A DNA stretch of 39,764 bases, taken from the NCBI GenBank assembly GCA_008015565.1, contig SSFV01000067.1:1-39764 (forward strand). The letters are read 5' to 3'. Shown here piece by piece: positions 1 through 39,764 of the stretch (position 1 is its first letter; each line of letters begins with the position of its first letter). The position numbers and the translations under genes are program-made. Under the pieces are notes generated by a model. The model ran no database searches and was not told where the DNA came from. It saw only the letters and a program-made list of their open reading frames with translations. The stretch comes from Nitrosomonas sp. Lineage in GTDB: Bacteria > Pseudomonadota > Gammaproteobacteria > Burkholderiales > Nitrosomonadaceae.

Positions 1-30
1 CCGTGCCAATTAAATAAACAGGATACTGAA

Positions 31-306
31 TCATTCTAATTTATGGTTGAAAAAATGAAAATCACTTTCATAAATATCTGCTATTTCCAATTCTTCATCA
101 ATTACTGTATCGGCCCAATTTTCCTCAATTTCGATCTTCTCATTTCCACAGTCGTATCTATCGATATGACAAGGCGAAGCGACGGTATTTTGTCTGTGCG
201 ATAACCCGTTTTTGTTATGGACTTGATTGGTAATTATATTTTTTTCTCTTTTAGATAAACAATTAGCCGATTTCTTAATACTGATCGCATACGTTTTGGC
301 ACACAT
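31..306 (-). CDS. Small hypothetical protein (91 aa), no family recognised
   Basis: A short ORF that I cannot assign to a family. The start is well supported: a GGAGGG ribosome-binding site lies 7 nt before the ATG, on the minus strand near 314-319. The N-terminal half is basic and rich in Lys, Asn and Ser, with cysteines at residues 2, 16, 46 and 53. The C-terminal 35 residues are strongly acidic (many Glu and Asp) and end in aromatic and His residues. There is no signal peptide or membrane segment. It lies downstream of ygfZ on the same strand, about 205 nt away, so it probably has its own promoter. The strong ribosome-binding site argues for a real gene. Its function is unknown. Confidence 0.55.
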   Translation of the reverse strand: MCAKTYAISIKKSANCLSKREKNIITNQVHNKNGLSHRQNTVASPCHIDRYDCGNEKIEIEENWADTVIDEELEIADIYESDFHFFNHKLE

Positions 307-511
307 TGGACAACCCTCCAGTTAGTACAAAATTAAATACCAAACCTAACCATTCTGGCCAAAAGAAATTTTCACTTCTTTGATTTTTATCAAAACATAA
401 TCGATAAGATAAAATTAACAATAGAATGACTAATTTATTTCTGGCCTAAGGCAGAAAGAATTGCGGAATCTGCGATAAATATCCAATGCAACTAATTGTT
501 AAATAAGTATT

Positions 512-1486
512 TTAATCTGATAGCGAATAAGGTGGCGGCTTGATTTGGAGCGTTGGGCCTTGTAGCGACTGCCAATGAATCAGGCACGTTTCAACGCTGC
601 TTTGTTGGATAACAGCCAGAACGTCAAAATCCCCATTTGGAGATGAGGCAACGTTTACGATATTGCCGCAAGATTGGTCATCCATGTCACGGCTATATAG
701 CAAATCGCCAGGACTAATGGTATCGATCGTCCCAATCCGTGCTGAATACATGCGCCGCTTGAGTTTACCTAGATAATGAGTACGCGCAACGATTTCTTGT
801 CCAGGATAACACCCTTTATTAAAACTGATACCCCCAATCGCATCGAGATTGATCATTTGAGGTAAAAACATTTCCTGAGTTTCTGGCAGGATCGTTGGAA
901 TTGCTGATTGAATATTTAACCAGTTCCAGAAATTGATATCAGCAGGTATTGCATGTTGGCTGAGGCTATCCATAAGTAGTGGCGCATCGTTCATAGATGT
1001 GATCAATTCCATTTGATGCCGTGAAAAAGAAATAGCGCAAACCTTTTCATTTTGCCTGACTTGCAGGCAAGGATTCGAATCAAAGTCCAGTCCAATAATC
1101 TGTTGCATTGTTTTAGCGGCATCGGCTCCAATTAAGCCAATTCGAACCAAAGTATCGGTTGCATCAATCAACTGCACCTTTGCACGTAGTACGTATAGGG
1201 ATAAGCGCTTCTTGATAGAGGTGAGTAGACTAACCGGTATTTGCATGAAATAGTCATTGTTTTGCTGCCATAGTAAAAAGCTTACTAACACGCGACCTTG
1301 AGGTGTGCAATAACTACCAAATTGGGCCTTTTGCCGATTTATTTCCCGAAGGTCACAGGTAAGTTGATTTTGTAAAAAAGATTGGGCATCATCCCCAGAG
1401 AAACGTATCAAGCCATAATGAGAAAGATTGACAAATTTGTTCCCATCTTCTAACGATTTGTCTTTAAATGTAATTTCATTATCCAA
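512..1486 (-). CDS. ygfZ: YgfZ/GcvT-family folate-binding protein
   Basis: A tetrahydrofolate-dependent protein of the YgfZ (COG0354) family, needed in other bacteria for repair or maturation of some Fe-S enzymes such as MiaB, and hence for tRNA modification; it acts in the cytoplasm. The diagnostic motif K-G-C-Y-x-G-Q-E is at residues 224-231, with the reactive Cys at 226. The N-terminal GcvT-like segment (LSHYGLIRFSG, 21-31) and the 324-residue length fit the family. The apparent start is TTG at 1486; there is no in-frame ATG near the beginning of the conserved domain, so a non-ATG start is likely. It stands alone, and the flanking genes suggest no operon. The family call is secure; the exact start is less so. 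Confidence 0.93.
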   Translation of the reverse strand: MDNEITFKDKSLEDGNKFVNLSHYGLIRFSGDDAQSFLQNQLTCDLREINRQKAQFGSYCTPQGRVLVSFLLWQQNNDYFMQIPVSLLTSIKKRLSLYVLRAKVQLIDATDTLVRIGLIGADAAKTMQQIIGLDFDSNPCLQVRQNEKVCAISFSRHQMELITSMNDAPLLMDSLSQHAIPADINFWNWLNIQSAIPTILPETQEMFLPQMINLDAIGGISFNKGCYPGQEIVARTHYLGKLKRRMYSARIGTIDTISPGDLLYSRDMDDQSCGNIVNVASSPNGDFDVLAVIQQSSVETCLIHWQSLQGPTLQIKPPPYSLSD

Positions 1487-1787
1487 TATAATTAAACTAC
1501 TAATTCTGATCGATCAGTTGTAGCTCGGTAAATAGCCTTAAATAATGTATGAAAGGGCTATAGATATCAGCTAAATCCAACATAACATAAATAACATTTT
1601 CTCACTGTAACTATCGAAAGTGTAATGTTTTTTAGCCAGAGTACAATCCTAATTAAGCTACAAAATCACACGACAACGATATACCTGACATAATAATTAC
1701 TGGACATTTTTTTGCCGTTTTTCACATGGATACCAATAAAACTGGATAATTTATTGGGATCGTTAAGTAGATGTTTCATGAATTCAA
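1487..1787. other. Intergenic region between Kelch gene and ygfZ
   Basis: About 300 AT-rich bases between the stop of the Kelch gene and the start of ygfZ, both on the minus strand. It should hold the ygfZ promoter. I see no convincing ORF, no strong stem-loop followed by a T-run, and no RNA gene. Confidence 0.5.
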
Positions 1788-2789
1788 TTATTGATCAGCA
1801 AGGGTTATAAAAACTTCATTGATTGCACTGAATGATCCTCCAGGCTCCGGGCCGCCGCTGATGACGTACATTTGTCCATTGACAACCGCTGACCCCGAAC
1901 CATGGCGTGCGGTCGGCATCGGGGTCATGGTGCGCCAGTGATCAGTGGCAGGATGATAGGCTTCATTGGTAGCAAATGTACCGGTTTTTGATTCACCGCC
2001 GACGACATAGATCCAGTCACCAACGACTGCCGCTGACATACCACTCCGGGGTGTTGGTAAGCTCGTGCGCGCACGCCAAAGAAGCGTGCGTGGGTCATAT
2101 TCCTCCACAGTTCCCATATTTCGACCATAATTCAATTCAGAACGGCCGCCAATGGTATAAATTTGCCCTCCAGCCATTACAACTGCCAGGTGATCCCGGG
2201 GTGTAGGCATGGATGGAGCAGGGGACCAGTTATTTGTTTTTGGATCAAAAATTTCCACTGCACCAGAATTGTGCTTGCCGTCGTAGCCGCCTATTGCATA
2301 TAAGCGATTCTGGTGCGCGACAACACCAAGCGCTCCACGGGCAGTCGGCATGGCTGCAAGCTCGCGCCATTTTCCAGTAGCTGGATTGTATTGATACACA
2401 GTAGACACTGCATGCCACACAGAAAATAGTGACTTTTTGAATCCTCCTATGACGTACAAAAAGCCGTCCAGAGAAACGACACCAGCATGATGGCGACCTT
2501 CCGGTAAAGATGCAGCTAACGACCAGGAGTTGGTTGCCGTGTCATATACTTCAACCGTATCACTGATGGCAAAATTCAGTGCATTGCTTAAAGTGGGCTT
2601 ATTAAAACCTCCAACTACATAAATTTTTCCCTCAATCGCAGCAGCAGCTACTTCTGTGCGATAAGCGGGTGCGGATGCTGCTTGCCTCCATGTCCCCATT
2701 GAGTGATTTTCAGCCAATACCCATTTATTAAGTTGAATTAAAATCAGAAAAAGAATGCAGCAAGTAATAGGCAATTTTGAAATCAGCAT
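1788..2789 (-). CDS. Secreted Kelch-repeat beta-propeller protein
   Basis: A 333-residue protein with a signal peptide (hydrophobic residues about 8-24, probable cleavage after VLA near residue 26) followed by six Kelch repeats. Each repeat shows the double-Gly strand (VVGGF, VIGGF, AIGGY, TIGGR, VVGGE, VISGG) and the spaced Tyr/Trp pattern of a propeller blade (for example VEVYDTATNSW, VEIFDPKTNNW). Six blades fill the mature protein, so there is no added catalytic domain. Family knowledge supports a sugar- or protein-binding role, and the location is periplasmic or extracellular. The start has an AAGG ribosome-binding site 7 nt upstream. No neighbour indicates its ligand. Confidence 0.88.
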   Translation of the reverse strand: MLISKLPITCCILFLILIQLNKWVLAENHSMGTWRQAASAPAYRTEVAAAAIEGKIYVVGGFNKPTLSNALNFAISDTVEVYDTATNSWSLAASLPEGRHHAGVVSLDGFLYVIGGFKKSLFSVWHAVSTVYQYNPATGKWRELAAMPTARGALGVVAHQNRLYAIGGYDGKHNSGAVEIFDPKTNNWSPAPSMPTPRDHLAVVMAGGQIYTIGGRSELNYGRNMGTVEEYDPRTLLWRARTSLPTPRSGMSAAVVGDWIYVVGGESKTGTFATNEAYHPATDHWRTMTPMPTARHGSGSAVVNGQMYVISGGPEPGGSFSAINEVFITLADQ

Positions 2790-2828
2790 ATTTCAGCCTT
2801 TGCGAGAGTAAATCGATTTATCTGACTA

Positions 2829-2848
2829 AACTAATCATTCGATTAGTT
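2829..2848. promoter_or_regulatory. Perfect 8-bp inverted repeat upstream of Kelch gene
   Basis: AACTAATC, a 4-nt spacer ATTC, then GATTAGTT: a perfect dyad about 40 nt upstream of the Kelch start codon. There is no T-run on either side, so it is not an intrinsic terminator. Its position fits an operator or a 5' UTR hairpin. Its function is inferred only from position. Confidence 0.35.
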
Positions 2849-3051
2849 AGATTACCAAAAGGTATCAGTCATGGAAAAGAATATCAATATAAGTTTGCGG
2901 CATGCTAATTTGCTACGAGTGAATGAATTAGTAAGCATGTAACAATAATGCAGCTAATTCTACAGATAAATTAGGTGAATCTTTATCATCGTGTAAATTC
3001 ATGCAAAGCTTAACTTATGCACGAATAGACGTCATTTTAAACGGAAAGGTG

Positions 3052-3201
3052 TTAAATAGCGGCACCTGTTTGCTCGGCTTGCTCAGCAAGTTGTGACGGA
3101 ACATAAGTTGATGGATCCCAGATAAAAGCTTTTGTGCTGGAGATTCGGTTAGAACAAGGTGCGGAGAAAATATAGCTGTATTTTCCAGTCGTTTTGAACA
3201 T
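3052..3201 (-). CDS. Possible small protein (49 aa)
   Basis: An ATG at 3201 opens a 49-codon frame closed by TAA at 3052-3054. The composition looks protein-like: Trp, Pro, Tyr and a regular C-terminal part (residues 28-34 WDPSTYV, then an amphipathic stretch rich in Ala, Glu and Gln ending GAAI). No Shine-Dalgarno site is visible. Instead a perfect 7-bp hairpin (3212-3230, GTTTGCT/AGCAAAC with a 5-nt loop) lies just upstream and could cover the initiation region. I do not recognise a family. It may be a real small gene or the 3' remnant of a decayed one. Confidence 0.35.
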   Translation of the reverse strand: MFKTTGKYSYIFSAPCSNRISSTKAFIWDPSTYVPSQLAEQAEQTGAAI

Positions 3202-3437
3202 TACAATTTTTGTTTGCTGCGCAAGCAAACCACCTGCGCTGTATCGCTTATTGCACTGACTTATTTGGTAACAGCATTGAACAGATCAGGAAAATGATAA
3301 TAGAGCGCACATCAATCAATTTGTATGAATTCAGAATTGCGATCCTGCCATACTGCGATAAGTCTTGGAAAGGCGCGAAAGGCGAATTTTATTCGAATCC
3401 TAACATGGCTATTTGAGTATGAGTTTTCCATAGATGA

Positions 3438-4082
3438 TTAGCCGATAATATTATGATTGAGTGCTAAGCGAATAAGCTGTGTCGTATTTTGCAAATCAAG
3501 TTTACGCATCAAGTTGAGATAATGGACGCTTACAGTTTTAGGACTTATGGAGATTTTCTCTGCAATTTCAGAATTGGAATTGCCTTCTACGATTAATTTT
3601 ACAATTTGGAATTCCCGTTTGGTCAATAAATCAAAGGGATTCTCTGAATTTTCTTTTCGTGTTGCATGTATTGCAACTGCTGTAGCCAATTCAGATTCAA
3701 TATATTTTTTCCCCATACTCACTTGACGTACAGCATGAATCATTTCGCCAATTCCACTTTGTTTGCTGATAAAACCTATCGCTCCTGCTTTCAAAGCTCG
3801 GTGAACCATTGTTACATTATTGAGCATGCTAAAAACCAGAAGACGTACAGTGGGATCTTTGCTGATCATACGATGGATAGTTTCAAAGCCACAAATTCCA
3901 GGCATGTTGAGATCAAGAATAATAACGTCAGGTTTATGTTCTTGCCACAATTGATAACCTGTTGCACCATTTTCTGCTTCAGCCACTACAATGATGTCCT
4001 CTGTGCTTTCGAGCAAACGGCGATATCCGGTACGCACTACGGGATGGTCATCAATCAATAAAATGGATATGGGATTTGCCAT
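3438..4082 (-). CDS. NarL/FixJ-family response regulator
   Basis: A 214-residue two-domain regulator. The receiver (residues about 5-120) has the acidic pair D11-D12, the phospho-acceptor D57 in the strand VIILDLNMPG, and the conserved Lys in SKQS. A LuxR-type helix-turn-helix (about 148-208) shows LTKREFQIVKLIVEG and the recognition region SPKTVSVHYLNLMRKL. It should bind DNA as a phosphorylated dimer. The ATG lies 4 nt after the stop of the upstream histidine kinase gene (4087-5241), so the two are co-transcribed and form a cognate pair. Target genes are unknown; the divergently transcribed comEC lies just beyond the kinase. Confidence 0.93.
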   Translation of the reverse strand: MANPISILLIDDHPVVRTGYRRLLESTEDIIVVAEAENGATGYQLWQEHKPDVIILDLNMPGICGFETIHRMISKDPTVRLLVFSMLNNVTMVHRALKAGAIGFISKQSGIGEMIHAVRQVSMGKKYIESELATAVAIHATRKENSENPFDLLTKREFQIVKLIVEGNSNSEIAEKISISPKTVSVHYLNLMRKLDLQNTTQLIRLALNHNIIG

Positions 4083-4086
4083 GGTG

Positions 4087-5241
4087 TTAGACTCTTAATG
4101 GTAATCGAATGTTAATTTCTGTACCTTCGTTAGGTGCGCTACGGACTGTCATTCGGCCATCCAGAGCAATTACCCGTTCACGCATGCCCACTAATCCCAA
4201 TCCTGTGAATTGCTGGCTGGTATCATAACCTTTACCATTGTCCTCGATTTTGAGAGACAAAAAATCATCGACAGCATTTTCAATCGTCTCACGGGTTAAA
4301 CTGATTTGCGCCCAGGTAGCTTCGGAGTGTTTATATATATTATTGAGCGCTTCTTGAATAAGGCGGAATACCGTAATATTGTACTTCTCACCTAGTGTTG
4401 CAAGATTGCCCTTTAGTTTTAGTTCGAGAGTAATTTGTGAATGCCTGGAACACCACTGTTTTTTTAGTTCAGATAAGGCATCGGGTAATCCTGAAGTATC
4501 TAGATTTAGCGGACGTAACCTGTGCAGCATTGTCCGAATGACTTGATGCATTTTTTCTGTACAATTTTTAATCGACTCGGCACTGGTATAAATAGGTGAA
4601 TTTTGTTCTGTATAATTAAAAATAACCTCATTTTCTGCACGAATAGCGGTTAACCACTGTCCCAGTTCATCATGTAATTCTCGGGCAAGCCTGCGTCGTT
4701 CTTTTTCTTGAACACGAAATAATTCTTTCATGAGTTGCCTGTTCTCACTTAGCAAGTCACGATTAAGATTGATCATTTTTCTCAGTTGACTGATATCTGA
4801 CATGACCATACGGCACATGTTTTTATCGCTGGTTACTGTGCTTTCTAAACGAATAAAGCTCAATGGATCTTGTGTATCGCCAATTTTTAAATCAATCGTG
4901 ACATTACCGGAGGAATTGAAAACTTCTTGTAAATAGTGATAAAAGGATTGCTGATCGATATCAAGAAAGCAACTTGTAAAAGACTTACCAATAAGAAACG
5001 GGCGCGCTTTTCTTAATAATGATGCTCCAGTCAAATTGATGGATAGTATATTCCCAGCTTTGTCGACAGTAAGATAGCCGACGGGAGCATGATCATACAG
5101 ATCGGCATAACGGTTGCGTGATTCTTCCAGCTCGAGCTGTTGAGTCTGGAGTTGATCAGAAAGTAATTCCATTTTATTGCGTATTGCATGGTCATCGAAT
5201 CGTCGATATTTATTACTTCGTTGATCGGTACGCTGATTCAT
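4087..5241 (-). CDS. PAS-domain NarL-type sensor histidine kinase (HisKA_3)
   Basis: A 384-residue kinase with no membrane segment, so probably cytoplasmic. In order: a short coiled coil (22-45), a PAS domain (about 42-150, beginning YADLYDHAPVGYLTVD), a HisKA_3 dimerisation domain with phospho-His H190 in RRLARELHDELGQ, and a GHKL ATPase domain (about 280-383) with the N box FRLIQEALNN, a DNGKGYD G1 box and a GLGLVGMRERV G2 box. This is the NarX/UhpB-like class that pairs with NarL-type regulators, which matches the next gene. An AGGA ribosome-binding site lies 6 nt before the ATG. The signal sensed by the PAS domain cannot be read from the sequence; I see no Cys or His pattern that clearly points to haem or a metal. 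Confidence 0.92.
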   Translation of the reverse strand: MNQRTDQRSNKYRRFDDHAIRNKMELLSDQLQTQQLELEESRNRYADLYDHAPVGYLTVDKAGNILSINLTGASLLRKARPFLIGKSFTSCFLDIDQQSFYHYLQEVFNSSGNVTIDLKIGDTQDPLSFIRLESTVTSDKNMCRMVMSDISQLRKMINLNRDLLSENRQLMKELFRVQEKERRRLARELHDELGQWLTAIRAENEVIFNYTEQNSPIYTSAESIKNCTEKMHQVIRTMLHRLRPLNLDTSGLPDALSELKKQWCSRHSQITLELKLKGNLATLGEKYNITVFRLIQEALNNIYKHSEATWAQISLTRETIENAVDDFLSLKIEDNGKGYDTSQQFTGLGLVGMRERVIALDGRMTVRSAPNEGTEINIRLPLRV

Positions 5242-5453
5242 ACTATGTCCTATTTAATAGTGGCAATAACGACATGATTGTAACGACATTTAATTTGCTA
5301 CGGTTAAGAACAAAATTATATGCACGATATTTAACAAGTAAAAGCTAGTTATATGTTATGGAATAAAAAATTATGCACAAAATATCAGTGCATTATAAAT
5401 TGAAATTGATTGAGTTGATCATCATTACCAATACAAACTGAAATATTGTACAT

Positions 5454-7883
5454 ATGCTATTAAGATTGAATATACTGGCTTTCGTTTTAGGTGCCAGTCT
5501 ATTGCAACAGCAGCCGGAGTTGCCTGAAATTAAGTGGTGTGGGAGTTTATTGCTAATTGGTATAGCAGTCGCATTGTTGCGACGTTACCAATTGCCGATT
5601 TTGGTAGCATTAAAAAACATATTAGTATGGGGGATCTTTTTAGGATTGGGTTTTTTCTGGGCAACCGCTTTTGCACATTGGCGGTTGGCGGATTTTTTGC
5701 CGCCTGACTGGGAGCAACGGGATATTCAGGTTATTGGTGTCATTGCTACTTTGCCACATAGTCATGATCATGGTTCTCGTTTCCAGTTTAATGTGGAGCA
5801 GGTCATGCATGAAAGTGCAATAATTCCTAAGCGTATTTTGCTTTCTTGGTATAAAAATTCTCAACTTAACGATCATGATAAGACTCAGCCTGTTTTTGAA
5901 GCCGGTCAACGTTGGCAACTTTGGGTAAGACTTAAGCAACCGCATGGTAATGCCAATCCTCATGGTTCCGATTACGAAGCGTGGCTATTGGAGCGCAATA
6001 TTCGAGCAACGGGGTACATTCGTTCGTCGGCTGACAATCGTTTGTTGCAACCCATGGTTAATCTTCCCAGTTATTGGATAGAGTATATTCGCGGAGATAT
6101 TCAGCATCGATTTTCCACGGTGTTGGCGAATCGGCCTTATGCCGGTGTTTTAAAAACCCTTGCAACAGGTGATCAATACGCTATCCCGCGTGATCAATGG
6201 CAAGTATTTGCCCGTACAGGAACCATTCATTTAATGGCAATTTCCGGCTTGCATATTACCTTAGTATCAAGTCTTGTGTTTGCAACGGTATTTCGTTTAT
6301 GGAGTGCTAGTGCTCATTTGCTGCTACGCATGCCTGCGCGGCGTGCAGCGGTCATTGCGGGATTACTGGCGGCACTGGTTTATGCGCTTTTATCAGGATT
6401 CGCAATCCCCGCGCAGCGCTCTCTATATATGCTGAGTGTAGTCGCAATGGCCATATGGCGGGGACAATTAACTACTCCACTTAATGTGTTAATTTGGGCA
6501 TTATTTTGGGTAGTTTTATTCGATCCTTGGTCAACCATTGCACCTGGCTTTTGGCTTTCATTTGGCGCGATTGCGATCATTATGCTAGTTTCTGCGGGCC
6601 GGATCGGCTCATCACATTGGTTCGGGAACTGGATGCGAGTTCAATGGGCGATCACTGTAGGGCTCATTCCATTATTATTGGCATTGTTTCAGCAAGTATC
6701 GTTGATTTCACCTATTGCAAATGCACTTTCAATTCCGCTGATTAGTTTTTTAATCGTGCCGTTGGCACTTGTTGCAGTGATTCCTTGGTTTGATTCTGCA
6801 TTACTTGCGGGACATGAAGTGTTGAGCATGCTTATGGCAGTGTTGAACTGGTTAAGTCTATTGCCTCATGTCGTTTGGGAGCAGCACGCGCCACCTTTAT
6901 GGACAATTATTGTTGCTGTACTCGGAATCGTTTGGATGTTATTGCCTGGAAGCTTAGGGTTTGGGTTCTTTGCTGGTTTTCCGGCGCGATGGCTAGGAGT
7001 CTTCGCTTTTTTGCCGATGCTGATATTACAACCGCCCAGACCTGGAAATGGCGAATTATGGCTAACAGTTTTGGATGTAGGTCAAGGCTTAGCAGTATTG
7101 GCACGTACAACAAACTATGCCTTGTTATTTGATACTGGACCACGCTTTAGCAATACTGATAGCGGTGCACGCATCATTGCTCCATATTTAAGAGGAGAAG
7201 GTATACGTCAACTCGATGCCCTGATTGTGTCGCATGCTGACATAGATCACAGTGGCGGGGCACTGTCGTTATTGACTGCAATGCCTGTCGGAACACTAAT
7301 CTCCTCGTTGGATGGTCAACATCCCATTCATCAAGCTGCGTTGCATAAGATTAAGTGTCATGCGGGTCAATCCTGGCAATGGGATGACGTAAATTTTGAA
7401 ATTCTCCATCCTCTAGCGGACGATTACAGGAATTCTTCGAATAGCACAAATGCAAATAGCTGTGTGTTGAAGATTTCATCCCGTCATGGCAACGTATTAT
7501 TACCTTCCGACATTGGTAACCGAAATGAAGCAGCATTGCTGGATCGTGCTGCCGATAAGCTTGCGGCAACAGTATTGATTGCTCCTCATCATGGTAGTAA
7601 CACCTCATCGTCAAAAACTTTTATTGAGAAAGTGAATCCGTCTCTGACCATTTTTACGGTCGGCTATCATAACCGTCATCGACATCCGAGGGAAACAGTT
7701 ATAGCGCGTTATCGTAATCAAGGCAGTGAATTGTTGAGAAGCGATAAGGAGGGTGCAATTACAGTTCTTTTTGCAAATAACCGATGGTCTGTAAATAGAT
7801 GGCGAAAAATTTATCGTCGTTATTGGCAACATCGGTTAAATGAACTGCCTCACTCGAATTTATCCTTGTCGATTGACACTTAA
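5454..7883 (+). CDS. comEC: ComEC/Rec2 family DNA-uptake channel protein
   Basis: A full-length (809 aa) inner-membrane protein that carries single-stranded DNA into the cytoplasm in natural transformation. The N-terminal part has membrane helices and a DUF4131-type soluble loop (about 75-200). The central Competence domain (about 225-500) contains the motif GTIHLMAISGLHI and many helices. The C-terminal metallo-beta-lactamase-like domain (from about 538) has VLDVGQG, the metal motif SHADIDHSGG, an APHHGSN motif and a terminal GYHNRHRHP. All hallmark segments are present without frameshift. The ribosome-binding site before the ATG is weak, and the gene diverges from the kinase operon across 212 nt. 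With yifB/comM elsewhere in the window it suggests competence, but no pilus genes are visible here. Confidence 0.93.
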   Translation: MLLRLNILAFVLGASLLQQQPELPEIKWCGSLLLIGIAVALLRRYQLPILVALKNILVWGIFLGLGFFWATAFAHWRLADFLPPDWEQRDIQVIGVIATLPHSHDHGSRFQFNVEQVMHESAIIPKRILLSWYKNSQLNDHDKTQPVFEAGQRWQLWVRLKQPHGNANPHGSDYEAWLLERNIRATGYIRSSADNRLLQPMVNLPSYWIEYIRGDIQHRFSTVLANRPYAGVLKTLATGDQYAIPRDQWQVFARTGTIHLMAISGLHITLVSSLVFATVFRLWSASAHLLLRMPARRAAVIAGLLAALVYALLSGFAIPAQRSLYMLSVVAMAIWRGQLTTPLNVLIWALFWVVLFDPWSTIAPGFWLSFGAIAIIMLVSAGRIGSSHWFGNWMRVQWAITVGLIPLLLALFQQVSLISPIANALSIPLISFLIVPLALVAVIPWFDSALLAGHEVLSMLMAVLNWLSLLPHVVWEQHAPPLWTIIVAVLGIVWMLLPGSLGFGFFAGFPARWLGVFAFLPMLILQPPRPGNGELWLTVLDVGQGLAVLARTTNYALLFDTGPRFSNTDSGARIIAPYLRGEGIRQLDALIVSHADIDHSGGALSLLTAMPVGTLISSLDGQHPIHQAALHKIKCHAGQSWQWDDVNFEILHPLADDYRNSSNSTNANSCVLKISSRHGNVLLPSDIGNRNEAALLDRAADKLAATVLIAPHHGSNTSSSKTFIEKVNPSLTIFTVGYHNRHRHPRETVIARYRNQGSELLRSDKEGAITVLFANNRWSVNRWRKIYRRYWQHRLNELPHSNLSLSIDT

Positions 7884-7936
7884 GTACAGTAGTAATGTAA
7901 TACGCTATTTTTTCAGTATCGCAAATTTTAGTAATT

Positions 7937-9361
7937 CTATTCTTTAATTAACTTAATGTTATTAAAAGCGATAGTAAAAGAAGTGCCAACTCCAGGCTCG
8001 CTGGCGACTTTAATTTTTAATTTATTATTTTCAGCCGCTATCTTGACAATAGATAAGCCTATGCCGCTCGTTGCTTTGTTATGCAAAGCTGCTCTAGGTG
8101 AATAAAAATATTCATTGAATATATTGGGCAAATCTTTGCTTTCAATGCCAATGCCATGATCGACTATAACGATGTTAGCCTGGTGATTCGATATAATTTC
8201 AGAAAATATTTCGATAGACATTCCTTCATGAGAATAGATAATGGCATTTGAAATAATATTCTCAAACAGAATTTCTAGTTGATCAGGAATGCACTGACAG
8301 GAAAAATTATCGACTGATATGGTTAATGCAATTTTCTTTTCATTAATCGAAGGAGTCAGTTTATCAATACACTTCTTCAAAATCGTTTTGATAGGAATAC
8401 TTTCGGATTTTGCTGTGTCAAGACAATTGGTTTTCAAACGCTCCAATCTAAGGAGATCAAGTATTAGACTGGACATATTTTTAGCGCGAAAGTCCATTTG
8501 CTCCAATGCACCGCTCATTTCTGGCGTCATTTCTCCTAGATAACCATCTTTGATCAAATTGATCTTGCTACGGATAGCGTCTAATGGTGATTTCAGCTGA
8601 TGGGTTATCAATAATGCATACTGATCTTTTTCTACTTGTGTTTGTTTGATTTGCTTGTAAGCCTGTAAAAGATGGCTTTCATGGTTTCTTACAATTAATG
8701 AAAGTCTTGAAATAACATACCAAACTACAAGAAAGAGTGTATCAAGAAAGAGCATCCATATCAGAGCGCCATCTCGGCGTGCGTTTTCAGACAAGAAGTC
8801 GCTATTTACGAGTACTGACAAGGGTACCTGAGTAAGCAAAAAATTGTCGATTGCAATGACAATTGTGTCCATGATACAAACCAGTATCGTTACATACAGA
8901 CTTTCCCGTACTGAGAAAAAAATGCAAGCTAGTGCGATGTGCAATACATAAAAAAAAGAAATTGGTGTAGAGGTGCTGCCGAAATAATGAACAACAACTG
9001 ACAGGCAAATCAAATCAACAATGATTTGCGCCCACAAATTGATAGAAGGAGAGTTGTACTTACTTGGTTTGCAATAGTCTAGAGCAAACAAGTAGGCTAT
9101 ATTTGCGGTAAACAGTATGAAGATAATAGCAATCGGCCATTTTTGCTGTTCACTGATTCCTAGCTGAGCGAGCATATCCGATGCTGATAGCATTAAAATT
9201 TCAAAAAAAACTAATATGGCTATCAAAATCCACCGGAAAGTAATAAACCAGCGAATGTTACGAATTAATACATCATCACTCAGTTTAAGCTTTTCGCCAT
9301 TGATTCCAAGTAGACTATTGTGGCTACTTGGCTTATCCCAAGAAAACTCGGTAATTGCCAT
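7937..9361 (-). CDS. Six-TM membrane sensor histidine kinase
   Basis: A 474-residue kinase. About six hydrophobic segments fill residues 36-220 (approximately 36-60, 76-94, 108-126, 134-150, 153-173 and 199-218), with no large periplasmic domain. It may therefore sense membrane state, a small ligand or an internal signal. The HisKA domain has phospho-His H254 in LLITHQLKSPLDAIRSK. The HATPase_c domain (about 350-470) shows an N box ILFENIISNAIIYS, a G1 box DHGIGI and a G2 box SGIGLSIVK. It starts 15 nt downstream of the single-domain receiver gene on the same strand and should form a pair with it. The 3' end faces comEC. No signal can be named. Confidence 0.9.
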   Translation of the reverse strand: MAITEFSWDKPSSHNSLLGINGEKLKLSDDVLIRNIRWFITFRWILIAILVFFEILMLSASDMLAQLGISEQQKWPIAIIFILFTANIAYLFALDYCKPSKYNSPSINLWAQIIVDLICLSVVVHYFGSTSTPISFFYVLHIALACIFFSVRESLYVTILVCIMDTIVIAIDNFLLTQVPLSVLVNSDFLSENARRDGALIWMLFLDTLFLVVWYVISRLSLIVRNHESHLLQAYKQIKQTQVEKDQYALLITHQLKSPLDAIRSKINLIKDGYLGEMTPEMSGALEQMDFRAKNMSSLILDLLRLERLKTNCLDTAKSESIPIKTILKKCIDKLTPSINEKKIALTISVDNFSCQCIPDQLEILFENIISNAIIYSHEGMSIEIFSEIISNHQANIVIVDHGIGIESKDLPNIFNEYFYSPRAALHNKATSGIGLSIVKIAAENNKLKIKVASEPGVGTSFTIAFNNIKLIKE

Positions 9362-9376
9362 TAGCTTATAATCCTA

Positions 9377-9769
9377 TTATGCCGCTTCTCCTGTTTTTCT
9401 TAAACGATCGTTGATCGTTGCCAATAAACTTGCAGGCTCAACAGGTTTTTCTATAATACAGACCCATTCATGCGATCCATCTTCAAAATAGGGTCGTATC
9501 ATATCGCCTAAAGATGTCAGAAAAATAGCTTGTAATTTTGGGTAACGTTTATGTATTTGTGCATAAGTCGTTAAACCTGCATCCATTGATTCAACCATGA
9601 CATCGAGAATGGCTAAATCTGGTTGTTCTTTTGATTCATCTTGTAACGATTCGATAAAATCCTGCATGGAAAGATAACTGTCAACTTCATAGCCATTCTT
9701 AGTCAAGATACGTGAAACGGCTTCGCGAATATCTGGGTCATCGTCAACATGTGCAATTCGTGGTGCCAT
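9377..9769 (-). CDS. Single-domain (CheY-like) response regulator
   Basis: A 130-residue stand-alone receiver. Visible key residues: the acidic cluster D9-D11, phospho-acceptor D56 in LAILDVMVE, T85 in FLTSL and K108 in IEKPVEP. After the DVMVE strand it reads SMDAGL, where most receivers have P-x-x-D-G. There is no DNA-binding or enzymatic output domain, so it should act by protein contact or as a relay component. It is the first gene of a two-gene operon with the kinase at 7937-9361, and an AAGGAA ribosome-binding site lies about 10 nt upstream of the ATG. Its downstream target is not evident from the neighbourhood. Confidence 0.9.
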   Translation of the reverse strand: MAPRIAHVDDDPDIREAVSRILTKNGYEVDSYLSMQDFIESLQDESKEQPDLAILDVMVESMDAGLTTYAQIHKRYPKLQAIFLTSLGDMIRPYFEDGSHEWVCIIEKPVEPASLLATINDRLRKTGEAA

Positions 9770-10001
9770 AATAATTGATTTCCTTCTTTATGTTAGTTTG
9801 GTAAAACAAGGAGTGAGTAGATTCCATGTGTTTACTAAGGTTATTGCTCTTAGGATCTTAGTCCAGCAAACGTGAATAAAATGTGAATTTAAAATAACGG
9901 CATTTAAACATAAAAATGAATTCTTAGAATATTATCGGAAAATTTTAAGGCTTTCATTTAAATAGCTATCCGTTATTCATTTAACTAATTGTTTGGAATG
10001 T

Positions 10002-10856
10002 TCAATGCAGTGTCGATCCAGCTTCGCGAAATAGAGCATCAACTGCCAGTGCGTCTAGGCGATACTGGCGATTACAAATATCATCATTCACAATAACTTC
10101 TCCAAATTCTTTTAAAATTGAGTCAACTTCTTTGCGCCCCAGCGAACGCAGCATAGCATAAATTTTTGCAGTATCGTCGTGGCATCCGTAGTGAACCGAC
10201 TGTGCATTAAAAATACGAATAGCTTCTTGATTGAAGAGGTGGATTAGTAGTTCCTCAGCTGTACAATCTAATAAGGTTTGATCGAATACCGTTGCAGCCA
10301 GTGCTTCAGCACGAAACCATCCATCAGGATCATATTGATCCGTATCAGGTAATTTCTGCAACATTAAACCGAAAATAGATTGATCCGTAGCGATTAAAAA
10401 AAGTCGCGAAGGCAACTGTTCTGATTGTTTGAAATAATGTTCAAAAATTTCAGAGATATTATGGCCATCAAGCGGCACTATACTTTGATAGGCTTCACGC
10501 ATAGTGGGCATATCCAGTGTCAATAGTAACCGGCCGTTTCCCAGTAAATCAGATAGTTCCTGAGATTCTAGCGGTTGTTCGCATTTTACCATACCGCGGA
10601 TATGTAAACTTTCAGTGCAATCAATGACAAGCAGCGAAATCGGACCGCTTCCCATCAGTTGAATCGTCAATCGGCCAGGCTGCTTCAGGTTATTACTTAA
10701 TAGCAGTGTGGTGGCGCTTATTTCTCCAAGTAATCGTGCAACAGCATGCGGATAATCCCGTCCTGCCAGCATTTGCTGCCAAACTGAATCCAAATGCACT
10801 ATAGCGCCACGTATATCTAAATTTTCTAGGAGAAAGCGTTGTACGTAGTTATTCAT
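10002..10856 (-). CDS. hslO: Hsp33-family redox chaperone, variant zinc site
   Basis: Hsp33 is a cytoplasmic holdase activated by oxidation, which releases zinc from four cysteines (C-x-C and C-x-x-C) in the C-terminal domain. This 284-residue protein matches the family along its full length (for example RGAIVHLDSVWQQML near the N-terminus and AMLRSLGRKEVDSIL near the C-terminus). The redox switch is altered: the first pair reads C225-H-D227 and the second reads D258-D-I-C261. The spacing is identical to the canonical site, but one Cys in each pair is replaced by Asp. Two further Cys (C80, C92) and C198 lie elsewhere. The gene follows hypF by 39 nt on the same strand and may be read through from the hyp genes. 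An AGAGG ribosome-binding site precedes the ATG. Confidence 0.93.
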   Translation of the reverse strand: MNNYVQRFLLENLDIRGAIVHLDSVWQQMLAGRDYPHAVARLLGEISATTLLLSNNLKQPGRLTIQLMGSGPISLLVIDCTESLHIRGMVKCEQPLESQELSDLLGNGRLLLTLDMPTMREAYQSIVPLDGHNISEIFEHYFKQSEQLPSRLFLIATDQSIFGLMLQKLPDTDQYDPDGWFRAEALAATVFDQTLLDCTAEELLIHLFNQEAIRIFNAQSVHYGCHDDTAKIYAMLRSLGRKEVDSILKEFGEVIVNDDICNRQYRLDALAVDALFREAGSTLH

Positions 10857-10895
10857 ATTGAAAAACCTCTAAATAACAATTCACATGTGGGTATA

Positions 10896-12017
10896 TTACC
10901 GATGAATGCTTAGCAATGCTACCCATGCTTGACCTAATGCAATGGCACTATCATCGGGCTGTAACTGTTGACTACTCATTAATTTAAAAGGTGATTGAGT
11001 TAATCGCTGTTTTAATCCATTTCGCAATAATGAATTGTGAAAGCAACCTCCGCCAATTGCTAGTCTGGAAATATTATGCTGCCTGGCAGCTGTCTCAATC
11101 CATTCCGCTAATCCGGCTATCACAGTGGCATGAAACAATGCAGCAGCATAGGAAATCCCGTTCCTGGAATTCTGGCATTCAAGTAATGCCATAAGCAATG
11201 GCATAAAGTCAAGATTATTGTCTTCTGTAATGGAGTAACCTTGTGGTAGAGCCGATACTTCACCATGGTTTTGAGCTAATTGTTGTAATTGCATGGCTGC
11301 TTGTGCCTCGTGTGATTGAATTAGCGCAATGTTCAATAAACCCGCTGCGGCGTCAAACAATCTTCCCATGCTTGATGTTTGTGGGCAGTTGAAATTGCTG
11401 GCTAGCATGGCAACAACCGTTTTGACGGCAGGTTGATCTGCGAATCGTAGATAAATTTCATCCCAGCAATTCAGCTTTGCTAAAGCGGCAGCGGCCATGC
11501 GCCAAGGTTGCTGCGCAGCGCGATCACCGCCGGGAAGCGCTAACGTTGTCAAGTGCCCTAGCCGGTCAAAGCGGGTGCCATCTACTCGCAATAATTCTCC
11601 ACCCCAAAGTGTGCTATCCAAACCTAATCCAACACCATCTAACACCAATCCTAGTACCGGTTCAATTAATTGATGCTCGGCACATATTGCGGCAATATGG
11701 GCATGATGGTGTTGCACTGCTAAAACTGGAATTTGATATTGTTGAGCAAAAAGCTCTGCAAATTGTGTACTATAAAAATCCGGATGCAAATCATGCGTAA
11801 TAATTTCAGGTTGCACAGAATATTTTTTACACATATGTAAAACTGTTTTATCAAATTGATACCTGGCTTCGGCATTACTTAGATCGCCAATCAGTGGTGA
11901 AAGATATGCGCTATCATTTTTCGTTAAGCAAATTGTATTTTTTAACCAAGCACCACAAGCTAGAACAGAGGGGCCTTTAATTGCCAGCGTAATTTCTATT
12001 TTACTCGGATAAATCAA
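10896..12017 (-). CDS. hypF: Truncated HypF: carbamoyltransferase (Kae1-like) domain only
   Basis: HypF makes the thiocarboxamide on HypE that becomes the cyanide ligands of [NiFe]-hydrogenase. Full HypF proteins are about 750 residues (acylphosphatase, zinc fingers, YrdC-like and Kae1-like domains). This one has 373 residues and consists only of the Kae1-like part: WLKNTICL near residue 24, metal-ligand region VQHHHAHIAAICAEH (about 101-115), GLVLDGVGLG and the C-terminal AIGGGCFHNSLL and DDSAIALGQAW. It starts (TTG at 12017, no clear ribosome-binding site) 19 nt after hypB, so the N-terminal half is absent rather than interrupted. Naturally short HypF proteins exist (HypF1 of Ralstonia eutropha is similarly short). 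Translation is probably coupled to hypB. Confidence 0.88.
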   Translation of the reverse strand: MIYPSKIEITLAIKGPSVLACGAWLKNTICLTKNDSAYLSPLIGDLSNAEARYQFDKTVLHMCKKYSVQPEIITHDLHPDFYSTQFAELFAQQYQIPVLAVQHHHAHIAAICAEHQLIEPVLGLVLDGVGLGLDSTLWGGELLRVDGTRFDRLGHLTTLALPGGDRAAQQPWRMAAAALAKLNCWDEIYLRFADQPAVKTVVAMLASNFNCPQTSSMGRLFDAAAGLLNIALIQSHEAQAAMQLQQLAQNHGEVSALPQGYSITEDNNLDFMPLLMALLECQNSRNGISYAAALFHATVIAGLAEWIETAARQHNISRLAIGGGCFHNSLLRNGLKQRLTQSPFKLMSSQQLQPDDSAIALGQAWVALLSIHR

Positions 12018-12036
12018 GACTAAAATTAGTGAGAGA

Positions 12037-12915
12037 TTACGTTGTTATTGCAGCGCGGCGGTAACCAGCCAGAATCCAACTAATCCATGATGACATGCCT
12101 GTACTTTGGATGGCTGATAACTCAATTACAGGTAAGTCCGGATGGATACGCTGTGCATAGTTGGTTGCTAAATCAATATTAAAAACTAAGTATGGCAATA
12201 AATCACATTTATTGAGCAGCATCAAATCAGCAACATGAAACATGTCTGGATATTTTAATGGCTTGTCTTCACCCTCAGTGACCGACAAAATGACCACTTT
12301 ATGCGCTTCACCAAGATCGAAAGCGGATGGGCAAACCAAATTGCCAACATTCTCGATGAATAGCAGGCTGTTGTTCATCATTGGCAATTGTTGAATTGCT
12401 TGATTAATCATTTGAGCACTAAGATGGCAGCCTTTGCCGGTGTTGATTTGTATCACCGGAACACCTGTAGCACGGATACGCGCCGCATCGTGATCAGTTT
12501 GCTGATCACCTTCTATTACCGCGATGGGCAGTTGGTTCTGTAGCATCTGCAGGGTTTTAACAAGCAGAGTAGTTTTGCCAGAACCTGGGCTGGAAAGTAA
12601 ATTTAGTACAAAAATGCCATGCCTGCTGAAGTAACGGCGGTTCTTGGCGGCATAATGGTTATTTTTCGTAAGAATGTCACGCTCAATTTTTATTATTCTT
12701 GTCTGACTCAGGTCGGGAACATGGGAGTATGTACTGTTGGTTTTCCGCTGAACGGTATTCGGAAATTGACCAAAAATAGGCACTTGAATATTTTTATGAG
12801 AGTGAGTGTGTTCGAATGGACGATAAAGCAATGGCTTATCGGGGTGCTGATGCCATTGCAAAGTTTTACCATTTATGCGTGCCGGGCCAATGCCGCATCC
12901 ACAAGTTGTGCACAT
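12037..12915 (-). CDS. hypB: Hydrogenase nickel-insertion GTPase HypB
   Basis: HypB is the GTPase that, with HypA, loads nickel into the large subunit of [NiFe]-hydrogenase in the cytoplasm. The N-terminus has the high-affinity nickel motif C2-T-T-C5-G-C7. It is followed by a His-containing linker (about 20-65, including HTHSHK) that is much shorter than the poly-His tracts of some homologues. The G domain starts near 100 with the P-loop SPGSGKTT (109-116), then [10 protein letters not shown], the dimer-interface metal site [13 protein letters not shown] and NKCD for guanine recognition. Length (292 aa) is normal. It lies between hypA (12-nt gap) and hypF (19-nt gap) in one transcription unit, with AGAGGAA just before the ATG. 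Confidence 0.96.
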
Positions 12916-12927
12916 AGCGTTCCTCTT

Positions 12928-13269
12928 TTATGCTACTTCCAATTCCTTGATTCGCATACAGTCGCCTGCGGTAATCTGCCAGTTGCAGCAACGACAGTGA
13001 GGGCAAACTTCATAGTAAGAAGCGATCGGAATCTTGAGTTTGCATTCTTTGCATATAGCTTGCCCCGCTATTTCGATTATTTCCAGCTTAGCCTGGTAAG
13101 CGATACTACCCTGTGTCACCACATCAAAATAAAAGCGTAGCGATGCTTGCTCTACGCAGGCCAATTGCCCGATTTCCAGCCAAACTGTTTTAACTATCGT
13201 AAATGATTGCTGGCGTGCGGCTTCTTCAATAAGTTGTACGATATTTTCCGCCAGTGACATTTCATGCAT
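12928..13269 (-). CDS. hypA: Hydrogenase nickel-incorporation protein HypA
   Basis: HypA (113 aa) delivers nickel with HypB during hydrogenase maturation. It begins MHEMSLAENIV, with the nickel-binding N-terminal amine and H2. The zinc site is formed by C73-x-x-C76 and C89-P-H-C92; two extra cysteines follow (C94, C95). An AGGG ribosome-binding site lies 8 nt before the ATG. It follows the maturation protease gene by 28 nt and precedes hypB by 12 nt, so the genes form one operon. HypA/HybF paralogues cannot be told apart by sequence alone, but the hydrogenase role is secure from the context. Confidence 0.95.
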   Translation of the reverse strand: MHEMSLAENIVQLIEEAARQQSFTIVKTVWLEIGQLACVEQASLRFYFDVVTQGSIAYQAKLEIIEIAGQAICKECKLKIPIASYYEVCPHCRCCNWQITAGDCMRIKELEVA

Positions 13270-13297
13270 TGCATATTCCCTGATAAAATCGCCCTAT

Positions 13298-13735
13298 CTA
13301 GAGTAAATGCCGTTGCCGTAAGTAGTTAAGCGCTGCGCTAAGATTGCTATTTGCCTGTTTACTCAAAGTATCGCCCAATTCAAAATCGTAGCCGCGAATG
13401 CGTAACAGAATACCAGGTGGAGCTTTACGCTGATATATTTGCTGAAAAATAAACAGCAGTGCGGCTGGTGTTAACGCATGGCTGGTATAGCTGTCATCTT
13501 TTTCGGGATATATATCAGTGACTAAAAATGGTTCATCGCATGATACATCGGCGTCCACAAACAATATCTGCTGGAATCCAATAAAGTCACAAGTATGCTC
13601 GATCAAAAGTTGCATATCAGTGAGGCAAGTAACATCGGTTAGTCCCCATTGATTTATTTTCTCAATCAAAAGTGGTCCTAATGCATCATCACCACGCCCA
13701 GGATTTCCATAACCAAATAGCAGTAATTTTGACAT
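13298..13735 (-). CDS. Hydrogenase maturation protease (HyaD/HoxW family)
   Basis: A nickel-dependent endopeptidase that removes the C-terminal tail of the hydrogenase large subunit after metal insertion. The family signature GYGNPGRGDDALGP is at the N-terminus. The other expected metal ligands are visible as Asp in FVDADVS and His in YTSHALTP. Starting at the ATG at 13735 gives about 145 residues, matching the family; a GTG at 13750 would add five residues. Neither has ideally placed Shine-Dalgarno spacing (an AGGGG lies 2 nt from the GTG and 17 nt from the ATG). It is the first gene of the hyp operon. The cognate hydrogenase structural genes are not in this window, so assignment to HoxW, HyaD or HycI is not possible. 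Confidence 0.9.
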   Translation of the reverse strand: MSKLLLFGYGNPGRGDDALGPLLIEKINQWGLTDVTCLTDMQLLIEHTCDFIGFQQILFVDADVSCDEPFLVTDIYPEKDDSYTSHALTPAALLFIFQQIYQRKAPPGILLRIRGYDFELGDTLSKQANSNLSAALNYLRQRHLL

Positions 13736-13810
13736 AGATTGAATACGCACAGCCCCTTTGCTAGTATACCGCTATATCAAATAATAAACTGTTTTCACTA
13801 TAAAAGAACT

Positions 13811-14011
13811 ATGCAGCAATTGTTAATGACACTTGGAATTGTACTACTGTTGCTGGGTATTTTATGGCCTTGGTTATCGCAATTGCCATTTGGCCGTTTA
13901 CCAGGCGATATCTACATTGAACGTGAAAACTTCAGCTTTTATTTTCCATTGGTGACTGGTTTGTTGATTTCCATCGTATTGACATTATTACTCTGGTGGT
14001 TACGTAAATAG
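13811..14011 (+). CDS. DUF2905 small membrane protein
   Basis: A 66-residue protein of the DUF2905 family: two hydrophobic segments (about 5-20 and 43-62) flank the conserved motif PFGRLPGDI and a short ERENFSFYFPL stretch. The ATG at 13811 gives the normal family length; an upstream in-frame start near 13739 would add an unconserved 24-residue extension and run into the divergent hydrogenase-protease promoter. It is transcribed away from the hyp operon, with about 75 nt between start codons. The molecular function of the family is not known; it should sit in the inner membrane. Confidence 0.85.
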   Translation: MQQLLMTLGIVLLLLGILWPWLSQLPFGRLPGDIYIERENFSFYFPLVTGLLISIVLTLLLWWLRK

Positions 14012-14405
14012 TCGTAAACGGTTTTTGAAGTATGGATTTTTTGAACTTTGAAATGGTGTCGTAAATTGCCGCCAGATAAAAAGCCGCTGAATAAGCCGTT
14101 ATCGCTAAGTATTATTGAAATAATTCAAGTTGCAGATTGCTGATTCAAATAATTTAACGTCTCGTTTCGATATGATTTGGGAAGTTAAAAATGTTAATTA
14201 CATTGTTTTGCATAACTGCGGCAAACTCCAATTCAATTTAATAAATTATGAAAATATTCTTAAATCAAGCAACTACTTGAAATTCAGAGTTCAGTGGTCG
14301 CGTTCACTGTACCATAATGCTGCTACTAAAAACAGCTAGAATATTAGTGGATAACACCATGCAATTTATGAAATGCCAACCCTTTGATGAATTTAAGGAA
14401 AAATC
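14012..14405. other. Intergenic region before monooxygenase gene
   Basis: About 390 AT-rich bases. It should contain the promoter of the two-gene operon that starts at 14406. I see only a short ORF (14130-14339) with no ribosome-binding site and no recognisable product, and no clear terminator hairpin after the DUF2905 gene. Confidence 0.45.
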
Positions 14406-14708
14406 ATGTATGTAACCATTGTCTATGTTTCGGTCAAAGCGGAGAAAGTCGAAATGTTCAAAGAAGTTTCCCGGATAAATCACGAGAATTCTATCCGCGA
14501 GCCTGGGAATGTTCGTTTTGATATTTTGCAATCTACCGATGATCCGTCGAAATTTGTTTTTTATGAAGCCTATAAAACACTGAAAGATGCCGCTGCTCAT
14601 AAAGAAACTTCGCATTATCTAATGTGGCGAGACACTGTTGCAGATTGGATGACTGAACCTCGCAAAGGCGTTACGTATCACGGTTTATATCCAATTGCGC
14701 ACAGCTAA
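14406..14708 (+). CDS. ABM-family (antibiotic biosynthesis monooxygenase-like) protein
   Basis: A 100-residue single-domain ABM-fold protein. It begins MYVTIVYVSVKAEKVEMFKEV and shows the typical REPGNVRFDILQ strand, the FVFYEAYKTLKDAAAHKET segment with its conserved His, and a C-terminal HYLMWRDTV helix. The family includes LsrG (phospho-AI-2 isomerase), YgiN (quinol monooxygenase) and haem-degrading enzymes; this sequence looks closest to the LsrG/YgiN branch, but the substrate cannot be read off. The ribosome-binding site AAGGAA is 5 nt from the ATG. Its stop codon overlaps the start of the alcohol dehydrogenase gene by 1 nt (TAATG), so the two are translationally coupled and probably act on the same pathway. 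Confidence 0.87.
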   Translation: MYVTIVYVSVKAEKVEMFKEVSRINHENSIREPGNVRFDILQSTDDPSKFVFYEAYKTLKDAAAHKETSHYLMWRDTVADWMTEPRKGVTYHGLYPIAHS

Positions 14709-15892
14709 TGTTTAATTTTTCCATCGCTCGATTGCCGCGTATCGAATTTGGTTCAGGTAGCTTAAAGAAAGTACCTGACATTATTGCCGGTTATGGGTCA
14801 CGTATTCTATTAATTACTGGCGCGCAATCCTTTATTAGTACTGGTCATTGGCAAATTTTTGTAGATCAGCTTCATCAACGTTCAATCAGCTGGCAGCATT
14901 GTAGAATAGCGGAAGAACCTTCTCCCGTGCTGGTAGATAATCTAGTTAAGACTTACAGCAACGATAAGTTCGATGTTGTCGTTGGTATAGGTGGAGGCAG
15001 TGCGTTAGATACTGCGAAAGCGGTCGCCGGGCTGTTAAAAGAACAACGTACAGTTATGGATTTCTTGGAAGGTGTCGGGCCTGAATTACCTTATAGAGGT
15101 CCTGCAGTTCCTTTCATTGCGGTGCCAACTACGGCAGGCACAGGTAGCGAGGCAACTAAAAACGCTGTGCTTAGCGTGCAAGGTGAGAATGGTTTTAAGA
15201 AATCTTTTCGTCATGAAACATTAGTCGCTGAATATGCTATTGTGGATTCTGATTTATTAACGAGTTGTCCGCCGAGTGTAATTGCGGCTAACGGCATGGA
15301 TGCCCTAACCCAGCTACTGGAATCCTTCGTTTCGACTAAATCCAACGCATTAACCGATGCACTAGCGATCAGCGGCTTACACGCCATTAGGAATGCATTA
15401 ATTCCATTGTTCCAAAGAACTGGCAACGTTCATGAACATCAAGAGCAGATGGCTTACGCCGCGCTACTGTCTGGCATTACTCTCGCGCAAGTTGGGCTTG
15501 GCTCAGTGCACGGTCTTGCATCTCCGTTAGGTGCCTTTTATCGGATTCCGCACGGTGTGATATGCGGAACGCTTGTGGCTTCTGCTACCCGCATGAATAT
15601 CCTCAGTATGACGATGCGCGAATCCAATAATAAAGCGCTGGCAAAATACATACAGGTAGCGGAGATTCTTTGTCAGAAGCGCTTTACGAATTCACAAGCT
15701 GCTTTTGATGCTTTGATTAATTTACTATTCGAATGGACACATGAACTTTCACTGCCGCGTCTATCTTTTTTTGGATTGCAGGAGGGTGCGCTGGATAAAG
15801 TTATTGCCAATTGCCGGGGCAGCAGCATGAAAACCAACCCTATTGTCTTAACTGATTCTGAAGTTAGGCAAATTCTACTGGAAAGACTGTGA
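14708..15892 (+). CDS. Iron-type (group III) alcohol dehydrogenase family protein
   Basis: A 394-residue NAD(P)-dependent oxidoreductase of the Fe-ADH/maleylacetate reductase superfamily. Visible: the dinucleotide-binding GIGGGSALDTAKAVAG, VPTTAGTGSEATKNAVL, and the metal region GMDALTQLLESF (D198, Q202) with HGLASPLGAFYRIPHG (H268 and H282). In FucO-type enzymes the residue at Q202 is a His ligand (D-x-x-x-H), so here one of the four standard ligands is Gln while the other three are kept. The start overlaps the preceding ABM gene. Probable reactions are reduction of an aldehyde or ketone, or of a maleylacetate-type substrate; the true substrate is unknown. Confidence 0.9.
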   Translation: MFNFSIARLPRIEFGSGSLKKVPDIIAGYGSRILLITGAQSFISTGHWQIFVDQLHQRSISWQHCRIAEEPSPVLVDNLVKTYSNDKFDVVVGIGGGSALDTAKAVAGLLKEQRTVMDFLEGVGPELPYRGPAVPFIAVPTTAGTGSEATKNAVLSVQGENGFKKSFRHETLVAEYAIVDSDLLTSCPPSVIAANGMDALTQLLESFVSTKSNALTDALAISGLHAIRNALIPLFQRTGNVHEHQEQMAYAALLSGITLAQVGLGSVHGLASPLGAFYRIPHGVICGTLVASATRMNILSMTMRESNNKALAKYIQVAEILCQKRFTNSQAAFDALINLLFEWTHELSLPRLSFFGLQEGALDKVIANCRGSSMKTNPIVLTDSEVRQILLERL

Positions 15893-15974
15893 TTTAACCT
15901 TATTTTCTATTCTATGAATTAAGAAGATTGATCCAGCGGGATTGAAAAGATATTGTTATTGCTTGTATCAGCAA

Positions 15975-17657
15975 TCAGTTAGCTGCTCGAGCGATTGCGA
16001 TCACAATTGCAAAAATAAAGAAAATAGAAAACCAATGATTTTGGTGGCGATTGCGTATAGTAATTTTCATTGCTAGATAAAAAGGAATAGTCATCAAAAA
16101 TGCTTGTTGCACAGCTGGAGGAATGAGGGAATTTAACATTAATTCATCAATTAGTACAAAAGCCACAAAAGAGCAAATAAGTAGTACCAATAGTTCGAAG
16201 TCCGGCGTAAAAAGGATATTATTATATCGGGCGAAAAGTAGAATAAATAACACCCATGTTAATGTTACCACTGACAATACATTTATATATCCAGCCAACC
16301 AAGATACATCATCCAAAAAAGAAAGGTTGTAAATTACTAATACTGTAAAGGCGCTTAGAAAGAAAATACCGTGTTGAATACTTTGATCTCCAGCGCGCCG
16401 GGTACGAAATGAGAAAAACACCATTAATGCTGCTAAGCAAGATAGCCCTAGAACTTTACTGCTATCCAAAGTGAGCAGTGGGGCCAATGCTACGGGAAGT
16501 AGTAATGCTACATAAATCGAAATTCCAATGGGCGATACAGTTACTCTAAGCCAATGAGTTAGCCGTTTGAAAAGATCGATCCTCTGAATCGAATCGTGGT
16601 AGCGATCAACAATAACATTGTAATAATTTTTTATTCCTTCTATGAAAGAGACTGGAAAAAGAATTAGTAACCCCCCCAAACTAATAAAGCTCAAAAATAT
16701 CATCCATTCAGGTTTGTCATATAACGTTATCGACATTAAACCGAAGCAAAACATTTCAAAATATAAGATCATTACGACCGCCGGATGAGACAAACCAGCA
16801 TCAAATAATCGATGGTGTCGATGAGATCGATCCGGAAAGAATGGATTATGTTGGCGATATAAACGTTGCATCATCACCACCAGCAAATCCCATAGTGGTA
16901 ATGCTATTACCATTGCGAGAGCAAAAAGGGATAATTGCGATTGTGATTCAAAATGATTTAATCCGATCAACAGTACTGCCAGTGTATAACCTAGTACCAT
17001 ACTGCCACTATCACCCATAAACACTCTGGTTGGGTAACAGTTATATCGCATAAAGCCCATGGTCGAACCAATGAGTACGATAATTATTATTAATAAGTGC
17101 TCTTGATGCGCAATCCATGCAAAATATCCAAAAAATACCGCTGCAATGATAGAAATTCCACCTGCTAAACCATCTAGGCCATCAGCAAAATTAAACGCAT
17201 TGATCGTGCCCACTAAGAACAAGATGGTAAAGACATACGATCCTTCTCCTAAAGGAATATCCCCTATGCCAATAACATCTCCTATTGTTTCGATCTTCAT
17301 ATCACTGAAGTAGATAAATATCAAAGCGGCTAATATTTGCCCAACGAATTTCCAACGTGGCGAAATTTCCATGATATCGTCAATGATACCGGTAACGATA
17401 ATGATCAACATGCCTAGCAAAAAGGCTATCATGAAAGAATTCAAAGGCAGGAAAGCCAAGCAATTTGCTATCAAACTGATAGATATTGCCAAGCCACCTA
17501 TTCTAGGTGTTGGTGTTTTGTGAACACTCCTGTGCTTTGGAATATCTATTGCCTTAATCCGATGAGCTAGCCTGGAAACAACAGGCATCATCAGCATAGA
17601 CAAAAAAATTGAAGCACTTAAGATAAGTCCGAGTAACTCGAGAGAAATTTCCATCAT
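15975..17657 (-). CDS. WecA/MraY-family phospho-sugar transferase with C-terminal membrane extension
   Basis: A 560-residue polytopic membrane protein. Residues about 1-330 are a glycosyltransferase family 4 (WecA/Rfe-like) domain that links a sugar-1-phosphate to undecaprenyl phosphate. Motifs: RIGGLAIS, the Asp pair in GIIDDIMEISPRWK, FNFADGLDGLAGG, MGDSGSMVLGY and the His-rich cytoplasmic loop PDRSHRHHRLFDAG. WecA proteins usually end near 350 residues. Here about 200 further residues form roughly seven more hydrophobic segments with no motif I recognise. It is 55 nt downstream of the polysaccharide deacetylase gene, so it probably starts lipid-linked synthesis of an exopolysaccharide. No other glycosyltransferases or Wzx/Wzy genes are nearby. 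Confidence 0.88.
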   Translation of the reverse strand: MMEISLELLGLILSASIFLSMLMMPVVSRLAHRIKAIDIPKHRSVHKTPTPRIGGLAISISLIANCLAFLPLNSFMIAFLLGMLIIIVTGIIDDIMEISPRWKFVGQILAALIFIYFSDMKIETIGDVIGIGDIPLGEGSYVFTILFLVGTINAFNFADGLDGLAGGISIIAAVFFGYFAWIAHQEHLLIIIIVLIGSTMGFMRYNCYPTRVFMGDSGSMVLGYTLAVLLIGLNHFESQSQLSLFALAMVIALPLWDLLVVMMQRLYRQHNPFFPDRSHRHHRLFDAGLSHPAVVMILYFEMFCFGLMSITLYDKPEWMIFLSFISLGGLLILFPVSFIEGIKNYYNVIVDRYHDSIQRIDLFKRLTHWLRVTVSPIGISIYVALLLPVALAPLLTLDSSKVLGLSCLAALMVFFSFRTRRAGDQSIQHGIFFLSAFTVLVIYNLSFLDDVSWLAGYINVLSVVTLTWVLFILLFARYNNILFTPDFELLVLLICSFVAFVLIDELMLNSLIPPAVQQAFLMTIPFYLAMKITIRNRHQNHWFSIFFIFAIVIAIARAAN

Positions 17658-17712
17658 CAGTAGTACAAAATTTCGCTAAGAAACTTACAGATTTTTATTA
17701 ACTACAAATCTT

Positions 17713-18558
17713 TTATATCTGAACACACTGAGCTGTATCCCAATGCACAAGTTCATCGGCGGTTTTGATATCAATAAACTTGTTCTGACCTAACCATTGA
17801 TTAAGTTTTTTATATGAGCCTTTCAACCCTACGTATGACTTAAACTTTCTATGAAACGGGATATCCAAAACAGGCTGGTCTGGATCAAAATCACGTGGAT
17901 GGAAATAAGACATAACATAATCTGTTTGATTAGTTAATTTTTGAATCATCCAGAAAGGTAAAAGTCTAAAATACCCTCCTCCAGAGAAAACTATTTTCTT
18001 TCCAAGAAGCTGCCCGACATTGATTGGAAATTCCTTAATGTTTCCCATGGAAGTAGCTAGCATCGTAGGTTTAGCATCGCCAAAATCTTTATAGCCGCCA
18101 TGTCCTCTTGCTCCTGGAAAAATTGAACTGTCTCTTTCTATACCATGCTCGAGGAGAACTTCTACTACCCAAGCATTTCCTCTAATAAACGAGAAACCCG
18201 GTGCTCGGTAGGATTTAACTTTTTTACCAGTAATATCTTCAAGCGTGTAAATCGAACGTTTTAAATCTTCCTCAAATTGATAGCGGTTTTGTTGATATAT
18301 CAATTGATGCGCATAAGAGTGTGACGCGACTTCAAATCCAAGCTCATCTATCTGACGGATAATCTCAGGATATTTTTTTGCTACCCACCCAAGGCAAAAA
18401 AAAGTCGCTTTGTGATTGTGCCGTAGCGTAGCCTCAAGCAAGTATGAAATATTTGCATGGATTCTTGGCTTAAAATTGTGCCAATCAGTTTCAGAAGCGG
18501 TACATTTAACATCTAGTAAGTGAAACCAATCTTCAATATCGAAAGTTAAGATGTTCAT
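17713..18558 (-). CDS. Polysaccharide deacetylase with DUF3473 C-terminus
   Basis: A carbohydrate esterase family 4 enzyme (NodB fold) of the type found in exosortase/PEP-CTERM-linked exopolysaccharide loci. Catalytic and metal residues are visible: FDIEDW at the N-terminus and H-x-x-x-H in ASHSYAHQ, followed by YRAPGFSF. The C-terminal DUF3473 segment is recognised by SGGGYFRLLPFWMI and YFHPRDFDPDQP. There is no signal peptide, as is usual for this subfamily. The ATG at 18558 is preferred over a TTG two codons upstream; the product is 281 residues. It is followed by the WecA-like gene. The upstream side is occupied by an AT-rich spacer and a broken insertion sequence, so this may be the surviving end of a larger locus. 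Confidence 0.92.
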   Translation of the reverse strand: MNILTFDIEDWFHLLDVKCTASETDWHNFKPRIHANISYLLEATLRHNHKATFFCLGWVAKKYPEIIRQIDELGFEVASHSYAHQLIYQQNRYQFEEDLKRSIYTLEDITGKKVKSYRAPGFSFIRGNAWVVEVLLEHGIERDSSIFPGARGHGGYKDFGDAKPTMLATSMGNIKEFPINVGQLLGKKIVFSGGGYFRLLPFWMIQKLTNQTDYVMSYFHPRDFDPDQPVLDIPFHRKFKSYVGLKGSYKKLNQWLGQNKFIDIKTADELVHWDTAQCVQI

Positions 18559-18976
18559 ACCCAATAGGAAAAATGATTAGAAATATACGTAACATTAAAT
18601 GACCAGTCAAATTAATGTAAATCTTTAATTTACCAAGATACGTTTGCTTTAACTACGTCACTGTCTTTTAGTTTAAGTTAATATCGGGTAATAAAATAGA
18701 ATATAAATAGCCGTCCTTTAAAAAAGATTTAATAAATAATTATTAAAAACTAGATTAGAAAATAACGAACTGTGAAAAAAATCATTTTTCACACGTTTAA
18801 GCTCTTATAAATTGATTGGAGAAGTACAATTTTCTCTAATTGGACAAAGCAATTTCAAATAGACTCTATCATAAAAAAAGCTCTAGCTCTATTAAGTACG
18901 AACAGAGTGCGATTAGCTATTCCAACGATTATCGAATGGTCATTCTATCATCACTAGTGGTAGATGGTCTACCTAT
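18559..18976. other. AT-rich spacer between EPS gene and IS copy
   Basis: About 420 very AT-rich bases upstream of the deacetylase gene. It should hold the promoter for the two exopolysaccharide genes. There is a perfect 6-bp dyad GGTAGA-TGG-TCTACC at 18959-18973, next to the left end of the IS copy. No ORF of credible quality is visible. Confidence 0.45.
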
Positions 18977-18996
18977 GTAGGGATTGTCGGGAAATT
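18977..18996 (+). repeat. Left terminal inverted repeat of IS copy
   Basis: GTAGGGATTGTCGGGAAATT. It matches the reverse complement of 20055-20073 with a few mismatches and one gap. It lies about 50 nt before the transposase ATG. Confidence 0.6.
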
Positions 18997-19047
18997 GCAC
19001 ATAAATTAGGCGATAATAAGAAACCACATTTATAAGCGGATTAGCTG

Positions 19048-19920
19048 ATGAAGAAAAGAGAACAAAGTAGTTAATTTCTAACGCTGGATGCGCTGGTTCC
19101 ATTAGATCATCCCTATCGCCAACTGGATCAGTTGCTGCCATTTTCTGATTTAAGCCAAAGCTATCAATCACTGTATTCACCGAATGGGCGGAAAGAGAAA
19201 GGGTTTGAGTTTGCATTACGTGCATTAATCATACAATTCATGGAAGATCTGAGTGATCGAGAGATGGAACGTTATCTTCAGGAGAACCTTGCTTGTAAAT
19301 GCTTTTGCGACATGCATTTAGGCGAAAAGGCGCCGGATCACAGTTACTTTGGTGATTTTCGCAAGCGCTTGGGTACTGAGAGATTGATGGATATTTTTTC
19401 GCAAGTACGAAATAGTTTGCGAGGAATGGGGTTGATGCGGGAAATATTTACTTTTGTTGATGCGAGTCAGTTGATCAGTAAATTAACCACCTGGGATGAC
19501 GGGGATCGTGCGATCAAGCAAGGGCTGGAACAATTTAACAATGAAACTGCCGGGAAGGTTGCGGCGACTTCTGCTAGAGTAACTGATGCACAGGGTTTTC
19601 GGCATGTCTGTCCCAATGGCGGGGGTGTCTACGCCGACAAAGGATATAGTTTGAATCCTGCCAAAACCGCACTGCAGCGAAAAGGCTGTCATGATGCGAC
19701 TATCAAGAAGAACGACCTGAAAGAGAAGAATCGCGATAAAGATCGATGGCTATCAGAAATTCGTGCACCCTATGAGCGGGTGTTTGCGCGTCGCAACAAG
19801 AAAATCCGCTATCGCGGATTGATGAAAGTACAGTTTCAAGTGGGTATCCGTGCACTGGTATTCAATCTCAAACGGCTTATGACACTCGGTGTTGATCGAA
19901 TTACGCTATGCCACACATAG
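19048..19920 (+). pseudogene. Transposase pseudogene with nonsense codon 9 and probable internal deletion
   Basis: An IS5/IS4-type DDE transposase. Reading from the ATG at 19048 the frame is MKKREQSS, then TAA at 19072-19074, then FLTLDALVPLDHPYRQLDQ continuing without further stops to 19920. A single CAA-to-TAA change would explain the stop. The catalytic parts that remain are the first Asp region (FTFVDASQLI), the second Asp region (VYADKGY) and the Glu region (APYERVFA). Between NETAGKVAA and ARVTDAQGF the sequence is joined abruptly; in the relatives I know, several dozen residues lie here, so an in-frame internal deletion of about 40 codons is likely. It is closely surrounded by inverted repeats. 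Confidence 0.75.
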
Positions 19921-20054
19921 GACAAATCTGCCTTCAATTTGCTTTATTGTGCAGATTTAAGGTAAAAATCGCTGTTTTAGGCAGAATTCACTAATAATTT
20001 TACAAATTGACGGGCCCACGTTATCAGAATTTTCAATTCTTATGGAAATATTTG

Positions 20055-20073
20055 AATTTTCCGACAGGCCCAC
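20055..20073 (-). repeat. Right terminal inverted repeat of IS copy
   Basis: AATTTTCCGACAGGCCCAC. Its reverse complement GTGGGCCTGTCGGAAAATT aligns with the left repeat at 18977-18996, sharing the core TGTCGG.AAATT. Confidence 0.6.
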
Positions 20074-20305
20074 AGCGATAAATGCCAAAATTATCACTTA
20101 TCTCCGGACATAAAGGTGATTAACGATGCTCACACCGGGTGAAATGATCCATCAGTCTGGTTTGTGTGAAGCTGACCGGTACTTGCAACTTGGACGAACT
20201 GTTCCACTGCTAAAATAGGCATTTGAGATACCAGGGCATGATTATGAGAAAGCATTTTCATATACATACTGAAAAAGTAGGTGTACTCATCAAGTTCAAT
20301 CCGGG

Positions 20306-20606
20306 TTATTACTGCTGAAGCAATTCGATAATTTGAGCGATGAAGTGGTGGTGTTGCAGTGGAAACGCAATTTTGTCTGACAGGCATTTTGTGATACCTA
20401 GGAATTTTAGCGGAAATTGCCTTGCTATAGTGTACCGAGCTACTGCATGATCGTCACGTTACAAAAAGAGCGGCAGCGAAACGGATATTCGAACGGTTGA
20501 AAATCATTGCCGGTATTTTGAAACGGAATTACCCAGAGTATCACCGGCACACTGTTTATTCGAACGCTATCAAAAGGATGCTCAACTGAATGAGCGTGTT
20601 CCAGCA
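20306..20606 (+). pseudogene. Heavily decayed transposase relic of a second IS family
   Basis: Short protein segments in different plus-strand frames, separated by stops and frameshifts, read as pieces of one transposase. 20306-20377 gives LLLKQFDNLSDEVVVLQWKR. 20381-20430 gives QAFCDT-stop-EF-stop-RKLPC. 20482-20541 gives RIFERLKIIAGILKRNYPEY. 20559-20600, in another frame, gives FERYQKDAQLNERV. The order and style match the middle and C-terminal parts of a transposase group common in Nitrosomonas-like genomes (QWKRN..YQAFC, then RLKTIAG, then F..YQKD). Large internal parts are missing. It is clearly not the same element as the copy at 18977-20073. Product: none. Confidence 0.6.
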
Positions 20607-20911
20607 CAATAATTATCATTTTCGCCACTAGTATAAAGTGGGGTACCAACTATCTGCAGTATTGCCAACCGTATTCGGTACTCTACATTTAACCAGAGTT
20701 ATCCATGCGTCAGCTCATACCTTTCCTATAATGACATCGCCTTTCCAATCGCCAAAGCGGCTTTTTTTATTCACTATCATTCCGCGTTTTTCGAATTTGG
20801 TGTTTTCTTTTTCCGTTGGCGCGGTAAATAGTCAAAATATGACAGCTGGCCATTCAACATAGAAAATCGAGCTTATGATAAAATTTGCCACCTGCATGTG
20901 GAATTAACACA
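20607..20911. other. Intergenic region before exported orphan
   Basis: About 300 bases with no recognisable gene. The only feature is GCC-AAAGC-GGC followed by seven T near 20751-20767, too weak to call a terminator. It should contain the promoter for the gene at 20912. Confidence 0.4.
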
Positions 20912-21556
20912 ATGAATATACAATCACTCAAGAAAAATACCGGCATGATTCGTTTTATTATAACTTTAATTGTTGGTGCTTTAAATTTGAATCCGGTTAT
21001 AGCTCAGGTGCGCAATGACAACACTGATACTCCACTATACGCCAGTGGCATACTGACTCTACCAAGTGTTGATACGTTGACCTCTGGAAATGTCTTGCAG
21101 GGGCTATATCGGAATGTGCTCTTACATTATGATGCGGATATCGACGCTTTCAGGTTAGTCAGGGCTGAAACCTTTCCGGTATCAGACGATCTTGTTAAAG
21201 ATGTCGAGCTCCTCATGACAGAAAGTCAACCTATCCAAGTGTTTTTACACGTCAGCGGGAAATTTGGTATCGCTTGTGGAAACATTCCGGCTATCAATTA
21301 CAGACAATCAAGCCATGTTGATCGGCCGCAGTATCGCTCAGAATTTGAAGTAACAATACGTTCCTTAAAAAATGGAACAGAATTACCCTGCATCACCGAT
21401 GAAAAAATTTATACATATAATTTTCCAATTCATGCCTACGGCTTACAATCAGGTTTGTATGCCTATACAGTCAACGGGATTCATACTGGAACTTTTGAGC
21501 TAAAAACTGATAATGTTGTATCAACAGACACATTGCGTGGCTTAAAGAAAAAGTAA
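20912..21556 (+). CDS. Exported protein of unknown function (214 aa)
   Basis: I do not recognise this family. The N-terminus is a typical signal peptide: positive residues (KKNTGMIR), a hydrophobic core (FIITLIVGALNL) and a likely cleavage site after PVIA near residue 32. The mature part is about 180 residues of mixed alpha/beta character with only two Cys (in GIACGN and LPCITDE), which could form a disulfide in the periplasm. The ATG at 20912 gives the best signal peptide; a TTG 27 nt upstream would add nine residues. There is no lipobox and no beta-barrel signature. It lies between decayed IS elements and yifB, and points towards yifB. Confidence 0.7.
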   Translation: MNIQSLKKNTGMIRFIITLIVGALNLNPVIAQVRNDNTDTPLYASGILTLPSVDTLTSGNVLQGLYRNVLLHYDADIDAFRLVRAETFPVSDDLVKDVELLMTESQPIQVFLHVSGKFGIACGNIPAINYRQSSHVDRPQYRSEFEVTIRSLKNGTELPCITDEKIYTYNFPIHAYGLQSGLYAYTVNGIHTGTFELKTDNVVSTDTLRGLKKK

Positions 21557-21603
21557 TGGTAATGGTCAGTGAGTATTCTGAAATGCAATAATTCGGATTT
21601 GAG

Positions 21604-23118
21604 CTATTGTAGTTTATCCAACCTGCGATACTGAATCGCCTCGGCAATATGTTGACTGTTGATTCTCTCACTACCCGCCAGGTCCGCAATAGTACGTGCC
21701 AGTTTCAAAATGCGATGATACGCGCGTGCCGATAAATTCAAACGGTTGATGGCTTGTTTCAGCAGATTCTCGCTGGTGTTGTCGAGCGCGCAGTGTTGAT
21801 CGATTTCTTTGACACTCAGACTGCTATTGGTTTTTCCTTGCCGCTCAAGTTGACGTTTATGCGTTTTTTCAACGCGCTGCCGGATTACGCTGCTGTTCTC
21901 TCCGGATATTTGTTGTTTCATCAACTCCTGTTGCGGTACGGCGGGAACTTCGATTTGTATGTCGATGCGATCCAGTAGTGGACCGGAAATTCTGCTGCGA
22001 TAGCGAGCGATTTGATCGGGGGTACAGTGGCATTTGCCGGACGGGTGTCCCAAGTAACCGCAGGGACAGGGATTCATTGCGGCGATGAGCTGAAATTGTG
22101 CTGGGAATTCTGCGTGGCGTGCAGCTCTTGAGATGGTGATCTTTCCGGATTCTAGGGGTTCGCGCAGTACTTCCAGTACTTTGCGGTCGAACTCGGCTAG
22201 TTCATCGAGAAATAATACGCCATGCATGGCCAGTGAAATTTCGCCGGGTCGAGGTTGGCTGCCACCGCCGACCAAAGCTATTCCAGAGGCGGTGTGATGT
22301 GGGGCACGGAAGGGGCGGCGTTTCCAGTTGGCGATATTGAAACTGCCCTGACTGAGTGATTGAATGGCTGCGGATTCTAATGCTTCTGATTCGGTCATGG
22401 GGGGCAGAATGCCGGGAAAACGCGCCGCCAGCATTGATTTTCCGGTGCCCGGCGGGCCGATCATCAAAAGGCTGTGTCCGCCGGCTGCGGCGATTTCCAG
22501 CGCCCGCTTCGCGTGTGCCTGGCCTTTGACGTCATCGAGATCGGGATAACTGGCGTCTTGGCTGCCGGTGTCATTCCCCGCGGTATTCCGATAAATCGGT
22601 AATGGTGTTTGTCCGGTCAAGTGGGCGCAGATTTGCAGCAATGACTGTGCGCCATAGATCGTGGCGTTATTGACCAGTGCTGCTTCCGCGGCATTCTGCT
22701 GCGGCAATACAAAGCTGCGTCCGGATTGTGACGCGTTATAGGTCATTGCCAAAGCACCGTGAATCGGGCGCAACTCTCCGGTTAATGCCAGTTCTCCCGC
22801 CCATTCGTATTGATCGAGCCGGTCATCCGGGATTTGTCCGGTTGCCGCGAGTATTCCCAACGCAATCGGGAGATCGAAACGGCCGCTTTCCTTGGGCAGA
22901 TCGGCGGGTGCCAGGTTGACGGTAATACGCTGCGGAGGAATCTTGAATTGCGCGTTTTGCAGCGCTGCTCTGACACGATCTTTACTTTCTTTGACTTCGG
23001 TATCAGGGAGTCCAACGATGGTAAAACTGGGCAGTCCGTTGGCAATATGCGTTTCTACTGTGACTAATGGTGCATTGATTCCTGAAAGTGCACGGCTGTA
23101 CAAAATTGCGAGCGGCAT
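21604..23118 (-). CDS. comM: YifB/ComM family Mg-chelatase-like AAA+ ATPase
   Basis: A 504-residue protein. The N-terminal ChlI-like domain (MPLAILYSRALSGINAPLV, residues 1-150) is followed by the AAA+ Mg-chelatase domain: Walker A GPPGTGKSML (221-230), Walker B region GVLFLDELAEF (about 300) and the FRAPHHTASG motif. A Cys-rich element, CPCGYLGHPSGKCHC, looks like a small zinc site. The C-terminal domain has LNLSARAYHRILKLARTIADL. In Vibrio and Acinetobacter, ComM is a helicase that promotes branch migration during natural transformation, so this gene fits with comEC in the same window. Its local base composition looks more GC-rich than its AT-rich surroundings. It is monocistronic by position. 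Confidence 0.95.
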   Translation of the reverse strand: MPLAILYSRALSGINAPLVTVETHIANGLPSFTIVGLPDTEVKESKDRVRAALQNAQFKIPPQRITVNLAPADLPKESGRFDLPIALGILAATGQIPDDRLDQYEWAGELALTGELRPIHGALAMTYNASQSGRSFVLPQQNAAEAALVNNATIYGAQSLLQICAHLTGQTPLPIYRNTAGNDTGSQDASYPDLDDVKGQAHAKRALEIAAAGGHSLLMIGPPGTGKSMLAARFPGILPPMTESEALESAAIQSLSQGSFNIANWKRRPFRAPHHTASGIALVGGGSQPRPGEISLAMHGVLFLDELAEFDRKVLEVLREPLESGKITISRAARHAEFPAQFQLIAAMNPCPCGYLGHPSGKCHCTPDQIARYRSRISGPLLDRIDIQIEVPAVPQQELMKQQISGENSSVIRQRVEKTHKRQLERQGKTNSSLSVKEIDQHCALDNTSENLLKQAINRLNLSARAYHRILKLARTIADLAGSERINSQHIAEAIQYRRLDKLQ

Positions 23119-23187
23119 ATTTGCAGTAATCCTGCAAGTCTAACGATTCATACACAATCACCTCGAAAACGAGTTGTGATGTACAGC

Positions 23188-23493
23188 TTAATGATTAGTC
23201 TTATAATGCTCATCATGCTCGTGATGCAACTCCGGTTTTGAGGATTTTTGCGTCGCATGACTCAATTTGGTTTCCAATTCTGCAACTCTTGCTTCAAGGA
23301 TAATCAGTCTCTCGCGGGTACGTAGCAACACTTCTTGTTGTACATCAAATTCATCGCGTGTTACGAGTTCGAGTCGTGAAAATGCGCCTGATAATAAAGT
23401 GCGGATATTTTTCTCGATATCCTTAGCCGGGCTATTTTGGAGGATCTCGCTGACTTTAGTATTGATTTCGTCGATTACATTTTTATTAAACAT
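23188..23493 (-). CDS. ubiK: UbiK-type accessory factor (BMFP / YqiC family)
   Basis: A 101-residue member of the membrane fusogenic protein family (BMFP). UbiK helps assemble the ubiquinone-biosynthesis complex with UbiJ in Proteobacteria. The N-terminal amphipathic helix reads NVIDEINTKVSEIL. The C-terminal half is a coiled coil (about 48-80, EEVLLRTRERLIILEARVAEL-like heptads) ending in a His- and Lys-rich tail (LHHEHDEHYKTNH). An AGGAG ribosome-binding site lies 7 nt before the ATG. It is a single gene upstream of yifB on the same strand with a 69-nt gap, so co-transcription is possible. The neighbouring genes do not include other ubi genes. Confidence 0.9.
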   Translation of the reverse strand: MFNKNVIDEINTKVSEILQNSPAKDIEKNIRTLLSGAFSRLELVTRDEFDVQQEVLLRTRERLIILEARVAELETKLSHATQKSSKPELHHEHDEHYKTNH

Positions 23494-23722
23494 GCTATTT
23501 CTCCTATATCAAGAGATTCATCACTTGGCAATTTAATATGATTGCGGCATGATAAAATTCAACGTGATGAAAGATATTATTGCAAAACCCAATTATCACC
23601 TGTTATTGCAATTGATTCCAGCTTTAACGTAATAAATAGAAATTTTGTAAGATAATTTGTACTACGCACAAAAAATATCCATTTCTGTAATCTACTTAAG
23701 GCTGCAGTAATTTCTTATCTTG

Positions 23723-24727
23723 ATGGAACGTAAACATTTACTTGAAACTTGGATTAATGCGCAGTTTGCAGGAAAGCCTTATACCCTGCAACCCGCATCG
23801 GCTGATGCGAGCTTCCGGCGCTATTTCAGAGTATTTCTGGACGATCAAACCTATATAGCAATGGATGCGCCTCCGCAGCATGAAAATTGCACGGCGTTTC
23901 TAAATGTGGCGAATATTCTTGCCTCGACAGGGGTGCATGTGCCTCGAGTGATTGCGCAGGATTTGGATCGAGGTTTTTTATTACTATCCGATCTGGGAAA
24001 TAAAACTTTTTTGCAAGCTTTCAACAATCAGATCGATGTTGCCAAACAATTATACAGCGACGCTACCGATGCATTGATCAAGATACAACTATCGCAACAA
24101 GTAGATGATTTACCGGTTTATGATGAAGCGTTATTGCAAAAAGAGCTGAATTTATTTCCCGAATGGTACATTGCTAGACATTTGCAAGTGAATCTATCAG
24201 AAAAACAGCAGGTTAGTTTGCGCGCTGCTTTTATGAGAATTTTGCATAACAATCTTGCACAAGCTCGCGTATTGGTACATCGGGATTACCATTGCCGTAA
24301 TCTGATGGTGGCTTGTCCGAATCCTGGTATTTTGGATTTTCAGGATGCCGTATTCGGGCCAATTACGTATGATCTGGTGTCGCTACTCAAGGATGCTTAT
24401 ATCCAATGGGAGGAGGAGTGTATTCTGGACTGGACAATCCGCTATTGGGAAAAAGCCCGCCAAGCCGGTTTGCCAGTGCCACCTGATTTTGCGCTTTTTT
24501 ATCGCGATTTTGAATGGATGGGCGTGCAGCGCCATTTGAAGGTTTTGGGAATATTCGCACGGCTCAATTACCGCGATGGTAAAGCAGCCTATCTCAAGGA
24601 TATGCCGCGGGTGATGACCTATCTGCGTAAAGCGTGTGAGCGCTACCGGGAACTGCAGCCACTTCTGCAGGTGCTCGACGAAATAAATCCCAATGCGTGC
24701 GGACCGGAAATTGGTTATACCTTCTAA
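23723..24727 (+). CDS. amgK: AmgK: N-acetylmuramate/N-acetylglucosamine anomeric kinase
   Basis: An aminoglycoside phosphotransferase-fold kinase (334 aa). In the peptidoglycan-recycling route known from Pseudomonas, AmgK phosphorylates MurNAc at C1 and MurU makes UDP-MurNAc, bypassing de novo synthesis. The N-terminal motif ASADASFRRYFRV (about 22-34), the catalytic loop VHRDYHCRNLM and the metal motif ILDFQDAVFGP are all visible. The ATG at 23723 follows a TTG one codon upstream. The next gene is murU, whose start lies immediately after or within the end of amgK, so the pair is coupled. Cytoplasmic. The neighbour makes this function much more likely than antibiotic resistance. Confidence 0.92.
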   Translation: MERKHLLETWINAQFAGKPYTLQPASADASFRRYFRVFLDDQTYIAMDAPPQHENCTAFLNVANILASTGVHVPRVIAQDLDRGFLLLSDLGNKTFLQAFNNQIDVAKQLYSDATDALIKIQLSQQVDDLPVYDEALLQKELNLFPEWYIARHLQVNLSEKQQVSLRAAFMRILHNNLAQARVLVHRDYHCRNLMVACPNPGILDFQDAVFGPITYDLVSLLKDAYIQWEEECILDWTIRYWEKARQAGLPVPPDFALFYRDFEWMGVQRHLKVLGIFARLNYRDGKAAYLKDMPRVMTYLRKACERYRELQPLLQVLDEINPNACGPEIGYTF

Positions 24728-24746
24728 TTGCAATCCTTATAAGGCT

Positions 24747-25454
24747 ATGATTCTTGCGGCGGGACGTGGAGAGCGCATGCGTCCGCTTACTGATACATTA
24801 CCCAAGCCCCTGCTAAAAGTAGGGGGGCATACTTTAATCGAACATCAATTGAACAATTTGGCCCGTTCAGGTTTTACCGAGATTGTTATTAATCATGCTT
24901 ACCTCGGTGCGATGATTGAAAAAGCGCTGGGAAATGGGGAGCGATACGGTGTTAATATTCGCTATTCAGCTGAACACACAGTACTCGAAACAGCCGGCGG
25001 GATAGCCAATGCATTGCCATTGCTGACTAATGAATCTGCTTCTTTGCCATTTGCGGTGGTTAATGGCGACATTTATTGTGACATGGATTATGCACGGCTA
25101 TTCCCAATTATGAATAAGATGAATTCTGTACCGGAGCAACCATTGGCTCATTTAATTTTAGTTGATAATCCCATATATCATGCCGAGGGCGATTTCGCAT
25201 TAAACGGGAATCAAGTGATACTTACAGGGAATAATAAAAGTACATTCAGTGGTATCGGTATTTATCGCCCTCAGCTTTTTAAAGACATTAAACCAGGTGT
25301 GGCCGCAAAGTTAGCCCCATTATTGCGGCAAGCCATACAAGCGGGCGGAGTGAGCGGCGAATACTTTCGCGGATCCTGGATTGATGTCGGAACACCCGAT
25401 CGGTTGGAAGCGCTAAGTAGGCAGCTTGCATCCTCAAGCGGATTAGAAGGTTAA
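24747..25454 (+). CDS. murU: MurU: N-acetylmuramate alpha-1-phosphate uridylyltransferase
   Basis: A nucleotidyltransferase (about 235 aa) of the RfbA/GlmU fold. Its N-terminal signature reads MILAAGRGERMRPLTD, then PKPLLKVGG with the catalytic Lys, and VVNGDIYCDMD for the metal-binding Asp; the C-terminus shows GIGIYRPQLF and WIDVGTPDRLEAL. It should convert MurNAc-1-phosphate and UTP to UDP-MurNAc, completing the recycling branch begun by AmgK. The start is uncertain: the ATG at 24747 matches the family core, whereas an ATG at 24693 overlaps amgK by 35 nt and would add 18 residues ending in the KA that normally precedes MILAAG. pepP follows after 2 nt. Confidence 0.92.
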   Translation: MILAAGRGERMRPLTDTLPKPLLKVGGHTLIEHQLNNLARSGFTEIVINHAYLGAMIEKALGNGERYGVNIRYSAEHTVLETAGGIANALPLLTNESASLPFAVVNGDIYCDMDYARLFPIMNKMNSVPEQPLAHLILVDNPIYHAEGDFALNGNQVILTGNNKSTFSGIGIYRPQLFKDIKPGVAAKLAPLLRQAIQAGGVSGEYFRGSWIDVGTPDRLEALSRQLASSSGLEG

Positions 25455-25456
25455 TT

Positions 25457-26770
25457 ATGGCTATGATTCCTATCCAGCACTTTGTAGCCCGACGTCAGCG
25501 GCTAGCTGAGAAAATGCAAACGGGCGTGGCCATTATTCCTACTGCGCCCGAACGATTGCGTAATCGCGATGCGCACTATCCTTATCGATTTGACAGTTAT
25601 TTTTATTATTTAACGGGTTTCCCCGAACCCGAGGCCGTGCTCCTGATCGTTGCTGCGGGTGATAAGAGTGCAGCAAAGCATATTTTATTTTGCCGTGATA
25701 AAGATATCGAGCGAGAGATCTGGGATGGGTTTCGTTATGGGCCTGAGGCTGCGAAGGAAGTTTTCGGTTTCGACGAAACTCATTCAATTGCTAAGCTGGA
25801 TGAATTCATGCCACAACTATTGACTGACCAAGTAGCTATTTATAGTGCGTTTGGCCATGACCAAATATGGGATCAGCGTATTGCAGGATGGTTAAACCGG
25901 GTGCGGCAATTGGCTCGAACCGGTGTAGCCGCTCCGGGAGAAATCCGTGATTACCGGGTATTGCTTGACGAAATGCGGTTGATCAAGGAAATGGAAGAAT
26001 TGCAGATCATGCAACGGGCTGCAGACATTTCTGCTTTTGCGCATCAACGGGCAATGCAGGTTACTCGGCCAGATATGTACGAATATGAAGTCGAAGCCGA
26101 ATTACTGTACACTTTTTTTCGCCACGGCGCGCAGTCGCCAGCCTATGCATCGATTGTTGCGGGCGGCGCTAATGCATGTGTGCTACATTATGTGCAAAAC
26201 GATACCAGGCTGAAGTCAGGTGACTTGATATTGATTGATGCGGGATGCGAGCTTGATGGCTATGCATCCGATATTACACGCACATTCCCGGTTAATGGAA
26301 AATTTACAGCGGCACAAAGAGATGTCTACCAATTGGTTCTCGCTGCACAGGTAGCGGCTATTTCTCAGGTCAAGTCCGGCAATAATTGGAATGATCCGCA
26401 TCAGGCGGCATTACAGGTATTAGCGCAAGGATTCATTGATTTGGGATTATGCCAAGGCAGCGTGGATGCCGTGATTGAATCTGAAAATTACAAACGTTTT
26501 TATATGCATCGAACCGGCCACTGGCTAGGAATGGATGTGCATGATGTCGGTGAATACAAGCAAAATAGCGAGTGGCGCTTATTGCAGCCAGGTATGGTAT
26601 TGACGGTTGAACCAGGGTGCTATATTCGTGCGGCGGATGATATTGCGGAACATTTTTGGAATATCGGTATACGAATAGAAGACGATGTTGCTGTCACGCA
26701 AACCGGTCATGAAGTTTTGACCACGGCCGCACCCAAAACAATTGCTGAAATAGAGGAGTTGATGTTATGA
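25457..26770 (+). CDS. pepP: Xaa-Pro aminopeptidase PepP
   Basis: A cytoplasmic metallo-aminopeptidase that removes N-terminal residues before Pro. Its length (437 aa) is the same as in the family. The N-terminal AMP_N domain (1-130) has FDSYFYYLTGFPEP. The pita-bread catalytic domain shows all five metal-ligand regions: DAGCELDGYASDITRTFP (two Asp), HRTGHWLGMDVHD (His), TVEPGCYI (Glu) and GIRIEDDVAVT (Glu). An AAGG site lies 7 nt before the ATG. It sits 2 nt behind murU and overlaps the next small membrane-protein gene by 4 nt, so the genes form one operon (amgK-murU-pepP-orf). In many Proteobacteria pepP is next to ubiH, but not here. Confidence 0.96.
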   Translation: MAMIPIQHFVARRQRLAEKMQTGVAIIPTAPERLRNRDAHYPYRFDSYFYYLTGFPEPEAVLLIVAAGDKSAAKHILFCRDKDIEREIWDGFRYGPEAAKEVFGFDETHSIAKLDEFMPQLLTDQVAIYSAFGHDQIWDQRIAGWLNRVRQLARTGVAAPGEIRDYRVLLDEMRLIKEMEELQIMQRAADISAFAHQRAMQVTRPDMYEYEVEAELLYTFFRHGAQSPAYASIVAGGANACVLHYVQNDTRLKSGDLILIDAGCELDGYASDITRTFPVNGKFTAAQRDVYQLVLAAQVAAISQVKSGNNWNDPHQAALQVLAQGFIDLGLCQGSVDAVIESENYKRFYMHRTGHWLGMDVHDVGEYKQNSEWRLLQPGMVLTVEPGCYIRAADDIAEHFWNIGIRIEDDVAVTQTGHEVLTTAAPKTIAEIEELML

Positions 26771-27132
26771 ACGACGAACAAAAGAAAATCGTTATCAGCA
26801 GAATTTCTGAATTCCACCAGAATGAATCGGGAGATTATCAACGCGTTCCGGTGTCGCCAGTCAATCGCTGGATAACTTATGCAATGCTGATTCCGGTTAT
26901 TGTTGTCCTGGTGCTTATCGGTGTTTTCTTTTTCGCCGCATTCCTTGCGTTATTGGCGGTTGCTATTGCAGTCCTTGGCGTACGATTTTGGTGGTTGCGC
27001 AGAAAATATACGCATGCCATGCAAGAGTACGGCAATTCCAAACAACATGCGAACGCTGATCAGGAAATCATCATAGAAGATGCACAAGTTATTGAGGAAA
27101 CGGAGGTTTATAGAAAAGCCTCAAAAAAATAG
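26767..27132 (+). CDS. Small inner-membrane protein of unknown function
   Basis: A 121-residue protein that begins with ATGA overlapping the pepP stop, so it is translationally coupled. The soluble N-terminus (residues 1-35) is followed by one long hydrophobic region, probably two close helices (about 38-80: AMLIPVIVVLVLIGVFFFAA and FLALLAVAIAVLG). A basic stretch (WWLRRKY) and an acidic C-terminal tail with EEIIIED-like composition follow. I recognise no family. Orientation by the positive-inside rule suggests that the tail is cytoplasmic. Operon context with peptidoglycan recycling and peptidase genes does not give a function. Confidence 0.75.
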   Translation: MNDEQKKIVISRISEFHQNESGDYQRVPVSPVNRWITYAMLIPVIVVLVLIGVFFFAAFLALLAVAIAVLGVRFWWLRRKYTHAMQEYGNSKQHANADQEIIIEDAQVIEETEVYRKASKK

Positions 27133-27248
27133 AATAACAAAATTGTTTTCTGTAACTTTATCTGAAAATAAAAACAGGAGAAAGCTATTGATTGTATCGA
27201 TGTTCCTTGGAAACTTAAAATTACCACAGATCTTTTTCTCTCTAAGCC

Positions 27249-28616
27249 ATGCTTTCAATTAACCCAGCAAACGGTGAAATCCTGCAATCCTTTTCCACAT
27301 GGCAGGATGAGCAAATCGACGCAGTATTAAATCAGGTTGCATCTGCACAAGCCAGTTGGGCCGGACTTGGTTTTTCGCAGAAGTCACAGTACCTGCGCAA
27401 CCTTGCGCAAGTATTTCGTCAAAATATCGCTGATTATTCCAATCTAATTACCGCCGAGATGGGAAAATTGCTGAAAGAAGCTAGAGCGGAAATCGAAAAA
27501 TGTGCGCTTGGCTGTGATTACTATGCAGACCATGCAGAATTGTTTTTACGCGATGAGATTATCGCATCGGATGCTAGCCGCAGTTTGGTAACTTATCAGC
27601 CATTAGGTACTCTGCTATGTATCATGCCGTGGAATTTTCCTTTCTGGCAATTAATCCGTGCTGCAGCCCCCGCAATGATGGCAGGAAATACCGTTGTTTT
27701 GAAGCATGCTTCGAATGTTCCACGATGTGCGCTGGCATTGGAACAAGCATTTCAAAAAGCCGGCTTCCCCGCCAACACATTTCGAACCTTAATGATTACG
27801 GCCGGTCAAGCTGAAACAGTGATTGCCGATAAGCGAATCGCTGCCGTCACGTTAACCGGTAGTAGTTCAGCAGGACGGCGGGTGGCTGCAATAGCCGGAC
27901 AGCACTTAAAAAAGTGTGTGCTGGAGTTGGGGGGGTCGGATCCTTTCATCGTGCTCGACGATGCGGATCTGGAACTCGCAACAAAACAAGCACTCTCAGC
28001 ACGTTTCCAAAATATGGGGCAAAGTTGCATTGCTGCTAAACGCTTTATCGTCACGGATAAGATCGCTGATGCTTTTGTCGAACGCTTCAGAACGCTCGTA
28101 AGCGAACTTAATACTGGCGACCCTAATAACGATTCGACCAATATTGCTCCGATGGCACGTGACGATTTGCGTACTCAATTACATTCGCAAGTTGAAAAAA
28201 GCTTGTCAATGGGTGCAAAACTGATAATTGGCGGGTCATTTATGGGTACGCAGGGCGCTTATTACATGCCAACGATTCTGGATAATGTGCAACCGGGCAT
28301 GCCAGCTTTTGATGAGGAATTATTCGGTCCTGTGGCAGCAATCATACGGGTAAAAAATCTTGAAGAAGCGATTCAATTGGCCAATCTTACCAATTTTGGC
28401 TTGGGTGGCAGCCTATGGACACGCGATACAACGCGTGGCGAATTATTAGCGCGGCAAATTCATGCAGGGTGTGTTTTTGTGAATGGCATGGTGAAAAGTG
28501 ACCCGCGTTTGCCTTTTGGCGGAATTAAAGAATCAGGCTATGGTAGAGAATTGTCCTATCATGGCATTCGTGAATTTGTGAATATTAAGACGTTGTGGAT
28601 AAAAGATAACGAATAG
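27249..28616 (+). CDS. NAD-dependent succinate-semialdehyde dehydrogenase-like ALDH
   Basis: An aldehyde dehydrogenase (455 aa) closest to the YneI/Sad group, which oxidises succinate semialdehyde to succinate with NAD+. Visible: the start LSINPANGEIL, the cofactor region MPWNFPFWQ, the general-base region LELGGSDPFIVLDDADL, catalytic C260 in GQSCIAAKRF, ELFGPVAAII and the C-terminal LPFGGIKESGYGRE. The lack of a longer N-terminus, compared with the 480-residue GabD proteins, fits YneI. The ribosome-binding site before the ATG is weak. It stands 117 nt after the pepP operon and 125 nt before apt, and no gab genes are close, so the substrate remains an inference. Confidence 0.9.
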   Translation: MLSINPANGEILQSFSTWQDEQIDAVLNQVASAQASWAGLGFSQKSQYLRNLAQVFRQNIADYSNLITAEMGKLLKEARAEIEKCALGCDYYADHAELFLRDEIIASDASRSLVTYQPLGTLLCIMPWNFPFWQLIRAAAPAMMAGNTVVLKHASNVPRCALALEQAFQKAGFPANTFRTLMITAGQAETVIADKRIAAVTLTGSSSAGRRVAAIAGQHLKKCVLELGGSDPFIVLDDADLELATKQALSARFQNMGQSCIAAKRFIVTDKIADAFVERFRTLVSELNTGDPNNDSTNIAPMARDDLRTQLHSQVEKSLSMGAKLIIGGSFMGTQGAYYMPTILDNVQPGMPAFDEELFGPVAAIIRVKNLEEAIQLANLTNFGLGGSLWTRDTTRGELLARQIHAGCVFVNGMVKSDPRLPFGGIKESGYGRELSYHGIREFVNIKTLWIKDNE

Positions 28617-28741
28617 TTGTTAAATGTCAGCAAAAATATTAACTTACCGGAATTATAAGACCATTGAGTTCTTATCAGTTCGAGCAAAATAACATTCTCT
28701 TTTGGAGCGCTTGCCGGATTCCAGTTGCATTGTAGAAAATT

Positions 28742-29269
28742 ATGCCTATCAAATCACGTATCAGAGTTGTCCCGCATTATCCTAAGAAAGGTGTAATGTT
28801 TCGCGACATTACCACTTTATTGAAAGATCCAATAGGATTTCGCATTACCATTCATGAACTTGTTAATCGCTACGTTGATGCCAGAATTGACCGGGTAGCC
28901 GGAATCGAGGCGCGTGGCTTTATTATTGGCGCAGCGCTAGCTTTTCAATTGGGTGTCGGATTTGTACCTATTCGTAAAAAAGGGAAATTGCCTGCTGAGA
29001 CGATTGGGCATGATTATCAACTGGAGTACGGCTCAGATCGTATCGAGATGCATGTCGATGCCATTTCAAAAGAGGATCGCATTTTGCTGGTTGATGATTT
29101 GATTGCAACTGGCGGCACTGCGGAGGCTGCCGTCCATTTGATTGAAAGCATGGGGGGCGTAGTCGTTGAGTGTTGTTTTGTGATCGATTTACCTGACTTG
29201 GGCGGCCATAAACGTTTGGAGAAACTGGGTAAAAAAGTATTTGCGTTATGTGAATTCTCTGGTGATTAG
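28742..29269 (+). CDS. apt: Adenine phosphoribosyltransferase
   Basis: A purine-salvage enzyme that makes AMP from adenine and PRPP. The 175-residue protein aligns end to end with the family: [15 protein letters not shown] near the N-terminus, [24 protein letters not shown] (flexible loop), [12 protein letters not shown] and the PRPP-binding loop [15 protein letters not shown]. No strong ribosome-binding site precedes the ATG. It is convergent with the c-di-GMP regulator gene (end at 29306), with only 36 nt between the stops and no clear intrinsic terminator. Confidence 0.97.
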
Positions 29270-29305
29270 GATGGTTGTGTTAGCTGAGGTCAGATTGGAC
29301 TTATA

Positions 29306-31045
29306 TTACGTTAGGAAGAACTTTTCAACTTGATCGACAGGAAGTGGCTTGCTCAGGAAAAAACCTTGTACCTCGTTACAGGATTTTTTCTTGAGGAAAT
29401 CAAGTTGCGCATTGGTTTCCACGCCTTCTGCCGTTACTTTCATATTCATGCTGCCGGCCATTGCAATAATTGCGGCAGCAATGGCACCATTATCTGAATT
29501 TTGCTCTAAATTTCGAACAAAAGCTTGATCGATTTTAAGTCTGTCGATTGGAAAATTCATTAATCTGCTTAAACTTGAATAACCTGTTCCAAAATCGTCA
29601 ATTGCTAATTGAACGCCTACCTGCTTTAATTGATTCAAAATATCAATTACTAAATCGACATCGTTAATTAATGCGCTTTCTGTTAGTTCTAATTCCAGAA
29701 CTCTAGGATTGAGACCTGTTTCTGCCAAGATGGCAGCAATTTGCGCCGGAAATCCTCTATGGAGAAGTTGAACTGCAGAGACATTGACAGCAATACGATC
29801 TAGGGGAATGCCACGGCTACACCATATATTAGCTTGACTACACGCTTTACGCAGTACCCATTCGCCTATATGGATAATTAACCCGGTTTCTTCTGCTAAT
29901 GGGATAAATTCAGCGGGAGAAATTACTCCTAAGTCTCTGTTTTCCCACCTTAAGAGAACTTCTAAACCGTTAAACGTTCCTTTGTTAATATCTAACTGCG
30001 GTTGATAATGAAGCTGGAATTCATTTCGTTCGATGGCCTTTCGCAAATGGTTTTCCATCGTGAGCTTCCGAACTGCCATCTCCATCATGTAATTGGAAAA
30101 ATAGCAATACATATTGCCACCCGAACGTTTTGCATAATACATAGCTAGGTCAGCATTTTTCAGTAAATCTTCTGCAGTTAATCCATCATCCGGATAAATA
30201 GCAATACCAATACTGGTTGTTGTCGTGAGTTCATGTTCTCCAAACACAAGAGGTTGAGCCAGATTATCCCGGATACGATCTGCTACAATTGCCGCATCTT
30301 CGTTACGCTCGATTAAGGATAGTAGCGCTGTAAACTCATCACCTCCTAAGCGTGCGAGTGAGATGCTATTTTGGTTGATTCCGGCTTGCATGACGGTATC
30401 GCTTGTTCGAATACTTTTGCGTAACCGTTCGCTTGTTGCTTTAAGTACGAGATCACCTAAATGATGGCCTAGTGTATCATTGATCCGTTTAAAGCCATCA
30501 AGATCAAGAAACAGTACACCTAACTTTAATTTCTTTCTCTGTGCCAACGCAATCATTTGTTGTAAATTTTCTTGAAAAAAATGACGGTTAGGAAGTTCAG
30601 TAAGATCATCAAAGTAAGCCATATGATGTAAACGTTGCTCGCTTTGCAGTAATTGCTGAGTTGTGTAGCTGCCTTTCAGCATATACCTTACTCTGTGACT
30701 GAGTAATGGAATATTGATTGGTTTCGTAATGAAATCGGTTGCCCCGACTTCATAAGCATGGTTAATGGATTCTAAATCTTCTAATCCAGTCATCATGAGA
30801 ATTGGAATATGCCTACCATCCGGCAGGCTGCGTATTTCTGAACATGTCATGTATCCATCCATTCCTTGAGGCATCATGACATCTAGCAAAATTGCATCGA
30901 CTTTCTTTTCTTTGAATAGTTGCAGACCCTCTTCGCCACTTGAAGCTTCAATAATATTTAGACCGGCTGTTTGCAATGTTTTACTAACTACCAATCGAAT
31001 AAGTGGATCATCGTCAATAATAATGACCGTGGAGTGTTGAGACAT
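29306..31045 (-). CDS. Response regulator with REC-GGDEF-EAL (c-di-GMP turnover)
   Basis: A 579-residue regulator. The REC domain (8-120) has D11-D13, phospho-acceptor D55 (LLDVMMP) and K108 (TKP). The GGDEF domain (about 140-310) keeps GGDEF at 234-238, and no RxxD inhibitory I-site is visible before it. The EAL domain (about 325-570) has E362-V-L instead of EAL, with VNVSAVQL, ELTESALIND, IDDFGTGYSSL, KIDQAFV and AEGVETNAQ all present. Both catalytic sites look intact, so it could make and degrade c-di-GMP under phosphorylation control. The ATG at 31045 (MSQHSTVIIIDDD) is preferred over an upstream start that would add 44 unconserved residues inside the kinase gene. It begins 1 nt after the hybrid kinase stop, so the two are translationally coupled. 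Confidence 0.95.
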   Translation of the reverse strand: MSQHSTVIIIDDDPLIRLVVSKTLQTAGLNIIEASSGEEGLQLFKEKKVDAILLDVMMPQGMDGYMTCSEIRSLPDGRHIPILMMTGLEDLESINHAYEVGATDFITKPINIPLLSHRVRYMLKGSYTTQQLLQSEQRLHHMAYFDDLTELPNRHFFQENLQQMIALAQRKKLKLGVLFLDLDGFKRINDTLGHHLGDLVLKATSERLRKSIRTSDTVMQAGINQNSISLARLGGDEFTALLSLIERNEDAAIVADRIRDNLAQPLVFGEHELTTTTSIGIAIYPDDGLTAEDLLKNADLAMYYAKRSGGNMYCYFSNYMMEMAVRKLTMENHLRKAIERNEFQLHYQPQLDINKGTFNGLEVLLRWENRDLGVISPAEFIPLAEETGLIIHIGEWVLRKACSQANIWCSRGIPLDRIAVNVSAVQLLHRGFPAQIAAILAETGLNPRVLELELTESALINDVDLVIDILNQLKQVGVQLAIDDFGTGYSSLSRLMNFPIDRLKIDQAFVRNLEQNSDNGAIAAAIIAMAGSMNMKVTAEGVETNAQLDFLKKKSCNEVQGFFLSKPLPVDQVEKFFLT

Positions 31046-31046
31046 G

Positions 31047-33857
31047 TCAATGCATTCCCGTTTGGATTGAAGATGAATCAAGATAGGCTTGTAATACGAT
31101 ACAGGTTTGTGCAAATTTCTGCTGAATTGCGATAAGCGCTTGACCTGAAGCATCATAGCTCTGGTTGCGGGCATCATTTTCCACAGTGCGGCAAAGTTCA
31201 GCTAAACCATGAGCACCGACCTGGCTGCTGCTGGATTTAAGGGTGTGAGATGCCATGCGGATCGCCTTAAAATCACCTATACTCCATGCTTGTTCAAGCG
31301 TTTGTATAAGTTTTCCAGAGTTGTCGAGATAGGTTTTAATTACTTGCTTCAGTAATTCGCTTCCATAATCGGCTTCAAGAGAGCGAATAGGCGCTAACGC
31401 ATCTGGATCAATAGTTGTTTCGTTCACTTGCTTTTTTTCCGGTGTGGCAGTGGCGGAATTGGTAGCTGATTTTTGCGAATGATTCAGCCATGACTGGATC
31501 ATATTTAATAAATCTTTTGCTTTGATTGGCTTGCTAAGATAGTCATCCATGCCCGCAGACAAACATTTTTCGCGGTCGCCTTCAATCGCATTGGCTGTTA
31601 GTGCAATGATTGGAAAATAGGGGATCACCCCAGCTTTCTGATAATGCCGGATTTCACTTGTTGCTTCATATCCATCCATTTCAGGCATCATGCAATCCAT
31701 TAATACTAGGTCATAGGTTTTTCTTTTTACCGCTTCTATAGCTTCTAAACCATTATGAGCTACTTCAATAGAACAACCGAAGTTGCGCAACATTCCGATT
31801 ACAACCTCCTGATTAACTGGGTTATCTTCAGCAAGCAAGAGTTGAGCGTTCAGTTTATTAGATGTTGCGGTAAAAGTATTTTGATTTTCCATTTCAATTG
31901 GAGATTCATTCATTTTTCCCATACTTGAAACTCGCGCTTTCAAGAAACATTGATACAGATCTTTTTTCCGGATGGGTTTCGTTAAATATACAATAAACCC
32001 GGTTTTCTTGGCTTCAGCTGCTTCATCCTTAAAATGTGTGGAAGTTAGCATAATTAAAGGCATTTTCGCGATTGCAGGATCGGCTTTAATTTGTTTGCCT
32101 AATTCTAACCCATTCATATTGGCCATCTTCATGTCAATAAGCGCAAGATCATAGGCTTTATTATTCAATGCAGCTTCTTTTAATTTCTTAAGGGCTTTTG
32201 ATCCACTCGGAACAGTATCAACTTGCATATCCCAAGATTGTGCATAGGAACTTAGGATATCCCGGCTCGTACTATTATCTTCAACGATCAAGAGTTTAAT
32301 TCCGGCTAATTCTGAAGCAATGGCTTTTATTTTTCTTGATTCGATTCGTTCTGTTCCAACCTGAAACGGTAGGGCAAATGAGAAAGTGGCTCCTTCACCA
32401 AGGCGGCTTTTTACAGTAATTCCTCGTCCACCCATTAACTCAACCAATTGTTTCGATATGGCTAAACCTAATCCTGTTCCACCATATTTGCGGGTAGTGG
32501 ATCCATCTGCTTGTGAAAAAGCTTGGAATAAGCGTGGCAGTATGGAATCACTGATACCGATACCGGTATCACTTACACTAAACCTCACCCACATTGTTTG
32601 AGTGTTTTCAGTTTCAATGAGATTATTTAGATTATTTTCTAAACTCACATCGATAATAATCTCTCCGTCTTCGGTAAATTTGATTGCATTTCCTATCAAA
32701 TTTCCAAGAACTTGCCTAATTCTTGTTGGATCACCATTAACCCATTCCGCTATATTAGGTGCGATTCGATAGTTTAATTCAAGTTGTTTGCTATGCGCAC
32801 GTTCAGAAAAAAATTCAATAACATCCTCAATTGATTTGTGTAAATCAAAATCAATGTGTTCCAGCTCGAACCGGCCCGCTTCAATTTTAGAAAAATCAAG
32901 AATATCGTTAATGATTGAAAGCAATGATTCTCCAGAGTTATGCAATATATTAATGAGATGGAGTTGCCGCGCGTTTAATGGTGTATCTAATAATAGTTCC
33001 GCCATTCCCAATACACCATTCATAGGTGTTCGGATTTCGTGGCTCATGGCAGCAAGAAATTGTGATTTGGCTTGATTAGCGGCTTCAGCGGCTTCTTTTG
33101 CGTGTCTTAGTTCGACAGTGCGTGCTTCAATTTTTTGTTCAAGATCGCTATGATATTGTACAAGCTCTTGATCTCTTTGTTGTATTTGCTCAAGCATACT
33201 ATTAAAAGCATCTACCAAAGCGCCAACTTCGTCATTCTCACTGTGTTTTGTAACGCGGAAAGCATAATCTCTGGAATGCGAGACTTTTTGAGCTGTAGTG
33301 GATAAATCAAAAATTGGTTGAATTACTTTTGATGCTAAACGGCGAGCCAAGAACGTAGCGATAAGGAAAGTTATCAAAACCGATAGTGCTGAAATAATGA
33401 GATTTAGCGCAAGTTGTACCCACATTGCTCCCAATGCATAGCGTATTTCCAAGCTGCCGACGTGTTCTTCACCGGCAATCACCGGTTGTGTTACATGCAT
33501 ATCTTGAAAAGGGAGCCATGCAGGAAGCCATATTTGTTCTTCATTATAAATATTAGCGATTTCATGTCCATCTGGAGTTATTAACGATGCTTTAGAAATC
33601 GAGGGAATTTGGCGAAGTGAATTTAATGTTTCTTGTGCACTTTTGTTGTCAAGGAAAGCTAATGAAGCCTGCGAATTACTTGCTGTTACACGCGCTAAAC
33701 CTTTTAATTGGTCTTCAGCAATGATGAGTGAGCTTCTTACCTCATTGATAGCGAGTAAGACAAAAACTAACAACATCGAACTTGCCAAGCTTATTAAAAT
33801 TATCATTAATATCTTGTCTGCAATGGAGCGATTATTACCTGAAGTTTTGTCTGTCAT
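31047..33857 (-). CDS. CHASE8-HAMP hybrid histidine kinase with two REC domains and HPt (BarA-like)
   Basis: A 936-residue inner-membrane kinase. TM1 is at about 15-37. The periplasmic sensor (about 45-140) resembles the CHASE8 domain of Yfi[20 protein letters not shown], then [22 protein letters not shown]2 is at about 148-170, HAMP at 171-225 and a coiled coil at 225-265. HisKA has H273 in [15 protein letters not shown], and the ATPase (about 370-500) shows N390, the G1 box SDTGIGI and the G2 box [15 protein letters not shown]1 has D575, REC2 D721, and the HPt has H871 in [14 protein letters not shown]. All phosphorelay residues are present. It is coupled to the REC-GGDEF-EAL gene and lies downstream of the receptor-YfiR genes on the same strand, with a 363-nt spacer. 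Confidence 0.93.
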
Positions 33858-34021
33858 TGCTTGTGTCGATGAAATTATTCGGTTGGATTTTTTGCTCGTT
33901 CAATTCCGGATGAATTTTAGTAATCGTATATTTAATTTAAAGCAGGTTACCGGCTGCGCTGAAGTTTAGCGGCGATTTTTACTTAGTATCATTCAATAAT
34001 ACAATTATGCTATTCATATCA

Positions 34022-34041
34022 AGTAATTCTTGCAAATTACT
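34022..34041. repeat. Perfect 7-bp inverted repeat upstream of hybrid kinase
   Basis: AGTAATT, spacer CTTGCA, AATTACT. It lies about 165 nt upstream of the kinase start. It shares the half-site AATTAC with the dyad at 34131-34148. Possible operator; not followed by T-runs. Confidence 0.35.
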
Positions 34042-34130
34042 GACAACGAGTATCGGCCTGTTTTGGGCAATCTTGAGTTGCGCAGGAACACCTCCAATAC
34101 ACTTTTAACTTGATATGAAAACGTAAACAG

Positions 34131-34148
34131 AATTACTTTTAGGTAATT
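34131..34148. repeat. 6-bp inverted repeat with shared half-site
   Basis: AATTAC, spacer TTTTAG, GTAATT. The same half-site as at 34022-34041 but with the arms in the opposite order and the same 6-nt spacer. It lies 73-90 nt downstream of the end of the receptor gene at 34221. Confidence 0.3.
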
Positions 34149-34220
34149 ATTATGATTACTAACCACTAGATTAGCAGCGGTTAGAGTCATTGAGTCAAAT
34201 TAGTAACGCGGTAGAATCGA

Positions 34221-36329
34221 TTAATATCGCCATTCGAAGCCGCCATAAACTCCTCTGGGAATATAACTTGCAATAGTCGGTATAAAATCAGATTGAGATT
34301 CCCGGTGATGCTGACTGAACAAATTTTGTCCGACTAGGAAGAATTCAATATTTCTTGTGTATTTCCAAGCAAGCTTTGCATCCATCGTAACATATTGAGG
34401 AATATTGAAGAATGCTAACCCGCTAACATAACGTAACCAAAGATTAAGTTGTAGTTTTTCTGAGGAATCATGATTGGAACGCAGCGAAAATTGATGCTGT
34501 GGGTTAGCTTTGGCTGCACCACCCGATGTGGAGTCGAGTTGTCTGAATTCGGGGTTGGATTTTGTATGGATATCCAAGAAAGAATAACTTCCTTGTAAGC
34601 GCCATTTTTCATAAGGCCGCCAATCAATAGACGATTCGATACCATAGGAATAGGCTGAAGTGCCGTTACTGAAAAAAACCGGCATAATCAGATGGGGAAG
34701 TATGCCATTCCCCGGTACAATTTCGCCCGGCCTGAAATCCCGTAACTGGCTATAATCATTGAAGAAACCTGCCAGATCAATGGATGCATTAGCAGTAAGT
34801 GTGTGACGATAGCCCATTTCGTAAGCAATCAATTTTTCTGAATCGAAACGATCGGTTCCTTGCACAACCATCATGACAGGTACCGGTAAAACCGGAATAC
34901 CCGGAAGTGATTGAAGCACTCTTCCGGTGATGGTGACATCATTTTCACCTCGTGAGGGGATACGTACCGCGCGAGATATCGCAGCCCAAACTGAATTATA
35001 TTCGTTGGGTGTCCACATTAACCGGCCACTTGGCTGAACTTCCAGACCCGTAAAATCGTTGTGATCGAAGCGTGTGCCAAGCGATAATTGCAATTTATCA
35101 GGGAGTAGTGTGATTTCATCACGAATAAATGCGCTGAAATTGTGATTGGTTTTTTGCTGTGGAGTAAAAATCGTCAATTCGGTTGCTGGGACTTTGTTGT
35201 TATACAACCGATAATTCAGTCCCCATGTGATATCGTGCCGATCGTAAAGCGGTAAACGGTGCTGAAAGTCCACGTCAAAGCTTTCTGCATATTTTGTCCA
35301 GGGAATTAACTGATTCTGAACGCGATCGTAATAAGTCTGCAGCATGATGGATGATTTTTCCGAGAACTTCCGGTCCCACCGTAAACGAATGTTTCCTCCC
35401 TTTTCATGCGTATCGACAACATCAAGGCGTGTAAAAGGGGATATTAATGTGGGCTGCTGCAGGCTATCGCCGATACTATTGACAAAAATATCGCCTTGCA
35501 GAGTTACATGATCGATGCCACGCGAGTGATCTATGCGAAAACCCGCTCGTGCCGATTGCCACTTGTCTTGTGCGTTCATTCCCGAGAGCGAGTGAGTATT
35601 GTCTCTGGCAAATCCTTTGGCGTAGATGCGAAAGGGTGTGTCTTCATTTAACTTGCCACCATATCGAGCGCCTGCAAAGGCCCGTTCAAAACTGCCGCCA
35701 CCGGCTGTAAACAAGATTCCTTGGGTGTCGGCAGCTTTTTTGGTAATAATGTTGATGACTCCGTTCACTGCATTGGCTCCCCACACTGTGGCGCCGGGGC
35801 CACGGATAACTTCAATGCGTTCGATATCTTCAATAAAGGTATCCTGCTGACTCCAGATTACACCGGAGAATAGTGGTGTGTACACACTACGGCCATCGAT
35901 GAGAACTTGTAATTTGTTGGCAAAACGTCCATTAAAACCACGGATGCTGATCGACCATTTATCCGTGCCAATGCGGGCGACTTCTACACCTGGCGCCATC
36001 CTTAACGCATCCGGAATATTCGTGGCACCGGAACGTCTGATATCGTCTTGGGTAATCACAAATACCGCAGAGGCCACCTCGCTCAGTTTTTGCGAGCGCC
36101 GGGATGCGCTCGTTACTTCAACTTTCATCAGCTCTTCGATAGATAAATCCAACAAAGGATTATCGCTGCGCTTACCATTTGCGAATGTCAAATTCGCACA
36201 ACAGCATAAAGCGATAATGATGAGAACTTTTTGTTTAAGTAATTGTTGTCTCGAATGGTTGTTTATGGCGATGGCTAAATTTTTCTGGATCTCTGGGCGG
36301 AAGCTTGGTAATGCAATCACCGGCATCAT
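34221..36329 (-). CDS. TonB-dependent outer-membrane receptor (paralogue 1)
   Basis: A 702-residue TonB-dependent transporter/receptor. A signal peptide with a long basic front part (hydrophobic core VLIIIALCCCANLTFA, about 35-50) is followed by a short linker NPLLDLSIEELMKVEVTS. The plug domain (about 72-190) shows FVITQDDIRRSGATNIPDAL, IRGFNGRFANKLQVLIDGRS and VIRGPGATVWGANAVNGVIN. A 22-strand-type barrel ends in the aromatic C-terminus GGFEWRY. It starts 2 nt after the yfiR-like gene, with an AGGGG site 9 nt upstream, and is translationally coupled to it. Very similar to the receptor at 36952-39006. The DLSIEELMKVEVTS linker is typical of receptors found next to DUF4154 proteins. Its ligand is unknown. 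Confidence 0.94.
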   Translation of the reverse strand: MMPVIALPSFRPEIQKNLAIAINNHSRQQLLKQKVLIIIALCCCANLTFANGKRSDNPLLDLSIEELMKVEVTSASRRSQKLSEVASAVFVITQDDIRRSGATNIPDALRMAPGVEVARIGTDKWSISIRGFNGRFANKLQVLIDGRSVYTPLFSGVIWSQQDTFIEDIERIEVIRGPGATVWGANAVNGVINIITKKAADTQGILFTAGGGSFERAFAGARYGGKLNEDTPFRIYAKGFARDNTHSLSGMNAQDKWQSARAGFRIDHSRGIDHVTLQGDIFVNSIGDSLQQPTLISPFTRLDVVDTHEKGGNIRLRWDRKFSEKSSIMLQTYYDRVQNQLIPWTKYAESFDVDFQHRLPLYDRHDITWGLNYRLYNNKVPATELTIFTPQQKTNHNFSAFIRDEITLLPDKLQLSLGTRFDHNDFTGLEVQPSGRLMWTPNEYNSVWAAISRAVRIPSRGENDVTITGRVLQSLPGIPVLPVPVMMVVQGTDRFDSEKLIAYEMGYRHTLTANASIDLAGFFNDYSQLRDFRPGEIVPGNGILPHLIMPVFFSNGTSAYSYGIESSIDWRPYEKWRLQGSYSFLDIHTKSNPEFRQLDSTSGGAAKANPQHQFSLRSNHDSSEKLQLNLWLRYVSGLAFFNIPQYVTMDAKLAWKYTRNIEFFLVGQNLFSQHHRESQSDFIPTIASYIPRGVYGGFEWRY

Positions 36330-36331
36330 AA

Positions 36332-36937
36332 TTATCGTCCCCTCACTTGACGGGCGATTTGTAATAGTTGCGCATTGAATTTGATTCCGGCGCGTCTGGC
36401 GTATTTGAGATTGATTGAGAAACTCAGATTCTTGCCATCATTATTTAATTGGATCATGCCCCCTGCATCGAGAAAATCATTGACGTTGCTGACCGTAAGA
36501 ATGGGTTTGCCGGCAGCAGCGCTGAGCCATTCATGAATGTGCTGAATACCTTCTTCACGCGGCAAGAATAAGAGTTGACAACTATTCAAGGATTCGTTGT
36601 AGGCAATGCGTCTTATACTTACCGGTTTGTTTTGCGCGATGCGGCCTAGGATCGCGTCCAATTCTTCAAATTCCGGCTTTATACTGGTGCAAATTGTTAC
36701 TTCACTATCAAAGGCATCATCGGGCCATTCGGTGAATTTTAAAAAATTGTAAAGAAAGGCGGCCGTTAATGTTTGTTCACTTGCTATGGGTTGTGCGGAA
36801 GCGAGTGAGGTAGGCCCTACTGTGCTGGCGATAGCAATAATTAATCCAATAATGAAGTGTCTTATTTTTGCAAAGCGGGGCCCTGCGCTCAAATAGGCAA
36901 TATTAAAATTAATTGAAAATGAATGGAATACAATCAT
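36332..36937 (-). CDS. YfiR-like periplasmic protein (DUF4154)
   Basis: A 201-residue protein of the YfiR/DUF4154 family. In Pseudomonas, YfiR is a periplasmic repressor that binds the CHASE8 domain of the diguanylate cyclase YfiN. Here a signal peptide (hydrophobic core FIIGLIIAIAST, cleavage near ASA at 46-48) precedes the domain: ASEQTLTAAFLYNFLKFTEWP, CQLLFLP, KPILTVSNVNDFLDAGGMIQL and LSFSINLKYARRAGI. Two mature Cys, C83 and C120, may form a disulfide. The ATG at 36937 is chosen; a GTG at 36964 overlapping the receptor gene would add nine residues. It sits between two receptor genes in one operon, upstream of a CHASE8 kinase. The family call is secure; its partner is inferred. Confidence 0.92.
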   Translation of the reverse strand: MIVFHSFSINFNIAYLSAGPRFAKIRHFIIGLIIAIASTVGPTSLASAQPIASEQTLTAAFLYNFLKFTEWPDDAFDSEVTICTSIKPEFEELDAILGRIAQNKPVSIRRIAYNESLNSCQLLFLPREEGIQHIHEWLSAAAGKPILTVSNVNDFLDAGGMIQLNNDGKNLSFSINLKYARRAGIKFNAQLLQIARQVRGR

Positions 36938-36951
36938 TTGCCGGATAAACT

Positions 36952-39006
36952 TTAAAAGCGCCACTGCGCACCTGCATAGACACCGCGTGGAATAGTAGTT
37001 GCGAGCGAGGGAATAAAATCTGAAACAAATTCCATGTGGTTTTGGCTAAACAGATTTTGACCGACGATAAACAACTCAAGATTTTTTATAGGCGTATACA
37101 TTACTTTTGTGTCCATAGTAACGTAACCTGGAATGCGATAAAGATCTACACTGCTGGCATATCGCAGCCATAGATTAAATTGCATTTTTTCCGATAAGTC
37201 GAAGTTTGACCGGAAAGACACTTGATGCTGCGGCGAAACTTTATCGGCGCTGCCTGTAGTCGGATCTATTTGCCGGAATGGTGAACTGGAATCGATATGC
37301 ATGTGCAAGAAACTGTAATTGGCTTGCAAGCGCCATCTTTCAACTGGACGCCAATCCGCCGAAACTTCAACGCCGTATGTTTGCCCTTTAGCGTTATTGT
37401 TCAATCCCAATGGCAATAACAAATGCGGCGGGAAACTTGACTGGAACGCTAAAGATCCAAAAGATAAATCACGCAACTTACTGTAGTCATTGAAGAAAGT
37501 GGCTATGTCGAGGGACGCTTGCGGAGAAAATTGATGACGATATCCTAATTCGTAAGCCAATAGCTTTTCAGCATTAAATCGCGAGGAGCCTACTAATTGC
37601 GCTAGCAAAGGAAGAGGAAGTAAGGCCGAAGTTCCAGGAATTGCATCAAATGTGCGCGTACTGAGCAAAATATCATTTTCGGCGCGGGAAGGTGTACGAA
37701 CTGCGCGGGAAATCGCTGCCCAGATTGAATTCTTTGAATCCGGTGTCCACATGATTCGTGAATTCGGTTGAATTTCCAATCCTGTGAAATCATTGTGATC
37801 GAGACGAACGCCCAATGTGAGCCTCAAATGCTCCGGGATGAGCATTATTTCATCGCGCACATAAACACTGGCAAGATGATTGGTTTGCTGGCGGGGCAAC
37901 ATGCTCAATAGTTCAGTATCGAATACCTTGTTAGCATATAGGCGGTAATGAGCGCCCCAAATCAGGTCATGCCGGCTAAATAATGGAAAATGATGCTGGA
38001 AATCGATGTCGAAGCTTTCTGCTCTAAACTGAGAGACAGTTGATAAACGGTAATCCACTCGATCGTAATAGCTTTGCAGCATAATGGCCGATTTTTCCGA
38101 GAAAGTCCGATCCCAGCGAAAACGTATATTGCCGCCTTCATTATGGCCTCTCGCTGTATCGGCTTGAATAACCGGTGCGTTCAGCAGGGATTTATCCAAG
38201 GTGTCGCCAATTGAATTGTAAAAAATATCGCCTTGCAGCGTTAACTGGTCATTGCCACGGTTGTGATCTAAGCGGAATCCGCCTCGGGCACTGTGCCAGG
38301 CATCGTTGACGCGCTCGTCCGCGCTGGATTTCATATTATCCCGGCTAAAACCCTTGGCATATAAACGAAAAGGGGTTTGTTCATTAATTTTTCCACCATA
38401 ACGCGCACCGGCAAAACCATGTTCAAAACTTCCACCCCCGGCAGTAAATAGCGTGCCTTGAGTATCTGCGGCCTTTTTCGTAATGATATTGATAACGCCA
38501 TTGACTGCATTAGCACCCCATACCGCTGCGCCCGGGCCGCGAATCACTTCAATTCGTTCGATGTCTTCCATCAGCGTATCTTGCTGTTCCCATTGCACAC
38601 CGGCAAACAGCGGGTTGTAAACACTGCGGCCATCCATTAGCACTTGCAATTTATCGGCAAAGCGGCCATTAAATCCACGGATATTGATCGCCCATTTATC
38701 GGTTCCGATACGCGCAACTTCAACGCCAGGTGCCATGCGCAACGCCTCGGGGATAGATGTTGCACCGGATCGTCTGATATCGTCCTGAGTAATTACAAAT
38801 ACAGCGGATGAAACTTCGGTAAGCTTTTCCGCGCGCTTGGATACCGATGTCACTTCCACCTTCATTAGCTCTTCGATGGATAAATCAAGTAACGGGTTGT
38901 CCTTTTGTTTATTTGCAGCAAAAACAAAATTTTCGTAGCTGAAAATTGCAGAAATTATTAATAATCCAAGCCTTAATAATTGCATTAAGCGATTGTTGAA
39001 GACCAT
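36952..39006 (-). CDS. TonB-dependent outer-membrane receptor (paralogue 2)
   Basis: A 684-residue receptor that is highly similar to the one at 34221-36329 from linker to C-terminus, in both plug and barrel (for example ALRMAPGVEVARIGTDKW in both). The signal peptide (LLRLGLLIISAIFSYENFVFA) differs in sequence. The linker NPLLDLSIEELMKVEVTS is identical. Plug motifs: FVITQDDIRRSGATSIPEAL and VIRGPGAAVWGANAVNGVIN. The barrel ends GAQWRF, with the terminal Phe recognised by the Bam machinery. It is the first gene of the receptor operon; no Shine-Dalgarno site is obvious before the ATG. Divergences cluster in predicted extracellular loops, so the two may bind different ligands of one class. Confidence 0.94.
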   Translation of the reverse strand: MVFNNRLMQLLRLGLLIISAIFSYENFVFAANKQKDNPLLDLSIEELMKVEVTSVSKRAEKLTEVSSAVFVITQDDIRRSGATSIPEALRMAPGVEVARIGTDKWAINIRGFNGRFADKLQVLMDGRSVYNPLFAGVQWEQQDTLMEDIERIEVIRGPGAAVWGANAVNGVINIITKKAADTQGTLFTAGGGSFEHGFAGARYGGKINEQTPFRLYAKGFSRDNMKSSADERVNDAWHSARGGFRLDHNRGNDQLTLQGDIFYNSIGDTLDKSLLNAPVIQADTARGHNEGGNIRFRWDRTFSEKSAIMLQSYYDRVDYRLSTVSQFRAESFDIDFQHHFPLFSRHDLIWGAHYRLYANKVFDTELLSMLPRQQTNHLASVYVRDEIMLIPEHLRLTLGVRLDHNDFTGLEIQPNSRIMWTPDSKNSIWAAISRAVRTPSRAENDILLSTRTFDAIPGTSALLPLPLLAQLVGSSRFNAEKLLAYELGYRHQFSPQASLDIATFFNDYSKLRDLSFGSLAFQSSFPPHLLLPLGLNNNAKGQTYGVEVSADWRPVERWRLQANYSFLHMHIDSSSPFRQIDPTTGSADKVSPQHQVSFRSNFDLSEKMQFNLWLRYASSVDLYRIPGYVTMDTKVMYTPIKNLELFIVGQNLFSQNHMEFVSDFIPSLATTIPRGVYAGAQWRF

Positions 39007-39231
39007 AAAAATAATTTAGTTTTGATTTGATTAACCGGATAGCTTACTGATTTTTGATTATCTTGGAAATTTTGTTCTCTTTTTTTAATAAGTTAAAAAT
39101 TTCATTGTTGTAACCAAAACAAAAATCCGCTTAAAATCCAGTTGCATTACGGGACTCCATAAATACCATTTAATTAACTAGCTGATTGATTTTTAGATCT
39201 TTTCAAGACAGTTATAGCATTGTTAATGTTG

Positions 39232-39237
39232 TACAAT
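39232..39237 (+). promoter_or_regulatory. Candidate -10 element (TACAAT) of phosphoribosyltransferase gene
   Basis: TACAAT lies 26 nt upstream of the ATG at 39263. No good -35 hexamer sits at 16-18 nt distance, so this is a weak candidate. The gene's strong ribosome-binding site lies 16 nt downstream of it. Confidence 0.3.
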
Positions 39238-39262
39238 ATAAAAATAACAAAAGGAGTGCAGC

Positions 39263-39764
39263 ATGATTTTTTCTGATCGAATTGCGGCTGCTGAGCAACT
39301 TGCCGAAGCGCTTTCTGAATTCCGCGATAAGCGGCCATTAGTGCTGGCTATTCCCAGAGGCGCCGTGCCGATGGCAAAAGTAATTGCCGAACGGCTGAAT
39401 GGCGAAATGGATGTAGTGCTGGTACGCAAATTACGTGCCCCCGGCAATCCTGAATTTGCGATCGGATCAGTTGATGAAAGCGGTTGGGTTTATTTGACTG
39501 ACTATGCAGGACAAGCTGGTGCAGATCAGGATTATATCGGCCAAGAAGTATCGACCCAACTGGAGACCATCCGGCAACGCCGCCAGCAATATACCCCCAT
39601 GCACCCGCCCATTGATCCGGCAGAGCGCATCGTTATCGTCATTGATGACGGACTGGCTACCGGTTCTACCATGATTGCAGCGCTCCATGCATTACGCAAT
39701 AGAAATCCTGCGCAATTGATTTGCGCAGTACCTGTGGCACCTCCTGACACGTTACAGAAATTGC
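39263..39764 (+). CDS. Phosphoribosyltransferase family protein, cut by window end
   Basis: An open frame from the ATG at 39263 to the end of the window (167 codons, no stop), so it is a 5' part. A perfect AAGGAG lies 6 nt before the ATG. The protein resembles the type I phosphoribosyltransferase proteins annotated as predicted phosphoribosyltransferases: LVLAIPRGAVPMAKVIAERL near the start, VVLVRKLRAPGNPEFAIGSV, then the PRPP-binding loop VIVIDDGLATGSTMIAAL. The exact substrate is unknown; members are often adjacent to stress or dienelactone-hydrolase genes. It diverges from the TonB-receptor operon, with about 256 nt between the start codons. Confidence 0.88.
   Translation, partial: MIFSDRIAAAEQLAEALSEFRDKRPLVLAIPRGAVPMAKVIAERLNGEMDVVLVRKLRAPGNPEFAIGSVDESGWVYLTDYAGQAGADQDYIGQEVSTQLETIRQRRQQYTPMHPPIDPAERIVIVIDDGLATGSTMIAALHALRNRNPAQLICAVPVAPPDTLQKL

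Follow-up and report, generated by a model that had tools for sequence, protein, structure and literature searches.

Gene content of the cluster

The locus raises the question of how TonB-dependent receptors could be coupled to the machinery of c-di-GMP, the messenger of biofilm formation, and which YfiR protein controls the hybrid kinase encoded beside them. The window, the whole stretch of 39,764 nucleotides of DNA that was analysed from the ammonia oxidizer Nitrosomonas sp., carries five minus-strand genes whose order, as given in the first-pass annotation, was borne out by open reading frame coordinates and Pfam domains. The gene for TonB1 (36952-39006) specifies a TonB-dependent receptor that belongs to the TOL_0244 family (NF053590); it has Pfam Plug and barrel domains and an N-terminal LDLSIEELMKVEV segment ahead of the plug. 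It is followed by YfiRa (36332-36964), a YfiR-like periplasmic protein (DUF4154; PF13689, 134.4 bits), and by TonB2 (34221-36329), a second TOL_0244-family receptor with the same Pfam domains. The two receptors are about 63% identical, and both score above the curated NF053590 cut-off of 645 bits (650.9 bits for TonB1, 649.1 for TonB2). Next come a hybrid kinase (31047-33857), in which Pfam recognizes CHASE8-HAMP-HisKA-HATPase-REC-REC-Hpt, and a response regulator (29306-31045) with Pfam REC, GGDEF and EAL domains. The coordinates in the reading frame list place the regulator ATG 1 nt past the kinase stop, the spacing claimed at the outset, and a longer reading of the regulator frame, reaching 31177, is possible. 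Scans of the cluster gave 20 promoters (25.2 expected from shuffles) and 4 terminators (9.9 expected), with no excess of either. None of the five genes had an OmpA match in Pfam; TonB receptors are present instead.

The periplasmic segment of the kinase had been read as CHASE8 from the letters, and Pfam agreed: PF17152 covers residues 47-138 with 49.5 bits against a cut-off of 27 (E 5e-13), a score that rules out a misread domain. No sequence relatives of CHASE8 were found in the PDB, and the structure model of the kinase N-terminus resembles the periplasmic domain of LapD (4u64). The domain is linked here to HisKA-HATPase-REC-REC-Hpt, and not directly to GGDEF as in YfiBNR. A residue check confirmed the conserved phosphorelay sites named earlier, HisKA H273, REC D575, REC D721 and HPt H871 in the kinase and D55 in the regulator. 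The GGDEF motif of the regulator is intact; its EAL motif reads EVL, and DDFG and AEGVE are present.

YfiRa is matched by the PDB structure of YfiR (4zhu, E 1.4e-6), and its own structure model has the YfiR fold, with TM scores of about 0.8 to 4yna and 4yn7 (0.82 for 4yna). Counted on the 4zhu alignment, with the P. aeruginosa numbering given in the available passages of PMC4887326, the protein has counterparts of Cys71-Cys110 only; the Cys145-Cys152 pair of the YfiBNR system has none. A TonB receptor could import a ligand that YfiR binds, with the complex then controlling CHASE8 and with no sequestration of YfiR by the receptor, a variant that is compatible with the module proposed below and that we regard as possible, if tentative. 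The YfiRa model also matches the substrate-binding proteins 5z6v and 8wgl (TM 0.57-0.58), and the available passages of PMC4887326 report binding of vitamin B6 and L-Trp by the YfiR of P. aeruginosa, whose nearest neighbors in structure are small-molecule binders. However, the affinities reported in the same passages are tens of millimolar, and YfiRa keeps the YfiB-binding pocket residues only partly in the 4zhu alignment, read by eye.

Conservation of the neighborhood

The synteny that the first-pass annotation expected is conserved across the order. Our sample of 200 genomes held 65 YfiR genes, and a TonB receptor gene lies directly upstream of 45 of them, as against 6 of 979 other genes used as control. 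A CHASE8 gene lies directly downstream of 51, and 36 have both neighbors. In 20 cases the gene just upstream is not TonB, and in 14, YfiRa of the window among them, the next gene downstream is not CHASE8. Among named loci from several phyla, TonB is upstream of 66/86 YfiR genes and CHASE8 downstream of 59/86. A REC-GGDEF(-EAL) gene follows 14 of 45 kinases in these loci and stands directly after 4 of 32 CHASE8 kinases in the order sample, where it is a minority arrangement. One genome (G014) has a natural YfiR-HisKA-HATPase-REC fusion. The proposal that TonB receptors occupy the slot of YfiB is also supported: in the order sample TonB is directly upstream in 27 of the 32 non-fused kinase cases and in none of the seven GGDEF-only systems. 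Five of these seven carry an OmpA gene, as expected for YfiB.

The receptor family itself is tied to YfiR. With at most six candidates scored per genome on the TOL_0244 model, receptors of at least 590 bits had a YfiR gene within 6 kb in 24 of the 26 listed places, compared with 1/27 for receptors below 590 bits. YfiR-linked receptors are not all of the TOL_0244 type, as two examples score 141 bits (G178) and 161 bits (G144). A neighborhood without function, in which receptor and signaling genes came together by chance or through shared iron regulation, would fit the varying number of receptor paralogues in the clusters of relatives. The control comparison rules out chance adjacency of TonB and YfiR, however, and the recurrence of the pairing in several phyla and the link between receptor score and YfiR distance likewise argue against this explanation, which we consider very improbable.

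A first pattern for the receptor N-terminus, matched by 40 of 159 YfiR-linked and 13 of 54 unlinked receptors with linkage judged on short stretches, was too strict and was dropped. A looser LSLEELM-like pattern matched 14/16 plug proteins near YfiR and 3/39 others in five Nitrosomonas genomes, counts that are descriptive because the pattern was written after the sequences were seen; for six of the 39 YfiR-far proteins the model left the plug unlocated and the longest open reading frame was used instead. The pattern misses two YfiR-near receptors (L301 and L316), in which similar segments are visible by eye. Of the three YfiR-far matches, only L282 is a genuinely unlinked receptor; L335 is probably a spurious hit, and L293 could belong to the cut receptor of contig C108 as its missing half.

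A decayed YfiR gene before the kinase

The 363-nt gap between the kinase and TonB2 (33858-34220) contains a degenerate YfiR C-terminus, the YfiRb relic (33901-34143, minus strand). All eight YfiR queries from the window and its relatives matched it in tblastn searches (best 43.5 bits, E 1.6e-10), whereas none of 200 shuffled queries reached 40 bits (maximum 22.3). The relic is broken by stops, and tblastn did not find its N-terminal part in the gap before the kinase. Four relatives (G205-G208) keep an intact YfiRb directly before the kinase; the kinase of the window has therefore lost its YfiRb. The decayed C-terminus before the kinase is a new observation.

Trees of the YfiR paralogues and of the kinase paralogues split into two matching clades, and YfiRa of the window groups with its counterparts from G200 and G202. 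In relatives with both YfiR genes, YfiRa is not the direct neighbor of the kinase. The intact YfiR of the cluster is a paralogue of YfiRb, and YfiRb was probably the ancestral neighbor of the kinase. The idea of YfiR control over the CHASE8 kinase is supported in its general part, given that the domain is real and the YfiR-CHASE8 neighborhood extends across the order, and has to be revised as to the partner, given that the probable ancestral neighbor is a relic and the intact gene a paralogue. The expected association of the two operons is seen in G205-G208, where YfiRa lies upstream, but not in G200 and G202, where YfiRa is on a different contig from the kinase and the units are not adjacent.

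The tblastn searches gave no YfiR match in the 562- and 565-nt gaps before the kinase at L262 and L263, in 801 nt upstream of the kinase at L260, or in the 385 nt examined at L261. A 31-nt stretch at 84% is common to L263 and the relic of the window. Neither YfiR nor CHASE8 occurs in two of the five other Nitrosomonas genomes of the sample (G062 and G106).

The CHASE8 domain of the kinase has an ASLAF motif in which Phe68 is the proposed YfiR-contact Phe. This residue is present in 109/110 YfiR-adjacent CHASE8 domains and in all five Nitrosomonas kinases of the window's clade that have no adjacent YfiR; among other CHASE8 domains without adjacent YfiR, it is present in 8 of 19 and absent in 11. 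When the window kinase is compared with those of G200 and G202, conservation is lowest in CHASE8 (79-80%, versus 81-93% in the other segments). Its dN is 0.12-0.13 and its dS 1.4-2.0, and the domain remains under purifying selection. These data weigh on the alternative that the kinase escaped YfiR control, so that loss of YfiRb left it signaling constitutively or to another cue while TonB1-YfiRa-TonB2 serves something else. Escape would agree with the decay of YfiRb, with the unlinked kinase and YfiRa unit of G200 and G202, with the faster change of CHASE8 in these pairs, and with the release of YfiN on yfiR disruption in P. aeruginosa described in the available passages of PMC3375315. We nevertheless judge it unlikely: the contact-Phe motif is kept in every such kinase of the clade, dN lies far below dS, and YfiRa falls in the clade of YfiRb.

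Relation to known systems

YfiBNR of Pseudomonas aeruginosa resembles the cluster in the YfiR fold, a CHASE8 input domain that has the putative contact Phe, the c-di-GMP output and the presence of a gene for an outer-membrane partner. It differs in that the kinase of the cluster would signal by phosphorelay to a REC-GGDEF-EAL protein encoded separately, and the partner gene encodes a TonB receptor, not an OmpA-like YfiB. The available passages of Malone et al. 2012 (PMC3375315) report YfiN-like proteins with histidine-kinase, HPT and GGDEF-EAL outputs, sharing the idea of YfiR with a CHASE8/PAS kinase, and a Thauera system of two YfiRs and one hybrid kinase; in the section on output variants, no decayed YfiR beside a kept kinase appears in these passages. 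TonB has no occurrence in the main text of that paper.

NCBIfam holds the same three-gene association by names and numbers, as TOL_0244 receptor (NF053590), TOL_0243 YfiR-like protein (NF053591) and YfiR-associated kinase (NF053592), but YfiRa (107.5 bits, cut-off 125) and the kinase (137.3 bits, cut-off 194) fall below their models and the database names give no mechanism. HmrABCX of Caulobacter, in the available passages of PMC11481889, likewise has a hybrid kinase whose periplasmic domain is LapD-like and which is proposed to influence c-di-GMP via HPTs, but its input is the membrane protein HmrC and its diguanylate cyclase DgcB is separate; YfiR does not occur in that text. Among the matches listed for open-access PMC titles, abstract starts and passages, none described TonB-YfiR-kinase operons. 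The label of a poorly described system is only partly true, as kinase outputs were reported in 2012 (PMC3375315, in the passages available) and NCBIfam models exist. The module idea is right in general and less new than first thought, the pairing being widespread and named in one database. In this genome the kinase has lost its own brake gene and probably borrows a neighbor's.

A possible route from receptor to c-di-GMP

Genes, domains, synteny, the relic, the conserved contact residue and purifying selection form the basis of the reading that we favor with reasonable confidence, a widespread trans-envelope module of TOL_0244-type receptor, YfiR and CHASE8 hybrid kinase, in which the output is in this case REC-GGDEF-EAL and YfiRa most likely acts in trans. 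From these features we infer YfiR-CHASE8 binding, receptor-YfiR contact, the sign of control and phosphotransfer. Periplasmic YfiR would bind the ASLAF patch of CHASE8 and lock the kinase in one state, and a ligand-loaded or TonB-engaged receptor would take YfiR away or alter it. Phosphate would then pass from H273 through D575/D721 and H871 to D55 of the regulator and shift c-di-GMP. With the kinase's own YfiRb decayed, the paralogue YfiRa likely regulates it in trans, and YfiR proteins from two further receptor units possibly contribute.

The genome has two further TonB-YfiR units (contigs C9 and C108), one of which has a lone HPt where relatives carry a kinase, and several receptors may therefore converge on the kinase of the window. 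A full consolidation of the network, taken with all its parts, is rather doubtful. The three receptor-YfiR units (window, C9 and C108) would feed the sole remaining CHASE8 kinase and, through it, two c-di-GMP enzymes: its own REC-GGDEF-EAL protein and an HDOD-REC-GGDEF cyclase reached via the stand-alone HPt left from a lost second kinase. The LSLEELM-like segment of the receptors would be the YfiR docking piece. If this were true, nutrient receptors would set c-di-GMP via a shared periplasmic YfiR pool.

The decayed YfiRb offers a natural experiment on partner swapping by YfiR paralogues. Aggregation of nitrifiers matters in wastewater treatment, and the FecR/sigma-factor pathway is another route that starts from TonB-dependent uptake. 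The module would provide a testable route from TonB-dependent uptake to c-di-GMP that does without that pathway.

Organization of the window cluster

The window, contig C46 of a draft genome of 2.6 Mb (91% complete), carries on its minus strand the five genes listed in the first-pass annotation, and the ORF listing bore out their order: a TonB receptor (TonB1), an intact YfiR gene (YfiRa), a second receptor (TonB2), a CHASE8 hybrid kinase and a REC-GGDEF-EAL regulator. Pfam searches matched DUF4154/YfiR, both receptors, the hybrid-kinase domains and REC-GGDEF-EAL, and confirmed the CHASE8 domain proposed for the kinase (residues 47-138); the His and Asp residues named in the annotation each lie at the position it gave. 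At the listed GTG, YfiR shares 13 nt with TonB1, and the spacings that follow are 2 nt (YfiR-TonB2), 363 nt (TonB2-kinase) and 1 nt (kinase-regulator). Promoter and terminator scans of the cluster were uninformative. With 94% identity between its YfiR domain and that of Nitrosomonas sp. JAMMSM_AOB_3, the organism is assigned to Nitrosomonas.

In the regulator (window 31045-29306, minus strand), residues 213-234 place an RTSD motif at a candidate I-site, 17 residues from GGDEF, a spacing that is the same or differs by one in relatives. The usual stretch between I-site and GGDEF is shorter.

The structural model of YfiRa (pLDDT 92) matched Pseudomonas aeruginosa YfiR with a TM score of 0.82; in an alignment read by eye the counterparts of Phe162, Cys71 and Cys110 are kept, whereas those of Cys145 and Cys152 are not. 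For the N-terminal model of the kinase (pLDDT 83, pTM 0.57) the top two structural matches were integrative whole-protein models, and the best single-domain match was the LapD periplasmic output domain 4u64. Phe68 is predicted to lie directly after a helix at residues 63-67.

Association of YfiR, TonB receptors and CHASE8 proteins

Among 200 sampled genomes of the order, 67 carry CHASE8, 48 of them with a score above the Pfam cut-off, and 42 carry YfiR; G062 and G106, which belong to the genus of the window, contain neither domain. Window-seeded HMMs were used to annotate the complete set of 65 YfiR neighbourhoods. The synteny that the first-pass annotation had proposed to survey was recovered: a TonB gene lies directly upstream of YfiR in 45/65 cases, a CHASE8 gene directly downstream in 51/65 and both in 36/65, with the YfiR of the window counted as non-adjacent to CHASE8. 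In the same stretches, TonB genes lie directly upstream of only 6 of 979 other genes. The association followed output type, with TonB upstream in 27/32 non-fused kinases, 6/9 GGDEF-EAL proteins and 0/7 GGDEF-only proteins (three further cases, in which the kinase is cut or split, fall outside these classes). An OmpA gene adjoins CHASE8 in five of the seven GGDEF-only cases; in the other two (loci L083 and L128), the one neighbour scanned in each was not OmpA. Directly after the kinase we found a REC-GGDEF(-EAL) gene in 4/32 cases and a plain REC gene in 4/32.

A second set of 79 named loci, picked by likeness to Nitrosomonas YfiR as the best of 343 relatives and partially overlapping the order sample, contains 86 YfiR genes. 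TonB is upstream of 66 and CHASE8 downstream of 59, 45 of the latter being kinases, and a REC-GGDEF(-EAL) gene follows the kinase in 14/45. Among the record titles are Verrucomicrobia, Acidobacteria, Planctomycetota, Nitrospira and Krumholzibacteriia. In two Rugamonas loci (L175 and L188), CHASE8-kinase and GGDEF-EAL occupy one very long ORF (1834 aa) or a 2791-aa ORF follows, with a TonB receptor upstream on the opposite strand.

The receptors are themselves linked to YfiR. With at most six candidates scored per genome, TOL_0244-type receptors (NCBIfam NF053590) of at least 590 bits had a YfiR gene within 6 kb in 24/26 listed places, against 1/27 for weaker-scoring candidates; the YfiR-linked receptors of G178 and G144 are of other types (141 and 161 bits). 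Ahead of the plug, receptors of five Nitrosomonas genomes carry an LSLEELM-like segment in 14/16 cases lying within 5 kb of YfiR and in 3/39 others, by a pattern written after the sequences had been viewed and with six of the 39 judged by longest ORF only. The segment is a candidate TonB box variant or a candidate YfiR contact.

A decayed YfiR gene before the kinase

The 363-nt gap holds, in the minus-strand reading, the broken C-terminus of a second YfiR gene (YfiRb). All eight YfiR queries tried matched this relic (best 43.5 bits, E 1.6e-10), and 0/200 shuffles of the best query reached 40 bits. The relic is explained by the gene order of relatives. In G207 the order is TonB1-YfiRa-TonB2-TonB3-YfiRb-kinase-regulator; YfiRa and YfiRb are separated by one further receptor in two pieces in G208 and by several receptors in G205 and G206, again followed by kinase and regulator. 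G203 and G204 read TonB-YfiRa-TonB-TonB-kinase-regulator, and no YfiR match was found before their kinases. G178 has a simple TonB-YfiR-kinase-regulator order. In G200 and G202, a gene on the opposite strand comes after TonB1-YfiRa-TonB2, and the kinase and regulator sit together on a separate contig, on which no YfiR was found (385 nt upstream covered in G202). In the window, therefore, the two units are still neighbours, but YfiRb has decayed. TonB1 and TonB2 are 63% identical and represent a type to which the third G204 receptor also belongs; TonB3 of G207 and the G178 receptor are of a different type (25-36% identity, two comparisons covering fewer than 190 residues).

Probable control of the kinase by YfiR

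Decay of YfiRb could mean that control of the kinase was lost, or that the paralogue YfiRa exerts it in trans. Malone et al. (PMC3375315) propose that YfiR binds an AAVVF patch of the YfiN periplasmic domain in which Phe is central. Among 134 distinct CHASE8 segments, this Phe is present in 109/110 with YfiR directly upstream and in 13/24 without, counts for which the Fisher value is a guide only, the sequences being related to each other. All five kinases of the window, G200, G202, G203 and G204, which have no directly upstream YfiR, keep it, against 8/19 of the remainder, some of which have YfiR elsewhere in the stretch. Within the kinase, CHASE8 shows the lowest conservation when the window is compared with G200/G202 (79-80% versus 81-93%). 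In these comparisons its dN of 0.12-0.13 and dS of 1.4-2.0 (near saturation) are close to those of G207 versus G208, in which YfiRb is intact (0.14 and 1.81). Midpoint-rooted trees, with long branches flagged for G014k2 and L158, split the kinases into two clades and the YfiR proteins into another two, which pair with the kinase clades by linkage; YfiRa and YfiRb fall in one YfiR clade, their branching order unsettled. Phe retention, dN and dS and the trees favour trans control by YfiRa over lost control, as judged from sequence.

In G014, of the same genus, a YfiR domain is naturally fused to HisKA-HATPase-REC (L072:6042-8636, minus strand) through a linker that by eye resembles a coiled coil and a membrane segment. 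This fusion is independent support for YfiR-to-kinase signalling.

Precedents and other YfiR units of the genome

Kinase and HPT outputs of YfiN-like proteins were already reported in 2012 by Malone et al. (PMC3375315), and NCBIfam already names the receptor, the YfiR-like protein and the kinase as families. Among the matches listed in open-access PMC text, a scope that takes in the main text of Malone et al., no paper on the TonB link was found. Within the same scope, no earlier account was found of the decayed YfiRb, of a stand-alone HPt in the place that a kinase takes in relatives, of association counts at residue and receptor level, or of a division between OmpA and TonB partners according to output type.

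That HPt belongs to a unit on contig C108 (L006, 8335-12137) consisting of a cut TonB receptor, YfiR, HPt and HDOD-REC-GGDEF. It shares 43-51% identity with the HPt that ends the kinases of the second clade and 36% with that of the window kinase. The same unit occurs in G200, G201 and G202, and no kinase remnant was found between YfiR and HPt. A truncated TonB gene at a contig end (L342, contig C87:1-5000) is possibly the remainder of the C108 receptor at the end of L006. Contig C9 carries a TonB-YfiR pair with no adjoining kinase (L005, 3856-6469).

The genome of the window has three YfiR genes and one CHASE8 protein, as do G200 and G202; G201 has three YfiR genes, and no CHASE8 was found in it. 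These counts, from drafts that may miss genes, suggest that several YfiR units may converge on one kinase.
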